Part shown: positions 1 through 64,000 of the stretch, in pieces | Numbering within the stretch: position 1 is the first letter of the stretch | Layout of the letters: the number at the start of each line of letters is the position of its first letter | Assembly: GCA_017454375.1 (NCBI GenBank) | Contig: JAFTDB010000032.1 | Location: 62,001 to 126,000 of the forward strand | Reading direction: 5' to 3' | DNA length: 64,000 nucleotides | Origin: Acholeplasmatales bacterium | Lineage (GTDB): Bacteria > Bacillota_I > Bacilli_A > Acholeplasmatales > Anaeroplasmataceae | Notes under the pieces: generated by a model | Told to the model about the DNA's origin: nothing | Seen by the model: the letters and a program-made list of their open reading frames with translations, nothing else | The model's database searches: none | Program-made: the position numbers and the translations under genes

Positions 1-3000
1 TATTGTTGTAACGCCTTCAGGAATTACATAAGATGTTACATTATTGAATCCATAGAATTGATATTGATTGATTGTTGATACTGATGGAATAGTAATCTCA
101 GTTATTTCAGTATATGTATCTTCTCCACTCTTTAGATATAAATGAGCAGTTGTATTGTTCATTGGGTTAGCTTCATATGTAGCAAATGAAATATTCAACC
201 AATTAGTAATTGTGCCATCATAATTTACATTAGTTAAATGAGTAACATTCTTGAATGCTGCTGCATTAATATTTCCAATAACACTTGAGAAATAAATAGA
301 TGTTAAGCCTGAATTTTCAAATGTATTAGCAGAAATTGTAGTTACACCTGTAGGCATAATCATCGTAGTTAAAGAGCTACATCCCTTGAATGCAGCGATA
401 CCGATTGTTGTAATTGTATCTGGTAACTTAGTTAATCCTGTACCAGTTAATGATGATAAACCACTACATCCTTCAAATGCACTTGCACCGATTGATGTTG
501 TAGTTGCTGATACTTCTACTGATGTTAATGATGTATTGCCTTTAACAAATCCATCAGGAATTACAGTTACAGTTGCAGGTAATACAACTGAAGTTAATGC
601 TGTATTATTTGCAAACGCAAAGTTACCAATTGTAGCAAGTGTGCCTGGTAGACCATTAGTACCAAATGAAGTGAATCTTGTACCATAGAATGCTTCAGCA
701 CCAATAATTTCTAGACCTGAGTTTAGTGAAATGGCAGTTAAAGTATTATTTCCATAGAATGTTCTAGCGCCAATCTCAATGATATTAGCACCCATAGTGA
801 CATTAGTCATTCCATGGCCTTCAAATACACCATTATCTGTTTCACTTATAATCTTAGTTACAGGAATATTATTTAATGTATCTTTTATTACTGCTACTGT
901 TGGATTTTCTGCTTCTGCATATGTACCGAATCCAACGATTGTGTAATAAGCAGCATTGCCTTCACCAGTCTTAACATATTTGAAGTCTGGCTCCCAAACC
1001 TTAATTTCTAAATCAACTGGAGTTTCATTATCATAAACAGTAACATAACGCCAGTATGATGTAGAATTATTTTCTGGAGATAGCTTCTTATAGAATTTAA
1101 CTGTTAATGTCTTACCAGTTAGGATAGATGCAAATGCTGTCCTGATTGAATTCCATCCAGCATCTGTTGATTCTGTATCAGAATGATATCCATAATATAC
1201 AGTTAAGTTAACAGCAGGAATTACATTAGTACCAACTGATGAAATAGTTGATGGAATAGATATCCATTTTAAGTTTGTACAACCTTTGAATAAATCATTG
1301 CTTAATGTAGTTAAGCTTACATTAGCAGTATCATTTGTAACATGAACTAGCTCTAAGTGATCTAGGCTAGTACAGTTTTCAAATGCACCTGTGCCAATTG
1401 CAGTTATTGTTTGAGGTATAACTAATGTTACAAGAGCAGTTCCCTTGAAGGCATAATCGCCAATTGTTGTTGTGCCTGAAGAAATTGTTAAATTATTTAA
1501 ATGTGTTGCACCATCAAATAGATGAGCTGCGATAGCTGTAGTTGCAGTAGGAATTACTACATTATTAATAGATGTACAGCCAGCAAATGCACCCTCACCA
1601 ATTGCAGCCACTGAATCTGGTAGGCTGATAGTAGTTAATGCAGTATTTGCAAATGCATAATTACCAACTGATGCAACAACTGAAGTTGCAGCGAATGTTA
1701 CTTCTGTTAATATTGAACAACCCTTAAAGGCGGTGTTGCCAATTGCTGTTACTGTATTAGGAATAATAATATCAGCAAGAGATGTACAGCCTTCAAATGC
1801 TGATGCATTTATTAATTCTAAGCTATCAGATGGTAATTCATTAAATGTACCATCATCAAATCTTAGCATGCTCAAAGAACTACATCCCTTGAATGCAGAT
1901 GAATCAATTGTCTCTAAAAGAGATTTATTACCTTTTATAAATGTTATCTTAGTGATACCACTACATCCCTCAAATGCACCTGCACCGATAGTAACAAGAT
2001 TTTCTGAAATAGTTAATTCAGTTATTGCAGTTATATTCTTGAATGCATCAGTATCAACTACACGAATAGGAATATTATTTAAAGCCGCTTTAATAGTAAC
2101 AGTTGTATCAGTTGTGAATTTTCTTGTACCAACACCTGTTACCTTATAGTAATCATCAGCACCATTTTTAACTAATATATATGTGAAATCTTGACCATAT
2201 TTAGTTGGTGTATTATTTACATAATGCCAATAAGATGTTGAATTCTCAAATGGATCAAGATACTTATAGCAAACGATCTTAGCATATAGATTTTCTTGAG
2301 TAGCTTCACCAATCAATGCAGTATTACCGCCAGCCACTGTCATTGTGTTAGTCCATGTTGATACTTCTGTATCTGTTACATAATTATCGCTATCAAAATT
2401 TTTTGAATTTCTACCACCATAGAATACTGTTGTTAAGTTGTTACAATACATGAAGGCATTTAATTCAATGCTTGTAACAGAGGCAGGAATAACAATTTGA
2501 GAAATCTTTGTGCTTTGGAATGCACATGACTTAATTGTTGTAACTTCATGTGGCATACCAACTGAGGCAAGCTCAACGCATCCATCAAATAATGATGTAC
2601 TAATTACAGTTACCTTGGCAGGAATATCAATTGAAGTAAGCTTAATACAGCCCTCAAATGCGTAATCTCCAATTGATGTTACTGTTACTGGTAATATTAC
2701 TCCGTTAAGCTTTGTACAGCCTCTGAATGTACCACCATTAATTGCTAAAAGCTTAGCATTAGCTGTAGTATTAGCAAATGTGAATGTATCAAGTGAAGTC
2801 ATTCCTCTAAATGCATTATCACCAATTGTCTCAATTGAGGCAGGAATTGTTAATGTAGCTAGTGCTGTACAACCCTTGAATGCATCATTACCAATTGAAG
2901 ATAATGTAGAATTAGCTTCAAATGTTACAGATGTTAAACTTGTACAGTTTTCAAATGCGCCAGCACCAATTGATGTAGTTGTATTAGGAATTACAATTGT

Positions 3001-6000
3001 TGATATCTTAGTTCCTCTTAATGCATAATCACCAAATGATGTAGTTGTGGCACTTATTGTAAGTGTAGAAAGACTACTATCACCATCAAATAGGTGGTCG
3101 CTTATAACTACAGCTTTTGTAGGCATTGTAAATGATTGTAAAGCTGTACAGCCTGCAAATGTATATGCTTCTATATAATCAATCTTAGATAGATCTGCAA
3201 ATGTTACAGTTCTTAAGTTAGTTTGATTTTGGAATACATAAACTGTTGAATTTGATACTTCTTTTGAAGTTATCTTTCTAACATCTAATTCTCCTGCATA
3301 TTCTGGAGTACGTAATAAAGCCTTAATAGTGATTGAATTATTTGTAGCTGTAAATTCTACAGTACCAATACCAATAATTTCATAATATCTATCAGTAACT
3401 GCATTTACATCATTAGGATCATCTTTTATTTCAACATATTTATATTCTAAATCAGCTGGCCAAGTTGTTGGCTTGTTATCAACAAAGCGCCAGTAAGATG
3501 TTGAATTATTAAGTGGATTCCAATCTTTATATAAATAAACATTTAAGCTTGGATTAGATAATTTAGTCTTAGTGTTATCTTCACCTGTACCGTTGCCAAT
3601 TGATGCAACTAAAGCATCCCATGCTGTTCTTTCAACATTTGCAGTGTATCCATAATATACTCTACCAATATTTGCATTACCATCAAATGAATCAGCACCA
3701 ATTGTTGCTACTGTAGATGGAATAGTTACATCACGGATATCACAATCTTTAAATGTACCCACTGGAATACTTGTCCATTCTGCAAACACATATACAACCT
3801 GTAGGCTTGAGCATCCAGCAAATGCATTAGTACCAACTGTAGTTAGGCTTGCAGGAATAACTAAATTGTTATGACCATTTCCAAGTGATGTACAGTTAGC
3901 AAATGATGAATTTCCAATAGATGTAACAGCACTGTGGAATGTAACACTTTGAATGTTTTTGAATCCATAGAATTGATAATTACCAATTGTTAGGATTGCA
4001 CTTGGAATAGCAATCTCAGTAATTAAAGCATTATTTACATAGAAATATCTAGCTTTTGCATTATTCATTGGTGTAGAGCATTCATTAGTAAATGTAATAC
4101 CACACCATGTTTGTAGGTTAGCAGCATAGTATACATTTTCTAGGTTTGTACAACCACTAAATGCATCGCTACCAACAGATGCTAATGTAGAAGGTAGATA
4201 TAGAGTAACTAAGCCAATCCAATCTTTAAATACATTATTACCAATATTTTGAATGTTTTCACTAAGTGTTAATGTAGTAATTGAGGTTACATTACCCCAA
4301 GTTGTTGCAGCGGCTGCAGTAACAGCTTTAACTGGTTTACCATTTAATGTTGCTGGAATTGTTAATGAAGTAACATTAGTATTGAAAACCAATGTACCTT
4401 TACCAATAACATTATATGAAACTACTACATTGTCTTCTTTTACTTCTTCATATTCGAAATCTTGTCCGTATACGCTTAGTATACCTTGTACAGCACCATT
4501 AGTAACATAATGCCAATAGCTTGTAGAATTACTAATTGGATTTAAGCGTGAATAATAATATACAGCTGTAACTGATGGTATATTACCATTTACAGTTTTA
4601 CCTTCATCAGCCGGATTATCACTTATAGGAGTTGAAACTATGTTTGCCTTTAATGCTGTCCAATCAGCTGCATGTGTATCACCAGCATCTGAATCATCAA
4701 CACCATTATAGCCATAATAAATATTTGCAATTTGATAAACGCCAGCAAATGCATTTCCTTGAATTTCTGTTAATGTTGAAGGAAGTGATAATACAGTTAC
4801 CATTTGACATTCAGCAAATGTATATGGAGCAATCGTAGTTAAAGGTGCCTTTATGAATAATGACTTTAATGTATTCAAACGTTCAAAGGCATGTTCTTTG
4901 ATTGATGTAATAGTATTAGGAATAACTAGCTTCTCAATCTTTGCAGCATTTGTAAATGCATATTCTTTTATTGTTGTAATTTGTGAAGCAAATGTAATAT
5001 TTGTTATATTTTTAAATCCATAGAATTGATATTGCTTAACAGTTGTAATGTTTGCATCAGTTGGAAGAGTAAGGTTAGTAACCTCAGTATATGTATTACC
5101 ACTCTTTAACATGAATGCTAAGCAAGTAGGGTTAGCCATTGGGCTTGAATAAGCATTAGCAAAATCAATAGCCATCCAATTAGCTAGAGTACCATCATAA
5201 TTCATCGAAGTTATTGATGCGCCTGCTATACCAAAGTTGAATGCATCAGTACCAATTGTTGTAAGAGCAGAATTCATTGTAACAACAGTAACTGACTTAT
5301 TATTCTTAAATGCATCATTGCGTAAAGTAGTAAGTGATGTAGGAAGAGTAATCTTAGTATATTGTGTTGCTGTTGAAGAATCATCAGTTGTACCAAATGC
5401 AAAATTGCCAATTGTTGTAACACTGCTTGGTAAATAAAGCTCATTTGTATGAGTTGTACCATTTACTACAGTAGTTTTTAGCTTAGTATTCTTAAATGCA
5501 TTAGCCTTAATTTCTACAAGGTTAGTATTTGATACGAATGTAATTTGTGCTAAAGCTGTACATCCTTCAAATGCACTTTCACCAATTTCAATTACATTAG
5601 TACCAAAGGAAATAGTTTGAATAGTTAATCCCTTGAAGGCATTATCAGCAATCTTCTTAACTGGATAATTATGTGCATCCTGTGTATCAGGATTTAAGAA
5701 TTCAGCAGGAATAATTAAGTTTGTAATTGTTGAATAAGAACCTTTACTTTTTACAACGAAATACTTAGTGTTAGCATCAACTGTAAAAAGCTCATATTCT
5801 AATTCAGCATTATAGTTAACTGGGTTCTTAGAATTATCGATAAAATGCCAATAAATTGTTGAATCTGATGTTGGCATATTAGCTGAATAATAGCTTAAAT
5901 AAATGCCAACTTGATTTCTATTATCTGTAATAGTTGCAGAGAAAGCAGTGGCAGCTATTAAAGGTTGATCAGTAGCCCAGTCTGGGTGTTCTACTGTTCT

Positions 6001-9000
6001 ATCACCACGATAGAATATATCAGTTAATGCAGTACAGCCATCAAATGCATGCTCATCAATTTTACCGTCAGTACCTTGCTCTGTTGCTTTATGTAAAATA
6101 GGTAGAATGATATATCTTACAGCAGTATTTTGATAGAATGCATATCTACCAATATTCTTTACAGAATCTGGCATGTAGATATATGTAGGTGATTTGAATC
6201 CATAGAATTGGTAATCACCAATAGTTGTTGTACCATCAGGTATAACGATATCTGTAACAATTGAGTAGCTATTATTAACATAGAAGTAAACTCTTGTTGT
6301 ATATTGAAGTGGGTTAGAATTCTCATCAGTAAATGTCATTCCTAACCAATTAGTGATACTACCACCATAATATACTTCCTCAATGTTTGTATTAGTGAAG
6401 GCTTTAGCTCCAATAGATGTAACACTAACTGGAATTCTAAATGTCTTAATAGTCTTCATACCATAGAATTGATAGTTACCAATTGATGTATTTTCTGCAC
6501 TATTTGTGATAATCACTTCTGTTATAACCTTATAACGAGTTTGGTTATATGCAAATGTAACATTACCATTTTCATCTAATACAAGTAGACCTTCATTGTT
6601 TTCATGGGCATTAGCAAAAGGATTTGCATATTCATCTGCAAATGTAATATTAATCCAATCATCTACAGTACCCTCAAAGTAAACGAATCTTAACATTTGT
6701 TTAGTTGTTTCATCACTCATAAAGAAGGCATGCGTACCAACAGTCTTTAATGTCTTAGGGATTAAGACACTAGTTAATGCTGTGTCGCCTTGGAATGCAT
6801 AATTACCGATAGTTACTAAGCTACTACCCATAGTAAGTTCTGTTAATGTTTTAATGTTCTCAAATGCACTAGCACCAATTGTCTTAACATAATAACCTAA
6901 ATGAATCTTAGTTAAAAGGCTATTATTCTTAAATGCATATGGAACTACTTCTCTTATTTCTATTCCACGATATTTATCAGGAACAGTAATCTCAGTACCA
7001 GTAATTGTACCTAAACCTAGTACTTGATAATATCTATCAACAACCACATTATCCTCTTCAACTTCAATTAGCTTATAAGCAAACTCAGTAAGTTTAATAT
7101 GATTATTTAAAGCAAAGGCATTAGTTAATTCATTAACAACGACATAGTTTTCACCTGTAAAGTTCAACAAACCATTATCATAAGTAATTGTATGTCCATT
7201 TAATTGTAAAATTGTATTGTTTAAAATGATATCAAAGGCTTGAGAGATATCATTATCTAATACTACATCAACATCCAATGTGATATTGTAATTTGAAATA
7301 GTATTTGCTGTCCCATTTGTATGTAGCATTGCTTTGAATGTTGCTAGGTTATCATTTGTGACAGTTAGATTAGTGCCACCAGTAACGACACTCTTATACC
7401 ACATATCACTAACGTTAGTAGATGTATCACCATCTAGATAACGGTACTTAACATATTCTAGCCATTTATCTGTACTAGTGAATTGAGTATTGTTCCAGTC
7501 ACCATATGCTGATTGATAATAGAAGAATGTGAAATAATCTTCATTAATTCCATCGAAGGCACCTTGGCCAATATATTCAATAGAATCTGGGATAATTAAG
7601 CCTTGGATTTGGCTTAATCCGTAGAATGATTTAATACCAATAGTCTTGATTGTACCAGCTGACATTGCTAAATCAGTTGGATCTGCAGCAATTCCTTTCT
7701 CAGAATCTGCAGGTAAACCACCATTACCTATGAATGATAAATCAGTAATACAATTGAATCCATAGAATTGATAATTATCTACACTAGTCTTACCATTTAA
7801 ATTTAGTGTTGTTAACAATGTATATTTGTGAGTTTCATATGTAACCGAACCACTTGGTTCATCTAAATAATAGAAATTCTTGATAACCTTATCGTGATTT
7901 GCAGCTTCTACATCATTTGACATTGGGTTAGCAAATTCATTATCGAAAGTAATTGTTAACCAATGATCAACATTAGAATAATAATATACAGTTGCTAGTG
8001 TAGAAACATCCTTAAATGCATCTGCTTCTATTTTATCGATAGTTGCAGGAATCAAAATAGTATCAAATATAGCGCCCTCAAATGCACTTTCACCAATAGT
8101 TGTTGTAGATGGTGATAAAGTAACACTCGCAAGATGAGTATCACCATAGAATGATCTATCATTAATAACAACTACACCACTAGGAATAGTAATGCTTGTT
8201 AAGGCAACACAGCCTTCAAATGCACTTTCACCAATTGAAGTCACTTCAGATGGAGAATCAAATGTAACACTTGCAAGAAGTGTAGAATTCTTAAATGCAC
8301 CTGTACCAATAGTTGTAGTTTTAACTGGTAATGTAATAGCAGTCATCTTAGAGCCTAAGAATGCATAGTTACCAATTGTAAGTGATGTTAATGCTGAATT
8401 GATTGTAATATTAGAGCTTAAGAAGCCAGATACTAATTCAGTATCATCGAATGCAAATGCATAATTACCAATAGATAAAGAGCCACTACTATTAATAGTT
8501 GCTGAAGTTAAACCACTATTTCTAAATGCACTATCACCAATAATGATTACTGATGATGGAACAGTAATTGTTGTTAATCCTTTACAATTTTCAAAGGCAC
8601 TCTCATAGATATGAGTTAAATTAGCACCTGCAAATGTAACTGATGTTAATGTTGTAACATCCTTGAAGGCAGCCTCACCAATAGTTACTAATTCTGCAGG
8701 TAATGAGATTGTAGTAATTATTGTCTTTTCAAAGGCACTCTCATAGATGTTATTTAATTTAGAATTTGTAAATGTAACAGTAGCTAACTTAACGTCATTA
8801 TAGAATGCTTTTTTACCAACATTTAATGATGTAGCACTTGTAAATGTTATTGTATTAAGAAGTGAACATCCTTCAAATGCAGATTCAGATAATGTTAATA
8901 AGCCACTACCAAATGTAGCTGTAGTTAGCTTTGTACAAGTCTTGAATGCTTCTGTACCAATAGATGTTACAGTATCAGGGAATGTAATTGTTACTATCTC

Positions 9001-12000
9001 ATTTCCTGTAAAGGCTTTAGATCCAATAGTTTGAAGTACTGGAGTAGTACCAAATGATAATGTAGCAATCTTTGCACCTTCAAATGCAGAATCACCAATT
9101 GATAATAATGTGTCAGGGAAGCTAATCTTAGTAACTTTAGCACATGAACCAAAGGCATTAGCGCCAATTGATGTTAATCCAGCAGGAAGAATGATACCAT
9201 CGCTTTGATTAGCTGAATTAGAATATTGTAAGTCGCCACAGTTATAGAATGCACTGGCGCCTAATGTTGCTGTATATGTACTAGTTAAATCTTTAAATGA
9301 TAATTGTTTTAGCTTTGAACAACCACTAAATGCTTCTGAGCCAATTGTTAAATCATCATTCTCAGTTAAGAAAGCAACTGCAGTTATATTTGTGCATCCA
9401 AAGAATGCACGTGAGCCAACATCAGTTAAAACATCATTTAATGTGATAGTTGTAAGAGCTGTACAATCCTCAAATGCACTCGCACCGATAGATGTTAAAT
9501 ATTGATTTAATGTTAATGAAGTAATGGTCTTATCATTTTTGAATGCTTCATCCATAATACCAACGATATGGTATCCATTAATCTCATCAGGAATTACGAT
9601 TGCTGCAGTATTAATAGTACCCTTATCCTTGATGTAGTATGTAGTTGATGATGCAGCTTCATATGTGAAGTCTCTTCCATATAGCTCTGGAGCATCATTA
9701 ACTAAATGCCAATAATTTATAGAATTAGAAATAGGCTTCAATGAAGAATAATATCTGATCTTAGTTGAAATAGTTGTATCATAATTCATTACATTATCAG
9801 ACCATTCAGATTCAATTTGACCATAATAGAAAATATTAGCAAGTTTACTATCACCATTAAAGGCATTAGCTCTAATAACAGCAAAGTATGCTACTTCTTT
9901 TTCTGCATTTACTTGCTTGTAGTATTGAATTGAAGTATCTCTTGATGTTGCTGAAGATTTTACATAGTTACCACTAGAATCTTTTGTGTAATATACATTA
10001 GCAGCATAGGTTGGAATTCCTGTAGAATCAAAATCAACAGGACGATAAATTATGCCATTATCTGTACTTGTACGAGAATAGTAGCTTCTATTTTCTGTTC
10101 TTTCAGCCGCTGTATCAAGTACATATACGCCATCTTCTTTGTAATAATAAGTGTTAGTTGCATATGTAGGAACTACAGGTGCATTATCAAAATCAACCTC
10201 AGTATATTCGATTTGAGTAGTTAATATCTTAGTTGTATTGCCAGTTGGAATAGGTAGTATGAAAGATACTAGATTAGTACAACTAGCAAAACAGTATTGT
10301 TGATATTCACTTATTTTGTCATGTAATGTTAATGAAGTTAATGCAGAACACTGATATAACATATATTCTGGAATAACTGTTAATGTATTAGGAACTACAA
10401 ATGATGTAATTCTTGTATTTGCAAAAGCATAGCTACCAACAGATGATAATGAAGTACCATTTGCAAAAGTTATGCTTGTTAAGTTTGTAATATTGTGGAA
10501 TGCTTTTTGTTCAATAGTTGTAACACTTGCAGGAATTTCAACTGAAGTAATTACAGTACCAACGAATGCACTATCCCCAATAGTTTCTAAGCTAGATTCT
10601 GATGTAAATGTTAATGTAGCAAGTAATGAAGCACCTCTAAATGCTTCTTTACCAATAGTTAAAACATTTGTTGGAATAGTTAATGTAGTAATCTTACTGC
10701 ATCCATAGAATGCACCTTCAGAAATAGTTAAAGCATTTGAGCCACCAGTTATGACTAAAGTAACTAAATCATCACAGTTTTTGAATGCATTCTTGCCAAT
10801 ACCGAATGTAGTAACAGATTCTTGGTCTTCACTATAAGAATAATATTGTCTATTTTCTGTAGCCTCAGCTTCAGTATCCTTTACATATGTACCAGGAGTT
10901 GATTCATAATAATATGTATTAGCTTGATAAGTAGTTATTTCATCAAATGTTACAGGTGTATAAACTGGTGTAACTACTACTTCTGTAACATCCTGTAAGC
11001 TTGCAGGAAGTTTAACTGAAGTAATGTTAGTAGATTCAAACGCACTTTCACCAATTGTTGTAAGATTTGAATTAGCTTCAAATGTCAATGTAACTAATTG
11101 AGTTATTGACTTAAATGCTTCTTTTTCAATTGTCTCTACACTTGCAGGAATTGTTATTGATGCTAGATGTGTACCACTAAATGCATGCTCGCCAATTGAT
11201 GTAAGAGTTGAGTTAGCCGCAAATGTAACAGCTGTTAAGCTAGATGCATTCTTAAATGTATCCTTTTGAATCTCAGATAATGTTGAAGGTAGACTAACTG
11301 TTTGTACGCCTGAAGTTTCAAATACACCATAAATTGTATCCTCAGCAGGATCAATAACAGTACTTGTTTGTCCAACAGTTTCTGTTTCTTCTAGATAGCC
11401 TAAATTAATTAAGCCCTCTGGTAATACTACAGTTGTTAGATTTGTACAACCATAGAATGCACCCTCACGAATTGTAACAAGGTTAGAGCCTGTTTCAAAT
11501 TCTAATGTTGTTAAAGATGTACAACCTTTAAATGCATTGTAAGAGATTGCAGTAACACTTGCTGGAATCTTAATTGTAGTTATCTTAGTACCAAAGAATG
11601 CATATGTACCGATTCTTGTTGTTGCAGAATCATAAACCATCTCAGAAGTTGGATTATTAGGATCAGAATGAACTTCTGGATATGTTACAGTTGTTAATTT
11701 AGATGAGCCATAAAACATTCTAGATGAAATCTTAGATAAGTTCTTAGGTAAAACAATACTAACAAGTGATGTACAATTTTCAAAAATTGATTCACCAATT
11801 GTTGTTAAACCTTCTGGCAATGTAATATCAGTTAATGATATACAGCCCTTGAATGCTTTTGCTTCAAGTGTGTTAGTAACATTAGCAAATACTATTGTTG
11901 TAAGTGATGTGCAGTTTTCAAATGCTGATTCTTCTACTGTTGTTAAGCCTGAGTTAGCACTATCAATAACGTTAGAATCACCTGAAGTTGTACTTTTTAT

Positions 12001-13455
12001 AACAGTTAATGATGTACAGCCTTTGAATGCTTCCTTCTTAATTGTTGTAATATTATTAGATAAAACAACAGTTGTAAGTGATGTACAACCCTTGAAAGCA
12101 TATGAAGAAACTAATGTTAAAGTGTCTGGAAGTGTAATAGATGTAAGGCCACTGTTTTCAAATACACCTTTTTTATCTGTAGAACCAGCAGCACTACCAA
12201 GTGTAGTAACATCAGGTAAATTGATGCTAGTTAAGGCGCTACATCCATAGAAAGCTTCATCCTCGATTGTTGTAAGCTGACTACCTGCAGCAAATGTAAG
12301 TGTGCTTAAGGATGCACAGTTTTCAAATGCTGAATTACTGATTGTAGTTACTTCGCTACCAACCTCAAATGAAGTAAATGATTTTTGATAGAAAGCATTT
12401 ATACCAATAACTTTAATAGGTAAACCATTTAAAGTAGACTTCATGGTAATTGATGTATCTGTAACATTACCAATACCAGTTACTTCATAATATTCGCCAT
12501 TAGTAGATAATTTATAATCTAGATCTCTTGGCCAAATAGTTGGTAGACCATCAACAAAGCGCCAATAATCTAATGAATCCATTAATGGTTCTGTATCTAA
12601 ACGGTATTTAAGCTTATTTATTGCACCACCTGCAGTAGTTGAAATAAGATAAGTTTCGTTCGTAGAGTGAATCTGTGATGTTAGACCAAAATTTAGACCT
12701 AAATCAGCTGAATCGATGATTTGATTCTTTGCACCATCGAAATATGCATATTGTAGGCTAGTACAGCCAGCGAATGCATTTTCTTCAATGTTGTTAAGTC
12801 TTTCTCCAACGTTCATTAGTGCAGTCGTAATAGATGGAGTTAATATAATATAGGAGATGTTGCTACATCCTTGGAATGCACCTGTTGAAATTTTTTGAAC
12901 ATTTGTAAATGTTACGGTTTGTAAATTTGTAAAACCATAGAATTGATATTTATTAATTGTTGTTACTGTATTAGGAATGGAGATGTTTTCTAATAAAGAG
13001 TATCTAATGTTATCATGCTTGTATTTACCAGCATCATCTTTGATGTAGAACTTTCTTTCACCTGTAAAGGCACGAGAAAATGGGTTTGCTGAGGCACTAA
13101 CGATGTCAATTGCAAGCCAATCTTCTAAAGTTCCATCATAAAATATCGCATCAAGGTTTAGGCCATCTGCACCAAATGCGTTATTTGCGAACTGTTTATA
13201 ATCTGTTGTTATATGTGCGTATGAGGCAGCTGTTGGATTTGAAACAGAGTCAATAACTAGACCTGCGTCAGCATGATCTTTATCAACTGGTGAAGTGTTG
13301 TATAAAGCTGCAGTACCAGTTTCGATAACTGTAATATCTTCTACTGGTTCTTCAGAAGCATATACTTCACTTCTTGATGCCATGAATGCCCCCACCAGGG
13401 CAAAGAGCGATACTGCCCCAAATATTGTGAATAATAAGTTCTTTCTGTTTTTCAT
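1..13455 (-). CDS. Giant secreted BspA-like leucine-rich-repeat surface protein (C-terminus off window)
   Basis: The frame is the same at the start codon and at the left edge of the window, giving at least 4485 codons. I sampled it but did not check every codon. The start at 13455 has a GGAG site 9 bases upstream. The N-terminus is a Sec signal (MKNRKNLLFTIFG, hydrophobic core, VYA cleavage site). The rest is mostly BspA/LRR_5-type repeats of about 23 residues, of the form I-x-x-x-A-F-x-G-C-T-x-L-x-x-I-x-L-P. They are interrupted by about eight linker modules. Seven of these carry Y-W-[RH]-[FYL]-V followed by DF/DL-x-Y and YY-x-V-x-G-x-GT (near 12.55, 9.70, 5.84, 4.51, 3.48, 2.21 and 1.05 kb), and the one near 7.0 kb lacks YW. 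Three YYY-x-x-x-G-x-YV inserts lie at 9.9-10.95 kb. Proteins of this family are cell-surface adhesins or binding proteins. The ligand is unknown, and the anchoring signal would lie outside the window. Confidence 0.93.
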   Translation of the reverse strand, partial: MKNRKNLLFTIFGAVSLFALVGAFMASRSEVYASEEPVEDITVIETGTAALYNTSPVDKDHADAGLVIDSVSNPTAASYAHITTDYKQFANNAFGADGLNLDAIFYDGTLEDWLAIDIVSASANPFSRAFTGERKFYIKDDAGKYKHDNIRYSLLENISIPNTVTTINKYQFYGFTNLQTVTFTNVQKISTGAFQGCSNISYIILTPSITTALMNVGERLNNIEENAFAGCTSLQYAYFDGAKNQIIDSADLGLNFGLTSQIHSTNETYLISTTAGGAINKLKYRLDTEPLMDSLDYWRFVDGLPTIWPRDLDYKLSTNGEYYEVTGIGNVTDTSITMKSTLNGLPIKVIGINAFYQKSFTSFEVGSEVTTISNSAFENCASLSTLTFAAGSQLTTIEDEAFYGCSALTSINLPDVTTLGSAAGSTDKKGVFENSGLTSITLPDTLTLVSSYAFKGCTSLTTVVLSNNITTIKKEAFKGCTSLTVIKSTTSGDSNVIDSANSGLTTVEESAFENCTSLTTIVFANVTNTLEAKAFKGCISLTDITLPEGLTTIGESIFENCTSLVSIVLPKNLSKISSRMFYGSSKLTTVTYPEVHSDPNNPTSEMVYDSATTRIGTYAFFGTKITTIKIPASVTAISYNAFKGCTSLTTLEFETGSNLVTIREGAFYGCTNLTTVVLPEGLINLGYLEETETVGQTSTVIDPAEDTIYGVFETSGVQTVSLPSTLSEIQKDTFKNASSLTAVTFAANSTLTSIGEHAFSGTHLASITIPASVETIEKEAFKSITQLVTLTFEANSNLTTIGESAFESTNITSVKLPASLQDVTEVVVTPVYTPVTFDEITTYQANTYYYESTPGTYVKDTEAEATENRQYYSYSEDQESVTTFGIGKNAFKNCDDLVTLVITGGSNALTISEGAFYGCSKITTLTIPTNVLTIGKEAFRGASLLATLTFTSESSLETIGDSAFVGTVITSVEIPASVTTIEQKAFHNITNLTSITFANGTSLSSVGSYAFANTRITSFVVPNTLTVIPEYMLYQCSALTSLTLHDKISEYQQYCFASCTNLVSFILPIPTGNTTKILTTQIEYTEVDFDNAPVVPTYATNTYYYKEDGVYVLDTAAERTENRSYYSRTSTDNGIIYRPVDFDSTGIPTYAANVYYTKDSSGNYVKSSATSRDTSIQYYKQVNAEKEVAYFAVIRANAFNGDSKLANIFYYGQIESEWSDNVMNYDTTISTKIRYYSSLKPISNSINYWHLVNDAPELYGRDFTYEAASSTTYYIKDKGTINTAAIVIPDEINGYHIVGIMDEAFKNDKTITSLTLNQYLTSIGASAFEDCTALTTITLNDVLTDVGSRAFFGCTNITAVAFLTENDDLTIGSEAFSGCSKLKQLSFKDLTSTYTATLGASAFYNCGDLQYSNSANQSDGIILPAGLTSIGANAFGSCAKVTKISFPDTLLSIGDSAFEGAKIATLSFGTTPVLQTIGSKAFTGNEIVTITFPDTVTSIGTEAFKTCTKLTTATFGSGLLTLSESAFEGCSLLNTITFTSATSLNVGKKAFYNDVKLATVTFTNSKLNNIYESAFEKTIITTISLPAELVTIGEAAFKDVTTLTSVTFAGANLTHIYESAFENCKGLTTITVPSSVIIIGDSAFRNSGLTSATINSSGSLSIGNYAFAFDDTELVSGFLSSNITINSALTSLTIGNYAFLGSKMTAITLPVKTTTIGTGAFKNSTLLASVTFDSPSEVTSIGESAFEGCVALTSITIPSGVVVINDRSFYGDTHLASVTLSPSTTTIGESAFEGAIFDTILIPATIDKIEADAFKDVSTLATVYYYSNVDHWLTITFDNEFANPMSNDVEAANHDKVIKNFYYLDEPSGSVTYETHKYTLLTTLNLNGKTSVDNYQFYGFNCITDLSFIGNGGLPADSEKGIAADPTDLAMSAGTIKTIGIKSFYGLSQIQGLIIPDSIEYIGQGAFDGINEDYFTFFYYQSAYGDWNNTQFTSTDKWLEYVKYRYLDGDTSTNVSDMWYKSVVTGGTNLTVTNDNLATFKAMLHTNGTANTISNYNITLDVDVVLDNDISQAFDIILNNTILQLNGHTITYDNGLLNFTGENYVVVNELTNAFALNNHIKLTEFAYKLIEVEEDNVVVDRYYQVLGLGTITGTEITVPDKYRGIEIREVVPYAFKNNSLLTKIHLGYYVKTIGASAFENIKTLTELTMGSSLVTIGNYAFQGDTALTSVLIPKTLKTVGTHAFFMSDETTKQMLRFVYFEGTVDDWINITFADEYANPFANAHENNEGLLVLDENGNVTFAYNQTRYKVITEVIITNSAENTSIGNYQFYGMKTIKTFRIPVSVTSIGAKAFTNTNIEEVYYGGSITNWLGMTFTDENSNPLQYTTRVYFYVNNSYSIVTDIVIPDGTTTIGDYQFYGFKSPTYIYMPDSVKNIGRYAFYQNTAVRYIILPILHKATEQGTDGKIDEHAFDGCTALTDIFYRGDRTVEHPDWATDQPLIAATAFSATITDNRNQVGIYLSYYSANMPTSDSTIYWHFIDNSKNPVNYNAELEYELFTVDANTKYFVVKSKGSYSTITNLIIPAEFLNPDTQDAHNYPVKKIADNAFKGLTIQTISFGTNVIEIGESAFEGCTALAQITFVSNTNLVEIKANAFKNTKLKTTVVNGTTHTNELYLPSSVTTIGNFAFGTTDDSSTATQYTKITLPTSLTTLRNDAFKNNKSVTVVTMNSALTTIGTDAFNFGIAGASITSMNYDGTLANWMAIDFANAYSSPMANPTCLAFMLKSGNTYTEVTNLTLPTDANITTVKQYQFYGFKNITNITFASQITTIKEYAFTNAAKIEKLVIPNTITSIKEHAFERLNTLKSLFIKAPLTTIAPYTFAECQMVTVLSLPSTLTEIQGNAFAGVYQIANIYYGYNGVDDSDAGDTHAADWTALKANIVSTPISDNPADEGKTVNGNIPSVTAVYYYSRLNPISNSTSYWHYVTNGAVQGILSVYGQDFEYEEVKEDNVVVSYNVIGKGTLVFNTNVTSLTIPATLNGKPVKAVTAAAATTWGNVTSITTLTLSENIQNIGNNVFKDWIGLVTLYLPSTLASVGSDAFSGCTNLENVYYAANLQTWCGITFTNECSTPMNNAKARYFYVNNALITEIAIPSAILTIGNYQFYGFKNIQSVTFHSAVTSIGNSSFANCTSLGNGHNNLVIPASLTTVGTNAFAGCSSLQVVYVFAEWTSIPVGTFKDCDIRDVTIPSTVATIGADSFDGNANIGRVYYGYTANVERTAWDALVASIGNGTGEDNTKTKLSNPSLNVYLYKDWNPLNNSTSYWRFVDNKPTTWPADLEYKYVEIKDDPNDVNAVTDRYYEIIGIGTVEFTATNNSITIKALLRTPEYAGELDVRKITSKEVSNSTVYVFQNQTNLRTVTFADLSKIDYIEAYTFAGCTALQSFTMPTKAVVISDHLFDGDSSLSTLTISATTTSFGDYALRGTKISTIVIPNTTTSIGAGAFENCTSLTSVTFEANSTLSSIGNDAFKGCTALATLTIPASIETIGDNAFRGMTSLDTFTFANTTANAKLLAINGGTFRGCTKLNGVILPVTVTSIGDYAFEGCIKLTSIDIPAKVTVISTSLFDGCVELASVGMPHEVTTIKSCAFQSTKISQIVIPASVTSIELNAFMYCNNLTTVFYGGRNSKNFDSDNYVTDTEVSTWTNTMTVAGGNTALIGEATQENLYAKIVCYKYLDPFENSTSYWHYVNNTPTKYGQDFTYILVKNGADDYYKVTGVGTRKFTTDTTVTIKAALNNIPIRVVDTDAFKNITAITELTISENLVTIGAGAFEGCSGITKITFIKGNKSLLETIDSSAFKGCSSLSMLRFDDGTFNELPSDSLELINASAFEGCTSLADIIIPNTVTAIGNTAFKGCSILTEVTFAATSVVASVGNYAFANTALTTISLPDSVAAIGEGAFAGCTSINNVVIPTATTAIAAHLFDGATHLNNLTISSGTTTIGDYAFKGTALVTLVIPQTITAIGTGAFENCTSLDHLELVHVTNDTANVSLTTLSNDLFKGCTNLKWISIPSTISSVGTNVIPAVNLTVYYGYHSDTESTDAGWNSIRTAFASILTGKTLTVKFYKKLSPENNSTSYWRYVTVYDNETPVDLEIKVWEPDFKYVKTGEGNAAYYTIVGFGTYAEAENPTVAVIKDTLNNIPVTKIISETDNGVFEGHGMTNVTMGANIIEIGARTFYGNNTLTAISLNSGLEIIGAEAFYGTRFTSFGTNGLPGTLATIGNFAFANNTALTSVVLPATVTVIPDGFVKGNTSLTSVEVSATTTSIGASAFEGCSGLSSLTGTGLTKLPDTITTIGIAAFKGCSSLTTMIMPTGVTTISANTFENSGLTSIYFSSVIGNINAAAFKNVTHLTNVNYDGTITNWLNISFATYEANPMNNTTAHLYLKSGEDTYTEITEITIPSVSTINQYQFYGFNNVTSYVIPEGVTTI

Positions 13456-13510
13456 AAAAATCATCTCCAATTAAGTTCTTATTAAAAAAACACTTATAAT
13501 ATTTATAAAT

Positions 13511-13539
13511 ATTATACCAAAGAAAACGCTTTTATTCAA
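13511..13539 (-). promoter_or_regulatory. Promoter of the giant BspA-like gene
   Basis: On the minus strand there is a -35 TTGAAT (13534-13539), a 17-base spacer and a -10 TATAAT (13511-13516). A TG one base before the -10 makes it an extended -10. The leader to the start codon is about 50 bases. Confidence 0.75.
13522..13535. promoter_or_regulatory. cre-like site inside the BspA promoter
   Basis: The site GAAAACGCTTTTAT lies almost wholly within the -35/-10 spacer. Aligned on its central CG, it matches the CcpA cre consensus TGWAANCGNTNWCA at about 12 of 14 positions. A protein bound here would block RNA polymerase. CcpA is encoded at 59.2-60.2 kb. The link is inference from the site and its position. 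Confidence 0.5.
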
Positions 13540-13598
13540 TAAAATGGCATTACTGAGCCAAATACAAATACATTTGTATTTATATATGTATATACAAT

Positions 13599-13631
13599 AA
13601 AAAGCACCCTCATTTTATGAAAGCGCTTTTT
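13599..13631. terminator. Long hairpin between potD and the BspA gene
   Basis: AAAAAGCACCCTCAT pairs with ATGAAAGCGCTTTTT around a TTT loop, giving about 15 pairs including a few G-U. It has A- and T-runs at both ends and could terminate transcription in either direction. One arm resembles a cre site by chance. Confidence 0.6.
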
Positions 13632-13650
13632 CACTACCTAAAACATAAAA

Positions 13651-13678
13651 AAGAAGATGGAAATTAATCCATCTTCTT
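13651..13678 (-). terminator. Terminator of the potABCD operon
   Basis: On the minus strand, AAGAAGATGG pairs perfectly with CCATCTTCTT around an 8-base loop and is followed by a run of T. It overlaps the potD stop codon. Confidence 0.8.
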
Positions 13679-14999
13679 ATGCTCTTGCATTGTTGAATGC
13701 AGTATTTATTTGTTTGATGTATTGTCTTGAGAAGGATGCTAAGATAGATCCTTTTTGGCTATCCTTAGGATAAAATCTCTCAAAAGCCTTGCTGATTGCA
13801 TAGTCATAGAATGACCAATATAGGTCTCCATCATATGGATCAGAGAAGTCTCCTTTTAACTCATTTACTGTATCTAAATCGTATTCGATATCAGAAAGAG
13901 CTAAAATTTCTTCATAAACTGAATTAAATGGAGTGTCATAGCAAACATAATATGTATTACTTAAAGCAGGTGTAACTTCATCTACTTCTTTTGCACACAT
14001 AAAGTCAATAAATTTATAAGCTAAGTCTTTGTTAGCTGAATCTTTAGTGATAACCAAGTTATCACAGAAAGCAATTGTATCATCAGGAATGAATAAATCA
14101 AAACCGATTTGGTACTCACTACCATTTTGAGCTTTATATACTCTTTCAGCGCTTGTAATAGTATCTAGCATATCAGCAAAATCTTCATTTGTTACGTCAT
14201 TTGCTAAATATGCATCCATCACAGTTTTTGCTGCATTTTCACAAAAGAAATACAAGAAATCGCCTGTCCACATGAAACCAACATCAATATTTCCGGCAAC
14301 AATATCCTTCTTAATTGTGTCTGTTCCCCATGCATTGTAGTTCATATTTGAGACTAAATCTCTGATTTCTTGAAGCTTAGATGTAGGTTGTTCAGCATAT
14401 ACATCAAGGCCTAAATATCTACAAGCAGCATAGTATGCATGTTGATGTGAATCATACATTGCAACTCTAGTTTTTGCAGGTAAGGCATTACGGTCAAATA
14501 GTGATGCCCATTGGTTTTGATTACCAGTTACTGCTTTTTCAAGACCTTCTTTTTCTGTTGTGTACATGATTCCCCATGTACCCCATAGATATGGTACATA
14601 ATAATTAGTAATATCATCATCTGTATTTTGACGCATATTTTCATCAATTTTACCGATGCCATATCTAACATCTTCACTCTTTGGGTTATAGTTTTCTAAT
14701 TTTGAGAAATCTAGTTTTTCTAATAAATCATTTTTGTACATCTTTTCTACCATGTAATCACTTGGAGTGATAACATCATATACTGTTGTACCAGCCTTTA
14801 ATTTAGAATAGAAAATTTCGTTAGATTCACCTAAATCCATTAAAACATTACAATTGTACTTATTTTCAAATTCTACTAATAAGCTCTCATCAATATACTC
14901 GCCCCAGTTTAAGAATAATAGGGTTCTTCTTCCACCACAAGATGAAAGAACTAAAACTAGTAAACTAAATAATAATAGACTAATGCTTTTTCTTTTCAT
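13677..14999 (-). CDS. potD: Spermidine/putrescine ABC transporter substrate-binding lipoprotein PotD
   Basis: This 440-residue lipoprotein captures polyamines outside the membrane and delivers them to PotBC. It has a lipoprotein signal (MKRKSISLLLFSLLVLVLSSCGG; lipidated Cys about residue 21), then the LFLNWGEYIDESLLVEFE opening typical of PotD/PotF. A segment typical of the fold, YDVITPSDYMVEKM, follows. The start has a GGAGGT site 7 bases upstream and lies inside the 3' end of potC (20-base overlap), so translation is probably coupled. It is the last gene of the potABCD operon. Whether it prefers putrescine or spermidine cannot be told from the sequence. Confidence 0.93.
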   Translation of the reverse strand: MKRKSISLLLFSLLVLVLSSCGGRRTLLFLNWGEYIDESLLVEFENKYNCNVLMDLGESNEIFYSKLKAGTTVYDVITPSDYMVEKMYKNDLLEKLDFSKLENYNPKSEDVRYGIGKIDENMRQNTDDDITNYYVPYLWGTWGIMYTTEKEGLEKAVTGNQNQWASLFDRNALPAKTRVAMYDSHQHAYYAACRYLGLDVYAEQPTSKLQEIRDLVSNMNYNAWGTDTIKKDIVAGNIDVGFMWTGDFLYFFCENAAKTVMDAYLANDVTNEDFADMLDTITSAERVYKAQNGSEYQIGFDLFIPDDTIAFCDNLVITKDSANKDLAYKFIDFMCAKEVDEVTPALSNTYYVCYDTPFNSVYEEILALSDIEYDLDTVNELKGDFSDPYDGDLYWSFYDYAISKAFERFYPKDSQKGSILASFSRQYIKQINTAFNNARA

Positions 15000-15861
15000 T
15001 TAATTTACCTCCTATTATGTTATATAGGACAATTCCCACAATCATAAATACTGTAAGTGCAGTTGAGAATGCATATACACCAGGGAATAATGATTTCTTA
15101 CCAATTGATGAATAAATCCAAATTGATAATGTGTTATAACCATTACCAGTTACGAAATATCCAACAACGAAGTCTTCAAATGAAATAGTAAATGCTAAAA
15201 CCATACCACTGAAGATACCACCTTTAATTGAAGGTAGGATTACCTTTAATAAAGACTTGAATGGTTTAACACCTAAATCTAGGGATGCATCAAGCATATT
15301 TGGATCAATTTCTTTCATCTTAGGAATAACTGATAAGATTATATAAGGTAAGATGAAATATACATGGGCAATCAAGATTGTCCAGAAACCAAAGATATGC
15401 TTATTAAGAGGTAAAAGAAGTGAGAAAATCAACATCAAAGATACACCGGTTACGATATCTGCGTTAAGTAGAGGGATGTTGTTTAAAAGGATTAATCTAC
15501 TCTTTACCTTTGGAGGTAAATAATGAGCACCAATACCAATTAATGTACCAACTACTGTAGCAATTAAAGTAGCGAAGATTGATGTCTTAAATGTATTCAA
15601 AATTGAATCATTTAAGCTTCTTTTAGAGAACATATTTAAATAATTATCAAATGTGAACCCTGCAAATTCAGTTGTAGAATCACTTGAATTGAAAGATTGA
15701 ATAGCAATTATAATTACAGAGAAATATAACATTATAATTGCGAAAACTAATAAGATTTTGCTAACTATTTTCCAAGTCATTTTTAAAGCAGTATGTTTTT
15801 TGTAGCCATACTCTTCAATTGTAGCTCTTTCATAATTAGCTGGATTGTATTCTTGCATCAT
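14980..15861 (-). CDS. potC: Polyamine ABC transporter permease PotC
   Basis: A 293-residue inner-membrane permease with about six membrane segments. The EAA-loop region for contact with the ATPase reads DPNMLDASLDLGVKPFKSLLKVILP (about residues 190-215), the usual location before the last two membrane segments. The N-terminal tail of about 30 residues before the first segment is a little longer than usual. It overlaps the end of potB by 4 bases (ATGA) and its own 3' end overlaps potD. With PotB it forms the channel for polyamine uptake. Confidence 0.92.
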   Translation of the reverse strand: MMQEYNPANYERATIEEYGYKKHTALKMTWKIVSKILLVFAIIMLYFSVIIIAIQSFNSSDSTTEFAGFTFDNYLNMFSKRSLNDSILNTFKTSIFATLIATVVGTLIGIGAHYLPPKVKSRLILLNNIPLLNADIVTGVSLMLIFSLLLPLNKHIFGFWTILIAHVYFILPYIILSVIPKMKEIDPNMLDASLDLGVKPFKSLLKVILPSIKGGIFSGMVLAFTISFEDFVVGYFVTGNGYNTLSIWIYSSIGKKSLFPGVYAFSTALTVFMIVGIVLYNIIGGKLNEKKKH

Positions 15862-16721
15862 ATTAGAGTTTCTCCTTCCTTATCAACTTTATTGATAATC
15901 ATAATAGAGCCTAATATGATTATTAAGATTACGATAGCCAAGACTGAACCTTGGTTATAGTTCATATTAATGAAGTTTTGTTCAATGATATTACCAATTA
16001 AAATAATTTTTCTATCGCCTAATACATTAGGAATAGCGAATCCTGACATACATGGTAACAATACCATGATTGAACCAGAAATTATACCTTTCATTGATAA
16101 TGGAACAATAACCTTCCAGAACTTTTGGAATTCTGTTAAACCTAAATCTAGGGCAGCTTCCTCAAGTAATGGATCTATTTTTTCAAGGGATGTATAAATT
16201 GGTAAAACCATAAATGGTAAGTATGTAAATACCATACCTAAGATAATAGCAAAATCAGTTCCGATGATATTAATTCCTGGGATATGGAAGATACTTGATA
16301 AGATATTATTTTCCTTAAATACAGAAGCTAAGGCATTAATTCTTAACAAGAAGTTAGTCCACATTGGAAGAATTAATAAAATCAAAATTAAATATTTGTT
16401 CTTAAGTTTTGATCTATATAGTAAATACGCAACTAGATATCCAAAGAAGATACAAATTGCTGTTGTAATTACTGCAAACTTTATAGAATTCCAGAAGGCA
16501 ATTACTGTAGATTTCTCAGTTAAAATTGAGAAATTTGTAACAGTCCAAGACATTCCTTGGAATGAAATACCTTCAGTATCTATAAACATTAACACAAACA
16601 TTACTACCATTGGAAGTAGTGCGAAAATATATAGCCAAAATAAGTATGGTCTAGATAATCTATCAAGGTGATGAGACACTTGATGAGGTGGCACTATTCT
16701 ATTGGTACTATTTTTTTGCAT
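15858..16721 (-). CDS. potB: Polyamine ABC transporter permease PotB
   Basis: A 287-residue permease with about six hydrophobic segments. Its EAA-loop motif, IDPLLEEAALDLGLTEFQKFWKVIVP, includes the conserved EAA-x3-G core. The segment ILPMWTNFLLRINA matches the PotB family. The reading frame starts within the last 28 bases of potA, so coupling is likely. It pairs with PotC. A hydrophobic shadow frame on the other strand (16264-16671) is not a gene. Confidence 0.92.
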   Translation of the reverse strand: MQKNSTNRIVPPHQVSHHLDRLSRPYLFWLYIFALLPMVVMFVLMFIDTEGISFQGMSWTVTNFSILTEKSTVIAFWNSIKFAVITTAICIFFGYLVAYLLYRSKLKNKYLILILLILPMWTNFLLRINALASVFKENNILSSIFHIPGINIIGTDFAIILGMVFTYLPFMVLPIYTSLEKIDPLLEEAALDLGLTEFQKFWKVIVPLSMKGIISGSIMVLLPCMSGFAIPNVLGDRKIILIGNIIEQNFINMNYNQGSVLAIVILIIILGSIMIINKVDKEGETLI

Positions 16722-18172
16722 GATCCGTCTACCTTCATTAAACAGATTTCGTATTCATCAATCTTTAAGCCTACATCTTCACCAGTCTTAACATCTTCAT
16801 ATGTATGAACGATGAATTCTTGACCTTCGATTTCTACGATTAACTCAAAATGTACACCCTTGAAAATTGATGATATAACTTTACCAACGATATGTGCTTT
16901 TTCAAGAGGAACAACGTCCCAGTCTTCTGGTCTAATTACAACATCTACTTTTTCTTCATCATCGAATTCATATCCTACTACTTTCCAGTCAGCGCCTAGG
17001 AAGTGAACGATATTCTTTCTTAAATATACACCTTCAATGATATTAGATTCACCAATGAAGTTAGCAACATATCTATTGATAGGTTCATTGTAGATATCCT
17101 TTGGAGAACCTTGTTGTTGGATGACACCATCCTTCATAACAATGATTCTATCTGACATAACCATAGCTTCCTCTTGGTCATGTGTAACGAAGATAAAGGT
17201 AATACCTAGATTACGTTGCATTTCCTTTAATTCGTATTGCATGTTTTGACGAAGCTTTAAGTCTAGTGCTGATAGAGGTTCATCTAGAAGTAAGATCTTT
17301 GGTTTTAATACAATAGCACGTGCAATAGCAACTCTTTGCATTTGTCCACCAGAAATCTTATCGATTGTTCTCTTTTCAAATCCACTTAAGTTAACCATCT
17401 TTAAAGCTTCACTAACAGCTTCTTCAATTTTTCTGTTAATTGTTCTTCTCATATCAAAGTAGTTAACTTTTTCAGGATTCTTCTTACCAAATCTCTTCTT
17501 ATCCTCGATTGCTTCTTGTAACATTTTTTCTTTGCCACCGAAGAAATCAACAAGACCACTAGGGCATTCTTTAATGTCAGCCTTATATTGTGTCTTAATT
17601 TCTTTTAATTTGCCATTTAATTCAGTTTTAAATACCTTTATCTTACTGAATAATTCTGCTTTAAATTCATTGATTTTTTTCTTTGCGTCAGCTTTTACAA
17701 TAGCTGTTGCATTTTTGTCATTTAAAACCTCAAATAAATCAGCAGTTTGTTTTTGATACTTTTCTTTTTCAGCATCTACTAACTTGTTATAATTGATTTT
17801 CTCATTTTCTACTGATCTAGTGTATTTAAGCTTACAGTTTGTCTTTGCAGCATTTCTAGCATAATTTCTTAAACCAAATGCTACATTCTCAAATACATTA
17901 AGATGAGGAAATAAAGCGTATCTTTGGAAAACAGTATTAACTGGTCTAGCATATGCTGGTAATTCGTTAATAATCTTTCCATTAACAATGATCTCACCTG
18001 AATTTGGGTATTCAAATCCAGCAATCATACGAAGAGTAGTAGTTTTACCGCATCCTGAAGGTCCTAATAAAGTTACAAATTCATTAGGATAGATATCAAG
18101 ATTAATTCCATCTACTACACAGTTGTCTCCATAGTATTTAACTATGTTATGAAGCTCAATAATTGGCTGCAT
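16694..18172 (-). CDS. potA: Polyamine ABC transporter ATPase PotA with a large lysine-rich insertion
   Basis: The ATPase that drives PotBCD. From the chosen ATG (18172) it is 492 residues, against about 370-380 for typical PotA. Visible are Walker A GPSGCGKTT (about 37-45), Q-loop FQRYALFPH (Q83), signature ISGGQMQR (about 273-280), Walker B ILLLDEP, H-loop THDQEEAM and a C-terminal TOBE-like regulatory domain. Between the Q-loop and the signature lie about 130-140 extra residues, rich in Lys/Glu and probably helical. Mollicute PotA proteins are also enlarged. An upstream in-frame ATG (18232) is rejected because the -10 box sits only a few bases before it. It is the first gene of the operon. 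Confidence 0.93.
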   Translation of the reverse strand: MQPIIELHNIVKYYGDNCVVDGINLDIYPNEFVTLLGPSGCGKTTTLRMIAGFEYPNSGEIIVNGKIINELPAYARPVNTVFQRYALFPHLNVFENVAFGLRNYARNAAKTNCKLKYTRSVENEKINYNKLVDAEKEKYQKQTADLFEVLNDKNATAIVKADAKKKINEFKAELFSKIKVFKTELNGKLKEIKTQYKADIKECPSGLVDFFGGKEKMLQEAIEDKKRFGKKNPEKVNYFDMRRTINRKIEEAVSEALKMVNLSGFEKRTIDKISGGQMQRVAIARAIVLKPKILLLDEPLSALDLKLRQNMQYELKEMQRNLGITFIFVTHDQEEAMVMSDRIIVMKDGVIQQQGSPKDIYNEPINRYVANFIGESNIIEGVYLRKNIVHFLGADWKVVGYEFDDEEKVDVVIRPEDWDVVPLEKAHIVGKVISSIFKGVHFELIVEIEGQEFIVHTYEDVKTGEDVGLKIDEYEICLMKVDGSCKKIVPIE

Positions 18173-18186
18173 CAAATCAATCCGTG

Positions 18187-18206
18187 TTTGAAATTTATAT
18201 TTCAAA
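18187..18206 (-). promoter_or_regulatory. Leader hairpin of potABCD
   Basis: TTTGAAAT and ATTTCAAA form a perfect 8-pair stem around ATAA in the predicted 5' leader, about 15 bases before the chosen potA start. It has no T-run, so it is not a terminator. Its role is unknown. Confidence 0.4.
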
Positions 18207-18234
18207 TCCCTTTCTTTATTTTTTTTATGCATAA

Positions 18235-18262
18235 ATTATAATGAATATTTCAAATTATTCAA
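18235..18262 (-). promoter_or_regulatory. potABCD promoter
   Basis: -35 TTGAAT (18257-18262), 16-base spacer, -10 TATAAT (18235-18240). The start of transcription would be near 18229, which excludes the ATG at 18232 as the main start codon. Confidence 0.7.
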
Positions 18263-18283
18263 TACATAATTTTTATTTTTTTT

Positions 18284-18297
18284 AAAAAACGCTTTCT
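18284..18297. promoter_or_regulatory. cre-like site upstream of potABCD
   Basis: AAAAAACGCTTTCT matches the cre consensus at about 11 of 14 positions and lies about 22 bases upstream of the -35. This is a weak match in an A/T-run context, so it is only a candidate. Confidence 0.3.
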
Positions 18298-18316
18298 ATG
18301 ACTTCTACAAAAGAAA

Positions 18317-18339
18317 AATTGAGAATAAAATTCTCAATT
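18317..18339 (-). terminator. Terminator of the XRE regulator gene
   Basis: On the minus strand, AATTGAGAAT pairs with ATTCTCAATT around a 3-base loop, followed by TTTCTTTT. The stop codon of the regulator lies in the first arm. Confidence 0.75.
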
Positions 18340-18946
18340 AATCCTTCTTAAGTTTAAAGAAACTTACAATAATATAAAATAATGGAATTGATAAGAAAAT
18401 AACCCATGTAGGATGCCAAATTTGATATCTTATTCCTATAAATAAATATATCATTAATGACATTATAGCATACGCAAATTTATTAGGGTTTCTTGTCTTA
18501 ATTGCTTCAAAGAAGCTAATAACTACTATCCATAATAAGAATACTAGCCAGCACCAACTCCAAAAGTGCCAAATACAGCCTAATAATAAGAAGGCAATTA
18601 ATGCTACAAAGAATAATGATGAATCAAGTAATGTAAGCCAGTTATGCTTATTTACTTCCTTTTCTTCATCTTCACCAATCTCTTTGTTGATTGTTTCTGA
18701 AGCATCAATGATTTCAAATTTAACCTCTTCAGGTTTTTCTTCATCCTCATTATAATTAACTATATCATCTAATGTAACATTATATAATTTAGCTAATGCA
18801 ATTAAATTTTCGGTGTCAGGTAGAGCTTCTCCTCTTTCCCATTTTGATATTGTCTGTCTAGATACGCCAATCTTCTCAGCTAGCTCATCTTGAGACATAC
18901 CAGTTTTCTTTCTTAATTCATACAATCTTGTTTCCATATTCTTCAT
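18338..18946 (-). CDS. XRE-family regulator with C-terminal membrane domain
   Basis: A 202-residue protein. Residues 4-60 are an HTH_XRE domain (RLYELRKKTGMSQDELAEKIG, then VSRQTISKWERG with the recognition helix). An acidic linker (about 65-100) follows, then about four hydrophobic, Trp-rich segments (about 104-197). This architecture is common in Firmicutes and suggests a membrane-associated repressor or sensor. The ATG three codons in (18937) fits the AGGAG site better, since the first ATG touches it. It has its own promoter and two operator-like sites directly upstream, suggesting autoregulation. The signal it senses is unknown. Confidence 0.85.
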   Translation of the reverse strand: MKNMETRLYELRKKTGMSQDELAEKIGVSRQTISKWERGEALPDTENLIALAKLYNVTLDDIVNYNEDEEKPEEVKFEIIDASETINKEIGEDEEKEVNKHNWLTLLDSSLFFVALIAFLLLGCIWHFWSWCWLVFLLWIVVISFFEAIKTRNPNKFAYAIMSLMIYLFIGIRYQIWHPTWVIFLSIPLFYIIVSFFKLKKD

Positions 18947-18962
18947 CTCCTAAACACCTCCA

Positions 18963-18990
18963 ATTATATAGTTTTAGGATATTCATTCAA
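18963..18990 (-). promoter_or_regulatory. Promoter of the XRE regulator
   Basis: -35 TTGAAT (18985-18990), 16-base spacer, -10 TATAAT (18963-18968), followed by GGAGG and AGGAG. Confidence 0.7.
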
Positions 18991-18992
18991 CC

Positions 18993-19024
18993 AACTCTAG
19001 TTTGAATTTGTGTAAACTCTAGTT
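18993..19024. promoter_or_regulatory. Tandem operator-like palindromes upstream of the XRE gene
   Basis: Two copies of AACTCTAGTTT start at 18993 and 19015, exactly 22 bases (about two helical turns) apart. Each is nearly palindromic; the second extends to GTAAACTCTAGTTTAC. They lie just upstream of the -35, as expected for a site bound by two dimers of the XRE protein. This is inference from position and symmetry. Confidence 0.55.
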
Positions 19025-19051
19025 TACATTTGGCTTATTTTAGCCATTTTT

Positions 19052-19504
19052 TTACTTTTTCAAGTTTTTTCTATATTCAATATATCTATTAAACACAGGA
19101 ATAATAGGCTTAGATAAATTTCTTGGTAAATCATCAATATTGAAAAATCTTAATTCAAGCATTTCACCATCATTAGATTTTAATTCACCTTTGTACTTAG
19201 TACATCTAAATACTAATTCAATATTTGATACCTCATCCCCATTAGGATAAACATAATGAGCCTGTGGTCCGGCATTAACAGTGAAATATTCAAGTTCTAG
19301 TGCCTCAAGCCCCATTTCTTCTTTGAGTTCTCTTGTTGCGCATTCTTCAGGTGTTTCATCAATCTCGATAGAACCGCCAGAATAGCCCCATTCTAGGTTA
19401 TCACTTCTAAGCCCTAATAAGATCTCACCTTTTTCATTTTCTACAATTATACTAGCAGCACATTGAATTAAGCATCTGTGTCCTACTAGTTTTCTAAGTT
19501 CCAT
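19052..19504 (-). CDS. Nudix hydrolase
   Basis: About 150 residues. The Nudix box G-x5-E-x7-REL-x-EE-x-GL is intact (GSIEIDETPEECATRELKEE, then MGL), so a metal-dependent diphosphate hydrolase is expected. The opening, ELRKLVGHRCLIQCAASIIV, is typical of small Firmicute Nudix proteins that may act on nucleotides. The substrate cannot be named. I chose the ATG at 19504; a GTG at 19516 with AGGTGA upstream is an alternative. A GTG at 19525 is too close to the predicted transcription start. It is monocistronic with its own promoter. Confidence 0.88.
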   Translation of the reverse strand: MELRKLVGHRCLIQCAASIIVENEKGEILLGLRSDNLEWGYSGGSIEIDETPEECATRELKEEMGLEALELEYFTVNAGPQAHYVYPNGDEVSNIELVFRCTKYKGELKSNDGEMLELRFFNIDDLPRNLSKPIIPVFNRYIEYRKNLKK

Positions 19505-19534
19505 TATATATCCCACTTTAATCACCTAATTATT

Positions 19535-19562
19535 ATTATATAATAAACTATAATTTTATCAA
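19535..19562 (-). promoter_or_regulatory. Promoter of the Nudix gene
   Basis: -35 TTGATA (19557-19562), 16-base spacer, -10 TATAAT (19535-19540). Confidence 0.65.
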
Positions 19563-19568
19563 TTAAAA

Positions 19569-19599
19569 AAGGGTGAGATTTGAAGTGAACCCCACCCTT
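19569..19599 (-). terminator. Terminator after the MscS gene
   Basis: On the minus strand, AAGGGTG pairs with CACCCTT around a loop of about 17 bases, followed by a run of T. It ends the operon containing the MscS, giant repeat protein and glycosyltransferase genes. Confidence 0.75.
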
Positions 19600-19626
19600 A
19601 TGACTTTAATGATTTAGGAATAAAAA

Positions 19627-20667
19627 TTAAGCGTTATGTCCTTCAGCATCCATGTCCTTAGACAATTCTTTTTGTTCTTGAACGAAGTTTTCAGCCTCTT
19701 GTTTAATCTTCTTACTAGTCTTATATTCAGTAGGCTTGAATTGGCTAACAACAACTTGGTTGAATGATAAATCGATACCTGCAGCAGTAAATACCATACG
19801 ATATTCTCTTAATAAATCTCTTTGAACCTGGTAACGATCTTCTTCCTTACATTTAGCAACAATCTTTACAGCTACGTTAGAATCACCATAGCCTGAAACG
19901 CCCTTGTAGAATGGGCCTTCAATGATTGCTGGTATCTTTTCCTTAAACTTATCAAAATTGTCCTTTAAAAGGCCTTCAATTACCTCTACAGGCACATCGT
20001 AAGGGAATTCACAATCAACTACAGCTAAAGATAGCTCTCTAGACATATTAACTACGCTAGAAATGTCTGAGTTGTTGATGATCTTAATGTTACCTGCAAC
20101 ATCTAATACCTTTGTTGAACGGATACCAATTTCAATTACTGTACCACGGAAATCATTGATTGTAATGATTTCACCAACGTTATATTCATTTTCAAAAATA
20201 ATGAACATACCAGCAACGATATCAGCAATTAATGATTGACAACCAAGACCAATAACCAATGTTAAAATACCAACTGATGCGAAGATTGCTGTTGCATTTA
20301 CACCTACTGCTTGTAGGATGAAAATAATGATTGCAATTGCACATGCATATTTTACGATACCATCAAGAAGTGTTAATACAGTCTTTGTACGGTTAGACTT
20401 TTGCATTCTGTTATGGAAAATAATACGTAATAATTTAGCTACTGCATAAATTATAACAATATAGATTAGAGATTGAATTAAAGTTGGAAGATGTGTCATA
20501 AAATCTTTCCCAGCTTTTTCTGTATCCCATACGTTTAGCTTTACCCATTCACCAACTGTTGATGCTGGGGCAGCCATTTCAATGATAATAAATACCATTG
20601 CTACTACTAACACTAGCGAAATAACTACTATTTCAGCAATTGTAAATCCTTTTTTATGTTTTTTCAT
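19627..20667 (-). CDS. MscS-family mechanosensitive ion channel
   Basis: 346 residues. A short basic N-terminus is followed by membrane segments at about 9-30, 60-80 and 98-120. The pore-lining helix region, AIFASVGILTLVIGLGCQSLIADIVAG (about 128-154), is a classic MscS TM3 with Gly/Ala packing. The beta domain starts at EYNVGEIITINDFRGTVIEIGIRSTKV and is followed by the alpha/beta domain. The extra C-terminal tail is charged. It should release solutes under osmotic downshock. It lies 30 bases downstream of the giant repeat protein gene, with a clear GGAGAG site. Confidence 0.92.
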   Translation of the reverse strand: MKKHKKGFTIAEIVVISLVLVVAMVFIIIEMAAPASTVGEWVKLNVWDTEKAGKDFMTHLPTLIQSLIYIVIIYAVAKLLRIIFHNRMQKSNRTKTVLTLLDGIVKYACAIAIIIFILQAVGVNATAIFASVGILTLVIGLGCQSLIADIVAGMFIIFENEYNVGEIITINDFRGTVIEIGIRSTKVLDVAGNIKIINNSDISSVVNMSRELSLAVVDCEFPYDVPVEVIEGLLKDNFDKFKEKIPAIIEGPFYKGVSGYGDSNVAVKIVAKCKEEDRYQVQRDLLREYRMVFTAAGIDLSFNQVVVSQFKPTEYKTSKKIKQEAENFVQEQKELSKDMDAEGHNA

Positions 20668-20696
20668 TTTTTTCTCTCCTTTTTAATCATTAAAGT

Positions 20697-23600
20697 TTAA
20701 AATTCCTTTGTCTGTTTAGACAACAATAAACCATTTGAATTATAAATCTCAATATCTACAGAAACAGCGGTTTTAGTTGTTCCCATATCTGTACGAGTGA
20801 TTGTTTTACCAATTGTATCACTTCCACTAAATACAAATTCTTTTTGTTCACTATCAGTGCTATCACTATAGTGTTCAACTATTTTAATTGTATATGAGCC
20901 ACTGTAATAACCATTAGGTGTTGCATTAATTGTATAAGAATCACCATCGCCACTTACTTCATATGTTTCAAATGCTGTAAAGTTTGGTAATTCAACAGTT
21001 CCAAGACTATGTGTATCATAGTAAATTGTTTCACCATATACCACTTTAACATCTACCACTTTTATTTCAATTGTCTTACCTGCATAGTCAAATGATACTC
21101 CAATAGTTTTCCATGCTGAAGATGATGGCTCTGTTTCGGCAATTAATTCATCATTATAATATGCTCTTATAATGAATTGATCTCTTGAGTCCTCACTATT
21201 TACTTTATATTGAATATATGCATAAATACCATCAGTCAAACTATAATATGGTTCCTCCATATGAGTGTTTTCAGAACTAAACACTCCTCTGAACTTCATC
21301 AAATCTACTGCGTCTGTTACGGTTAGTGATTCTTCATTAATAATATCACTAAACTCTGATGCAATTGATGGTTTATATGAATAAGTGATTGATACAGCAT
21401 CTGTAGTTGTAGAATCTTTAAACAATTTAATTATCCATTTACCATCAGTATTATTCTTTTCAACGCTATATGAATAATCAGAGCCAGAATAATCATATTC
21501 ATATCCATCTGATGTTGTTGTTACACCACTATCTGTTGAAGCTTTTAATGGAACATCATAAGTACCACCATTGATATTGAATGTGACTGTACTACCAGTC
21601 ATTTCACTAGCAAGTAATGTTACCTCAACATTAAGTTTTCCATCACTATCAGTAAAGAATGAATCAGTCCCAGGAACTATTGTAGCACTTGTTGTAGCTT
21701 TCTTAAATTGTACTGATTCAGTTTCGCCTGTCTTCAACCTATAATACTGATTAGGTGTTACTCCAGTATCCTTATAGAATACATACAAGTAAGCATCATA
21801 TCCAGCAGGTTGATTTAATAATTCATATGTGCCATCACGGAAATATGGTGTCACTATAGAATCATTAATAACTATACGTGAATAACAATTGTCACTTCTA
21901 TATGTTACACCTGGATGGAAATAATAATTTACTGTACCATCAGCATTTTCAGTTGTGAAATATGTTGGATTACATACAAGCCTATCAAAGCCTTCAGGTC
22001 CACCAGACGTGAAGTCATCCTTCAAGTTGTTACTCAATGTAACTGTATATTCTGTATCACCAAAGCCTGGATTAGCTATCCTATATGTTAAGACATTGTC
22101 TGTGAACGCTGATGAATTGTCTTCAATTCTATAATACAATCCATCTTTTGTTGAGTAATCAGAAATCGGTTTGAATTCATTTCCTACCTTAACTAATACA
22201 TCTGCATCTACGCTTTCTTCATTTAATTTTGTTCTAAAATCAAATTCTCCATAGAAACAACTGTTTACATAGAACGCATGATAGTCAACCTCAACTGATA
22301 CTTCCATATTAATCTCAACTGGAAGTGCTACAGTTACCTCAACACCATCAGCTCTTGTATATCCAAATCTTGTGATACCAGACAATTCATTTTTACTGAT
22401 TGTTGAAATCTCAAGATTACCAGTTAATGAGTCTATGTTAACCTCAGCTTCTGCACCATCATTGATTGTAATGCTACCAGTTGTAAGTGTAGCACCCTCA
22501 GGTAATGCTATTTCATAGGCAGCTACTATACCACCACTAGAATCAACATCTATATCACCAATTGTAAAGCTTGCTTCACCAATATTTTGCGTGTATGTTT
22601 TTAATACAACACCACCACAAATAATTTCAACCTTGATGCTTGATAAATCAGCTGTTGTGACATCTCGTTCTTCAATACTACAAGATGTTTCAAATTGATA
22701 TTCACTATCCACTGGTGTTTCAGAATCTACATAGCCTTTAATAACTGGATCACCAGTAGTCTTATTTTCTGTAACTCTTACATTGAATGTATTATTTCTT
22801 ATACCACTAAACTCTACGCCAAATGAATAGCTATTAGAATCAATAGAGAATGTAGCATTATTAAATACTAATGGAATCTCATACTCAATTGAAGTCCCTT
22901 CAAATTCTACATTGCCTGCACGTCTTTCCTTATAAGGTACAAGCTTTATCGTAACACTATTATACTCATAAGGAATTGTAATATTTGCAGTAGCTTCTGA
23001 GCTTTCTACTGATGTGATTAAATCTTCACCATCATATGCTTCAATTCTATATCTTTCATTATCATTTGCGGGTGCGAAATTAGGATTAATAGCTAATACA
23101 TATCCATCATCAGTTAATGTTGTAGACACATCATCAGCTGTTAATTCATAAGTTCCGGCAAACTTAACTAATCCTTCTGGATATTCTATAGTTGTTTCCT
23201 TAGAACCTATTTCAACCTCCACTCCTGTAGCATCAACATAAACTATTACGATCTTTACCTTTTGACCATTAGCTAGGTTACCCATACTTCTACTGTATTC
23301 TAAATCCGTAAGTGCTAAGTCATCACTTAATGATAATAATTCATCATCATAATATTTTCTTTCATAATATTCAGTATGCTTATGCCACTTATCTGTTATA
23401 ACAACACTATAGTTCATGTTGTATTCTTCATTTGTTTCATCAACATCTGGAGTGAATGTTATTACTGCCTCTGCCTCAGGGGCATCTTTTCTTACTTCAA
23501 TGAAGTTATAACTTAAGTCAATTGTATTTTCATATTCTTTACGTTTTGACTCTGTTACCTTGATTCCTTGATAGAATATTTGAACTTCTAATACGCTAGG

Positions 23601-26600
23601 ATCAACGAGTACATCATAAGTTAGATCTTTTCCTTCATGTGTATCAATTAATGTTTCACCATCATATACCGTAATGATATATTGATCTCTAGGATCTTCT
23701 GATGCGAAGTTAGTAGTAATTGTTAATTTGAATTTGCCTTTCTCAGTATCAATTGTAGCATCAGCTGATAATTCATGAGTTGCTTCATATTCTTCATTTG
23801 CACCTATGAAGTCATCTGGATATTTAACTGTATATTCATTTGCTTCAATCAATACTTCTGGTTGATCAGGTATTGTGTAATAAAGTGACACAACTACCTT
23901 AGTACCATTATCTAGGTTTTGAATTGTACCAGTTAACTTAGATGGATCATCTAAATCAATTTCTTCTTCGCCAACCTTAATAGTAACAATATATGATGAA
24001 GCTTTACCCCAGTGATCACTTACTTCAATCTCGTAATCTAAATTATAAATATCATCTTCATCGATATTCTCATTATAAATGAATTCCGCAGTTGGATTTG
24101 GAGCTTTAATTCTAGCATTAGAGAAGCTAAATGATGGTTCCATATCATTTGCATATTCCTTACGATGAGATGCAGTAACCTTAATTCCTTGATAGTAGAT
24201 AAGAACCTCTGATACGCTAGGATCAACTAATATATCATAAGTTAAATCAGTACCCTCATGTGTATTTAATAATGTATCACCATTATATACTTTAATAATG
24301 TATTGATCTCTTGAATCTGTTGATGCAAAGTTAGTATTAATTGTTAATTTGAATTTACCTTCACTAGCATCAGCTACCGCAGATGCCTCTATTTCATGAG
24401 TTGCTTCATATTCTTCGTAAGCCCCTATGAAATCTTCAGGATATTCAACAATATATTCTTTTTCTTCAATTAAGACTTCCTCTTGATCTAACGCAACATA
24501 ATATAGAGATATAGTAACTTTAGTACCATCATCAAGATTATTAATTGTACCACTAAGCTTAGTTGGGTCATCTAAATCATATTCTTCTTCACCAACTTTA
24601 AGCATTACTTTATATGACTGTGCTTTGCCCCAGTAATCACTTACTTCAATTTCATAATCTAAATTATAAATTGATTCTTCTTCATCAATGTTTTCACTGA
24701 AGCTGAATTCAGCTGTTGGATCAGGTGCTTCACTTCTAGCTACACCAAAGTTATAGCTTACATCAATTGAGTTTTCATATTCTCTACGATGTGAAGAAGT
24801 TACCTTTATTCCTTGATAGAAGATTTGTACTTCTAATACAGATGGATCAACTAGTACATCATAAGTTTGATCAGTACCTTCATGTGTATCAATTAATGTA
24901 TCTCCATCATATACTCTAATTATGTATTGATCTCTTGGATCAGTTGATGCGAAATTAGTATTGACTGTTAATCTAAATTTACCTTCTTCTGTATCAGCTA
25001 CAGCCTCAGTACCAATTTCATGAGTTGCCTCATAAGGTTCATTCTTACCAATAAAATCTTCAGGGTATTCAACAATCTTAGTTTCTTCTTTAATTAATAA
25101 TTGTTCTTCATCCTTATCTATATAATATAGGGATAATTTTATTGTTGAACCAACATTAAGATTTTCAAGCTTTCCAGTAAGTGATAATGGATCTATTTCA
25201 AATTCCGCATTATCTACTTTAGCCTCTAAATAATATGATTTAGCCTTATTCCATTTATCAACAACAGTTATTTCATAATCAACATTAAATTCATCATCAA
25301 TTATGTCATCACTGAACTCAAATGTTGGAACTGGATTAGGGGCAGCCTTTCTAGCATCATCAAATGAATAAGACATAACCTTTGTTTTATCATATTCATT
25401 TCTAAATGATTCAGTCTTCTTAATTCCTTGATAATAAATATCAACTGATTCAACACTAGGATCAATATTAACAACATAAGACATTTCATTGCCTTCATGT
25501 CTATCTATTAATTCATTGCCATTGTAGATTTCAATATTATAATAATCTCTTGAATCATTTGTTAAGAAGTTAGTATTTATTGTAAGCTCAAACTTATCGT
25601 CACCAACTGAAGCGTTAACCTTAATATCATTTGTAGCATCAAATGCATCATTGTGGGCAACGAAATCAGCAGGATATTCTACAATTTGTTCATCTGTATT
25701 AATTGATAATTCTTCATTATCAGAATTCTTATATTTGATAATTGCTTTAATTTTTACTTTATTGACTAAATCCTCAAGTGTACCACTATATGTAAGTGAT
25801 GTTAAAGGTATAGTGTTAAATAATTCATTATCTTTATAAAGTAATAATTCATAATTCTTACCAACTAACCACTTATCAGTAACTGTAACATCATATTTTA
25901 AATTATATGTTTGTTCTTCTGCATTGATATCCTCAGCATAACTAATTTCAGCAGTTGGAGCTGGAGCCTCTTTTCTAACCTCAGCAAATGAATAAGATGC
26001 AACCTTCTTAGTTTCATAACGATGAACTAAGGCTTCAGTCTTTTTAATACCTGTATAATAAATATCAATTCCACTTACATTGATTGGAATAGTTGTTGTG
26101 AATACTTTATCTTTTCCTTCAAAGCTATATAGTGGTTTCTTTTCTTCATTTGCATTAAGTGAAGTATCTGGTTTTGCTTCATAAATATCAATAATGTAGC
26201 CATCACGTGGATCTGTTGATACGAAGCCTGTATCAATTGAAACTGTGAAGCTATCCTCACCTATAGTTGCTGTAGGCTTGATATCATAAGTTGCTTGATA
26301 TTCTTCATTCTTACCAATAAAGTCAGTTGGATAATCTGCAACATAGCCAACACTACCAATTAGTGTTAATTCATCATAATATGTTGTATAAACCTTGGCT
26401 GCAAGTGTAGCATCATCAGGGATATTTAAAATTGTACCTCTAAAGAAATTATCTTCAGGTAAATTAAAGTCCTCCACCACCTTAACATCATTTAGCCAAA
26501 TCTCTAAATATGTATCATAACCAACATTGAAATAATCTGAAATATATGTTTCATAATTTAAATTATAAATACCATTTTCATAATCAATAGTTGGAGTAAA

Positions 26601-27383
26601 ATCAAAGATTGCTTCAGGGGCATCAAGCTTAGATGTATATACTGAATGTGTATAATATACATATTCACCTAAATCTCCAGCCTGAGCTAATACCTGTACA
26701 TCATAACGTCTATTAGGAATCAAGCCACCAATAATTTGAGATTGTAATCCATCCTGTTCAACAGGATATACAACTGAGAAATTATTGTTTGATACCTTAA
26801 TCTTATAAGTTACATCTTCTCTTATTCCTAATAGATTAATTTCATATTTGATATAGTCCGTACCACTCTCATAAAATTGAGAAATAAGTGCTGGTCGATA
26901 TGATAAAACACTACCTGTGAAGGATGCTACCGCAACGGCGCCTACCGCAATTACTGATACAGAACCTGCAAGTGATGCAGATGTTGCAGCAACTGTGGCT
27001 CCTGTTTCGGCAGCGGCTGTTGCTCCACTTTCAGCGGTGGCAGTAGATGATGTTGATGCAGTTGATGATGAAGATGATGCACTACCTGCAGTAGAATCAG
27101 CTCCACCTTGTGCTCCTTCATTAACACCATCAGAATTACTCTTTAAGTCCTCAAGCTTCTTTTGTTCTTCATTTAATTCTTGACGATGAGATGGAGTTTC
27201 ATCCTTATTAGTGTTAATCTCGTTTTGTGAATTATAGTCATCTATGACAGAATCCCTATTATCTTCATTTTGATTTTGAATTTCCTTAGGACGATAATAT
27301 TCAACTGCTTCGAATTTCTTATATTCATCAACCTTGAACATGGTATTGTCACTTAGATTACTAAATTCATCATTCTTATTCAT
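20697..27383 (-). CDS. Giant membrane-anchored tandem-repeat surface protein (2228 aa)
   Basis: Start supported by AAAGGAGGTGA upstream. Residues 1-90 are hydrophilic with no signal peptide, 91-136 are Ser/Ala/Thr-rich, and about 137-160 form a weakly hydrophobic segment. The rest is predicted outside the cell, making it a type II topology if this reading is right. The extracellular part begins with fibronectin/Ig-like beta modules. It then carries about five repeats of roughly 205-210 residues, with landmarks EYPxDFIGxNEEYEATHE, TNFASxDxRDQYII, HEGTD, VDPSV, YQGIKVT and DYEIEVSDxWGKA. More diverged Ig-like modules follow to the C-terminus. No LPXTG is seen. It is probably an adhesin or surface scaffold. 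No family with a known ligand is recognised. The upstream glycosyltransferase gene might modify it. Confidence 0.85.
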   Translation of the reverse strand: MNKNDEFSNLSDNTMFKVDEYKKFEAVEYYRPKEIQNQNEDNRDSVIDDYNSQNEINTNKDETPSHRQELNEEQKKLEDLKSNSDGVNEGAQGGADSTAGSASSSSSTASTSSTATAESGATAAAETGATVAATSASLAGSVSVIAVGAVAVASFTGSVLSYRPALISQFYESGTDYIKYEINLLGIREDVTYKIKVSNNNFSVVYPVEQDGLQSQIIGGLIPNRRYDVQVLAQAGDLGEYVYYTHSVYTSKLDAPEAIFDFTPTIDYENGIYNLNYETYISDYFNVGYDTYLEIWLNDVKVVEDFNLPEDNFFRGTILNIPDDATLAAKVYTTYYDELTLIGSVGYVADYPTDFIGKNEEYQATYDIKPTATIGEDSFTVSIDTGFVSTDPRDGYIIDIYEAKPDTSLNANEEKKPLYSFEGKDKVFTTTIPINVSGIDIYYTGIKKTEALVHRYETKKVASYSFAEVRKEAPAPTAEISYAEDINAEEQTYNLKYDVTVTDKWLVGKNYELLLYKDNELFNTIPLTSLTYSGTLEDLVNKVKIKAIIKYKNSDNEELSINTDEQIVEYPADFVAHNDAFDATNDIKVNASVGDDKFELTINTNFLTNDSRDYYNIEIYNGNELIDRHEGNEMSYVVNIDPSVESVDIYYQGIKKTESFRNEYDKTKVMSYSFDDARKAAPNPVPTFEFSDDIIDDEFNVDYEITVVDKWNKAKSYYLEAKVDNAEFEIDPLSLTGKLENLNVGSTIKLSLYYIDKDEEQLLIKEETKIVEYPEDFIGKNEPYEATHEIGTEAVADTEEGKFRLTVNTNFASTDPRDQYIIRVYDGDTLIDTHEGTDQTYDVLVDPSVLEVQIFYQGIKVTSSHRREYENSIDVSYNFGVARSEAPDPTAEFSFSENIDEEESIYNLDYEIEVSDYWGKAQSYKVMLKVGEEEYDLDDPTKLSGTINNLDDGTKVTISLYYVALDQEEVLIEEKEYIVEYPEDFIGAYEEYEATHEIEASAVADASEGKFKLTINTNFASTDSRDQYIIKVYNGDTLLNTHEGTDLTYDILVDPSVSEVLIYYQGIKVTASHRKEYANDMEPSFSFSNARIKAPNPTAEFIYNENIDEDDIYNLDYEIEVSDHWGKASSYIVTIKVGEEEIDLDDPSKLTGTIQNLDNGTKVVVSLYYTIPDQPEVLIEANEYTVKYPDDFIGANEEYEATHELSADATIDTEKGKFKLTITTNFASEDPRDQYIITVYDGETLIDTHEGKDLTYDVLVDPSVLEVQIFYQGIKVTESKRKEYENTIDLSYNFIEVRKDAPEAEAVITFTPDVDETNEEYNMNYSVVITDKWHKHTEYYERKYYDDELLSLSDDLALTDLEYSRSMGNLANGQKVKIVIVYVDATGVEVEIGSKETTIEYPEGLVKFAGTYELTADDVSTTLTDDGYVLAINPNFAPANDNERYRIEAYDGEDLITSVESSEATANITIPYEYNSVTIKLVPYKERRAGNVEFEGTSIEYEIPLVFNNATFSIDSNSYSFGVEFSGIRNNTFNVRVTENKTTGDPVIKGYVDSETPVDSEYQFETSCSIEERDVTTADLSSIKVEIICGGVVLKTYTQNIGEASFTIGDIDVDSSGGIVAAYEIALPEGATLTTGSITINDGAEAEVNIDSLTGNLEISTISKNELSGITRFGYTRADGVEVTVALPVEINMEVSVEVDYHAFYVNSCFYGEFDFRTKLNEESVDADVLVKVGNEFKPISDYSTKDGLYYRIEDNSSAFTDNVLTYRIANPGFGDTEYTVTLSNNLKDDFTSGGPEGFDRLVCNPTYFTTENADGTVNYYFHPGVTYRSDNCYSRIVINDSIVTPYFRDGTYELLNQPAGYDAYLYVFYKDTGVTPNQYYRLKTGETESVQFKKATTSATIVPGTDSFFTDSDGKLNVEVTLLASEMTGSTVTFNINGGTYDVPLKASTDSGVTTTSDGYEYDYSGSDYSYSVEKNNTDGKWIIKLFKDSTTTDAVSITYSYKPSIASEFSDIINEESLTVTDAVDLMKFRGVFSSENTHMEEPYYSLTDGIYAYIQYKVNSEDSRDQFIIRAYYNDELIAETEPSSSAWKTIGVSFDYAGKTIEIKVVDVKVVYGETIYYDTHSLGTVELPNFTAFETYEVSGDGDSYTINATPNGYYSGSYTIKIVEHYSDSTDSEQKEFVFSGSDTIGKTITRTDMGTTKTAVSVDIEIYNSNGLLLSKQTKEF
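23440..26360 (-). repeat. In-frame tandem repeats of about 620 bp in the giant repeat protein
   Basis: The same coding landmarks recur about every 620 bases, for example the segment encoding DPSVxEVxIxYQGIK near 23.6, 24.2 and 24.8 kb and in more diverged form near 25.5 kb. Copies around 23.5-25.1 kb are most alike at DNA level, which suggests recent duplication. Boundaries are approximate. Confidence 0.65.
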
Positions 27384-27414
27384 CTACTTCACCTCCTTTA
27401 CAGTGGTTTTATAA

Positions 27415-28404
27415 TTAATTTAAATAATTATTTTTAAAATCCTCAAAGCTACCATCTATCTTAGCTAGATTTTGTCTAATTATTAATTCTCTTTCTTCAT
27501 TTTTATATAGACCTATTAGGTCTTCTTCATTAAATAAAACAAATAAATTCTTCTTTTTATTTATATCTTCTTTTAGCTTAAGCAGATATTTATTCTTCAT
27601 TTCTTCTAATTCATCTAATTTGAAGATATCAGAATTTAATAAAATATAAATACCAAACATAGAGCTTACAAAGAAGCTAAATCTCATTTTAGATTTATGT
27701 TCACACATAAAATCATAAACATAAAACGCAGTCTTATAAAAATCATCAAATGTACGAACTGAGTAATGATACTTCTTATCTTTACGAGTTAGACTCTTTT
27801 TATTAAACTTCCATAATACTGTTTCAAAATCTAAATAATTAATATCTTTACGATCAATTACTGATAGTATTGAATCAGTAAAATAAGTATCCTCAAGATG
27901 CCTTATATCAGGATGGAATCTTATATTATATTCTTCTAAGAATCTTCTTTGATATACCTTACCATGCATCCATGGAAATGTATCCTTAGCTTTCTTGGTG
28001 ATTGTATCAATCTTATCATCTTTAATTATTTCTGTCTTAATATCAGTAACTAGATATTTAGGCTCATGCTTAAAGATGAAATCTAAGATTACATATAAGA
28101 CATTATCACTAGCTAATGTATCATCACTATCGATGAACATTATGTAGTCCCCACTCGTATTATCAATTCCCTTTTGACGAGCTAAGCCAGGACCAGTATT
28201 CTTATCATTTATTAGATATTTAATTTTTAATTTCTTATATCTTCTAAGAAATCTTTTTGATAATAAAACATCTGATTTATCATTAACAATAGTTAAACTA
28301 ATATTAGAAAAATCAATATTTTTTTGATTATCAATTGAATCTAGAAGTGGCTTTATATCTTCCTCTGTCTCCTTATATTGAGGAATGATAATATCGAGTA
28401 ACAT
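27415..28404 (-). CDS. Family 2 glycosyltransferase
   Basis: 329 residues. A GT-A fold is indicated by the opening LLDIIIPQYKETEEDIKPLLDSI, then NDKNTGPGLARQKGIDNTSGDYIMFIDSDD. The DSDD is the metal- and nucleotide-sugar-binding DxD motif (about residues 93-96). A catalytic-domain segment, HLEDTYFTDSIL (about 173-184), holds the likely ED base. No membrane segment is seen. It lies 8 bases after the RNase III-like gene and 31 bases before the giant surface protein gene, in one transcription unit. Glycosylation of that Ser/Thr-rich protein or of surface polysaccharide is a reasonable guess. The acceptor and sugar are unknown. Confidence 0.87.
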   Translation of the reverse strand: MLLDIIIPQYKETEEDIKPLLDSIDNQKNIDFSNISLTIVNDKSDVLLSKRFLRRYKKLKIKYLINDKNTGPGLARQKGIDNTSGDYIMFIDSDDTLASDNVLYVILDFIFKHEPKYLVTDIKTEIIKDDKIDTITKKAKDTFPWMHGKVYQRRFLEEYNIRFHPDIRHLEDTYFTDSILSVIDRKDINYLDFETVLWKFNKKSLTRKDKKYHYSVRTFDDFYKTAFYVYDFMCEHKSKMRFSFFVSSMFGIYILLNSDIFKLDELEEMKNKYLLKLKEDINKKKNLFVLFNEEDLIGLYKNEERELIIRQNLAKIDGSFEDFKNNYLN

Positions 28405-28411
28405 AAATCAC

Positions 28412-29281
28412 CTATTTTAATTCAACAATATATTTAATCATTTCATAGGCTGCAAGTCTCTTGGCAGTCTTTTTAGATGTATCCTCAGCTGAGAATGATT
28501 CTCTATATCCTTCAACTAGAACACGACATTTCCAAATGTCCATTCCATTATTAACACCCTTAAGTGCTATCTTATAAACTGGCTCATTGATATAGCCCTT
28601 TACATATAAATCCTGTAGTTGATTTATCGCATTCTCAGGATCAGGAGAACCAACAATATCAGTTATCTTTAATACTAAATTATTTTCTTCAATATAGCTA
28701 TATGCTTCCATATAAGCCTTAATGATTGCGGTAAGCTTAGTATTAGAGCTTGATTTAAATTCTTTATCAAGACCTGGAACACTAAGTGTTACATTATAAT
28801 TATTTTTAACCTCATATTTAGGTAATTCCTTAGTCTTAACCTTAGACCATTCATTAACTAATAATACATAATTCTCTTCAGGTGAGATATTTAATAAAAT
28901 ACCTTCTTCTATATTTAATAATTTATCAATTATTTCATTATTATTAGAATCGAGTATGATTGCCCCAACTATAGCTTTAAAAATAACTGGAGCCTTAGTC
29001 TTATCCTCTAAATAATTAGATAATGATAATTTATTCATTCTTTTAGTTAAATAATCATCAGATAATAATTTATTCTTAACCTCTTCAATTATTTCTTTTG
29101 AATAAAATAATTCTAAATCATCTTTATTTAAAAATTCATTTAGTAAATAAATATTTAGATAATGATTTAAAAATAGATTACCTTCACTTGTTAATACCTC
29201 ATCAAAGTTAAAGGCATTCTTAAGTAGATTAATATTATTAAATTGATAATTAATTAAATTTTCAATTTCTTTAAATTCCAT
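28412..29281 (-). CDS. RNase III-like protein lacking catalytic residues, with two dsRNA-binding domains
   Basis: 289 residues. Residues 5-26 (NLINYQFNNINLLKNAF) match the start of an RNase III domain. Residues 95-111 (KAPVIFKAIVGAIILD) match the segment that in active enzymes reads D-x-x-EA-x-x-GA-x-x-LD. The catalytic Glu is Lys102 here and the preceding Asp is Val. The ERLEFLGD region is replaced by NLFLNHYL. Residues 137-198 look like a degenerate dsRBD, and 216-287 a good one ending SKKTAKRLAAYEMI. It therefore probably binds structured RNA without cutting it, comparable in layout to mitochondrial mL44. A true rnc gene is expected elsewhere. Start with AAGGAG upstream. Confidence 0.75.
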   Translation of the reverse strand: MEFKEIENLINYQFNNINLLKNAFNFDEVLTSEGNLFLNHYLNIYLLNEFLNKDDLELFYSKEIIEEVKNKLLSDDYLTKRMNKLSLSNYLEDKTKAPVIFKAIVGAIILDSNNNEIIDKLLNIEEGILLNISPEENYVLLVNEWSKVKTKELPKYEVKNNYNVTLSVPGLDKEFKSSSNTKLTAIIKAYMEAYSYIEENNLVLKITDIVGSPDPENAINQLQDLYVKGYINEPVYKIALKGVNNGMDIWKCRVLVEGYRESFSAEDTSKKTAKRLAAYEMIKYIVELK

Positions 29282-29303
29282 ATAAACTCCTTACAAAAAA
29301 AAT

Positions 29304-29329
29304 ACGGCTAATACTGCAGTATTAACCGT
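29304..29329 (-). terminator. Terminator after tRNA-Glu
   Basis: On the minus strand, ACGGTTAATACTG and CAGTATTAGCCGT form a nearly perfect stem followed by eight T. It separates the tRNA from the RNase III-like gene, which has no obvious promoter of its own and may rely on read-through. Confidence 0.8.
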
Positions 29330-29344
29330 GTTTAATTTCTTATA

Positions 29345-29421
29345 TGGTGACCAATACGGGATTCGAACCCGTGCATGTTGCCTTGAGAGGGCAATGTGTT
29401 AAACCGTTTCACCAATTGGCC
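29345..29421 (-). tRNA. tRNA-Glu (anticodon CUC)
   Basis: A full cloverleaf with 3' CCA encoded. The acceptor GGCCAAT pairs with ATTGGTC, the anticodon stem TTGCC/GGCAA encloses CTCTCAA, and the T arm ACGGG-TTCGAAT-CCCGT is perfect. The loop gives anticodon CUC, which reads GAG. The body closely resembles Firmicute tRNA-Glu(UUC). It lies 40 bases downstream of gltX with its own promoter. Confidence 0.93.
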
Positions 29422-29430
29422 AGCTCATAT

Positions 29431-29458
29431 ATAATAACACAACTAGCCAATTTTTCAA
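29431..29458 (-). promoter_or_regulatory. Promoter of tRNA-Glu
   Basis: -35 TTGAAA (29453-29458), 16-base spacer, -10 TATTAT (29431-29436), about 10 bases before the mature 5' end. Confidence 0.65.
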
Positions 29459-29461
29459 GCA

Positions 29462-31147
29462 TTAAATTGATTCTAGAACCAATTTTATTCTTCTAAACAC
29501 TTCATCTTTACCAAGTATCTTTTGAATATAATAAATATTTGGAGTATTTTTTCTACAAGCAAGTGCTAATCTGATAAAGCCAGCGAAGTCTCCGACCTGA
29601 CCATTGAAGTCAGCTGGATTAGCTTTATAAGCCTTACGATCAGATGTGAAGCCCAATGTGCCGGCAAGCTCTTTTAGGTTGCCAAACCATTCATCTTCAG
29701 CACAATCTACATTGTAAGATTCCATATATGATGTTAAAGCCTTCTTTACGACATCAGCAGGAACAATCTTCGTTTCACCTTTGCCGAAGCTTACGCTCCA
29801 ATCTAGATTTGATTTATCTAGATTATCATATACTTCATTATATGCAAATGAGATAATTGGATATACATCACTATATTTTGCGTAATCCTTACGTGGATTT
29901 TCTTTTTCTCTTTCAATATTTAAAAGCTTAGTTAGGAAATCTCTATCCTTAATAATCATTTCATAGAATGGCTTATCATATTTCTTAGCCCATTCCTCTA
30001 CTTCAGCCTCAAGCACTGTAGCCTTAGTATACGCAATTCTTTCTTTTGAAATTGATTCAACCTTTTCAATATCGAATAATGCACCATCAAGTGACATATG
30101 ATCAAATGTTAATTTGAAATCATAGAATGATTTATCTAGATTTTGGTTTCTCCATTCCTCATAGTTTGAGTTAGCAATTGTAAGTAGATATTCTATGAAA
30201 CCATACTTAGGATATCCACTTTGTAAGAAGAATTCTACTGCTGCCTCATTATCTTTTCTCTTTGATAATTTTCTCTTGTTACCATTATCAAGCTTCATGA
30301 TAACTGGTAAGTGAGCGTAACGAGGGCGTTTGAATCCTAATGTATCAAATAATTCTAGGTGAATTGGAAGTGATGATAACCATTCCTCACCTCTTGTTAC
30401 AACAGTTGTACGCATGAAGTGATCGTCAACTAGATGCGCGAAGTGGTAAGTTGGAAGACCATCTGATTTCAAAATAACGATATCTTGGTCATTTTGAGTT
30501 AATTCCAAATCTCCTCTTATTTCATCATGGAAGAAGATTTTATTATTATGATCGCCCATTGATTTAAATCTAATGATATATGGCTTACCAGCCTTAATCA
30601 TTTCAATTGCTTCATCGATAGGAAGATTACGGTATTTAGCATACTTTCCGTAATAACCTGGTATCTCTTTATTCTTTTCTTGTTCATCACGTAGTGCTTG
30701 TAGCTCCTCTGGTGTAGCGAAGCATGGATAAGCACGACCTTGAATAATTAATTCCTTAATTACAGTCTTATAGATATCTGCACGCTTACTTTGAGTGTAA
30801 GGACCATAGTTACCAATTTCTTTATCATCTGATAAGTATCCTTCATCAGGAATAATATCAAATACCTTTAATTGGCTAACTAGCTCAGCACCTGAGCCTT
30901 CTATTTCTCTTTTTGTATCAGTGTCTTCTAGTCTGATATAGAATACACCGCCAGATTGTTTAGCAAATCTAGATGAAACTAGTGATGTAAACAAACTACC
31001 AGTATGTAAGAAGCCTGTTGGAGATGGTGCAAATCTTGTTACCTCAGCACCCTCTGGTAGGTTTCTCTCTGGATATCTTTTTTCTAAATCCGCGATAGTC
31101 TCGTGAATATCGGGGAAAATTAAATTAGCTAAATCTAATGAATTCAT
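29462..31147 (-). CDS. gltX: Glutamyl-tRNA synthetase
   Basis: A class I enzyme that charges tRNA-Glu. It has the HIGH-type motif FAPSPTGFLHTGSLFT (about residues 40-55), RLEDTD, and a KMSKS-type motif, KLSKRKD (about residue 288). At 561 residues it is longer than the usual 470-490, with an N-terminal extension of about 35 residues and a longer C-terminal anticodon-binding part. It directly precedes a tRNA-Glu gene. Whether it is discriminating, or also makes Glu-tRNA-Gln, cannot be judged here. Confidence 0.92.
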   Translation of the reverse strand: MNSLDLANLIFPDIHETIADLEKRYPERNLPEGAEVTRFAPSPTGFLHTGSLFTSLVSSRFAKQSGGVFYIRLEDTDTKREIEGSGAELVSQLKVFDIIPDEGYLSDDKEIGNYGPYTQSKRADIYKTVIKELIIQGRAYPCFATPEELQALRDEQEKNKEIPGYYGKYAKYRNLPIDEAIEMIKAGKPYIIRFKSMGDHNNKIFFHDEIRGDLELTQNDQDIVILKSDGLPTYHFAHLVDDHFMRTTVVTRGEEWLSSLPIHLELFDTLGFKRPRYAHLPVIMKLDNGNKRKLSKRKDNEAAVEFFLQSGYPKYGFIEYLLTIANSNYEEWRNQNLDKSFYDFKLTFDHMSLDGALFDIEKVESISKERIAYTKATVLEAEVEEWAKKYDKPFYEMIIKDRDFLTKLLNIEREKENPRKDYAKYSDVYPIISFAYNEVYDNLDKSNLDWSVSFGKGETKIVPADVVKKALTSYMESYNVDCAEDEWFGNLKELAGTLGFTSDRKAYKANPADFNGQVGDFAGFIRLALACRKNTPNIYYIQKILGKDEVFRRIKLVLESI

Positions 31148-31163
31148 ATAAAAATCTCTTCCT

Positions 31164-32279
31164 CTAATTATTAAAATATACTACTTGTTCAATTTGTCTT
31201 GCTTGATCTGTTAGTTTTGATGGATCAATTAATATATTAGGTACAACAATCGGAACAACACGACGTTGACCTGCTGAATCTTTTACAGCAACTACATCAC
31301 CAACTTTTAAATCATAACCATTAGGTCTATAGTAATGTACGCTACCCTTATTATTGAATACAATACCTACAACCTCAACACCTTCAAGTTCAGATTCAAT
31401 ATTGATATTCTTTGCGTATTCAATACCCATATCACTAATTTCATAATTACGTTTATTAGTTTTACGTGGTGTACGTTTCTTAGTCTTAACAGATAATACT
31501 GGTTTAGGAGCCTCTTCAGCTTTTGTTTCTTCTTCAGCAGGTCCTTGATTTTCTTCTGCTTCATGGAATGATTCATCCTCAATGACTGGCATTTCAAACT
31601 TTTCTTCCTCTGAGGTTGTATTATCTTCTTCATCTGATGTGTCAGCATCAGTTGTTTCTAAAGGTTCTTCCTTTGGTTCCTCTGAAGTCACGCTAGCCTC
31701 AGTTTGAACTTCAGGTTCTGGTTCAGCCTCCACTTTAGTTTCTTCAGATGATTCTTCATCATCTTCTAAATCATCAAGCTCATCTAAATCATCCAATTCT
31801 TCATCTTCAGGTTCTACAACTGGAACAGGCTTTGGATCTAAATCATTTTCTTCAATAAGCTTCATGATTTCTTCTAAGACTTCTTCATTATTCTTAGTTA
31901 TTTCATAATTGACACTTTCACCATTATCTTTCATAAGCATAATAGTATCAATATGAGATAATCTACTAACCATCACTGGTCCTTGAGGAGCTTCTTCATA
32001 ATATACTACCTCGTCATCAGCAACATATTGACGTGGCTGTTGATAAACTGAAAGGTCTTGAATACCTTCAACCTTAACAGAGCCAACTACGTCCTCCTCG
32101 GATATCTCAACTTCTTTTGAGGTCTCCTCAGGTTCGCCATCAGGGAATACTACATTATAGGCTCTTTCAGCTCCAAGTGGGCCATATTTTTTCGTAAAAA
32201 AGTGACGTAGGAAAAAGAATCCTCCGACAACTAAACCTGCAAATATTAAAATTGAAACAATTATTACTACTACAAGCAT
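31164..32279 (-). CDS. Membrane-anchored acidic protein with PSP1-like C-terminal segment
   Basis: 371 residues. One N-terminal membrane segment (about 2-25) is followed by a long Glu/Asp-rich disordered region (about 150-270) and a basic patch (KTKKRTPRKTNKRN, about 276-289). The compact C-terminal domain (about 300-371) reads VVGIVFNNKGSVHYYRPNGY, then DLKVGDVVAVKDSAGQ. That pattern resembles the beta segment at the start of PSP1/RicT-type domains, but the similarity is partial. The function is unknown. It is 16 bases upstream of gltX and probably co-transcribed. A possible promoter, TTGCAA-N17-TAAAAT, precedes it. Confidence 0.8.
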   Translation of the reverse strand: MLVVVIIVSILIFAGLVVGGFFFLRHFFTKKYGPLGAERAYNVVFPDGEPEETSKEVEISEEDVVGSVKVEGIQDLSVYQQPRQYVADDEVVYYEEAPQGPVMVSRLSHIDTIMLMKDNGESVNYEITKNNEEVLEEIMKLIEENDLDPKPVPVVEPEDEELDDLDELDDLEDDEESSEETKVEAEPEPEVQTEASVTSEEPKEEPLETTDADTSDEEDNTTSEEEKFEMPVIEDESFHEAEENQGPAEEETKAEEAPKPVLSVKTKKRTPRKTNKRNYEISDMGIEYAKNINIESELEGVEVVGIVFNNKGSVHYYRPNGYDLKVGDVVAVKDSAGQRRVVPIVVPNILIDPSKLTDQARQIEQVVYFNN

Positions 32280-32345
32280 CGTTTTTCACCTTTTTTCACG
32301 TCATTTATTTTATATTAAAATAACAATTATTGCAAATAATTTGAA

Positions 32346-35300
32346 TTAAGCTGTTTTAGTTAATGTAATAGTGGCAGATGCAGTACCATCTAAATAGCTA
32401 TTGATTGAATCGATTGTGAATGTCCAACCAAGATCTAATCCACTATCTAAAACACCATCGCCTACGAATTGAGTATTGTATTTAGCAACACTGAATTCAT
32501 CACCCGCTAGGAAGGCAGTTTCTTCTTTAAACATCTCAGAACCTAAACCATATTTAGATTCAACATCATTTCTGATTAAATGTACTAAATTTGGATCAGT
32601 ATTATCTTTAGCACCATCTTCTGCTGAATTTGAATATAGATGACTACCATGAGATGCAAGTGTAGCATTAATATGCCATACCTTGATACTAACTGGTAGA
32701 TTAATTCTATAGCCTGCCATCTTTTCAGCTACATCAGCATTTAATACTGTAGGTGTATATAATTCAATTAAGATATATTCATCAAATACTGAATTAGTAT
32801 CATTCATATGTGGAGTTAATAGGATTAAATCACCACTAGATTGGAAATCATTAATAGTAAATGTGATACTATTTGCTAGTGTTGTATCAGATGAATCAAA
32901 GATATATACACTATTCCAACCAAGTGCTAGTGTTGAATATGGATCATGGCTACCATCATCATAATCTTGCATTGTAAATCTACCTGCAGGATAATTTTCA
33001 CCATCTAATTCAGTATCATATAAATCAGTTAAGCCAAGTGCATGACCAAATTCATGGATAGATGTTTCACTTGATATCTTAGCTTTATTTGATGATAAAT
33101 CAGGATGAGCAGTGATTGCAGTCTTAGAATCAATACCCTTAATGTCATATGGATCAAATGCTGAAATATAACAATAGCCATAGAACTTTAATGTCTTGTT
33201 CATTGAGTTAGTGAAGAATGCTCTAGCTGATGCATTTGCCTCAGCATCAGTAGAAGGATTTCCAAGATATGGAGCACCATAATAAATGATTAAGCCATCA
33301 ATATAACCATCATCATTTAAATCATATTCTTCCCAAGACTCATCAGTATGAGTTGTAAAATACCAGCTAACAGCTGCATCAGCAACCTCTTTAGAAGATT
33401 CAATACTTCTATTAACAGCCTTAGAAGATTTACTATATTCATACCATTCACTTACTGTACCTGTAATAGTTAATGTATCACGAGATTCAATATTGTAATA
33501 TTGTGAAAGTGAATAATAGCTCTTATCTGAATATTCACCAAATAATACAGTCTCTAAATCTTCTAGGATTTGTTCCTTTTGACTCTTGTTGTTTGCATCC
33601 TTTAGTGAATCTGAAATAAATTCAGAAGAGTTTGTAAACCATACAGGGATTGCTAGAATTCTAGCATTACCTTCAGCTTCACAACGTTTATTATCATGAT
33701 ATTCATAATAATTACCAGTTAATGATTGCTTTTGATATAAGTTATTGCTTACATCAACATCATAAGCTATTTGCTTAGATGTATAGCCATCATTATATGT
33801 AAATGTTACCTTCTTAACATATGTATCACTTGTGTCTTCTATTGCATAACTTAGCCCTGGCATACTATTAATTGGGATGATTCTATCACCAGAATATCTA
33901 GCAAGCATCTTACCATTAATAACTGCTACATCACCACTTACTGCGATAGTCGATGGGTTGTTAGCGAATATTTCAAGTAGATTTCTTCTCTTAACAGTTA
34001 AATTGAATTTACATTCATAATTATAATTTGTATGATTTGCATCTTCTTTTGAGTAGCTAAATGTTACTAAAACATTACCAGCCTTTAGAGTAGTTAATGT
34101 TAATGCATTATTCTCTACTTCAATCTTAGCGGCTGCATTGTTAGATACATTATATGAGAATGCAGCATCATTTATTAAATTATCATGATTGTTGAAATAT
34201 GGAACAAAGTTCAATACTTCATCCTCAAAGATATCTGCCTCTATATCTTGCTTAATTACATCCTTAGAATTCTTATTTTGTAATGTGAATTCACCTTTAC
34301 CTGTATTTGTATATTTAACTCTACAAACAACGTGATCCATTAATTCTTCCTTATCATTATAAACATTAACTCTAACCTTTGCGTATTCACTGTGTCCAGC
34401 AAAATAATCTAAATCATCATGCTTATCAAGTGATAAGAAATCTTCATAAGAAGATGCGTTTAAGAATTCATATCTGAAATCACCTTCATATCCAGCAAGC
34501 CTTACATGAGGAAGCTCATATTCAACATGCTCATAAGGAACTGTAATAGAGAAATCATATACATCATCTTCTCCTACTACAACTCTAGACTCTGGATCCT
34601 CAAGATCAATAAATACATCCTTGTATAATGGATTGTCTCCTTCTTTATCACCGTTGATATAACAGCCAATAGATTGTGATAAATGCTTATGACCAGTTTT
34701 ATCATAGATTTGTAGATAGAAATTAAAATATATTTGGCTTGTTGGGTTACCAACAACACTTACTACGTTATTTGTAATAGTAATATGACTAGTGTGAGAA
34801 TTCTCATATCTAATTTCATAATCTTCAATACCAGTAACTATTGGCTTAATTTCAAAATCGACACCAGGTCTAATATTGAAGAACCACTTTAGATATTCAC
34901 TTCTTTTGTTGAATAATAAATTATCTTCTTCAAAAGAAAGTGATACATCATGCTTTTCATAAGTATTAACTATAAACATAATGTATAATGAGTTAAGTGT
35001 TCGATTATTGCTAGCTTTCTTTAAATCAAACTGCATAAATGAAGATGATGTTGATGTAACAGATTTTGGAGTAACTGTTAAATCACTTGCTACATTTATT
35101 TTATCTTGACCATTATTAACACTATGAGAAATATAATAATCATTACCTTCATAGCCATCAATTGAAATATTGATCTTATATGAAGTATTTTGATATAAAT
35201 CAATTCTATAATAAGTAATATTAGATTGTGTTTCCACAGTCTCTTCGCCTGTTAATTCAAGCTTTAATTTAAGTTCACTTTCAACAACTGTAGTAGTTGT

Positions 35301-35492
35301 AGTTTGTGTAGGAGTTATACTACCACCAGTAGTTGTTGGTGCATCACCTGTAGTCGTAGTTACAGCTGGTGTGGTTGTAGTAGGTGTAGGAGTAGTTTGT
35401 GCTCCTGGATTTACCATGTTATTTAAAAAGCTACAGCCACAAAGTAGAACTGATGTAATTAATAATAATGCTACAAACTTAATCTTTTTCAT
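32346..35492 (-). CDS. M6-like zinc metalloprotease lipoprotein
   Basis: About 1048 residues. It has a lipoprotein signal (MKKIKFVALLLITSVLLCGC), then a Thr/Pro-rich wall-spanning linker. Several beta-sandwich/Ig-like modules follow to about residue 600. The peptidase domain has the zinc site SIHEFGHALGLTDLYD (HEFGH at about 811-815). The pattern HExxHxxGxxD is typical of immune inhibitor A/M6 peptidases, which degrade host or extracellular proteins. The ATG at 35492 is chosen over 35501 because the GAGGGA site abuts the latter. It is exported and membrane-anchored. The substrate is unknown. Confidence 0.87.
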   Translation of the reverse strand: MKKIKFVALLLITSVLLCGCSFLNNMVNPGAQTTPTPTTTTPAVTTTTGDAPTTTGGSITPTQTTTTTVVESELKLKLELTGEETVETQSNITYYRIDLYQNTSYKINISIDGYEGNDYYISHSVNNGQDKINVASDLTVTPKSVTSTSSSFMQFDLKKASNNRTLNSLYIMFIVNTYEKHDVSLSFEEDNLLFNKRSEYLKWFFNIRPGVDFEIKPIVTGIEDYEIRYENSHTSHITITNNVVSVVGNPTSQIYFNFYLQIYDKTGHKHLSQSIGCYINGDKEGDNPLYKDVFIDLEDPESRVVVGEDDVYDFSITVPYEHVEYELPHVRLAGYEGDFRYEFLNASSYEDFLSLDKHDDLDYFAGHSEYAKVRVNVYNDKEELMDHVVCRVKYTNTGKGEFTLQNKNSKDVIKQDIEADIFEDEVLNFVPYFNNHDNLINDAAFSYNVSNNAAAKIEVENNALTLTTLKAGNVLVTFSYSKEDANHTNYNYECKFNLTVKRRNLLEIFANNPSTIAVSGDVAVINGKMLARYSGDRIIPINSMPGLSYAIEDTSDTYVKKVTFTYNDGYTSKQIAYDVDVSNNLYQKQSLTGNYYEYHDNKRCEAEGNARILAIPVWFTNSSEFISDSLKDANNKSQKEQILEDLETVLFGEYSDKSYYSLSQYYNIESRDTLTITGTVSEWYEYSKSSKAVNRSIESSKEVADAAVSWYFTTHTDESWEEYDLNDDGYIDGLIIYYGAPYLGNPSTDAEANASARAFFTNSMNKTLKFYGYCYISAFDPYDIKGIDSKTAITAHPDLSSNKAKISSETSIHEFGHALGLTDLYDTELDGENYPAGRFTMQDYDDGSHDPYSTLALGWNSVYIFDSSDTTLANSITFTINDFQSSGDLILLTPHMNDTNSVFDEYILIELYTPTVLNADVAEKMAGYRINLPVSIKVWHINATLASHGSHLYSNSAEDGAKDNTDPNLVHLIRNDVESKYGLGSEMFKEETAFLAGDEFSVAKYNTQFVGDGVLDSGLDLGWTFTIDSINSYLDGTASATITLTKTA

Positions 35493-35512
35493 ACTGCCCA
35501 TTCCCTCTTTTT

Positions 35513-36973
35513 TTAGTTATCAGCTCGTGAATAACCATTCTTCATGTGCACTGAGGCATCATGTAATACCTTTCCTAAGGTATCAATTGTTTCCTTCTTT
35601 ACCATATCACAAATCTTTTGATTTGCTTCAAGAAGTAATTTGTTATCATTTTGCTTTAACATTTTAGCATCATATTCTTTTAACAATCTTCTAGCTTCAT
35701 TCATTGTCTTATTTTGGTATCTTTCAATGAATTGAATAGATGTACCATAATTAGAATCTGCTAGGGCACCAATTAAACGTGAGCCCCAGTAGAATGTATT
35801 AGAATCAACATCAAGCTTTGTATCAGCTATATATGCAGGTAGCTTATCTACATTTGCATAGATAGGTAAGCATGTGTTGAAGGCATTTGAGCCATATGTA
35901 ATCCATTCAATACCTTTAATAGAATCAGGTACATTACTTCTAATTTGACAAATAGATGTTACACCTGTACGGCTTATACCAATTGGTCTATAGATACCCT
36001 TTTCAGGATATTGTGCCTTTTGGTATGGATTATATTTAGTACCTTGATAATATGAAGATAGAACATATTTAACATCTTCAATTGTAATCTTTCTATCTGG
36101 TTTCATTGACCAAGGGATATTATTACTTTCAGGGGTGTAATCTGCGTTATCTCCATCCCACTTATAAGAATTACGATTGAAATATCTAGCCATAAACCAA
36201 GCTCTTGGAGTGTTATATACATGATCTGAATCACTATCACTACCAAATACTAATCTTGGATTAAATTCACCATTGATATTTAAATCCAAATTATTATCTT
36301 TAATAAATTCTCTTAAGTCCTTTGAACATAGATTTGCCTTTTTAGCACCAAAGGCATCATCTAAATCAAATCTATCAAGGCCAAATTGGTTAGGCATGAT
36401 GACATATTCATCATCATCTACTCTTCTTGCCATCCAGTGATGACCACCGATAGTTTCTAACCACCATACCTCATCCTCATCATTGAAGGCAATACCGTTA
36501 GATTCATATGTACCATATTTTTCAAGTAGTTCACCAAGACGAAGTACACCTTCTCTTGCTGAATGAATATATGGTAGAACTAATACTACGATATCTTCTT
36601 CTCCAATACCACCAGGTATATCCTTATCCTTTTTAGATTTCTTTTCTTGATATACAACATATGGATCAGCACCCAAAACTCTAGGGTTAGATGTTGTAGT
36701 TTCTGTTGCTGTCATACCAACATTACATTCATTAATACCTGTAGCAGCCCATACACCATGCTTTGGATCTACACTTGGGCATGCTGTATAGCGCATTGGA
36801 TTTTTAGGAAGTTCAATCTCTAAATGTCCAATAACACTTTTATACTTATTATCCTTACCAGGCTTTACTACAATTGTCTTCTTTACATCAAAAAAGCCAT
36901 CATCAGTTCTAGATATCATTGTAGAACCATCATTTGTTGCTTTCTTACCTACTAATAAAGTTGTACAAGGCAT
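35513..36973 (-). CDS. C69-family dipeptidase (PepD-like)
   Basis: 486 residues. The N-terminus MPCTTLLVGKKATNDGSTMISRTDD is the N-terminal-nucleophile signature of family C69. Cys3 would become the catalytic residue after removal of the first residues. The conserved segment SVDPKHGVWAATGINECNVGMTATETTTSNP also fits. No signal peptide is seen, so it is probably cytoplasmic and hydrolyses dipeptides. It lies between recN and the metalloprotease gene, 12 bases after recN, with an AGGAGG site. Exact specificity is unknown. Confidence 0.9.
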   Translation of the reverse strand: MPCTTLLVGKKATNDGSTMISRTDDGFFDVKKTIVVKPGKDNKYKSVIGHLEIELPKNPMRYTACPSVDPKHGVWAATGINECNVGMTATETTTSNPRVLGADPYVVYQEKKSKKDKDIPGGIGEEDIVVLVLPYIHSAREGVLRLGELLEKYGTYESNGIAFNDEDEVWWLETIGGHHWMARRVDDDEYVIMPNQFGLDRFDLDDAFGAKKANLCSKDLREFIKDNNLDLNINGEFNPRLVFGSDSDSDHVYNTPRAWFMARYFNRNSYKWDGDNADYTPESNNIPWSMKPDRKITIEDVKYVLSSYYQGTKYNPYQKAQYPEKGIYRPIGISRTGVTSICQIRSNVPDSIKGIEWITYGSNAFNTCLPIYANVDKLPAYIADTKLDVDSNTFYWGSRLIGALADSNYGTSIQFIERYQNKTMNEARRLLKEYDAKMLKQNDNKLLLEANQKICDMVKKETIDTLGKVLHDASVHMKNGYSRADN

Positions 36974-36984
36974 AATTCATCCTC

Positions 36985-38667
36985 CTAATCATTTAATAAT
37001 TCTTTTGCCATTTCAATTGAGCTAACTGAAATGACCTCACCACTAATCATAGATGCAATCTCCATTACTCTATCATCAGTATTTAAATCTAGAACATGTG
37101 TTCTACTTCTATTATTTTCTACTTTCTTAATTATCTTCTTTTGATAATCACCTTTAGCCGCAACCTGAGGCTGATGGGTAATTGCCATAACCTGTAGGTG
37201 CTCGCTAATTGATTTCATCTTGTTCGCAATCTTGCCACTAGTTTTACCTGATACACCACTATCAATTTCATCAAAGATGATAGTTGATGCTAAAGTATTC
37301 TTAGAGAAATATGACATCATTGCTAACATAATACGTGAGGCTTCACCACCAGATGCTACTTTAGATAGGGGTCTAGTTGGTTCACCCTTATTGAATGATA
37401 CTAAGAAATCCACAGAATCAACACCAATAGGTGAGAATATTGCTTTTGAGAATGGATCATCATATGCAACTTCATTAAATGAAACCTCAAAAACAGTATT
37501 TTCTAAATCTAAGTCGTGACATTCTTTAACAATTTCTTTTTCTAATGTCTTTGCTAAAGATTTACGATAATTAGATAAGTCGATTGCTGATTGCTTTAGC
37601 TTGTCATATGCTGATATAACATCTTTTTTAGTTTCAGCTAATACCTCATCATAATTAGTTGCCATATCAATATCTAGCTTAATCTTTTCAACATAAGCTA
37701 AAATCTCACTTACATTCATCTTATATTTTTCTTTAGCTTTATTAATATCATTTAATCTTTCTTGTTTATAATTAAAATCTTCAGGGTCATATTCTAAATG
37801 AGATAATTCAACTGATAAATCATTCTTAACCCCTAAAAGATTATAATATGCATCTGACACAACATCTTGAAGCTCTTTATAAGATTCAGAATAATCACTA
37901 ATTTTTTCAATTGATTTAAAAGCTTCATAGATATTATCGATTGAACTAAATTGTTCACCATCTAAAGCTTCATAAGCTGTGTTTAATGCATTAGTGATAT
38001 TATCAAAGTTTTCAAGCTTTGCTACTTCCTCTTCTAGCTCTGTATCTATTCCTTCATATAAATTTAATTCTGATAATTCATCATATTCATATTTTAGGAA
38101 ATCCAGCTTTTCTAAACTACTCTTTTGGCCTTTTAATATTTCTTCATATCTTTTTAAAATTGTTGAATAATCATATAAATTTTTAGTGTATTTATTCAAT
38201 AAATTATCAAACTTTTTATCATCAATTGGATCTAAAAGTTCTAAATATGATTCAGGATTAAAAAGCTTATATGTATCATTTTGATTATGAATAAGTGCTA
38301 AATATTTACTTATTCTTTTTAAAATAAGAAGGGTGATTGGTGTGCCATTAAGCTTAATTACATTTTTTGAATTTGAAATAATTCTTTCAATAACTACACT
38401 TGTTTTATCTTTAATACCTAATTCATCAAATACCTCATCAAGTGCACTGTTATATGTGAATTCGCCGATAACACTGGCTTGAGTTGCACCATAACGAATC
38501 ATGTCACTATCAGCTCTACTACCAAGAAGTAGATTGATAGAGTCAATTACAAGTGATTTACCAGCGCCAGTTTCACCTGTTATTGCAGTCATACCATTAT
38601 TAAATTCTACGCTAATATCTTCAATTATTGCAAAATTGCTGACTGTCAATTTCTTAAGCAATGCCAT
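36985..38667 (-). CDS. recN: DNA repair protein RecN
   Basis: 560 residues, normal for RecN. An SMC-like ATPase acting early in double-strand break repair. Walker A is GETGAGKSLVIDSI (about 30-43), the middle is coiled coil (about 155-365), and the C-terminal half has LSKVASGGEASRIMLAM (signature) and ASTIIFDEIDSGVSG (Walker B). It is 5 bases after tlyA in the conserved xseAB-tlyA-recN order. No LexA-type operator is seen within the operon. Confidence 0.95.
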   Translation of the reverse strand: MALLKKLTVSNFAIIEDISVEFNNGMTAITGETGAGKSLVIDSINLLLGSRADSDMIRYGATQASVIGEFTYNSALDEVFDELGIKDKTSVVIERIISNSKNVIKLNGTPITLLILKRISKYLALIHNQNDTYKLFNPESYLELLDPIDDKKFDNLLNKYTKNLYDYSTILKRYEEILKGQKSSLEKLDFLKYEYDELSELNLYEGIDTELEEEVAKLENFDNITNALNTAYEALDGEQFSSIDNIYEAFKSIEKISDYSESYKELQDVVSDAYYNLLGVKNDLSVELSHLEYDPEDFNYKQERLNDINKAKEKYKMNVSEILAYVEKIKLDIDMATNYDEVLAETKKDVISAYDKLKQSAIDLSNYRKSLAKTLEKEIVKECHDLDLENTVFEVSFNEVAYDDPFSKAIFSPIGVDSVDFLVSFNKGEPTRPLSKVASGGEASRIMLAMMSYFSKNTLASTIIFDEIDSGVSGKTSGKIANKMKSISEHLQVMAITHQPQVAAKGDYQKKIIKKVENNRSRTHVLDLNTDDRVMEIASMISGEVISVSSIEMAKELLND

Positions 38668-38672
38668 TCACC

Positions 38673-39416
38673 TCAAATTTTTATTTTAAAATCATTACTT
38701 CCATTTTTAACATAAGCTAAAAATTCTTTATTTCCATCTCCACCAAGTATTGGAGAAGGGATTAAATTATAAATACCTAAATTATATTTATTTAATTCAG
38801 ACTTAATATTTTCTATAACTCTTAAATGAGTTTTACTATCTTTTACTACACCATTTTTTAATTTTTGATGACCTAATTCAAATTGTGGCTTGATTAACAT
38901 TACAAAGCCATAATTTGAGTCCATCACATATTTATAAATAAATGGTAATAAATATTCAATTGAAACAAATGAAACATCCATTACTACAAAATCTATCTTA
39001 TTTGGTAATTCTCCTAGATCTTTTACATTAGTTTTCTCCATAGATACTACCTTAGGATTACTTCTTAATGTTGGATGAAGCTGATCACTTCCAACATCTA
39101 CAGCATAAACTAATTTAGCTCCATGCTGAAGTGCACAGTCTGTGAATCCTCCAGTTGAGGCACCAATGTCTAAGACTACCTTTTCCTTGAAATCTAGGTT
39201 GAAGTTGTTGATGGCTGCCTCTAGTTTTAATCCACCTCTAGAGACGTATGGGTTATTATTACCAATAATCTTAACCTCATCTTCTTCAGTTACTTCAAAG
39301 CTTGGCTTAGTAATTATTTTGCCATTTACCATTACTAAAGAGTCACCTATAAGTGACTTTGCTTTAGTTCTAGATTCTATATGGTTGTTTTCTGTTAAAT
39401 AAACATCTAGTCTCAT
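38673..39416 (-). CDS. tlyA: TlyA-family rRNA 2'-O-methyltransferase
   Basis: 247 residues. An N-terminal S4 RNA-binding domain (RLDVYLTENNHIESRTKAKS, LVMVNGKIITKP) is followed by a FtsJ-like methyltransferase domain starting YVSRGGLKLEAAI. The SAM-binding motif is VVLDIGASTGGFTDCALQ, and DFVVMDVSFVS and MLIKPQFE are also present. Members methylate 16S and 23S rRNA ribose. Overlaps xseB by 4 bases. Length is slightly short but complete. Confidence 0.93.
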   Translation of the reverse strand: MRLDVYLTENNHIESRTKAKSLIGDSLVMVNGKIITKPSFEVTEEDEVKIIGNNNPYVSRGGLKLEAAINNFNLDFKEKVVLDIGASTGGFTDCALQHGAKLVYAVDVGSDQLHPTLRSNPKVVSMEKTNVKDLGELPNKIDFVVMDVSFVSIEYLLPFIYKYVMDSNYGFVMLIKPQFELGHQKLKNGVVKDSKTHLRVIENIKSELNKYNLGIYNLIPSPILGGDGNKEFLAYVKNGSNDFKIKI

Positions 39417-39628
39417 TCTTTATTGAAATCTGTAAGGCCCATTTCAGTCATTTGTTTAGTAACTAATTCTATCTTTTGGCTTAAGATATCATTACATCTT
39501 TTAGAAATTTCAATAGCCTTTGTATAGCTACTAACAGATTCATCAAGTGAAATGTCCTTATCATCTAATTTTCTAATTATTGTATCAAGTTCATTTAATA
39601 ACTCTTCAAAGCTCTTATTATCTTCCAT
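39413..39628 (-). CDS. xseB: Exodeoxyribonuclease VII small subunit
   Basis: 71 residues, normal for XseB. The family pattern is FEELLNELDTIIRKLDDKDISLDESVSSYTKAIEI. It overlaps xseA by 11 bases and tlyA by 4. In many Firmicutes ispA and dxs follow here; they are absent and the next gene is tlyA. Confidence 0.93.
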   Translation of the reverse strand: MEDNKSFEELLNELDTIIRKLDDKDISLDESVSSYTKAIEISKRCNDILSQKIELVTKQMTEMGLTDFNKE

Positions 39629-40826
39629 TTGAAATTACCTCTTTAATTTCTGTTTTAATCTTACCATCTTGTAGGTCAATCTCTAGCTCATCGCCAACCT
39701 TAGCCTCTTCAGCCTTAGTGATTACCTTACCCTTAACCTTAGCAATTGAATAACCTCTATTCATAATTGAAAGAGGATTTAAAAGTTCTAATGTATGATT
39801 CTTTAAAACATACTCATTCTTTTTATTATCTAAGACTTTTTTGATTAATAAATTCAATTTCTCATTATAAGATGCCAAAATCTCTTTTTTATGTTCTAAA
39901 ACATTGATTGGATTTTTAGAATCAATAATCTTATCAATGTTAGTTAGCTTCATCTTATATTCATTGAATTTGTAATTCATCTTTTTATTAAGGGTATCAA
40001 CCATACTAGCGATTGTCTCTTTTAGTACTTCAATATTTGGAGTAGCTAGTTCAGCAGCCGCAGTTGGAGTTGCTGCACGCTTATCGGCTACAAAGTCTGC
40101 GATTGTAAAATCTACCTCATGTCCGACAGCTGAGATGATTGGAATATTTGAATCATAAATTGCATAAGCAACTACTCTTTCATTGAAGGCCCATAGGTCT
40201 TCTATTGATCCACCACCACGACCAACAATTAATACATCAACTAAATTATCAGCATTAGCTTTCTTTATTTGTCTTACAATATCATCTTTACTATCATCAC
40301 CCTGAACTATAGCTGGATATAATATCAGCTTAGCAAGAGGGTAACGTCTAGAAATTGTATTAATGATATCTCTAATTGCCGCACCAGTTGGTGATGTAAT
40401 TACACCAATGGTCTTAGGGAATCTAGGAATTGGCTTTTTATGTTCTTCATCAAATAAGCCTAAAGCCTCTAATTCCTTCTTTAGCTTTTCATATGCAATA
40501 TAAAGATCGCCTAAACCATCTGATTTAATTTCCTTAACATTAATCTGATATGTACCAGATGGTTCATAAACACTTACATTACCTCTAACAAATACTTTCA
40601 TACCATCTTCAGGTTCAAACTTAACCTTTGAAGCATAGGTAGAAAACATAGTTGCTGAAATCTGAGCATTATCATCCTTTAAGGTAAAATAAAAATGTCC
40701 TCTTGAGTTATGCTTAAAGTTAGAGATTTCACCCTCTAACAAAACATCCTCAAGATGAGTATCATGGTCGAATTTATATTTGATGTATTTAGTTAGTGCG
40801 GTGACTGTTAAATACTTTTCTTCCAT
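39618..40826 (-). CDS. xseA: Exodeoxyribonuclease VII large subunit
   Basis: 402 residues, slightly short. It has an N-terminal OB fold (YLTVTALTKYIKYKFDHDTHLEDVLLEGEISNF and HFYFTLKDDNAQISATMF). The catalytic domain has IGVITSPTGAAIRDIINTISRRYPLAKLILYPA, DVLIVGRGGGSIEDLWAFNE and SAVGHEVDFTIADFVADKRAATPTAAAEL. The coiled-coil C-terminus is somewhat reduced. With XseB it degrades single-stranded DNA to oligonucleotides. It follows nusB by 9 bases. Confidence 0.95.
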   Translation of the reverse strand: MEEKYLTVTALTKYIKYKFDHDTHLEDVLLEGEISNFKHNSRGHFYFTLKDDNAQISATMFSTYASKVKFEPEDGMKVFVRGNVSVYEPSGTYQINVKEIKSDGLGDLYIAYEKLKKELEALGLFDEEHKKPIPRFPKTIGVITSPTGAAIRDIINTISRRYPLAKLILYPAIVQGDDSKDDIVRQIKKANADNLVDVLIVGRGGGSIEDLWAFNERVVAYAIYDSNIPIISAVGHEVDFTIADFVADKRAATPTAAAELATPNIEVLKETIASMVDTLNKKMNYKFNEYKMKLTNIDKIIDSKNPINVLEHKKEILASYNEKLNLLIKKVLDNKKNEYVLKNHTLELLNPLSIMNRGYSIAKVKGKVITKAEEAKVGDELEIDLQDGKIKTEIKEVISNGR

Positions 40827-40835
40827 AAATTTACC

Positions 40836-41237
40836 CTATTTGATATTATCAGAAATACTTTGAAGTAATCTGTTGTTGAAAGCAACTGCTTTATGATTGC
40901 CTTCATCAGAGAATAATTTAGTTATCTCTAATGCTTCATCAATAATGATTCTCTTATCTAATTTGCCAATTAATAATTCAGCAGTTGATACTCTAATAAT
41001 AGCCTTATCAACAAAGTTCAATCTATTGATTGTATAATTAGTTAAACTTCTTGTGATAATTTCATCAATCTTTGCTAAATTATCAGAAACATATTTAACT
41101 AAATTTGTTACTTCTTCAGTTACCAATTCTTTATTTACAAATTCTAAAGCCTCTTGATATGAAGCGTTATTCATATCCATAGAATATAAAATTTGCATAG
41201 CCATTACACGGTAACTTCTCTTTTCTTCGTTTGCCAT
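40836..41237 (-). CDS. nusB: Transcription antitermination factor NusB
   Basis: About 133 residues from the ATG at 41237, which has AGGATGTGA upstream; a TTG at 41255 is rejected. The helical NusB fold is indicated by RSYRVMAMQILYSMDMNN at the start, VSTAELLIGKLDKRIIIDEALEITKLFSDE in the middle, and FNNRLLQSI at the end. It binds boxA RNA with NusE in rRNA antitermination. It heads the xseA-xseB-tlyA-recN operon. Confidence 0.93.
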   Translation of the reverse strand: MANEEKRSYRVMAMQILYSMDMNNASYQEALEFVNKELVTEEVTNLVKYVSDNLAKIDEIITRSLTNYTINRLNFVDKAIIRVSTAELLIGKLDKRIIIDEALEITKLFSDEGNHKAVAFNNRLLQSISDNIK

Positions 41238-41350
41238 AAAATCACATCCTAACAATTATGTATATTTTACCATATTATTATCGCTAATGAAAGGAATTAA
41301 ATATTAAATTAATATTTAAATAACGTTTTTATTCGAAAAAAATAAAAAAA

Positions 41351-41374
41351 TCTTCAAAATTTTACTTTTGAAGA
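41351..41374 (-). terminator. Terminator of the exchanger/MBL operon
   Basis: On the minus strand, TCTTCAAAA pairs with TTTTGAAGA around 6 bases, followed by TTTTTTT. It is just downstream of the metallo-beta-lactamase-fold gene. Confidence 0.8.
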
Positions 41375-41386
41375 CTTTTTATTACG

Positions 41387-42766
41387 TTATTGAACGCCAT
41401 TTGCTGGCCAGGTTCGTTGTGGAATAGCCACTGCTCCAGGAGAATCTTTTGTATAGAATTCCTCCGATCCCTTCGAGCCAGAAGCTACCTTTCCATCCAC
41501 GACATAGATGGTTTCGTTAAACCATGTTGTATCTTTTAATCTAGTTAAATCTTTAGCAGTTAAACCAACATTTGTACCATCTGATGAAACAACTACATTA
41601 CCATTAAGAGATTTAAATGTTTTTGTTTCTCTATCAAATACTGTTGTAACATAAACACGAGATGTATATTTAGCTATTCTATTAATGAAATCTTGTGTTG
41701 GAAAAATTGTGTCATTATTTAATGTATATTCTGTAGAACCAGCACATGAACAAGCTACACACATCTTAGGACAAATCTTTTCTAATAAGCATTCATTAGA
41801 TGAAGTTTTAGAACCATGATGTCCAGCTTTAAATAATTCTACATGAGGCAATGTCTTTTTAGGAGTTGAGCCATCATAATAAGCAGCGATTGATTCTTCT
41901 CCTTCTTTTTCAAGGTCACCAGTTAGTAAATAATGCTTATCATTATAATTAAACATTGTACATACTGAATAATTGTTTTCATCACCTGATGCTTCAAAAT
42001 AGAATTTGTTATATAAAATATCCATTGTGATTCCTTCAGCAAGTGTGATAGTTGCAGAATCCTTTGGATTATGTGAAGCATCAAAATAAGTATTAACCTT
42101 ATTATGAGTAGCACCATGAATTACCGCATAATCCACGGCATCCTTGTATTCAGTAGTGTATAAAGTTGAAGTTACATCTGATAATGCGAAGTCAATAAAT
42201 GTACCAATTTGATATTTATATAAGATACCATTTTTATTGCCAGCAGAACCGGTTCCAACAAAACCAGCAATATGGTCTTGGTGAGCATGTGTAGCAATTA
42301 CATATTCAAGCTTACCATCTGTACAAAATTGATCAACGTAAGCTTTAATAGTTTCAGCACTACCTTTTCTAGAGCCTGCATCAATTAAAATGTCGGTATC
42401 TCCAGCTTTAATATAAGTTGAATCACCTGCATATTTATTACCAAGCTCTAAAAAATGAATTTGGAAATTATCATATTTAACATTTTCAGTTATACCATCA
42501 TCGCCATGAACAACAGGGCCAGTTTGAGTTGACTGAGTTGTAGTGGTAACTGTTGTAGTAGTTTGTGGTTTTTTACCAAACAAACCATCAAGTTTGCCAG
42601 TGCCATATAAAATTGCAAATGTACACGCACCAGCCACTATAAGGATCAAGACAAATATTACAACAGCTATTGCACCTTTATTTCCTTTTTTAGCACTTTT
42701 AACTGTTTTCTTTGCTGTCTTCTTTACAGCCTTTTTTAAATTATTATTAGTTTTCTTAGTTGTCAT
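41387..42766 (-). CDS. Membrane-anchored ComEC-like metallo-beta-lactamase-fold protein
   Basis: 459 residues. A Lys/Ala/Thr-rich basic N-terminus (about 1-30, histone-tail-like) is followed by one membrane segment (about 31-54), a Thr-rich linker (about 66-82), and an exported MBL domain. The metal motif ATHAHQDHIAG (HxHxDH; about 155-165) is intact, with ILIDAGS, YLLTGDLEKEGE and LFKAGHHGSKTSSN. This resembles the ComEC C-terminal hydrolase domain found in stand-alone secreted proteins. It may act on nucleic acid or phosphodiester substrates outside the cell. No DNA channel domain is present, so it is not ComEC itself. Ten bases after the exchanger gene, hence under the Mn2+ riboswitch. Confidence 0.88.
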   Translation of the reverse strand: MTTKKTNNNLKKAVKKTAKKTVKSAKKGNKGAIAVVIFVLILIVAGACTFAILYGTGKLDGLFGKKPQTTTTVTTTTQSTQTGPVVHGDDGITENVKYDNFQIHFLELGNKYAGDSTYIKAGDTDILIDAGSRKGSAETIKAYVDQFCTDGKLEYVIATHAHQDHIAGFVGTGSAGNKNGILYKYQIGTFIDFALSDVTSTLYTTEYKDAVDYAVIHGATHNKVNTYFDASHNPKDSATITLAEGITMDILYNKFYFEASGDENNYSVCTMFNYNDKHYLLTGDLEKEGEESIAAYYDGSTPKKTLPHVELFKAGHHGSKTSSNECLLEKICPKMCVACSCAGSTEYTLNNDTIFPTQDFINRIAKYTSRVYVTTVFDRETKTFKSLNGNVVVSSDGTNVGLTAKDLTRLKDTTWFNETIYVVDGKVASGSKGSEEFYTKDSPGAVAIPQRTWPANGVQ

Positions 42767-42775
42767 ATTATCCTC

Positions 42776-43828
42776 CTAGAATTGAGGTATAACGCCTACA
42801 GTTCTTAATATTAAATAAGTTAAATATAAAATATAAATTGCTAGGAATACAAAGCCCATTTTTCTATCAAGCTTCTTAGTTAAAGCAAAGCCAAATAATA
42901 GGATTGTAACACTTAACATAACAATTAAATCAACAACGATTTGTGATCCTGTTGTAAGTGGATTAACAGTTGCTGAAATACCTAATACGAATAAGATATT
43001 AAAGATATTAGATCCAATTACATTACCTAAGGCAATGTCATTTTCGCCCTTTTTTGCGGCCACTACGCTTGTTACAAGTTCTGGAAGTGATGTACCTACT
43101 GCAACGATAGTTAAACCAACAAGTGACTCAGCTAAGTCATGGTCAATTCCTACTGCAGTTGCACCTGTTACTGCAAGGCCTTTAGCACCAAAGACAACAA
43201 ACTCACCACCAGCTGCAATACCTACTGCACCTAAGATGACAAATAAGATTGCCTTCCACATCTTCATATCTTTTATTTCTTCACCATTGTCTTCTGTTGG
43301 ATTCTTCTTCGCATCTAATACAAGGAATGTAATATAGGCAATGATTAGTACAACAAAGACAATACCCATCCATCTAGTTACTTCAAATGAGCCTGTAGCA
43401 AATCCATAGATTAATACGAATGCTACAAGTAAAACAGATACGCCAAGTAAGAATGGGAATTCTTTTTTAAGACTACTCTTCTTAACAATAATTGGTGTAA
43501 ACACAATTGATAGGCCTAATACAATTAAGATATTACAAATATTAGAACCTACAACATTACCAAGCGCTACATTCGCATGTCCACCACCAGATAAACACGC
43601 AATTGAGTCAGATACTGATACCGCAAGCTCTGGAAGTGATGTACCCATCGCTACTACAGTTAAACCAATTATCATTGGGGCAATCTTTAGCTTTTTAGCT
43701 ATAGATGATGATGCTCCTACGAAAAGATCACAAAACTTTACTAGGAAGAATACACCTACAACCATAAAGGCTACTAAAATTAATAATTTAGGGGCAATAT
43801 GCCACGTTTCATAAAATTCTGGAATCAT
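42776..43828 (-). CDS. CaCA-family cation:Na+/H+ exchanger (YrbG-like)
   Basis: 350 residues with about ten membrane segments. The two inverted alpha-repeats read GLTVVAMGTSLPELAVSVSD with GNVVGSNICNILIVLG, and GLTIVAVGTSLPELVTSVVA with GNVIGSNIFNILFVLG. These GTSLPEL and GSNI/NIL segments form the ion site. Family members move Ca2+ and in some cases Mn2+ out of the cell. The Mn2+ riboswitch in front of this gene suggests Mn2+ (or both ions) as substrate here. That is inference from context. Confidence 0.93.
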   Translation of the reverse strand: MIPEFYETWHIAPKLLILVAFMVVGVFFLVKFCDLFVGASSSIAKKLKIAPMIIGLTVVAMGTSLPELAVSVSDSIACLSGGGHANVALGNVVGSNICNILIVLGLSIVFTPIIVKKSSLKKEFPFLLGVSVLLVAFVLIYGFATGSFEVTRWMGIVFVVLIIAYITFLVLDAKKNPTEDNGEEIKDMKMWKAILFVILGAVGIAAGGEFVVFGAKGLAVTGATAVGIDHDLAESLVGLTIVAVGTSLPELVTSVVAAKKGENDIALGNVIGSNIFNILFVLGISATVNPLTTGSQIVVDLIVMLSVTILLFGFALTKKLDRKMGFVFLAIYILYLTYLILRTVGVIPQF

Positions 43829-43852
43829 AATAAACCTCTTCTCCTATATTTT

Positions 43853-43976
43853 ATAAAAAAATAAGACTCCTACCAATAGGTAAAAGTCTCGAAATTTAAT
43901 TTATGTACGAGTATGTAAACATACTGGGCATGTCGACACATAATCCTGTAATCAGGTTTCTACTCCCTTTTATGGA
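43853..43976 (-). ncRNA. yybP-ykoY (manganese) riboswitch with terminator
   Basis: On the minus strand the leader shows the hallmark pieces in order: AAAAGGGAGTAG; a small stem AACC-TG...CAGG; GTCGACATGCCC; a further stem (GTATGTTTACATAC); and TTTCGAGACTTTTACC. The last piece is shared with a terminator hairpin, AGACTTTTACC/GGTAGGAGTCT, then a T-run at about 43853-43861. Ligand-bound RNA of this class sequesters the terminator arm and turns expression on. A promoter TTGATG-N17-TATTAT lies upstream. It controls the exchanger and MBL genes. Confidence 0.88.
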
Positions 43977-44088
43977 ATCTATTAAATTACCATATAATAA
44001 TATCATTTTTAACTTTCAACATCAAGGTTAAAATTATTTTTATTTAAATATAAATATATGATATAATTAATCTAAAGGAGCTGATAAT

Positions 44089-44811
44089 ATGGAGCTTGAT
44101 ATGACTAGAATTCCTGAGCATATCGCGATAATATTAGATGGTAATGGTAGATGGGCAAAGGAACGTCATCGTCCACGTGTTTATGGTCATCGTCATGGTG
44201 CATTCAATCTAAGAGATATCGCTAAATATGCAAATTCAATTGGGGTTAAATATATGACAGTATACTGCTTTTCAACTGAAAACTGGAAACGTCCTGATGA
44301 TGAAGTAAATTATTTAATGAATATGCCTGTTAGGTATTTCAAAAAGTTTTTTGATACCTTAGTTACAAAAACCAATATTAGATATAAGGTACTTGGAAGA
44401 CGTGACAGAATTCCTGCTGCACTACTAAAAACACTTGAAGATATGGAAGAGGCTAGTAAAGATAAAACAGGTTTAACATTAAGCTTATGTATCGATTATG
44501 GCTCTTATGATGAAATAACTACTGCCGTTAAGAAGATAGCTACAGATGTTAAAAATGGCAAGATTGAGCCTGAAGATATCACTCCAGCTATGATTGAGGA
44601 TAACCTATTTACTAAAGGCTATCCAAAGCTAGATTTATTAATCCGTACTTCTGGCGAATGCCGTATATCTAACTTCTTATTATGGCAATTAGGTTATTCT
44701 GAATTATATTTCACTGATACCTACTTCCCTGATTTTAATGAAGAAAAGCTAAAGGAAGCTATTATCGATTTCCAAAATAGAAATCGTCGTTTTGGTGGTC
44801 TTAATAAATGA
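44089..44811 (+). CDS. uppS: Undecaprenyl diphosphate synthase
   Basis: 240 residues. A cis-prenyltransferase making the C55 carrier lipid for cell wall and surface polysaccharide. It has HIAIILDGNGRWAKERHRPRVYGH (catalytic Asp in the DGNGRW motif), TVYCFSTENWKRP, and the C-terminal LLIRTSGECRISNFLLWQLGYSELYFTDTYFPDF. Start after AAAGGAG. A -10 TATAAT is at 44062-44067 with no clear -35. It overlaps ispH by 4 bases, so isoprenoid supply and use are coupled. Confidence 0.95.
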   Translation: MELDMTRIPEHIAIILDGNGRWAKERHRPRVYGHRHGAFNLRDIAKYANSIGVKYMTVYCFSTENWKRPDDEVNYLMNMPVRYFKKFFDTLVTKTNIRYKVLGRRDRIPAALLKTLEDMEEASKDKTGLTLSLCIDYGSYDEITTAVKKIATDVKNGKIEPEDITPAMIEDNLFTKGYPKLDLLIRTSGECRISNFLLWQLGYSELYFTDTYFPDFNEEKLKEAIIDFQNRNRRFGGLNK

Positions 44812-45665
44812 TAATCAAAAAGATTGAACCACAAGGCTTTTGTGGTGGAGTTAAAAGAGCCATTGAAATAACTAATAAACTACTTGAGGATAAATATATT
44901 GAAAAGCCAATTTATATGTTAGGCTCTTTAATACATAATGCTCATATCATTTCTTCTTTCACAGAAAAAGGCATCATCTTGTTAGATGATAAATTAACTA
45001 AGGAAGAAATGATAAATATGGTAGATTCTGGTACTATCATCATATCAGCTCATGGATTATCTCCTAAGTTAAAAGAAAAAGCCTTCAAAAAAGGTCTAAA
45101 CATTGTAGATACTACCTGTCCATATGTAGAATTAATTCATACAAAGATCAAGGATGCCATCAAGAAAAATACTGATGTAATCTATATTGGTACTAAATCT
45201 CATCCAGAGGTTTGTGGAGTACTTGGAATTAGTGATAATATTCATCTAGTATCAAATGAAGATGATATTAACAATTTAAATATCACTAATGATAAAATCT
45301 ACGTAACAAATCAAACTACATTATCAATTTATGATATAAAATCTTTATATGATAAGATTAAAGAAAAATATCCAAATGTAATAATTGATAATAAGATTTG
45401 TCAGGCAACTACTGTAAGACAAGAGGCAGTCTACAATCAAGAGAAAGTAGATTTATGTATTATAGTTGGTGATAAATTGTCATCAAATACCAAAAAATTA
45501 TATACTGTTTCTTCTTCTAGAGGAATCAACACAATATTAATTGATTCAATTGAAGATATTAAGAATTATGATTTTAAAAATATTAATACAGTATCTATTT
45601 CTTCAGGAGCATCTACTCCATCATATTTAGTTGACGAAATAATTGAATATATAAAAAATATCTAG
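44808..45665 (+). CDS. ispH: 4-hydroxy-3-methylbut-2-enyl diphosphate reductase (IspH)
   Basis: 285 residues. The last step of the MEP pathway, a 4Fe-4S enzyme. The three cluster cysteines are in GFCGGVKRAIE (Cys about 12), DTTCPYV (about 103) and NKICQATTVRQEAV (about 203). The substrate Glu lies in the segment SHPEVCGVLG. The C-terminus runs into the hairpin repeat, which supplies the last codons and stop. With dxs nearby it shows a MEP rather than mevalonate route. Confidence 0.94.
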   Translation: MIIKKIEPQGFCGGVKRAIEITNKLLEDKYIEKPIYMLGSLIHNAHIISSFTEKGIILLDDKLTKEEMINMVDSGTIIISAHGLSPKLKEKAFKKGLNIVDTTCPYVELIHTKIKDAIKKNTDVIYIGTKSHPEVCGVLGISDNIHLVSNEDDINNLNITNDKIYVTNQTTLSIYDIKSLYDKIKEKYPNVIIDNKICQATTVRQEAVYNQEKVDLCIIVGDKLSSNTKKLYTVSSSRGINTILIDSIEDIKNYDFKNINTVSISSGASTPSYLVDEIIEYIKNI

Positions 45666-45688
45666 CCATCAAGCTAGATATTTTTATT
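45649..45688. repeat. Hairpin repeat, copy 1
   Basis: AATATCTAGC...GCTAGATATT in an A-run/T-run context; it serves as a two-way terminator between ispH (+) and the BspA-like lipoprotein gene (-). It is nearly identical to copies at 47071 and 47565, but its loop is two bases shorter. The ispH stop TAG and the lipoprotein stop TAA both lie inside it. Confidence 0.85.
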
Positions 45689-47033
45689 ATTTGTTTGGTA
45701 ATTCAACTTCTCCATTTGAACATACTACTTTATTTGCAGGAATATTGCAATACCATTGATATATCTTGGAAATTTCATTCCATTCTTCTACCGTACCGCT
45801 ATAACTTATATTTTCAAGATTTCTTGCATCATTGAATACGCCCATTCCAATAGCAGATACACTGTTTGGAATTGTTACACTGATTATATCATTATCTCCA
45901 TTAAATATGTTGTTTTTTATCTCGTAAGCGTTAATTACGTTGTTATCAAACACAAATGATGATGGTAACGATAGTTCTTTATCTGTTCCTATATATCCTA
46001 CCAAATAGCCTTTATTATTAACATAAGCAAAGACATAACCATTTTCATCAGTTGTTAAGATTGATGGCTCATCAGCTACAGTATGTATTTTTAGAACTTT
46101 TAAGTCCTCTAAACGATTCATAAGATTGATATTAGATAAATTATAAACTTCAGTCAACATATAACATCCTGAAAACGGAGAATTAATTCTAGTTACACTA
46201 CTAGGGATAGTTATTGCAGTCAACCTTCTACAATCTCTAAAAGCTGCAGTGTCAATTTTTGTAATTGTATCAGCTAATATAATGCTTTTAATGTTATAGC
46301 AAAACGCAAAAGAATTATAGCCTATTGTCTCAACGCCACTTTGAATAGTTACATTTTCTAAACAAATAAAACCCTCAAACTGACTATTCCCTATTGAAAG
46401 TATATTTCCAGGAATAGTCAAATTTGTCAAAAGTGAAAACTTTTTTTCGTTAAACTGTTCTGTTCCGTTTTCGTCTAATAGATATAGTTTCAAATTCATA
46501 CCAATTCTATTTGAAAATCTTATTTTACACCAATCTTCTATTGTTCCTTCATAATAAACATTCGCATCAGGCTCAATTGACAAAAAGCTAATCGTTTCAA
46601 TATTATTAGTAAAATACATCCATTTTATTTGTGAGTTTTCACCAGAAATAAGATTAATATTGCGTATGTCTTTATTCTCATATTTACTAGGAATGAATAG
46701 TCCTTCTTTTGTCTCATCAAAGAATACGCGAGAAACATAATAGGAATCATCATTAGTGTTTTCTGTTAATTGTATTTCAAATGCATCCTCAGGAATAAGT
46801 CCAGATTCTTGATCAATTCTAACTTCTTTTGGTGCTAAGGTTGTAGTTGTTGTTACAGTTGGGGTACTAGTTGTACTAGTAACTGGAACAGTGGACTGAG
46901 TAGTTGTAGTTTGTGTTGTTGTTGGTGGTAAACTTGTAACATCAGTTGTTGATGTACCCTTTTGACTTGTACATGAAACCAACACTGATAGCACTAAAAA
47001 CATCATCAATATAAACTTATAATTCTTCTTCAT
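45687..47033 (-). CDS. BspA-like leucine-rich-repeat lipoprotein
   Basis: 448 residues. Lipoprotein signal MKKNYKFILMMFLVLSVLVSC, a Thr-rich linker (about 25-68), then LRR_5-type repeats such as LTNLTIPGNILSIGNSQFEGF and IKSIILADTITKIDTAAFRDC. Two YEGTIEDWCKI / YSGTVEEWNEI motifs resemble those in the giant BspA protein at the left end of the window. It is a probable surface-exposed binding protein. It is bordered by hairpin repeat copies 1 and 2 and sits between ispH and dxs, which looks like an inserted cassette. Confidence 0.9.
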   Translation of the reverse strand: MKKNYKFILMMFLVLSVLVSCTSQKGTSTTDVTSLPPTTTQTTTTQSTVPVTSTTSTPTVTTTTTLAPKEVRIDQESGLIPEDAFEIQLTENTNDDSYYVSRVFFDETKEGLFIPSKYENKDIRNINLISGENSQIKWMYFTNNIETISFLSIEPDANVYYEGTIEDWCKIRFSNRIGMNLKLYLLDENGTEQFNEKKFSLLTNLTIPGNILSIGNSQFEGFICLENVTIQSGVETIGYNSFAFCYNIKSIILADTITKIDTAAFRDCRRLTAITIPSSVTRINSPFSGCYMLTEVYNLSNINLMNRLEDLKVLKIHTVADEPSILTTDENGYVFAYVNNKGYLVGYIGTDKELSLPSSFVFDNNVINAYEIKNNIFNGDNDIISVTIPNSVSAIGMGVFNDARNLENISYSGTVEEWNEISKIYQWYCNIPANKVVCSNGEVELPNK

Positions 47034-47070
47034 ACTTCATCACCACTCCTACGCTATATTATATATAAGA

Positions 47071-47112
47071 ATATAAAAAATATCTAGCCATCAAAAGCTA
47101 GATATTTTTATT
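47071..47112. repeat. Hairpin repeat, copy 2
   Basis: Same 41-42 bp sequence as copy 3 apart from flanks. It lies between the lipoprotein start and the truncated toxin, and supplies the toxin remnant's stop codon TAG (47098-47100). Confidence 0.85.
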
Positions 47113-47208
47113 TATAAAGCTAGAATCAATTATTTTTCCTGGTATTGAATCTCTTTTTAACATTGCTGATACAACAACATTTGTATCTATTACTGCATAA
47201 TATTTCAT
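47098..47208 (-). pseudogene. Truncated PIN-domain toxin (N-terminal 36 residues)
   Basis: Starting at an ATG that overlaps the antitoxin stop (ATGA), this frame reads MKYYAVIDTNVVVSAMLK, then about 13 more residues, then codons from the hairpin repeat ending KNI-stop. The IDTN motif and the S-A-L/M-L context are the start of PIN-domain (VapC-like) RNases. The catalytic core beyond residue 30 (normally about 130-140 residues) is absent, so this is a remnant cut off at the repeat and should be inactive. Confidence 0.8.
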
Positions 47209-47495
47209 CTTATATTTTTTCTTTCCTCACGTGCCAATCTAATTTCTTCATTAATCTCATCTAATGTCATCTTACTATTACCGTTTTCCTCTGATTTTGA
47301 CCTCATACTTTCAATTGCGGACATAGCCTTTTGCACATTTTCAGACAGTCTTACATCGAAAGGGATTCCACCAACTTGAAGTGACTTTTTTAAAAATAAA
47401 CGTATAGCTGTAGATAAATCTAATCCAAGTTCATTAAACAATAAAGTTGCTTGCGTTTTTAATTCTTCTTCTACTCTTATTTGAAGCATTGTCAT
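47205..47495 (-). CDS. RelB/DinJ-type antitoxin
   Basis: 96 residues. The N-terminus LQIRVEEELKTQATLLFNELGLDLSTAIRLFLKKSLQVGGIPFD is the ribbon-helix-helix DNA-binding and dimerisation region of RelB/DinJ antitoxins. The C-terminal half is charged and would wrap a toxin. SD GAGGTGA precedes the ATG. The toxin frame overlapping its end is truncated, so this antitoxin appears orphaned. It may still regulate its own promoter or neutralise related toxins. Confidence 0.88.
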   Translation of the reverse strand: MTMLQIRVEEELKTQATLLFNELGLDLSTAIRLFLKKSLQVGGIPFDVRLSENVQKAMSAIESMRSKSEENGNSKMTLDEINEEIRLAREERKNIR

Positions 47496-47564
47496 GATAT
47501 ATCACCTCTATACTTAGAATACATCATTGTAATGTGTTTGTCAATACATTGTCATAACACAAAG

Positions 47565-47606
47565 ATATAAAAAATATCTAGCCATCAAAAGCTAGATATT
47601 TTTATT
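47565..47606. repeat. Hairpin repeat, copy 3
   Basis: ATATAAAAAATATCTAGCC...GCTAGATATTTTTATT; the dxs stop codon TAA lies at its edge, and on the minus strand it works as the dxs terminator. It matches copy 2 throughout the core. Confidence 0.85.
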
Positions 47607-49428
47607 ATTCTTCTAACAATTTCAAAAAATCATCATCTGAAAAATCATAATGTTTATAAATCTCACTTATTTTACCATGTGGTATTTTAGATTCACTGCC
47701 AAATGAATGCTTAATAACCTTTGATTTATAACCATTCATTTCTTTAAATTCTAATATCTTATGATATAGGGTACCACTAGCAACTACTTGCTCTATAACA
47801 AGTATATCTAAATTATCTTTAAATAATTTATGTAGCATATCTTCATCTACTGGTTTAATACATTTAGCATTAATAACCTTTATATCTAAATTATTATCCA
47901 TAACAAGATGATTGATACGATTAATATCTTCTCCATAGCTAATTACAATCTTCTTCTTACCATCATGAAGTATATCCCATTTCAAATCAGTTTTATATGA
48001 ATAATCATAATCTTCTTTTTTAACAGATAATCTTGGATAACGAATTACAAAAGGATGTTTTTGTTCAAAAGCATAATTAAATAGACCAATGGCTTCTTTA
48101 ACATTTCTTGGCATTGTGACTACTACATTAGGCATAGCCATAAACATAGAAACATCATATAAGCCTTGATGTGTAACACCATCCTCACCAACTATACCAG
48201 CACGATCAATTCCTATAATAACTTTTAAATCCTGACGTGCCATATCATTTAAAAATTCATCATATGCTCTTTGAGCAAATGTTGAATACATCAAAAGTAC
48301 TACATCCTTATGGTTAAGTGCGATACCACAGCTCATTACTGCAGCATGCTCTTCAGCAATACCAACATCAATTAATGCTTCAGGATAAGTTTTAGAGAAT
48401 TCTTCAAGCTGAGCGCCAGCCTTCATGGCAGGTGTTATAACATAGAATTTTCTTTCTTCTCTTTTATGAAGTAGATAATCAGCTACGGCTGCACTATAGC
48501 TAATCTTATCAGGATTAGAGCATAGTGGCTTACCTGTTTTAATATCAAATGGTCCAACACCATGGAAGTTACCTGAAGTATCTTCTTCACTTGGCTTATA
48601 GCCTCTACCCTTTTGAGTTAATAGGTGTAGGACAACAGGTGATTTTGTATTTTCAACTCTTTTAAACAATTTTACTAATACTTCAATCTTATTACCATAA
48701 TATGGTCCATAATAATCGAATCCCATTGTTTCAAAGATATTATCATGCTGGAATAAAGCCTTGATGCTTGATTTAACACGGTGTCCATAGGCAACTAGGA
48801 AGTTAGGGAAAATCTTTTGCATGAAGTTTTTAGAATGTCTAACAAACTTAGTACCTCTAAAGTTTTGGAATGCCTTTGTTAGGGCACCAACACTACGAGA
48901 TATTCCCATCTTATTATCGTTTAATATTATTATAGGTGTTTTTTCACCTTTAAATTGACCAACGAAATTAAGACCTTCAAATGATACACCATTAGTAATT
49001 GAGCTATCACCAATTAAAACAACACTTCTCTTCTCCTTGCCTGATACCATCATACCAGCTGCGGCAGAAATTGAAGTTGATGAGTGGCCTGATTCCCAAA
49101 TATCATATTCTGATTCTTCACGAGATATGTAGCCACTAATTCCGCCATATTGACGTAAATTATCAAACTCTTTAGCTCTACCTGTTAAGATTTTGTGAAC
49201 ATAAGATTGATGACCAACATCGAATAGAAATTGGAATTCATCCAAATCAAAAACATAATACATCGCAAGTGTAATCTCAACTACACCTAGGTTACTAGAT
49301 AGATGTCCACCAGTTTTTGAAATATGCTCAATTAGAAATGTTCTTATATCTTGGGCTAATTCTTTTAATTCTTTAATTGTTAATGTTTTTATAAAAGAAG
49401 GATCTTTTATATTATATAAATCAAACAA
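47605..49428 (-). CDS. dxs: 1-deoxy-D-xylulose-5-phosphate synthase
   Basis: 607 residues, near the usual 620. A thiamine-diphosphate enzyme for the first MEP step. It has HLSSNLGVVEITLAMYYVFD, FDVGHQSYVHKILTGR, the cofactor motif region VVLIGDSSITNGVSFEGLN ... ILNDN, and the second domain with DVGIAEEHAAVMSCGIAL and GVTHQGLYDVSMF. The usual GDG is GDS here, a small deviation. It ends in hairpin repeat copy 3. In related genomes dxs lies next to xseB; here it faces ispH across the inserted cassettes. Confidence 0.93.
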   Translation of the reverse strand: MFDLYNIKDPSFIKTLTIKELKELAQDIRTFLIEHISKTGGHLSSNLGVVEITLAMYYVFDLDEFQFLFDVGHQSYVHKILTGRAKEFDNLRQYGGISGYISREESEYDIWESGHSSTSISAAAGMMVSGKEKRSVVLIGDSSITNGVSFEGLNFVGQFKGEKTPIIILNDNKMGISRSVGALTKAFQNFRGTKFVRHSKNFMQKIFPNFLVAYGHRVKSSIKALFQHDNIFETMGFDYYGPYYGNKIEVLVKLFKRVENTKSPVVLHLLTQKGRGYKPSEEDTSGNFHGVGPFDIKTGKPLCSNPDKISYSAAVADYLLHKREERKFYVITPAMKAGAQLEEFSKTYPEALIDVGIAEEHAAVMSCGIALNHKDVVLLMYSTFAQRAYDEFLNDMARQDLKVIIGIDRAGIVGEDGVTHQGLYDVSMFMAMPNVVVTMPRNVKEAIGLFNYAFEQKHPFVIRYPRLSVKKEDYDYSYKTDLKWDILHDGKKKIVISYGEDINRINHLVMDNNLDIKVINAKCIKPVDEDMLHKLFKDNLDILVIEQVVASGTLYHKILEFKEMNGYKSKVIKHSFGSESKIPHGKISEIYKHYDFSDDDFLKLLEE

Positions 49429-49437
49429 CTAAATCAC

Positions 49438-49920
49438 CTACATTAATTTAACTTTAATAATCTTTAATTCTACTAATAATTTTACAACAACCTGTACTGC
49501 CAATATAGTGGCAATAATCAAGATTAGATATTGATACTGGATTACTGTGTAATCCTTAAAAAATCCAAAACTAAAATATAGTGGTATGGAAATAAGCGAT
49601 AATATTATACTAAATTTCCAAGTAAAATAAATACTATCATCAAATTCTTTATCATAACTTATAAAAAATGATTTTTTAGATACTAAATTATTTTCTTTTG
49701 CATAAGCTACTTTGTCTTCTACTTCAGCAGGAATCTTATTTACATTCTTTTTAACAATTTCATTTATGATAAAATATAAGGCTACTAAGGCCATACAAAA
49801 AGATGCATAAAAGAATACTGTTAATAGTGGATTAATTCCACCATTAATGAAGTTGACTAAAAAATTCATTATTATAAATATAACAAGTGATACATTTAAA
49901 ACAATAATATGCTTTTTCAT
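49438..49920 (-). CDS. Small membrane protein of unknown function
   Basis: 160 residues with four hydrophobic segments (about 5-24, 30-52, 100-121 and 126-150) and a charged loop containing Lys/Asn-rich stretches (about 55-90). I recognise no family. It lies 2 bases after pepF and 9 bases before dxs, so it is probably translated from the same transcript. Confidence 0.75.
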   Translation of the reverse strand: MKKHIIVLNVSLVIFIIMNFLVNFINGGINPLLTVFFYASFCMALVALYFIINEIVKKNVNKIPAEVEDKVAYAKENNLVSKKSFFISYDKEFDDSIYFTWKFSIILSLISIPLYFSFGFFKDYTVIQYQYLILIIATILAVQVVVKLLVELKIIKVKLM

Positions 49921-49921
49921 A

Positions 49922-51688
49922 TTAATCTTTTAACTCTTTTTCAAGTAGAGTAACTAATTCATCTAATCTTTCAACTACAGCCATGAATGGTTCTTTAGTT
50001 TCTAGATCAACACCAGCCTTTTTAATTAATTCTACTGGATAATCAGATGAACCTGATTTTAATAAATTAATATAATTTTCAAAAGCCTTAGGCTCTTTAT
50101 TCTTTACCTTCTTATAAATAGCTTGGCTTGCAGCGTAGCTTGTTGCGTATTGATATACATAGAATGGTGTATGATACATATGAGGAATGTAGCACCAAAC
50201 AAGCTTCTTAAGTGGCTCTTTATCTAAATCTAAGCCATAAATCTTTTTATATAAATCACTCATTATATTTGATAATACTTCTTCATCAATTACTTCTCCC
50301 TTTTCATATAAAGCATGTGCTTCATATTCGAAGGCAGCAAATAATGTTTGACGGTAGAATGTTGCAATTAAACCATCAATTGCTTCTTGTAGTAATACTA
50401 TTCTTTCATTCTTATCAGTTACATGATCCATTAAATAATCTAAAAATCTTGCTTCATTGAATGTAGATGCAACCTCAGCAACAAAGATTACATAATCATG
50501 AGTTTCATATGGTTGACCTTCAATTGAATACATTGAATGGATTGAGTGTCCTGCCTCATGAGCTAGAGTAAATGCACTATCCAAATCATCATTATGGTTA
50601 AGCATAATGAATGTACCCTTATCATATGAATGAGTTGAGTAAGCACCTGTAGATTTACCATCACTTGGATATACAGATACTCTACCCTCAGCCATTACTT
50701 CCTTAGCCTTATTGTAGAAATCAGCACCTAATTCCTTATCAGCCTCTAATACTAATCTCTTACATTCATCATATGAATATTTAGTATTAGATTCTCTGAA
50801 TTTTAAGAATCTATCATATGTATATAAATTCTTTAGTTTGAAATAATTCTTTTTTAATTTGTAATATCTCTTTAAAGGTTGATTTGCAGTTTTAGCAACA
50901 CTTACTAAAGATGTATAAACCTTCTTGTTGATATTGTTACCATATAGGTGGCTTTCTAAAATAGATTTATATCCTCTATTCTTAGCTTCTGCAGCACCGG
51001 CCGCAATAACACCACGGTAGATATTAGCTAAAGTCTTTTTATGGGCATCATAATATGAATAAATAGCTTCAAATACTAATCTTCTATCCTCTTGATTTTC
51101 AAGCTTAGTTAGAAGTGATGTATAATTAGCTAAATTAACTGATACAACTTCTCCACTAGTTAATGTAACATCAACAGAATTGTTATCAGCTACAACTAAT
51201 GCATCATAAAGCTTTGCAAATGATGATGACATATCATTATATTTAGCCATAATGCCTTCAATCTTAGCACTCTTAACATATTTATTCATTCTAAATAAAT
51301 TTTCAATTTTAATCTTGAAGCTTTGATATTCAGGCTTATCTAACCAAGACATTACATCTTCTTTTTTATTCTTTAGAATCTCAGGATCAATAAATGAAAT
51401 TCTATCAATGAATTCCATATATTTTGTATAAACCTTTGAATAACGCTTAGATGCGTTAACATCCTTTTGGTTTAAATCATGATTCATTGCGGCATATGAA
51501 TAAAGATTACTTAACTTTAAATCAGCCTTATTCATATAATCACGGTATAATAAAATACCTTCTTTAGTATTTAATTTACCCTTTAGTGATTCTAAATTCT
51601 TTATATCTTGTTCAAAAGAATTGAATGTATCTTCAAATTCCTTTTCTGTATTAAAAAACAACTTCAAATTCCAATCGTTCACTGTCAT
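49922..51688 (-). CDS. pepF: Oligoendopeptidase F (M3 family)
   Basis: 588 residues, normal for PepF. A cytoplasmic zinc peptidase that trims short peptides. The active site AFTLAHEAGHSIHSMYS (HExxH; about 381-385) is followed by the downstream zinc Glu region VAEVASTFNEARFLDYL. C-terminal YIPHMYHTPFYVYQYATSYAAS is family-typical. The AGGAG site touches the ATG at 51688; a GTG two codons in (51682) has better spacing. The promoter overlaps a perfect palindrome, suggesting specific control. Confidence 0.94.
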   Translation of the reverse strand: MTVNDWNLKLFFNTEKEFEDTFNSFEQDIKNLESLKGKLNTKEGILLYRDYMNKADLKLSNLYSYAAMNHDLNQKDVNASKRYSKVYTKYMEFIDRISFIDPEILKNKKEDVMSWLDKPEYQSFKIKIENLFRMNKYVKSAKIEGIMAKYNDMSSSFAKLYDALVVADNNSVDVTLTSGEVVSVNLANYTSLLTKLENQEDRRLVFEAIYSYYDAHKKTLANIYRGVIAAGAAEAKNRGYKSILESHLYGNNINKKVYTSLVSVAKTANQPLKRYYKLKKNYFKLKNLYTYDRFLKFRESNTKYSYDECKRLVLEADKELGADFYNKAKEVMAEGRVSVYPSDGKSTGAYSTHSYDKGTFIMLNHNDDLDSAFTLAHEAGHSIHSMYSIEGQPYETHDYVIFVAEVASTFNEARFLDYLMDHVTDKNERIVLLQEAIDGLIATFYRQTLFAAFEYEAHALYEKGEVIDEEVLSNIMSDLYKKIYGLDLDKEPLKKLVWCYIPHMYHTPFYVYQYATSYAASQAIYKKVKNKEPKAFENYINLLKSGSSDYPVELIKKAGVDLETKEPFMAVVERLDELVTLLEKELKD

Positions 51689-51712
51689 TCTCCTATCACT
51701 TTGATTTTTATA

Positions 51713-51729
51713 TGTGATATTATATCACA
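51713..51729. promoter_or_regulatory. Palindromic operator over the pepF -10
   Basis: TGTGATATTATATCACA is a perfect 17-base palindrome with a central T. On the minus strand its centre contains the -10 TATAAT (51719-51724). A repressor bound here would block transcription. The regulator is unknown. Confidence 0.55.
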
Positions 51730-51767
51730 TTTTTGTAAAATTACTTTAATTATTTACAAAAAATAAG

Positions 51768-51786
51768 GCTCCATCTAGGATGGAGC
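51768..51786 (-). terminator. Terminator after the 85-aa membrane protein gene
   Basis: On the minus strand, GCTCCATC pairs with GATGGAGC around three bases, followed by TTATTTTTT. Confidence 0.8.
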
Positions 51787-51826
51787 ACCCGTTATTAAAA
51801 CAAATAGAATCGTATATTTCTAATTA

Positions 51827-52084
51827 TCAAAATGCAATTAAACAAACCATTACACCCAGCAAATAAAATGACCCAATGATTAGCACAGAAAGAAAGCCAG
51901 TAAATATTTGTGATAATATAAATACTACTGTGTTTACAACTACTATTTTATTACATATTATTGTTTTTCTTTCTTTTTTAGTAATCAAAGTTGACATAAC
52001 TATCATAAATAATAAACGTAATATGTTAACTCTCATTCCTATAAAATACATTATTCTTGATTCTTTATACATTGTTAGATCCAT
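51827..52084 (-). CDS. Small membrane protein of unknown function
   Basis: 85 residues with two hydrophobic stretches (about 20-36 and 47-84), the second long enough for two membrane passes, separated by a basic loop (KKERKTIICNK). No family recognised. It follows the 207-residue gene by 6 bases and is followed by a terminator, so the two form one unit. The opposite-strand frame at 51876-52100 is a mirror image with no ribosome site. Confidence 0.55.
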   Translation of the reverse strand: MDLTMYKESRIMYFIGMRVNILRLLFMIVMSTLITKKERKTIICNKIVVVNTVVFILSQIFTGFLSVLIIGSFYLLGVMVCLIAF

Positions 52085-52090
52085 CTATCT

Positions 52091-52714
52091 TTATTTATAA
52101 TATGATTCTATATGTCGCCAATAATATTCGTTGCCTGGCCAGTGGAACTTTCGCCATCCAATCTGATTCGTAAAATTATTATGAAGCTTATATGAGCAAA
52201 TAAAGCTTCTTTTTTCTTTGCCGTTTTTAATCATTGGCAGCCTAATGGTTTTACCATTTAACAAATAAAAATCAATAAATAAATCATTATGATTTTGAAA
52301 AAATTTTTTGCTAATACTTTTAGACAATCCAAGCTTATTCATATTGTAGTATCTAATATGATAATACATTAAAACAATATCTCTAATATATGTTTTTTTA
52401 AATAACCAGTATCTCATATCAAATTCAATCTTGTTGTTATATGCGTTTACAATAAAGAGATTTTTAGTTTTTTGAATACATATTATATCTTTTTGGTATG
52501 TATAGTAATGAATTGATTTGGGTAATTTATTAAACGGTGTAGAAATATAAACTGGTAAAGATGGTTCAATAAAGAGTTCTACAATAAATAAAAATATAGA
52601 TAGTAAAAATAGATAATGATGTGCACAATTAGTCAAAAAATATATTATCAAACTTATAATTTGAACAACCAAATTAATGATAAAAATATAGATTAAAAGT
52701 ATTCTTTTATTCAT
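52091..52714 (-). CDS. Membrane-anchored protein of unknown function
   Basis: 207 residues. Two membrane segments (about 4-27 and 33-51) and a soluble basic, aromatic-rich C-terminal domain (about 60-207), with many Tyr/His/Trp residues, for example RKFHWPGNEYYWRHIESYY at the end. No family recognised. Its codons are more AT-rich than those of neighbouring housekeeping genes. Its start overlaps the stop of a 32-residue upstream frame (ATGA). Confidence 0.65.
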   Translation of the reverse strand: MNKRILLIYIFIINLVVQIISLIIYFLTNCAHHYLFLLSIFLFIVELFIEPSLPVYISTPFNKLPKSIHYYTYQKDIICIQKTKNLFIVNAYNNKIEFDMRYWLFKKTYIRDIVLMYYHIRYYNMNKLGLSKSISKKFFQNHNDLFIDFYLLNGKTIRLPMIKNGKEKRSFICSYKLHNNFTNQIGWRKFHWPGNEYYWRHIESYYK

Positions 52715-52809
52715 AAATATCCTTTATAAGATCCAATAATGCAGTTGATGCTAACTCTTTCAATAAATTGTGATACAGTTTTTCTTACAATTAATTCAAC
52801 ATTTGACAT
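52711..52809 (-). CDS. Possible 32-residue small protein or leader peptide
   Basis: Reads MSNVELIVRKTVSQFIERVS and twelve more residues to TGA. An AAAGG site lies 8 bases before the ATG, and the stop overlaps the next start by 4 bases (ATGA), which argues for translational coupling. It could also be the remnant of a longer gene. No homolog recognised. Confidence 0.45.
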   Translation of the reverse strand: MSNVELIVRKTVSQFIERVSINCIIGSYKGYL

Positions 52810-52931
52810 ATCTAATACCTTTATAAATAATCACTATCTTATTTTTATTATACAACCAACAAAAAAATAATGAAACAACATTTATCTTTAATTATTTACA
52901 AAATATTATATAATTTTACTGAGGTATTTTT

Positions 52932-54017
52932 ATGAAAAAAATAGGTATTATTGCCGAATATAATCCATTTCATAATGGACATATGTACCATATTAATAAA
53001 ATCAAAGAATTAGCTAATCCTGATATTATTATTTTGGTAATGTCTGGTGCCTTTTCTTCACGCGGTGATTTATCTATTTTTGATAAATTTAGCAAGACTA
53101 AACAGGCACTAAATGCGGGTGTTGATTTAGTAATTGAACTCCCTTTAGTTTGTACTATGCAAAGAGCTGATCTATTTTGTAAATATTCTACTGATATATT
53201 AAATCTAGTAGGTGTAGATGAAATCTGGATTGGCAGTGAAGATAATGATATATCTAAATATGAGAGTGCTTATTTAAATTATCAAGAATCATTTAAGCTT
53301 CATGATGGTAATTCACTAAAGAAAGAAACATTAGATTTATTACCATTTAAATCAAATGATATCTTAGGCTTCTTCTACTATAAGAACATAAAAGACAACA
53401 ATTATAAAATAGAATTAAAAACTATTAAAAGAGAAACATCTTATGATGAAGATACACCAACCCAAAGTGTATTAACTAGCGCTAAAGCCATTAGGAATAA
53501 TTTAGAATTATTAGATGAATACACACCTGATTTTGTATCTAAAGATAGGGATAAAATATTAGATGAGAATAGATTATTTAATTTCTTAAAATATGAAATA
53601 AATCTAAAATCTAAAGCTGAATTAAAACAAATATTCTTAGTAGATGAGGGACTCGAAAATAAATTATCTGATATTAATAAATATGATGATTATAGCGAAT
53701 TCATTACTTCATTAGTATCTAAAAGATATACTAAATCTAGAATTAAGAAAATGTTAATCTATGTTCTTTTAAATATCAAAAAAGAAGATATCAATAAGAT
53801 TCAAGAAAGGGATATCAACTATATAAGAGTATTAGGCTATTCAGATATAGGAAAAGATTATTTAAGTGAAATAAAAAAAGATGTTTTAATCTATACAAAT
53901 ATCAAAAATGGAATTAATGATATTTTAGATATAGAATTAAAAACATCCAAAATCTTAGATTTAATATATGATTTAAATTTATTAAAGCAAGAACAACAAG
54001 GACCAAAAAGGGGCTGA
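52932..54017 (+). CDS. tmcAL: tRNA(Met) cytidine acetate ligase TmcAL (YlbM family)
   Basis: 361 residues. The nucleotidyltransferase-like fold is shown by GIIAEYNPFHNGHMYHINKIK (HxGH-type ATP site, about 5-25), LVMSGAFSSRGDLSIFDKF, and ALNAGVDLVIELPLVCTMQRADLF. The family makes N4-acetylcytidine in the wobble position of elongator tRNA-Met from acetate and ATP. It stands alone on the plus strand, with -10 TATAAT and GAGGT just upstream, and ends at a shared terminator. Confidence 0.9.
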   Translation: MKKIGIIAEYNPFHNGHMYHINKIKELANPDIIILVMSGAFSSRGDLSIFDKFSKTKQALNAGVDLVIELPLVCTMQRADLFCKYSTDILNLVGVDEIWIGSEDNDISKYESAYLNYQESFKLHDGNSLKKETLDLLPFKSNDILGFFYYKNIKDNNYKIELKTIKRETSYDEDTPTQSVLTSAKAIRNNLELLDEYTPDFVSKDRDKILDENRLFNFLKYEINLKSKAELKQIFLVDEGLENKLSDINKYDDYSEFITSLVSKRYTKSRIKKMLIYVLLNIKKEDINKIQERDINYIRVLGYSDIGKDYLSEIKKDVLIYTNIKNGINDILDIELKTSKILDLIYDLNLLKQEQQGPKRG

Positions 54018-54035
54018 TTTTAATTCAGCCCCTTT
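54008..54035. terminator. Two-way terminator between tmcAL and the 99-aa gene
   Basis: AAAGGGGCTGA pairs with TCAGCCCCTTT around 6 bases, with A/T at both sides. It serves convergent genes. Confidence 0.82.
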
Positions 54036-54038
54036 AGT

Positions 54039-54338
54039 TTACCATCTGTTCATTCTAAATACATCTGATGTTTCTGTAACAAAATCAAAGAATTCCTCTG
54101 GCTTATTAATAACTGCATCAACAGCGCCTGGCTTTTTAGAATTAGCATTTTGATATTCTGACTCATCTGATGTATAGATGAAATGCTTCTTATTATTAAT
54201 TTTTACTTTATAGCCATTAAGGCCTAAAATATTGTTTTCTGGTTCAACAAAATCAACTATTCCAAATAGATATGCTTCTTCTTGTTTATTCCAAACCAAT
54301 ACTTTATCCTTTGGCTTTAGTTCATTTAGTTTTTTCAT
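54039..54338 (-). CDS. Small basic protein of unknown function
   Basis: 99 residues. The first half (MKKLNELKPKDKVLVWNKQEE, FGIVDFVEPE) looks like a small beta barrel of the kind that binds nucleic acid or protein. No catalytic motif is seen. It is the last gene of the SPFH/NfeD unit, 2 bases after the SPFH gene, and may belong with that complex. I do not recognise a family. Confidence 0.7.
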   Translation of the reverse strand: MKKLNELKPKDKVLVWNKQEEAYLFGIVDFVEPENNILGLNGYKVKINNKKHFIYTSDESEYQNANSKKPGAVDAVINKPEEFFDFVTETSDVFRMNRW

Positions 54339-54340
54339 TT

Positions 54341-55309
54341 TTACTTATCTTGTTTTTTATCTGATTTTACTACTTCTGCAATAGTAGTTGCGGCAGCAGT
54401 AATACCTTGAAGCTCTGATGGAATAATAATTTTAGTTGCTTGACCAGCAGCTACATGTTCCATAGCTTCATAGCTCTTTAGCTTTAATACAGCCTCATCA
54501 GCATTAGCATCCTTTAAAGATTTTAAACCTTCTGCTTCAGCTTCTCTAATTAATTTGATACCCTCAGCTTCTGCATTTTTTACTTTAATGATTGATTCAG
54601 CTTCACCTTCAGCCTTTTTAATCATTGCTTCCTTTTCAGCATCAGCACGTAAAATTCTAGATTCTTTTTCACCTTCAGCAAGTAGGATTTGACTCTTCTT
54701 TTCACCTTCAGCTAGTAAAATTTTTTCTCTTCTTTCACGTTCAGCACGCATTTGACGTTCCATGGCATCTCTAATATCCTTTGGAGGAAGAATGTTTTTA
54801 ACCTCTACACGGTTAACCTTAATTCCCCATGGGTCAGTTGCCTCATCCAAAATAGAACGCATCTTTGTGTTGATGATATCTCTTGATGTTAAAGTCTCAT
54901 CTAGATCTAACTCACCAATGATATTACGAAGTGTAGTTGCTGATAAAGATTCGATTGCAGCAACTGGATTTTCAACACCATAAGCATATAGCTTTGGATC
55001 AGTTACTTGATAGAATACAATTGTATCAATTTGCATAGTAACATTATCTTTTGTGATAACTGGTTGAGGATCGAAATCTCTAACCTGTTCCTTCATAGAT
55101 ACAACATAAGATACTCTATCAACAAATGGAGCTAAGAAATGGAATCCTACACCCCAAGTAGAATGATAACCACCTAAACGCTCAACAACATATTTTGATG
55201 TTTGTCTAACGATACGAATTCTTGTGATTAAATAAGTTAAAATTACAACAACAACGATTGATAATACAACCATTCCTACAACAAAGCCAACATTAGCCTC
55301 TAAAAACAT
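54341..55309 (-). CDS. SPFH/Band 7 membrane protein (QmcA/paraslipin type)
   Basis: 322 residues. One N-terminal membrane segment (about 7-28) precedes the Band 7 domain (VVERLGGYHSTWGVGFHFLAPFVDRV, then QVRDFDPQPVITKDNVTMQIDTIVFYQVTDP). It continues into a long Ala/Glu/Lys coiled coil (about 190-275: AEGEKKSQILLAEGEKES...) and a C-terminal hydrophobic patch. It forms oligomeric membrane microdomain scaffolds. It is adjacent to an NfeD gene (1-base overlap), the usual genomic partnership. Confidence 0.93.
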   Translation of the reverse strand: MFLEANVGFVVGMVVLSIVVVVILTYLITRIRIVRQTSKYVVERLGGYHSTWGVGFHFLAPFVDRVSYVVSMKEQVRDFDPQPVITKDNVTMQIDTIVFYQVTDPKLYAYGVENPVAAIESLSATTLRNIIGELDLDETLTSRDIINTKMRSILDEATDPWGIKVNRVEVKNILPPKDIRDAMERQMRAERERREKILLAEGEKKSQILLAEGEKESRILRADAEKEAMIKKAEGEAESIIKVKNAEAEGIKLIREAEAEGLKSLKDANADEAVLKLKSYEAMEHVAAGQATKIIIPSELQGITAAATTIAEVVKSDKKQDK

Positions 55310-55761
55310 TATTCATTTCCCCCTGTATTCTTTACTACTAATCTATTTCCTTTAATTGCTACTACCTCTACAATACTATCCTTAGCAATTGTATCATAGC
55401 TATCTTCCATTAAGATTGCTGTATAGATTATGCCATTTAGCTTAACCTCACCAGCATCATATTTAGAAATATCAGAAATAGCTTTTAATTTTTTACCGAT
55501 AAATTCATCGGTATTTGTTTTTCTTTCATTTCGCTGCATAAGACGCTTCATAATTGGCCTTGTAAGTATTAACGCAATTACTGATACAACCAAGAACACA
55601 ATTATCTCAGCCCACCATGCACTAAAGCCTGATATAGCTAAGGCAACAAGCGAACCTAAAGAAAACCAAATTGAAACTAAATCCTGTGTGGCAGCCTCAA
55701 CTATAATAGTTATAACAAATATGGCTAACCAAATCCAAATTGTATATTCTTCTATATTCAT
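55309..55761 (-). CDS. NfeD-family membrane protein
   Basis: 150 residues. About three membrane segments (about 8-24, 30-48, 50-66) and a C-terminal OB-fold (about 85-145: IGKKLKAISDISKYDAGEVKLNGIIYTAI ... KGNRLVVKN). This is the short NfeD1b form that partners SPFH proteins. It overlaps the SPFH gene by one base and the preceding gene by four. Its role is probably microdomain organisation. Confidence 0.92.
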   Translation of the reverse strand: MNIEEYTIWIWLAIFVITIIVEAATQDLVSIWFSLGSLVALAISGFSAWWAEIIVFLVVSVIALILTRPIMKRLMQRNERKTNTDEFIGKKLKAISDISKYDAGEVKLNGIIYTAILMEDSYDTIAKDSIVEVVAIKGNRLVVKNTGGNE

Positions 55762-56135
55762 ACTATTTGCCCCTCCATATCAATTACTACTGCCTTCTTA
55801 TCCTCATCAAAAGATGATTTGAACTTCAAAGGCACATCATCAATAATCTTTTTCTTATAAGACTTTAGTATAAAATCTGTTAGCTGCTTAGAACATATTC
55901 TTACATATGTCTTAGAAAAAGACGGCTTAAGTAAGCTACTTTCGCTCACTTCACCATTTAAGGCTTTATCCTTATCAAAGATAAATAGATAAACCTTTTT
56001 CGCATCAATATCATTTCCAACCCTAACACGATATGCATTTTCAAAATACTTTATCATAGGTTTGTTAAACGTTATGTGATTATCATAAAATGATGCCACA
56101 CCATTTTCTTGATCTAAATCAAAAAATTCTATCAT
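55758..56135 (-). CDS. Uncharacterised protein upstream of nfeD
   Basis: 125 residues, soluble, mixed charge, no signal or membrane segment. The central part (VRVGNDIDAKKVYLFIFDKDKAL) suggests an alpha/beta fold. No family recognised. AAAGGAGGTAAG site upstream, own promoter, and a 4-base overlap with the NfeD gene make it the first gene of the SPFH unit. Confidence 0.75.
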   Translation of the reverse strand: MIEFFDLDQENGVASFYDNHITFNKPMIKYFENAYRVRVGNDIDAKKVYLFIFDKDKALNGEVSESSLLKPSFSKTYVRICSKQLTDFILKSYKKKIIDDVPLKFKSSFDEDKKAVVIDMEGQIV

Positions 56136-56157
56136 CTTTCTTACCTCCTTTGTCTAT

Positions 56158-56186
56158 ATTATACATTTAAATTTTTATATATTCAA
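56158..56186 (-). promoter_or_regulatory. Promoter of the SPFH/NfeD operon
   Basis: -35 TTGAAT (56181-56186), 17-base spacer, -10 TATAAT (56158-56163). Confidence 0.7.
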
Positions 56187-56234
56187 TAAAATTCATAAAA
56201 ATTATTGTCGATTTTTTTAGATAATACAAAAAAG

Positions 56235-56264
56235 AAAACTTGGCTATTTTTTTAGCCAAGTTTT
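56235..56264 (-). terminator. Terminator of cvfB
   Basis: AAAACTTGGCTA pairs perfectly with TAGCCAAGTTTT around six bases, followed by TCTTTTTT on the minus strand. It overlaps the last codons of cvfB. Confidence 0.82.
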
Positions 56265-57077
56265 TTCTTCATCAAATTCAATTAAACCGTCTTTATATAA
56301 GCCACCATAAGCTCTTTTAAAAGCTTTTCTACTCATCTTTAAAATCTTAAATACATCCTCAGATGATGATTTCGCAGTAAGCTTCATTTGGTAATGATGA
56401 TGATTTAAATAATCTAAGATGATATTTCTATCTTCATCGATCATTACTTCCTTGTTCTCAATTAGTGAGCCATAATATTCATTACCAATGTTTTTAGTGA
56501 TTTTTACTCTTACAGCTTCACCTACACGATATTTACCTCTTGTTTCAAATGTAGGGACAAAGATATACATCATATCCTTAGATATAATAGATATACCTTT
56601 TTCTCCAACCTTTAAAACATAACCATCAACCATTTCATAATCGTTATACACTACATTTTTCTTTAAGTCCTTAATAAATTCTCTTTTTGGTAATTCACCA
56701 ATTAGAGTATCATTTTTAAGCTTTAAATTAACAAATAATGTATCTCCAACCTGTGGCCAATAATCGTGATGTCCTAAATCATCCTTAGATATCATAATAT
56801 CCTTTGGTGTATTGATATTAACAAATACAGATGTATCTGTTACATCTACAACATGAACAAAACCTGGGTGGCCAAGAGTTAATATGACATCCATTTCAGT
56901 TGCTGTAGGACGTTTTTTCTTATCTGCATAGATAAAAACTGTTACTAAGTCTCCTTCTTCATGCTCTGACTTTGATTGAGCGTAGTGAAGTAATACTTCA
57001 TCTACTCCATCTGTAAGCATAAAGCCTAGGTCAGTTTTTCTAAATGTTTTTAGGGTTACATATTCACCAATTTTCAA
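56244..57077 (-). CDS. cvfB: CvfB-type S1 RNA-binding protein
   Basis: 277 residues. Repeated S1-like OB folds (MKIGEYVTLKTFRKTDLGFMLTDG; GFVHVVDVTDTSVFVNI; VDGYVLKVGEKGISII) followed by a winged helix (about 215-275: LTAKSSSEDVFKILKMSRKAFKRAYGGLYKDGLIEFDE). CvfB proteins bind RNA and influence virulence or metabolism in Staphylococcus. It starts with TTG, overlapping the stop of the upstream 55-residue gene by 4 bases (TTGA), a strong sign of coupled translation. Confidence 0.9.
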   Translation of the reverse strand: MKIGEYVTLKTFRKTDLGFMLTDGVDEVLLHYAQSKSEHEEGDLVTVFIYADKKKRPTATEMDVILTLGHPGFVHVVDVTDTSVFVNINTPKDIMISKDDLGHHDYWPQVGDTLFVNLKLKNDTLIGELPKREFIKDLKKNVVYNDYEMVDGYVLKVGEKGISIISKDMMYIFVPTFETRGKYRVGEAVRVKITKNIGNEYYGSLIENKEVMIDEDRNIILDYLNHHHYQMKLTAKSSSEDVFKILKMSRKAFKRAYGGLYKDGLIEFDEEKTWLKK

Positions 57078-57241
57078 TTTCTATCCCCGTCCTTATAATT
57101 TCTATCTGTTTGTTTTAGATAATCTTCCTTAAGCTTATCAAAATTTTGTTTTTTGTTAGGCTTTTTATTACCAGATTCAAATTTCTTAATGAGTTCCTGT
57201 CTTTCACGCTCACTCATTGGTTTCTTATTCACTTCTGTCAT
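57074..57241 (-). CDS. Small charged protein of unknown function (55 aa)
   Basis: Reads MTEVNKKPMSERERQELIKK and continues to DYLKQTDRNYKDGDRN before TGA. An AGAGG site lies 6 bases before the ATG. It overlaps the end of the upstream gene by 17 bases and cvfB by 4, so it is embedded in a translated operon. Lys/Glu-rich, probably helical or disordered. No family recognised. Confidence 0.75.
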   Translation of the reverse strand: MTEVNKKPMSERERQELIKKFESGNKKPNKKQNFDKLKEDYLKQTDRNYKDGDRN

Positions 57242-57644
57242 ACTTTGCCTCTTTTAAATTACAGCTTTTCTTAAGCTCATCTAATATTCTAACAATATTA
57301 TCTTCAGTTGTAAAACTATCTTTTCTTCTAGCCTTATAATTTATTTCAATAAACAAACCATTTATATCATATAAAATTAAAGTCATAGAAATAGTCTTAT
57401 CAATTAAATTATATTCCTTAAACCTCTTACAATTAAGAGAAAAATCATCTGATTCTCTAAGACCATTAAATAAGGTTAATCTTTGAAAATATAATTTATC
57501 ATCCTTTAGGCTCATAATGAATTTCGCACTACCTTCATTATAAATCTTGCCTAAATTTGGTTTTAAATATACAAAACAAGGTTTATGTCCTTTGAGCTTT
57601 CCTTCTCTTCTCAAAGCCAAAAGTAATTCTCTTTTTTCCATCAT
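57225..57644 (-). CDS. Uncharacterised protein upstream of cvfB
   Basis: 139 residues from the ATG at 57644, with GGAG 6 bases upstream (a TTG at 57656 overlaps that site). Soluble, basic N-terminus (MMEKRELLLALRREGKLKGHKPCFVYLKPN), beta-rich middle. No membrane segment or motif recognised. First gene of the cvfB unit; no clear promoter seen. Confidence 0.72.
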   Translation of the reverse strand: MMEKRELLLALRREGKLKGHKPCFVYLKPNLGKIYNEGSAKFIMSLKDDKLYFQRLTLFNGLRESDDFSLNCKRFKEYNLIDKTISMTLILYDINGLFIEINYKARRKDSFTTEDNIVRILDELKKSCNLKEAKYDRSE

Positions 57645-57676
57645 TTGAGTCTCCAATTTTTATTTTTGTAAATAGT

Positions 57677-57705
57677 TTGACAAGCGCTTTCATAAATGAT
57701 AATAT
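57677..57705 (+). promoter_or_regulatory. Promoter of the putative small RNA, with overlapping cre-like site
   Basis: -35 TTGACA (57677-57682), exact 17-base spacer, -10 TAATAT (57700-57705). The cre-like sequence GACAAGCGCTTTCA (57679-57692) overlaps the -35 and spacer. Its right half matches the consensus perfectly; the left half is compromised by the -35. Confidence 0.65.
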
Positions 57706-57711
57706 ATAGGT

Positions 57712-57781
57712 GTAAGCAAACTTTTCAATCAAGAAAAATAATCTCTCCCCCGAAGGCTAGGACACTAGCCTTTATTTTTTT
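57712..57781 (+). ncRNA. Putative small regulatory RNA
   Basis: A consensus promoter and a strong terminator define a transcript of about 70 bases with no ATG and no reading frame of note. It contains a single-stranded C-rich stretch, AAUCUCUCCCCC (57740-57751), of the anti-Shine-Dalgarno kind used by Firmicute sRNAs. Bases 57734-57748 (AAAAAUAAUCUCUCC) are complementary, with one G-U, to the tyrS ribosome site and spacer (59001-59015). Its U-tract overlaps the tyrS stop codon on the other strand. No known RNA family recognised. Confidence 0.6.
57753..57781 (+). terminator. Terminator of the putative small RNA
   Basis: AAGGCTAG pairs perfectly with CTAGCCTT around GACA, followed by TATTTTTTT. 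On the minus strand the same hairpin is followed by CGGGGGAGAG rather than T, so it is directional to the plus strand. Confidence 0.8.
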
Positions 57782-59000
57782 AATACTTCATTAAAGCGTA
57801 TAATTTCTTGCCACGACGTAGTACTATGAACTTACCTTCAATAGCTAAATCCTTATTTAATACTGTATCAAGGCTTGTAACCTTATCTCCATTAACTAGT
57901 ACTGCACCATTTTGGATAAATTCTCTAGCTTCTCTTTTTGAAGATGCTAGCTTACATTCAATTAATGCGTCAGCTAAAGCAATTTCTTTACCTTCAATTG
58001 TTGGAAGATCATTAAATCCCATTTCAATTTCTTTAGCAGTTAATGATTTAATATCACCTGAGAATAATGCTTTAGATACCTTTAAAGCTTCTTCATAAGC
58101 TTCCTTACCATGAATAAATGTAATAACTTCTCTAGCAAGTGCTTGATGAGCTTCTCTTAAATGAGGAGCTTCATTATTTTTTCTTTCTAATTCTTCAATT
58201 TCTTCTTTAGATAAGAATGTTAAGAACTTTAAGTAATCAATTACCTTACTATCTTCTGAATTAATGAAGAATTGATACATTTCATATGCAGAAGTCTTAT
58301 TGATATCAAGCCAAATAGCCTTACCATTTGTCTTACCAAATTTAGAACCATCACTCTTAGTTAAAAGTGGCATTGTGAATGCATATGCATCCTTACCAGT
58401 TTTCTTTCTAATTAATTCGATACCAGCAGTGATATTTCCCCATTGATCTTGACCAGCGACTTGGAATGTAACTCCCTTGTTTTGGTTTAAGAAATAGAAA
58501 TCTGCTGCCTGCATAATCATATATGAGAATTCTGTATATGTAATACCAGAATCTAGACGTCTAGCAACTATATCCTTATTTAACATATAGTTAACGTTGA
58601 AGAATTTACCATAATCACGTAAGAAATCAATGAAATTGATATCATGTAGCCAATCATAGTTATTAACTACTTCACAGCCAAATAGCTTTTCTAGTTGAGC
58701 TGTTAAGCATTTAATATTATGGTTAACTTGCTCTTTTGTAATCATTGGTCTTTCACTATCTGGTTTAGGGTCACCAATTAGACCTGTTGCACCACCAACT
58801 AATACGATTGGATGATGTCCAGCATCCTTTAATCTTTTACAGATTAAGAAGCTTGAGAAATGTCCAATGTGAAGTGAATCACCAGTTGGGTCTGTACCAA
58901 TGTAGAATGTTACATGGTCATTGTTTAATTTGTCTTTAACAATTGGATCAGATACATCTTTAATTAATCCTCTCCATACTAATTCATCATAAATATTCAT
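57780..59000 (-). CDS. tyrS: Tyrosyl-tRNA synthetase
   Basis: 406 residues from the ATG at 59000 (GGAGAGG upstream); an upstream in-frame start would lie in the T-box leader. Class I enzyme with TFYIGTDPTGDSLHIGHFSSFL (HIGH), tyrosine-site IMQAADFYFLNQ and VAGQDQWGNITAGIELIRK, KMSKS-type KSDGSKFGKTNG, and a C-terminal S4 domain (LASSKREAREFIQNGAVLVNGDKV). It is controlled by a Tyr T-box upstream and possibly by the convergent small RNA. It is monocistronic. Confidence 0.95.
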   Translation of the reverse strand: MNIYDELVWRGLIKDVSDPIVKDKLNNDHVTFYIGTDPTGDSLHIGHFSSFLICKRLKDAGHHPIVLVGGATGLIGDPKPDSERPMITKEQVNHNIKCLTAQLEKLFGCEVVNNYDWLHDINFIDFLRDYGKFFNVNYMLNKDIVARRLDSGITYTEFSYMIMQAADFYFLNQNKGVTFQVAGQDQWGNITAGIELIRKKTGKDAYAFTMPLLTKSDGSKFGKTNGKAIWLDINKTSAYEMYQFFINSEDSKVIDYLKFLTFLSKEEIEELERKNNEAPHLREAHQALAREVITFIHGKEAYEEALKVSKALFSGDIKSLTAKEIEMGFNDLPTIEGKEIALADALIECKLASSKREAREFIQNGAVLVNGDKVTSLDTVLNKDLAIEGKFIVLRRGKKLYALMKY

Positions 59001-59017
59001 AAAAATAACCTCTCCTT

Positions 59018-59190
59018 TAAAAAAATTAAAGTCCTTAGATAATCTAAGGACGAATAATCGCGGTACCACCTTAGTTCCATACTTTCGTATAGCACTCGTT
59101 AATAAAATGTCTTCAAAGAATGTAATTCATTATTTGCTATACCCTCATTTTCACCAGCCACGAGGTCTCTATATTGTATAACAATAACTA
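59018..59190 (-). ncRNA. T-box leader (tyrosine) of tyrS
   Basis: On the minus strand the T-box AAGGTGGTACCGCG (59059-59072) is followed by the terminator GTCCTTAGAT/CTAAGGAC (59031-59051) and a T-run. Stem I features GGCTGGTGAAAA and the likely specifier TAC in GAATTACATTC (59122-59124) lie upstream. Uncharged tRNA-Tyr is expected to stabilise the antiterminator. The exact 5' end is uncertain; a weak -10-like TACAAT is at 59173. Confidence 0.92.
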
Positions 59191-59209
59191 CTAATTTCTC
59201 ATCACTAGA

Positions 59210-60205
59210 CTATTTAGTTGTTCCTCTTTTTACAACATTGTATGGTAATACAATTTTTGATTCTGTAACTTCTTCTTGTTGCATGTACTTAGTAAGAAGT
59301 CTCATTGATACAGCACCGATATCATATACCGGTGTATCAACACAAGTTAGGTTAGGTCTAGATAATACTGCATATTTAGTATTTTGTAAACCAATAACTT
59401 CAATATCTTCTGGAACTTTATATCCTGCGTTAATTGCAATATTCATAAAGCTTACAGCAATTGAATCTCTTACAGCGATAGTTGCTTCAATATGTTTGTT
59501 TTTAATAAATTCTTCGAAATGATATTTATTAATTGAAACATCACCACTAGTTCTAAAGATTAAAGGTTCTAAGCCAGCTTCAGTCATAGCCTTTTCGTAG
59601 CCTTTAACTTTATGAGTGTTTACTGTATATTTTCTAACAGTAGAAAGTAGATAGATATCCTTTTTACCTTCTTCTAGTAATTGCTTTGTAATTTCATAAG
59701 TTGCTTTTTCATAATCAATAGTTACAGTAGGAACATCAAGCTCATCGTAATTAACATTACATAATACTACTGGAATTTGATCATCTTGAATTTGGTTAAT
59801 TGCCATATGCATCTTATCTGATTCTAGTTCATCATTTAAGAATAAAATACCATCAACTTGTTCAGCAACGACAATTCTTAAGACATCTTTAATGTCTTCG
59901 CCTTCAGCAACAGAGAAAATCTTTATTGCATAATTATATTTTTTGGCAATATCCATAATACCACCAAGTAATTGTGAAGTAGATGCTCTAGAAACATCGG
60001 CCATAACGATACCGACAGTTGTAGTCTTTCTACTAGCTAGACCCTTGGCAATAGCATTAGGACGATAGCCTAATTCTTTAATAACTTTTAGGACTCTTTC
60101 TCTAGTCTCTGGATTAACTTTTTCAGGATTATTCATGACACGACTTACTGTTGCTAATGATACTTTTGCAGCTCCTGCAACGTCGTAAATTGTTGTACTT
60201 GCCAT
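59210..60205 (-). CDS. ccpA: Catabolite control protein A (LacI family)
   Basis: 331 residues from the ATG at 60205 (AAGGAAG upstream; an earlier start is rejected). HTH and hinge STTIYDVAGAAKVSLATVSRVMNNPEKVNPETRERV, LGYRPNAIAKGLASRKTTTVGIVM, then a periplasmic-binding-protein-like core (QVDGILFLND, KVKGYEKAMTEAG, CVDTPVYDIGAVSMRLL). The HTH-hinge and length fit CcpA rather than a sugar-specific LacI. CcpA with HPr-Ser-P binds cre sites to repress or activate carbon genes. A perfect cre lies upstream of its own promoter. Confidence 0.85.
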   Translation of the reverse strand: MASTTIYDVAGAAKVSLATVSRVMNNPEKVNPETRERVLKVIKELGYRPNAIAKGLASRKTTTVGIVMADVSRASTSQLLGGIMDIAKKYNYAIKIFSVAEGEDIKDVLRIVVAEQVDGILFLNDELESDKMHMAINQIQDDQIPVVLCNVNYDELDVPTVTIDYEKATYEITKQLLEEGKKDIYLLSTVRKYTVNTHKVKGYEKAMTEAGLEPLIFRTSGDVSINKYHFEEFIKNKHIEATIAVRDSIAVSFMNIAINAGYKVPEDIEVIGLQNTKYAVLSRPNLTCVDTPVYDIGAVSMRLLTKYMQQEEVTESKIVLPYNVVKRGTTK

Positions 60206-60238
60206 AAACACACTTCCTTTCGCACTCAATTTTTTAAA

Positions 60239-60267
60239 ATTATATCATAATTTTCACTCGTTTTCAA
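60239..60267 (-). promoter_or_regulatory. ccpA promoter
   Basis: -35 TTGAAA (60262-60267), 17-base spacer, -10 TATAAT (60239-60244). Confidence 0.72.
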
Positions 60268-60285
60268 TATGTTTTCATAAAAATA

Positions 60286-60299
60286 TGTAAGCGTTAACA
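60286..60299. promoter_or_regulatory. Perfect cre site upstream of ccpA
   Basis: TGTAAGCGTTAACA matches TGWAANCGNTNWCA at all 14 positions. It lies 18 bases upstream of the ccpA -35, consistent with autoregulation. Confidence 0.75.
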
Positions 60300-60332
60300 T
60301 ATTTGTCTAAAATGCCTATTAAAAAACAAAAA

Positions 60333-60367
60333 CCCTATAGGACAAATCGCTTCAATATCCTATAGGG
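60333..60367 (-). terminator. Terminator of the cellobiose phosphorylase gene
   Basis: On the minus strand, CCCTATAGGA pairs with TCCTATAGGG around a 15-base loop, followed by TTTTTGTTTTTT. Each arm is itself palindromic (CCTATAGG). Confidence 0.82.
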
Positions 60368-60386
60368 CGAGAGGAGTAAATAAATT

Positions 60387-62810
60387 TTAAAGTGTTACGA
60401 CAACATTAACTTCTTTTTTATTCTTGTCATATGGAATAACTTTTCCATTGACTTTAGTATTATCTACTAACATTTCATATTTGCCAGAAGCACTATTTCT
60501 AATAGAGATATTGTACTTAACACCTCTAAATGTTCTTTGTACTTCAGCATTTTTAATTTCTTTTGGTAGATGTGGATCAATCATTAAGCCATCATAATCA
60601 GGTTTAATACCTAAAATTGCTTGGCTTGCTGCATACATTGTCCATGAAGCAGTACCTGTTAACCAGCTGTTCTTTGCTTCACCATAATTTTGAGCATCTC
60701 TACCAGCAATTGTTTGTGAATAAATGAAAGGTTCTGTCTTATGAATTTCAGATACTTCTTCCAAATATGCAGGACAATTACGTTTATAAACGTCAAATGC
60801 TCTTTCGTTATTTCCGATTACAGTATTAGCAATAACAATCCAAGGATTGTTGTGGCAGAATACTGAGCCATTTTCTTTGTATCCCATTGGGTAGCTTGAT
60901 ACTTCACCAAGCTCAATGTGATATTCCTTATAACATGGATGTAGGATTTCTACACCATAGTCATTAGTTAAAATCTTTTCAACTGAATCAAGTGCTTTCT
61001 TTCCATAGCCTAAATCTTCACCGATTCTAGCCATTGTACAGAATCCTTGAGGTTCAACGTAGATTTGACCATCTTCACATTCATGAGAACCAACCTTATT
61101 TGAGAAAGCATCGTAAGCTCTTACGAACCATTCACCATCCCAACCATATTTAACAGTTGCTTCTTCAACCTTCTTAACTTCAGCAAGTACTCTTTCTGCA
61201 TCACTCTTCTTGCCGATATTTTCAAGAATTCTTGCAAACTCTTTTCCATATAGAACAAACATACCAGCAATGAAGACACTTTCTGCCTTTCCAGATTCAA
61301 AGTTTGAAGCAGTTTGGAAAGGTTCACCAGGTGTCTTAGAGAAGCAGTTTAGATTTAAACAGTCATTCCAGTCAGCTCTACCAATTAGTGGTAAACCATG
61401 TGGACCTTTATTATTAATAGTAAAGTTAATAGATGCCCATAGGTGATCGATAAGTGGTTTTTCAGATCCTTCCTTATTATTAAATGGTGTAGGATCATCT
61501 AAGATTGTATAATCACCAGTTTCCTTGATGTATTGGCTAACTGCAGCAACTAACCAAAGTGGATCATCATTGAATCCACCACCGATATCAGCATTACCAC
61601 GCTTAGTAAGTGGTTGATATTGGTGATATGTAGAGCCATCCTCAAATTGGATAGATGCGATATCTTTAATTCTTTCTCTAGTCTTTTCAGGGATTAGATG
61701 TAAGAATCCTAGTAAGTCTTGGCAGCTATCTCTAAAGCCCATACCACGACCAGTGCCAGATTCATAATATGATGCAGATCTAGACATATTAAATGTAACC
61801 ATGCATTGATATTGATTCCAAATATTAACCATACGGTCAAACTTATCATTATCAGACTTAACATGTAGTGTGCTAAGTAGGTTAACCCATTTTTCTTTTA
61901 AAGTCTTGAACGCAGTTTCAACTTGAGCTTCAGTTTCATACTTTTTCTGTAGTTCATAAGCTCTCTTTTTATTAATTACATGTAGTTTTTCAAACTTTTC
62001 ATCTTCAGGATTTTCAACATATCCAGTTTGGAAAATTACAGTCTTAGTTTCACCTGGCTTAAGTGTAAGCTTAAACATATGTGAAGCAATTGGAGACCAT
62101 CCAGATGCTTTTGAATTAAATGATTTTGCTTCCTTTACAGCAACAGGATCAACCCAAGAATTATATAAACCAATGAAAGTATCTAAGTCAGAATCATAAC
62201 CATCATGCTTTAAATTTGTATGGTAGAAAGCATAATGATCTCTTCTTTCACGATATTCTGTCTTATGGTAAATTGTCTTATCATCAATTTCAACTTCACC
62301 AATATTCCAGTTTCTTTGGAAGTTAGTTTGATCATCGACAGCATTCCATAAGCACCATTCAATTACACCATGAAGTGTAATATTCTTTGTTTCATTACTA
62401 TTATTAGTTAGCTTCAATTGGTTGATTTCACATAAATCTCCAAGTGGAACAAAACATAATAATTCACATTTTAATTTGTTCTTTTCGCTTTCAAAAATAC
62501 TATAGCCTAAACCATGTCTACATTTGTAGTCATCTAAAGGTGTTTTAGTAGGGAGAAAACCAGGATTCCAAACCACACCATTATCATTGATATAATAGTA
62601 ACGTCCACCATAATCTCTAGGCACATTATTATATCTGAATCTAGTGATTCTTCTTAGCTTGGCATCCTTATAAAACATATATCCGCCGCATGTATTACTC
62701 ATTAAGCTAAAAAAGCCATCTTGTCCATAATAATTAATCCAAGGTAGCGGTGTTTTATAGTTAGTTATAACATATTCGTATTTCTGATCGTCGAAATGTC
62801 CGAATTTCAT
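60387..62810 (-). CDS. GH94 cellobiose phosphorylase
   Basis: 807 residues, the normal length of cytoplasmic GH94 cellobiose phosphorylases. The N-terminal beta-sandwich opens MKFGHFDDQKYEYVITNYKTPLPWINYYG. The (alpha/alpha)6 barrel has SRSASYYESGTGRGMGFRDSCQDLLGF and the catalytic-acid region LIGRADWNDCLNLNCF (Asp about 480). The enzyme splits cellobiose with phosphate into glucose 1-phosphate and glucose, saving ATP. Related specificities (laminaribiose, chitobiose) are possible, but the motifs fit cellobiose best. It is divergent from a LacI-type gene and carries an operator in its leader. No transporter gene is adjacent in the window. Confidence 0.9.
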   Translation of the reverse strand: MKFGHFDDQKYEYVITNYKTPLPWINYYGQDGFFSLMSNTCGGYMFYKDAKLRRITRFRYNNVPRDYGGRYYYINDNGVVWNPGFLPTKTPLDDYKCRHGLGYSIFESEKNKLKCELLCFVPLGDLCEINQLKLTNNSNETKNITLHGVIEWCLWNAVDDQTNFQRNWNIGEVEIDDKTIYHKTEYRERRDHYAFYHTNLKHDGYDSDLDTFIGLYNSWVDPVAVKEAKSFNSKASGWSPIASHMFKLTLKPGETKTVIFQTGYVENPEDEKFEKLHVINKKRAYELQKKYETEAQVETAFKTLKEKWVNLLSTLHVKSDNDKFDRMVNIWNQYQCMVTFNMSRSASYYESGTGRGMGFRDSCQDLLGFLHLIPEKTRERIKDIASIQFEDGSTYHQYQPLTKRGNADIGGGFNDDPLWLVAAVSQYIKETGDYTILDDPTPFNNKEGSEKPLIDHLWASINFTINNKGPHGLPLIGRADWNDCLNLNCFSKTPGEPFQTASNFESGKAESVFIAGMFVLYGKEFARILENIGKKSDAERVLAEVKKVEEATVKYGWDGEWFVRAYDAFSNKVGSHECEDGQIYVEPQGFCTMARIGEDLGYGKKALDSVEKILTNDYGVEILHPCYKEYHIELGEVSSYPMGYKENGSVFCHNNPWIVIANTVIGNNERAFDVYKRNCPAYLEEVSEIHKTEPFIYSQTIAGRDAQNYGEAKNSWLTGTASWTMYAASQAILGIKPDYDGLMIDPHLPKEIKNAEVQRTFRGVKYNISIRNSASGKYEMLVDNTKVNGKVIPYDKNKKEVNVVVTL

Positions 62811-62832
62811 TTTTGTACCTCATTTCATATTT

Positions 62833-62846
62833 CTTAAACGTTTAAG
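62833..62846. promoter_or_regulatory. LacI-type operator in the GH94 leader
   Basis: CTTAAACGTTTAAG is a perfect 14-base palindrome with the central CG typical of LacI-family operators. It lies about 9-22 bases after the predicted GH94 transcription start, a position that blocks elongation. Confidence 0.7.
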
Positions 62847-62860
62847 TAGAACTTTCTTTT

Positions 62861-62889
62861 ATTATATACACGATTTTTCACAAAATCAA
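62861..62889 (-). promoter_or_regulatory. GH94 promoter
   Basis: -35 TTGATT (62884-62889), 17-base spacer, -10 TATAAT (62861-62866). Confidence 0.72.
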
Positions 62890-62938
62890 TACCAATTTTA
62901 CACGAAAAATTTTTATAACTAAATTATAAGCAAAACAC

Positions 62939-62967
62939 TTGACATTTATAAAACGCTTACATATAAT
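62939..62967 (+). promoter_or_regulatory. Promoter of the LacI-family regulator, with cre-like site in the spacer
   Basis: -35 TTGACA (62939-62944), 17-base spacer, -10 TATAAT (62962-62967): a perfect consensus. The cre-like ATAAAACGCTTACA (62948-62961; about 12 of 14 matches) fills the spacer. Confidence 0.75.
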
Positions 62968-62974
62968 AAAATTA

Positions 62975-62988
62975 CGAAAACGTTTAAG
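62975..62988. promoter_or_regulatory. Second LacI-type operator at the regulator's own start
   Basis: CGAAAACGTTTAAG shares the right half ACGTTTAAG with the GH94 operator and lies at the predicted transcription start of the regulator. The two operators are 142 bases apart, suitable for looping. Confidence 0.6.
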
Positions 62989-63010
62989 AATTCAGAAATC
63001 TGGTGGTACA

Positions 63011-64000
63011 ATGATTAAATTAAAAGACATAGCTGAAAAGTGCGGTGTTTCTATTGCTTCTGTCAGCAAAGCACTACATGGTGGTTCAGATATCAATCCT
63101 AAAACTGCTGAGCATATCAGAGAAGTTGCTAGTGAGATGGGATATGTTCCTAACGCTTCAGCTAGATTATTAAAAACTAATAGGAGTTACAATATCGGTG
63201 TGTTATTCGTAGATGAGACTAGTTCAGGCTTAGAGCATGAATACTTCTCTACAATTTTGAATGCTATTAAGGTTGAATCAGAAAGTTTAGGCTACGATAT
63301 AACATTTATTTCTCATAGATTAAGAAACAGTCAATTAACATTCTACGAACATGCTAAATACCGTAATGTTGATGGTGTTATCATTGCTTCTGTTGATTTT
63401 AAAGATCCTGAGGTAGTAAAACTTGTTGAAAGTGATATTCCAACTGTTACTATCGACTACGAATTCAATGGTAAGTCTTCTGTTGTATCTGACAACATCC
63501 AAGGTGAAAGGGATATTGTTGATTATCTAGTTAAGCAAGGACATAGAAAAATTGCCTTCATTAAAGGCGATGATACTTCCGTTACTCAACTACGTGTATC
63601 TAGCTTCTATAAATCATGTGCTGAACATGGTATTACAGTTAATGAAAAATATGTTAAGCAAGGTAGATACCATATGCCTAAGGTAAGTGGTTCTATCACT
63701 AGAGAGCTTTTAGAGCTTGATGATAAGCCAACTGTAATCATTTACCCAGATGACTATTCATTACTTGGTGGTATCACTGAAATTGAAAGAAACGGATTAA
63801 GAATTCCTGATGATATTAGTATCGTAGGTTACGATGGTATCAAATTATCAAGATTACTTAGACCTATCGTTACTTCTTTCGTTCAGGATTCTGAAGAAAT
63901 TGGTAGACAATCAGCTAGAAAGCTAATTGAAATAATTGAAAACCCTAAAACATCTCTTGCTGAAAGAATCGTTGTTAAGGGTTACCTACAAGAAGGAAAA
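63011..64000 (+). CDS. LacI-family regulator of the cellobiose phosphorylase gene (3' end off window)
   Basis: At least 330 residues. HTH: MIKLKDIAEKCGVSIASVSKALHGGSDINPKTAEHI, hinge LGYVPNASARLLKTNRSYNIGVLF-like (here MGYVPNASARLLKTNRS), then a sugar-binding-protein-like core (VDGVIIASVDF, QGERDIVDYLVKQGHRKIAFIKGD, IPDDISIVGYDGIKLSRLLRP). The frame is open to the right edge, where the protein is nearly complete. It is transcribed away from GH94. Two matching operators and this arrangement suggest control by cellobiose or a derivative. The effector is inferred. Confidence 0.9.
   Translation, partial: MIKLKDIAEKCGVSIASVSKALHGGSDINPKTAEHIREVASEMGYVPNASARLLKTNRSYNIGVLFVDETSSGLEHEYFSTILNAIKVESESLGYDITFISHRLRNSQLTFYEHAKYRNVDGVIIASVDFKDPEVVKLVESDIPTVTIDYEFNGKSSVVSDNIQGERDIVDYLVKQGHRKIAFIKGDDTSVTQLRVSSFYKSCAEHGITVNEKYVKQGRYHMPKVSGSITRELLELDDKPTVIIYPDDYSLLGGITEIERNGLRIPDDISIVGYDGIKLSRLLRPIVTSFVQDSEEIGRQSARKLIEIIENPKTSLAERIVVKGYLQEGK

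Follow-up and report, generated by a model that had tools for sequence, protein, structure and literature searches.

A putative non-cleaving RNase III-fold protein with tandem dsRNA-binding domains in rumen Anaeroplasma-like bacteria

Some RNase III-fold proteins of mitochondria, chloroplasts, and trypanosomes do not cut RNA, but bacterial examples have hardly been described. Mitochondrial mL44 consists of an RNase III fold and one dsRNA-binding domain (dsRBD) and works without cleavage. The KREPB proteins of trypanosome editing, plant RNC1, and NFD2/RTL4 are RNase III-fold proteins that take part in RNA processing in organelles, and of these KREPB and RNC1 act without catalysis. In bacteria, binding has been separated from cleavage in the laboratory: the E. 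coli rnc70 protein (E117K, A or Q) has no catalytic activity but retains dsRNA binding (review table, PMC8708148), and rnc70 is dominant over the wild type in lambda N regulation (PMC8708148). The A. aeolicus E110K enzyme (PDB 1rc7, 1yyo) carries lysine at the same catalytic glutamate. Our literature search, which was incomplete, found no published description of a bacterial RNase III pseudoenzyme or of a bacterial RNase III with tandem dsRBDs.

The protein described here, P0001, is encoded on the minus strand of a 64,000-nt stretch of DNA (the window; contig JAFTDB010000032.1, positions 62,001 to 126,000) from a rumen bacterium that belongs to an Anaeroplasma-like rumen genus. The original prediction, made from the letters of this DNA, was a catalytically dead RNase III-like protein with tandem dsRBDs, and this reading is now backed by structure prediction, by an alignment of the family, and by a second, intact rnc in the genome. 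The ribosome-binding site AAGGAG lies directly 5' of the start codon. The features of the locus are as follows.

28412..29281, minus strand: putative RNase III pseudoenzyme gene (P0001, group A), 289 aa, ATG start, two dsRBDs
28892..29281, minus strand: RNase III-fold domain, residues 1-130 (AlphaFold2 model, VIA-align, family alignment)
28682..28879, minus strand: dsRBD1, residues 135-200, degenerate in sequence and complete in predicted fold
28418..28639, minus strand: dsRBD2, residues 215-288, with the SKKTAKR motif (PF00035; omega in close orthologue pairs)
29304..29329, minus strand: terminator-like hairpin with a T-run, between tRNA-Glu and the P0001 gene
29345..29421, minus strand: tRNA-Glu(CTC), ending 63 nt upstream of P0001 and not conserved beside orthologues
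27415..28404, minus strand: family 2 glycosyltransferase, starting 7 nt after the P0001 stop codon and not conserved

In the Pfam search, the C-terminal dsRBD of P0001 exceeded the curated cut-off (PF00035, 2.7e-7, residues 218-284), and the RNase III domain stayed under its cut-off (E of 0.7). The bacterial RNase III model TIGR02191 matched P0001 with an E of 2e-8 and 34.1 bits, which does not reach its equivalog cut-off of 166.25 bits. The AlphaFold2 model, for which 26 relatives were given as input, had a mean pLDDT of 93.8 and a pTM of 0.81 and contained RNase III-type helices up to residue 130, followed by alpha-beta-beta-beta-alpha folds at residues 138-199 and 218-288. Residues 1-130 superpose on RNase III nuclease domains in the PDB (Foldseek and VIA-align), with a Z score of 16.4 and an rmsd of 1.8 Å over 121 residues for the C. 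jejuni enzyme (3o2r, VIA-align); the best phmmer match of P0001 in the PDB was NFD2 (9h4a, E of 0.0042). The structure prediction could have returned another fold or a single dsRBD, but both the RNase III fold and two complete C-terminal dsRBDs were found, as had been proposed.

P0001 is one of at least nine orthologues, termed group A here, in the rumen Anaeroplasma-like genus, and the others are 44-50% identical to it. With P0001 as the query, matches were obtained in 23 of 55 genomes of its family, mostly of its own genus, of which four were canonical rnc genes or weak partial matches. A scan of the wider genome contigs with the single protein yielded no relatives, but the alignment query A1 yielded 33. 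The named ones come from Acholeplasmatales rumen MAGs, an uncultured Anaeroplasma, Acholeplasma oculi, Lachnospiraceae AC2029, Clostridia and Oscillospiraceae MAGs, and one Spirochaetaceae MAG; a relative is also carried on plasmid pRUMAL01 of Ruminococcus albus 7 (RUMAL_RS17030). The distribution of the family is sporadic. At E <= 1e-38, 32 of the 160 genomes searched in the order had matches, as did 16 of the 392 that were sampled from the phylum, and some of these matches span the RNase III domain alone. In the genus, four near-complete genomes (G004, G013, G024, and G026) contain no member of the family. No relatives were found in the IMG/VR scan, and an intact relative, used to search phages, gave only partial matches to the RNase III domain.

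The nearest phylogenetic relatives of P0001 are accessory tandem-dsRBD RNases III with the same layout, such as those of A. oculi (L115), Clostridia MAGs (L104-L120), and R. albus (RUMAL_RS17030). The original prediction had named mL44 as the closest analogue in layout; this place belongs to the catalytically intact RNases III with tandem dsRBDs from Tenericutes and Clostridia, since mL44 has one dsRBD. For one intact relative, L106, AlphaFold2 likewise predicts this layout, two dsRBDs included (pLDDT of 88.7), but the pTM of 0.53 leaves the placement of the domains unsure. Other arrangements were also encountered. A 147-aa open reading frame in G007 (L087:4036-4476) consists of the tandem dsRBD part without the RNase III domain. 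Catalytic-type variants with a single dsRBD (L147:2274-3164, L156:5008-5898, and L148:6253-7065) have their own conserved upstream sequence in common and are near-identical in G151 and G088, two genomes of different families with two copies in each, which suggests recent transfer.

Compared with bacterial RNase III (rnc, TIGR02191), P0001 shares the order of an RNase III fold and then a dsRBD but has a second dsRBD and has lost Phe42 and the four catalytic acids. In the family alignment, E. coli E41, D45, D114, and E117 correspond to T31, N35, V99, and K102 of P0001, and the equivalents of E38 and G44 are kept as E28 and G34. Lys102 had been rightly assigned to the position of the key glutamate, E117. 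With all four acids replaced, P0001 is probably catalytically dead, judging from these residues. The accessory tandem-dsRBD RNases III, in contrast, keep the E-D-D-E set wherever it was checked. In the alignment, the set is complete in all 6 canonical rnc proteins, in all 22 Clostridia-type loci, and in five of the six proteins of the 'C' set, and the sole exception in the latter, L015, groups with A; further family loci from broader searches have the same acids intact. The set is complete in none of the eight group A proteins and in none of the 11 proteins of a second group, B. E117 is replaced in every aligned group A protein, by lysine in seven of the eight, and the equivalent of E65 is likewise lost in seven. 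The equivalent of Phe42, the ball-and-socket residue, is gone throughout group A, except for one tyrosine. In group B (11 genomes), E41 is replaced by arginine in 10 of 11, D45 by lysine, and D114 by lysine or arginine.

It might be argued that P0001 still cleaves RNA through other residues or in a complex with another factor, as the equivalents of D45 and D114 are kept in a few group A members (L007 and L008). However, the four metal-site acids are replaced in P0001 itself, E117 is replaced across group A, and the E117K change abolishes the activity of the E. coli enzyme (PMC8708148), which makes residual cleavage very improbable. By its sequence, group A would rather be a natural version of rnc70 with more acids lost: whereas rnc70 and E110K are single changes made in the laboratory, the group A lineage is natural, and its other three acids have been lost or vary as well.

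In the phylogenetic tree, group A, L015, and group B formed one clade inside the intact family, with a support of 96/86. When the catalytic columns were removed, they still grouped together (89/93, in 87% of bootstrap trees). The clade of P0001 thus lies within a larger family of accessory tandem-dsRBD RNases III from Tenericutes and gut Clostridia. A single loss of catalysis in this clade is the simplest reading, and two separate losses are possible. The group B genes (L073, L074, L075, L076, L078, L080, and L081) share a neighborhood near rplK-rplA-rplJ-rplL, and their products have a conserved RNase III domain and a degraded dsRBD2.

Within group A, pairs of proteins are on average 34% identical in the RNase III domain, 40% in dsRBD1, and 69% in the linker and dsRBD2, so that dsRBD2 is the most conserved part of the protein and the RNase III domain the least conserved. 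In group B, the pattern is reversed (54% in the RNase III domain and 37% in the linker and dsRBD2), and the intact family has 52% and 49%, respectively. These opposite patterns suggest that groups A and B kept opposite halves of their ancestor. The omega values of two close group A pairs (Nei-Gojobori) were 0.20 and 0.23 for the whole gene, 0.08 and 0.03 for dsRBD2, and 0.21 and 0.40 for the RNase III domain; distant pairs (G000 with G011 or G012) were excluded because dS was near saturation or inconsistent between domains. Values of about 0.2-0.4 indicate that the RNase III domain, too, remains under constraint, and it may have a role of its own. A functionless, decaying duplicate of an accessory RNase III would fit the rapidly diverging RNase III domain and the variable genome position, but open reading frames are found in at least eight genomes, ribosome-binding sites are present, and the strong purifying selection on dsRBD2 (omega of 0.03-0.08) contradicts decay, an explanation that we consider hardly credible.

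Considering that the strongest constraint lies in dsRBD2, the likeliest action of P0001 is the binding of dsRNA without cleavage. We suggest, with a probability of roughly 0.55, that P0001 is a non-cleaving dsRNA-binding protein, a regulator or shield, derived from an accessory RNase III. P0001 and its sister group B would have lost catalysis from an accessory tandem-dsRBD RNase III ancestor; dsRBD2 with its SKKTAKR motif would be the main working part and may bind structured or antisense-paired RNA. The bound RNA might be shielded from the resident intact RNase III, or P0001 might compete with RNase III, and an alternative output would be the control of translation or decay through binding alone. 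The RNase III domain would then be a scaffold or a weak dimer module. The loss of cleavage, the binding of RNA, and the competition or shielding are all inferred here.

The host MAG (1.8 Mb, 92.5% complete, 7.3% estimated contamination) carries a second, intact rnc (C15:26053-26688, 231 bits) and a Mini-III-like gene on C9, and an intact rnc is present in 30 of the 31 genomes searched, the host included. It is therefore conceivable that P0001 is a non-catalytic partner that joins the intact RNase III (or group B) through its RNase III domain, forming a heterodimer with one active site and an altered choice of RNA, as with KREPB. RNase III pairs with a single catalytic member are known and provide a precedent (PMC9508840), and groups A and B, which keep opposite halves, co-occur in four genomes (G008, G015, G018, and G025). 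However, the Phe42 dimer contact is gone in group A, its RNase III domain is the least conserved part, and no group B gene was seen in the host genome of P0001, so we regard a heterodimer as possible but doubtful. We would propose only tentatively that A, with the RNA-binding dsRBD2, and B, with the RNase III scaffold, are complementary pseudoenzymes that split from a tandem-dsRBD ancestor and that, where both occur, they may form a joint non-cleaving dsRNA regulatory system, with each other or with the housekeeping RNase III.

P0001 resembles mL44 in having an RNase III fold with a dsRBD, and mL44 is among its structural matches (Z of 15.1 to 7o9m_c), so that a ribosome-associated or rRNA-assembly protein could also be imagined, the more so as sister group B lies near rplK-rplA-rplJ-rplL. 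However, mL44 is an integral ribosomal protein with a single dsRBD and P0001 has two, the family, unlike a core ribosomal protein, is not found in the four near-complete genomes listed above, and no ribosomal protein genes lie close to group A. Such a role is thus unlikely. The domain layouts of KREPB, RNC1, and NFD2/RTL4 are also unlike that of P0001. An RNC1-like cofactor of group II introns was rejected, since P0001 has one RNase III domain and RNC1 has two inactive ones; maturase matches were lacking in six of nine group A genomes (G006, G008, G012, G018, G019, and G025), some of which are incomplete.

P0001 had been placed next to tRNA-Glu and in one unit with a glycosyltransferase and a giant surface protein. 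The adjacency is correct, and the gene of a 2228-aa protein starts 31 nt after the glycosyltransferase, but the link with these genes is local: the flanks of the orthologues differ, and a terminator-like hairpin separates the tRNA. A transcript that starts upstream must read through this terminator-like hairpin to reach P0001. The context of gltX, tRNA-Glu, and glycosyltransferase is not kept among the group A orthologues: three adjoin pheS-pheT, one follows a tRNA-Arg, and others lie beside PFL or ECF-transporter genes. The one in G011 directly follows tRNA-Arg (L064:9869-9942) and a terminator-like hairpin, like P0001. Because the flanks vary between genomes, the neighborhood was rejected as a clue to the function of group A, and no conserved neighborhood pointing to an RNA target was found for this group. 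Elsewhere in the window, positions 29462-31147 encode a glutamate-tRNA ligase-like protein of 561 aa that is barely above the gltX_bact cut-off (292.7 versus 289.95 bits) and is thus divergent. A T-box leader lies at 59043-59214 on the minus strand (RF00230, 96.6 bits), and positions 1-13470 belong to a giant protein gene, an unbroken minus-strand frame of about 12,865 codons (38.6 kb) that continues to G000:C26:36876.

Many of the accessory RNase III genes have a structured leader RNA, which the P0001 gene does not. Thirteen Clostridia-type catalytic genes have a common leader of about 200 nt, with a mean column identity of 77% and compensatory changes, and a hairpin in it covers the ribosome-binding site.

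About 70-140 nt 5' of the RNase III gene: leader RNA (L104, L107-L114, L116-L120, L122, L077, L152, and L153)

In the first domain of the leader, 97.7% of the cells pair, and its covariation score of 0.268 was reached by none of 500 shuffles. A covariance model built from the 13 Clostridia-type sequences matched upstream of five catalytic genes outside the training set (L113, L077, L152, L122, and L153), with weaker matches before L142, L155, and L115; antisense matches in this search were ignored, as they mirror the partly palindromic sense matches. A restricted search added a match of 15.8 bits at L106. The leader is thus found in many catalytic members but not in all. Across 13 whole genomes, sense matches occurred only at the genes named here. 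No significant match was found in the 601 bases upstream of P0001 (best 9.0 bits, E of 0.21), and the group A and B genes that were searched lack the leader as well. Rfam gave no credible match. E. coli rnc cleaves its own 5' leader and is thereby autoregulated (PMC8708148), and it is plausible, by analogy, that the leader RNA is an autoregulatory element of the catalytic RNase III genes. No earlier description of the catalytic tandem-dsRBD family and its leader RNA was found in our literature search.

The rumen lineage of P0001 naturally has the substitution, E117K, that separates binding from cleavage in the laboratory, and it has close relatives that are catalytic by sequence. This combination would make cleavage-independent regulation by RNase III in bacteria testable with natural proteins.

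Follow-up and report, generated by a model that had tools for sequence, protein, structure and literature searches.

What, if anything, is encoded in the short intergenic segment between the divergent orf143-cvfB genes and the convergent tyrS gene of this Acholeplasmatales bacterium, and on what would its product act? A preliminary description of the window (the whole stretch of 64,000 nucleotides that was analysed) had proposed a catabolite-linked small RNA that could pair with the tyrS ribosome site. We find that its account of the element itself holds: at 57677-57781 of the plus strand, a cre-like site overlaps a TTGACA-N17-TAATAT promoter, and a directional terminator follows with no open reading frame in between (Table 1). 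The −35 hexamer (57677-57682) and the −10 hexamer (57700-57705, preceded by TG) are separated by a spacer of 17, and the terminator hairpin, which has nine pairs and a ATTTTTTT tail, starts 46 bases past the −10. Terminator-like sites number 8 in 10 kb, compared with a shuffle mean of 3.3. According to the list of open reading frames, no frame of at least 30 amino acids begins within the predicted transcript, and the only plus-strand frame listed at the small RNA (57696-57794) begins upstream of the predicted transcription start. The short non-coding stretch between promoter and terminator holds CUCUCCC, the C-rich anti-Shine-Dalgarno stretch to which the preliminary description had drawn attention; it is near-invariant in homologues and wholly unpaired (as CTCTCC) in 29 of 30 core-to-terminator folds, while a few folds with longer flanks pair part of it. 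The locus probably encodes a stand-alone, trans-acting small RNA of about 70 nt that is repressed by CcpA and uses its C-rich region to block ribosome sites.

Table 1. Features of the small-RNA locus and its neighbours in the window
Feature	Coordinates	Strand	Remarks
cvfB-like S1-domain protein gene	56244..57077	-	Pfam S1_2, CvfB_1st, CvfB_WH
orf55	57074..57241	-	small gene adjoining cvfB; found in 34/38 carriers
orf143	57225..57644	-	divergent neighbour, 139 aa from ATG; beside the RNA in 32/38 carriers
Small-RNA promoter TTGACA-N17-TAATAT	57677..57705	+	sigma-70-type; kept in relatives
cre-like CcpA/LacI-type operator	57678..57693	.	overlaps −35; centre 57685/57686
Predicted small RNA, ~70 nt	57712..57781	+	start predicted from the −10
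Module 1, ACTTTTCA	57720..57727	+	at most one mismatch in 29/38 homologues
Module 2, AATAATCTCTCCC, putative C-rich anti-Shine-Dalgarno seed	57737..57749	+	conserved across homologues
Intrinsic terminator	57752..57781	+	stem 57752-57773, U-tract to 57781
tyrS	57780..59000	-	convergent neighbour; TIGR00234, 378 bits
tyrS ribosome site and spacer	59001..59015	-	complementary to 57734-57748; match not conserved
T-box leader of tyrS	59043..59214	-	Rfam RF00230, 96.6 bits (gathering score 93)
ccpA-like LacI-family regulator gene	59210..60202	-	upstream of T-box and tyrS; LacI domain

Comparison with related genomes is what makes the predicted small RNA convincing, since it shows the gene to be conserved and to keep the same position upstream of cvfB. 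The check for conservation in relatives that had been suggested at the outset places the element in 38 of 55 family genomes. The carriers comprise 23 of the 27 genomes of the window's own genus, all 11 of genus g6 and 4 of the 8 of g4; the total is defined by the search word AATCTCTCC, so that more diverged copies would be missed. Many of the genomes compared are incomplete. A BLAST search of 57640-57800 against 100 related genomes gave 63 genomes with matches at E ≤0.01, many of them tyrS ends or short stretches; the element is present in 25 of the 30 BLAST loci returned, the window's own counted. A pattern scan of named genomes yielded 30 stretches, 26 of them with promoter and hairpin, under labels that are mostly Anaeroplasma, Anaeroplasmataceae, Acholeplasmatales or Mollicutes, and placed the predicted small RNA in Anaeroplasma bactoclasticum ATCC 27112. 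Four stretches of the scan (L094, L105, L107 and L113) look like chance and were set aside.

We scanned 160 genomes of the order with a model (R1) built from 30 homologues; the model is sequence-only because RNAalifold finds no common pair in the alignment (A1). Among the matches listed at E ≤1.2e-5 are 22 of 27 genomes of g1, 11 of 11 of g6 and one of g4, and the next two listed (1.5e-5 and 4.9e-5) belong to related RNAs in G047 and G010. Below a strength of about 1e-4, where a few matches were read, we took them to be chance hairpins; one weak match, in G014 (E 4e-4), proved on reading to have both cre and core. When the cvfB neighbourhood was read in 19 genomes, the majority of which had no strong match, three g4 carriers that the model had missed came to light (G050, G048 and G029), so that absence by the model alone is weak evidence. 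Within the cvfB-locus stretch read, no element was seen in the close relatives G001 and G006, in g2 (G027, G033), g3 (G028, G034, G038), g5 (G030, G036, G040) and g7 (G032), or in the g4 genomes G035, G039 and G042. On L399 of G001, which is closely related to the window's species, similarity to tyrS stops at 935 and similarity to orf143 starts at 940. No room is left for the RNA, which looks cleanly deleted at about 935-940. A search with Rfam over the window returned only T-box and tRNA at the gathering score and no small-RNA family; around the locus, at E up to 5, the sole match is STnc280 (16.7 bits) on the other strand.

The homologues share a layout in which the −35 with its cre and the −10 are followed by a variable stretch, mostly then by ACTTTTCA(A)ATAATCTCTCCC, and finally by a hairpin whose sequence differs among most species. 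The distance from the end of the −10 to ACTTTTCA is 13-39 bases in 28 of 30 rows measured. Mean pairwise identity among 27 aligned homologues is 0.96 for cre plus −35, 0.78 from there to the −10, 0.58 in the 5' variable stretch, 0.85 in ACTTTTC and 0.98 in AATAATCTCTCCC, the values for cre/−35 and AATAATCTCTCCC leaning high because the rows were found partly through those motifs; orf143 at the same loci shows 38-54% identity with its counterpart in the window. In the window's species eight extra bases separate the two modules. The first module is missing in nine carriers, and module 2 therefore seems the essential one. The terminator stems, compared from the loop outwards, use 3-6 standard pair types at each of nine inner positions and have a dG of −13.5 to −31 (n=30 for both), so that pairing is kept while sequence changes. 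At 57749-57773 many relatives carry an A-tract ahead of the hairpin, with which the terminator would work in both directions and serve the convergent gene too; in the window's species CCCCCG stands there instead, which leaves tyrS without a U-tract right behind the hairpin. Two other ideas about this stretch were discarded. Pairing of ACUUUUC as an anti-terminator with GAAAAG of the terminator arm fails in the window's species, which keeps ACTTTTC with a terminator that lacks GAAAAG, and a minus-strand gene in the complement (GGGAGAGATTATTTTGAAAAGT, with the look of a Shine-Dalgarno sequence plus TTG AAA AGT) has a frame that differs in the few relatives translated by eye, with early stops in some of them.

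The neighbourhood is similarly stable. We found cvfB in 36 of the 38 carriers, always upstream of and divergent from the RNA, and the two carriers where it was not seen, G021 and G049, have the RNA close to the end of a contig. No Pfam or NCBIfam family matches orf143. On the other side, tyrS falls within the stretch examined around the RNA in 11 carriers, and the ten of these other than the window's genome all belong to g6; four of the 11 (the window's genome, G031, G037 and G041) have it 44-61 bases from the RNA core, and the other seven, all g6, at a distance of 506-702 bases.

For the catabolite link we searched with a cre query of the B. subtilis type, WTGAAARCGYTTW. The query matches 57681-57693 on the minus strand with one mismatch, and matches of this type number seven in the window against 2.08 expected, a number that none of 100 shuffles reaches. 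The site fits the consensus WTGNNARCGNWWWCAW (PMC3463425) at 11 of 13 defined positions, one half-site being GCTTTCAT, and its centre lies about 26-27 bases before the predicted start at 57712. PMC3463425 reports several cre positions, −27 being one, for the strongest CcpA repression in B. subtilis, and for Lactococcus lactis it cites several that include −26; since the cre here covers the −35 and is centred at a position reported for strong repression, we infer repression on a preferred sugar. The overlap of cre and promoter extends well beyond the window, with a cre at the −35 in 30 of the 38 carriers. In G023 it sits upstream of the −35, and seven carriers lack it (G003, G005, G021, G024, G025, G029 and G048), which means that the RNA can do without the catabolite link. 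The ccpA-like gene about 1.5 kb from the RNA has TIGR01481 (ccpA) as its best family, at 297.5 bits and below the equivalog cut-off of 442.

These elements suggest a simple mechanism. A CcpA-like regulator would block the promoter through the cre over the −35 while a preferred sugar is present, and poorer carbon sources would release it. The RNA, with a predicted single-stranded 5' part and a strong terminator hairpin at its end, would then base-pair, through its C-rich AAUAAUCUCUCCC, with the GGGAGAGAUUAUU-like ribosome site and spacer found in certain mRNAs and so stop translation initiation, without a recognisable Hfq. Hfq is over the cut-off in none of the 55 family genomes, with one weak sub-threshold match, in a search whose controls gave 5 positive genomes of 14, Bacillus subtilis and E. 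coli among them. Transcription, CcpA repression, ribosome-site blocking and the targets are all inferred.

Searches for those targets drew on leaders from crude gene calling (126 from 224 kb of this genome and 206 from 12 relatives), so that the rankings hold for a sample. Exact GGGAGAGATTATT places number at least 33; of the 33 listed, 32 fall in the RNA gene, and the remaining one is the ribosome site of an ammonium transporter gene (amt) in G018. Whole-core complement-like patterns exceed reversed controls among the matches listed; TIR-like complements stand at 2.43 times control in the 38 carriers versus 2.88 in 11 non-carriers, a comparison that omits six of the 55 genomes (G009, G017 and G046, with no cvfB locus, and G035, G039 and G042, with no element there), and complements are no richer in carriers because the complement resembles an ordinary translation start. 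Near-complements were rejected as targets, given that 47 of the 60 read fall inside reading frames and 57 of the 60 come from g6. The leaders of orf143, orf55 and cvfB were likewise dropped (median ranks 0.37, 0.47 and 0.70 of background; n=23, 22 and 24), as were metK, found in at least four genomes among the matches listed, with its Shine-Dalgarno sequence within what reads as an upstream coding end, and three dnaJ-like matches judged by eye to be coding. A further 20 ribosome-site-like matches, chosen among those listed, show no recurring gene except the dnaJ-like coding one. Across the exact places, near-complements and ribosome-site-like matches listed, no target is common to all carriers. 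A lon-type gene (named by eye) at L327 4065 (G000 contig 1) has GGAGGGATTATTTTATG and the second-best leader of 126, at −20.8.

The target originally put forward was tyrS, of which the RNA would be a specific repressor, pairing over the ribosome site on top of the T-box. The pairing exists as described: 57734-57748 reads AAAAATAATCTCTCC and 59001-59015 on the plus strand reads AAAAATAACCTCTCC, with one difference, which gives 14 Watson-Crick pairs plus one G-U. The tyrS leader moreover ranks first of the 126 sampled leaders of this genome, at −21.2 kcal/mol, and of three exact GGAGAGRTTATT places in the genome only the tyrS one is a ribosome site. Yet the comparison with shuffled controls that the preliminary description had itself proposed goes against it: for 19 of 60 dinucleotide-shuffled RNAs the best of the leaders sampled from this genome is just as good, so that the complementarity is no more than chance gives. 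GGAGAGGTTATTTTT is kept in none of 29 tyrS leaders from other family genomes, and tyrS lies outside the stretch examined around the RNA in 27 of the 38 carriers. Relatives' tyrS leaders pair better than background (p 7.5e-8), as strong Shine-Dalgarno sequences do, but 17 of 100 shuffled RNAs give as large a difference. We therefore reject tyrS as a conserved target; the pairing looks like coincidence, and a dedicated tyrS repressor is very improbable. Of the dual control once suggested for tyrS, the T-box half, which Rfam recognises, is real, while the small-RNA half stays hypothetical. Where the gene is present, the RNA might instead mainly repress amt, which lies behind a glutamine-synthetase-type gene, and so tie nitrogen uptake to carbon state, with other targets in other species. 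Twenty-two amt matches, less one fragment without a start, gave 21 leaders from 21 genomes, with a median rank of 0.9% of 332 background leaders; 16 of the 21 are in the best 3.3%, a result that none of 200 shuffled RNAs matches, and GATTATTT?ATG occurs in 10 of 21 amt leaders versus 4 of 332 background leaders. In G033, where the RNA is absent at the locus read, the amt leader does not pair (−7.3). However, amt was picked after two of its leaders had appeared in the complementarity search, which biases these statistics upward, and leaders of related genomes are not independent. The G006 leader pairs well (−17.7) although the RNA is absent at the locus read, and those of G026, G004 and G010 pair poorly. 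At E 1e-50, moreover, amt is found neither in the window's genome nor in six more genomes of its genus, nor in any of the 11 g6 genomes, all of which carry the RNA. If the RNA regulates mRNAs through its C-rich region, the 21 amt leaders offer the best candidate target in relatives, though this genome yielded no amt; as the RNA's main role, amt repression nevertheless seems rather unlikely.

The C-rich stretch could also serve something other than mRNA repression, the RNA being a sponge for G-rich RNAs or a ligand of an RNA-binding protein such as CvfB. The fixed cvfB neighbourhood and the lack, among the matches listed, of an mRNA target conserved across all carriers would fit this, as would the precedent of RosA and RsaI, CcpA-regulated RNAs for which the part of PMC8216469 consulted describes sponge activity as shown or proposed. 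But those two use G-rich regions on C-rich partners, the RNA here is C-rich, and the only pointer to CvfB as a partner is its position, so we consider a sponge or ligand improbable. A more radical alternative dispenses with the small RNA, reading the segment as an operator for the divergent orf143-cvfB genes joined to a bidirectional terminator for the convergent gene. By eye, many relatives have an A-tract ahead of the hairpin that supplies a U-tract on the opposite strand, and many have a TATAAT-like hexamer near the orf143 start, which speaks for this reading. Neither function, however, calls for the most conserved stretch, AATAATCTCTCCC, which is located after the promoter and before the hairpin, and the −35 and −10 point towards it; we consider the absence of a small RNA very improbable. 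Returning to a ribosome-site-blocking small RNA, one can extend the reading to a fuller story: a CcpA-repressed RNA that, once released, would silence amt where present, and an Hfq-less Anaeroplasmataceae family that would join carbon and nitrogen control, while individual lineages would have captured other ribosome sites, that of tyrS for example. Taken whole, that story is unlikely.

Sugar control of the B. subtilis small RNA SR1 is exerted by CcpN/CcpA. In the part of PMC8501984 consulted, SR1 inhibits translation initiation of a metabolic regulator mRNA and encodes a small protein, whereas the RNA here has no internally starting frame of at least 30 amino acids. RsaI (RsaOG) of S. aureus is described, in the portions of PMC9266662 and PMC8216469 consulted, as CcpA-repressed and as blocking the Shine-Dalgarno sequences of glcU_2 and fn3K. 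Like our RNA, for which CcpA repression and Shine-Dalgarno blocking are predictions, it is stand-alone, with a C-rich region for mRNAs; unlike it, RsaI has two G-rich regions in that account (PMC8216469), a feature not evident in our 70 nt apart from the terminator, and it belongs to another lineage. The same source, as far as consulted, describes C-rich regions of RoxS and FsrA that act on central-metabolism mRNAs, and RosA of B. subtilis as a stand-alone, CcpA-repressed sponge of about 229 nt with G-rich regions (PMC8216469). RosA thus resembles the short, C-rich RNA here, for which CcpA repression is predicted, but differs in being long and having G-rich regions. The RoxS/RsaE, FsrA and CsfG RNAs of Bacillus and Staphylococcus are C-rich like the present one, which has no Rfam match; RoxS is under Rex and FsrA under Fur, whereas the RNA here is short, with a cre, one hairpin and the seed AAUAAUCUCUCCC. 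We file it as a new family that would work like RsaI and the C-rich RoxS/RsaE and FsrA class while being shorter and simpler. Small RNAs of Mycoplasma are the subject of PMC5088518, and a literature search turned up nothing on an Anaeroplasma small RNA in the titles and abstract openings of the matches listed. Small RNAs of Mollicutes on the Acholeplasmatales side seem little studied, and with its clear operator, its near-invariant seed, its constant gene neighbourhood and one carrier kept in a strain collection, the family would be a testable case of Hfq-less, catabolite-controlled riboregulation.

Several further elements came to light in the course of the comparison. One region of G010 contig 88 (L148) carries a related short RNA, GTAAGACAAATCTCCCAAGATGG plus hairpin, in three near-identical copies at about 1606-1653, 1884-1935 and 2381-2432. 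The copies share a different promoter motif, TGTCCYACATTTGTCC, and may form a sibling family, present in several copies and controlled by another regulator. G047 has a further relative, a hairpin with a ACTTTTTCATAAGCAAACTATAACTCTCCC-like stretch, in two copies (L149 1345-1507 on the plus strand and L150 1018-1187 on the minus strand), where the promoters are of the GGGTATACTATA type and no cre was seen. Within the window, cre-like sites cluster at 13520-13629, one of them, ATGAAAGCGCTTT at 13617-13629, being an exact match. Two more (62950-62962 and 62974-62986) lie between a second LacI-family-like gene and a GH94-type gene, in a region (62939-62986) that holds the 12-of-12 TTGACA-N17-TATAAT promoter of the former. 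In G029 and G035 (L026 and L028, about 1501-1600), a cre-overlapped promoter precedes a CACTAAGTAAAG-like motif that is flanked by the arms of an inverted repeat; this element lacks the small-RNA core and is possibly a second cre-controlled RNA or leader in g4.
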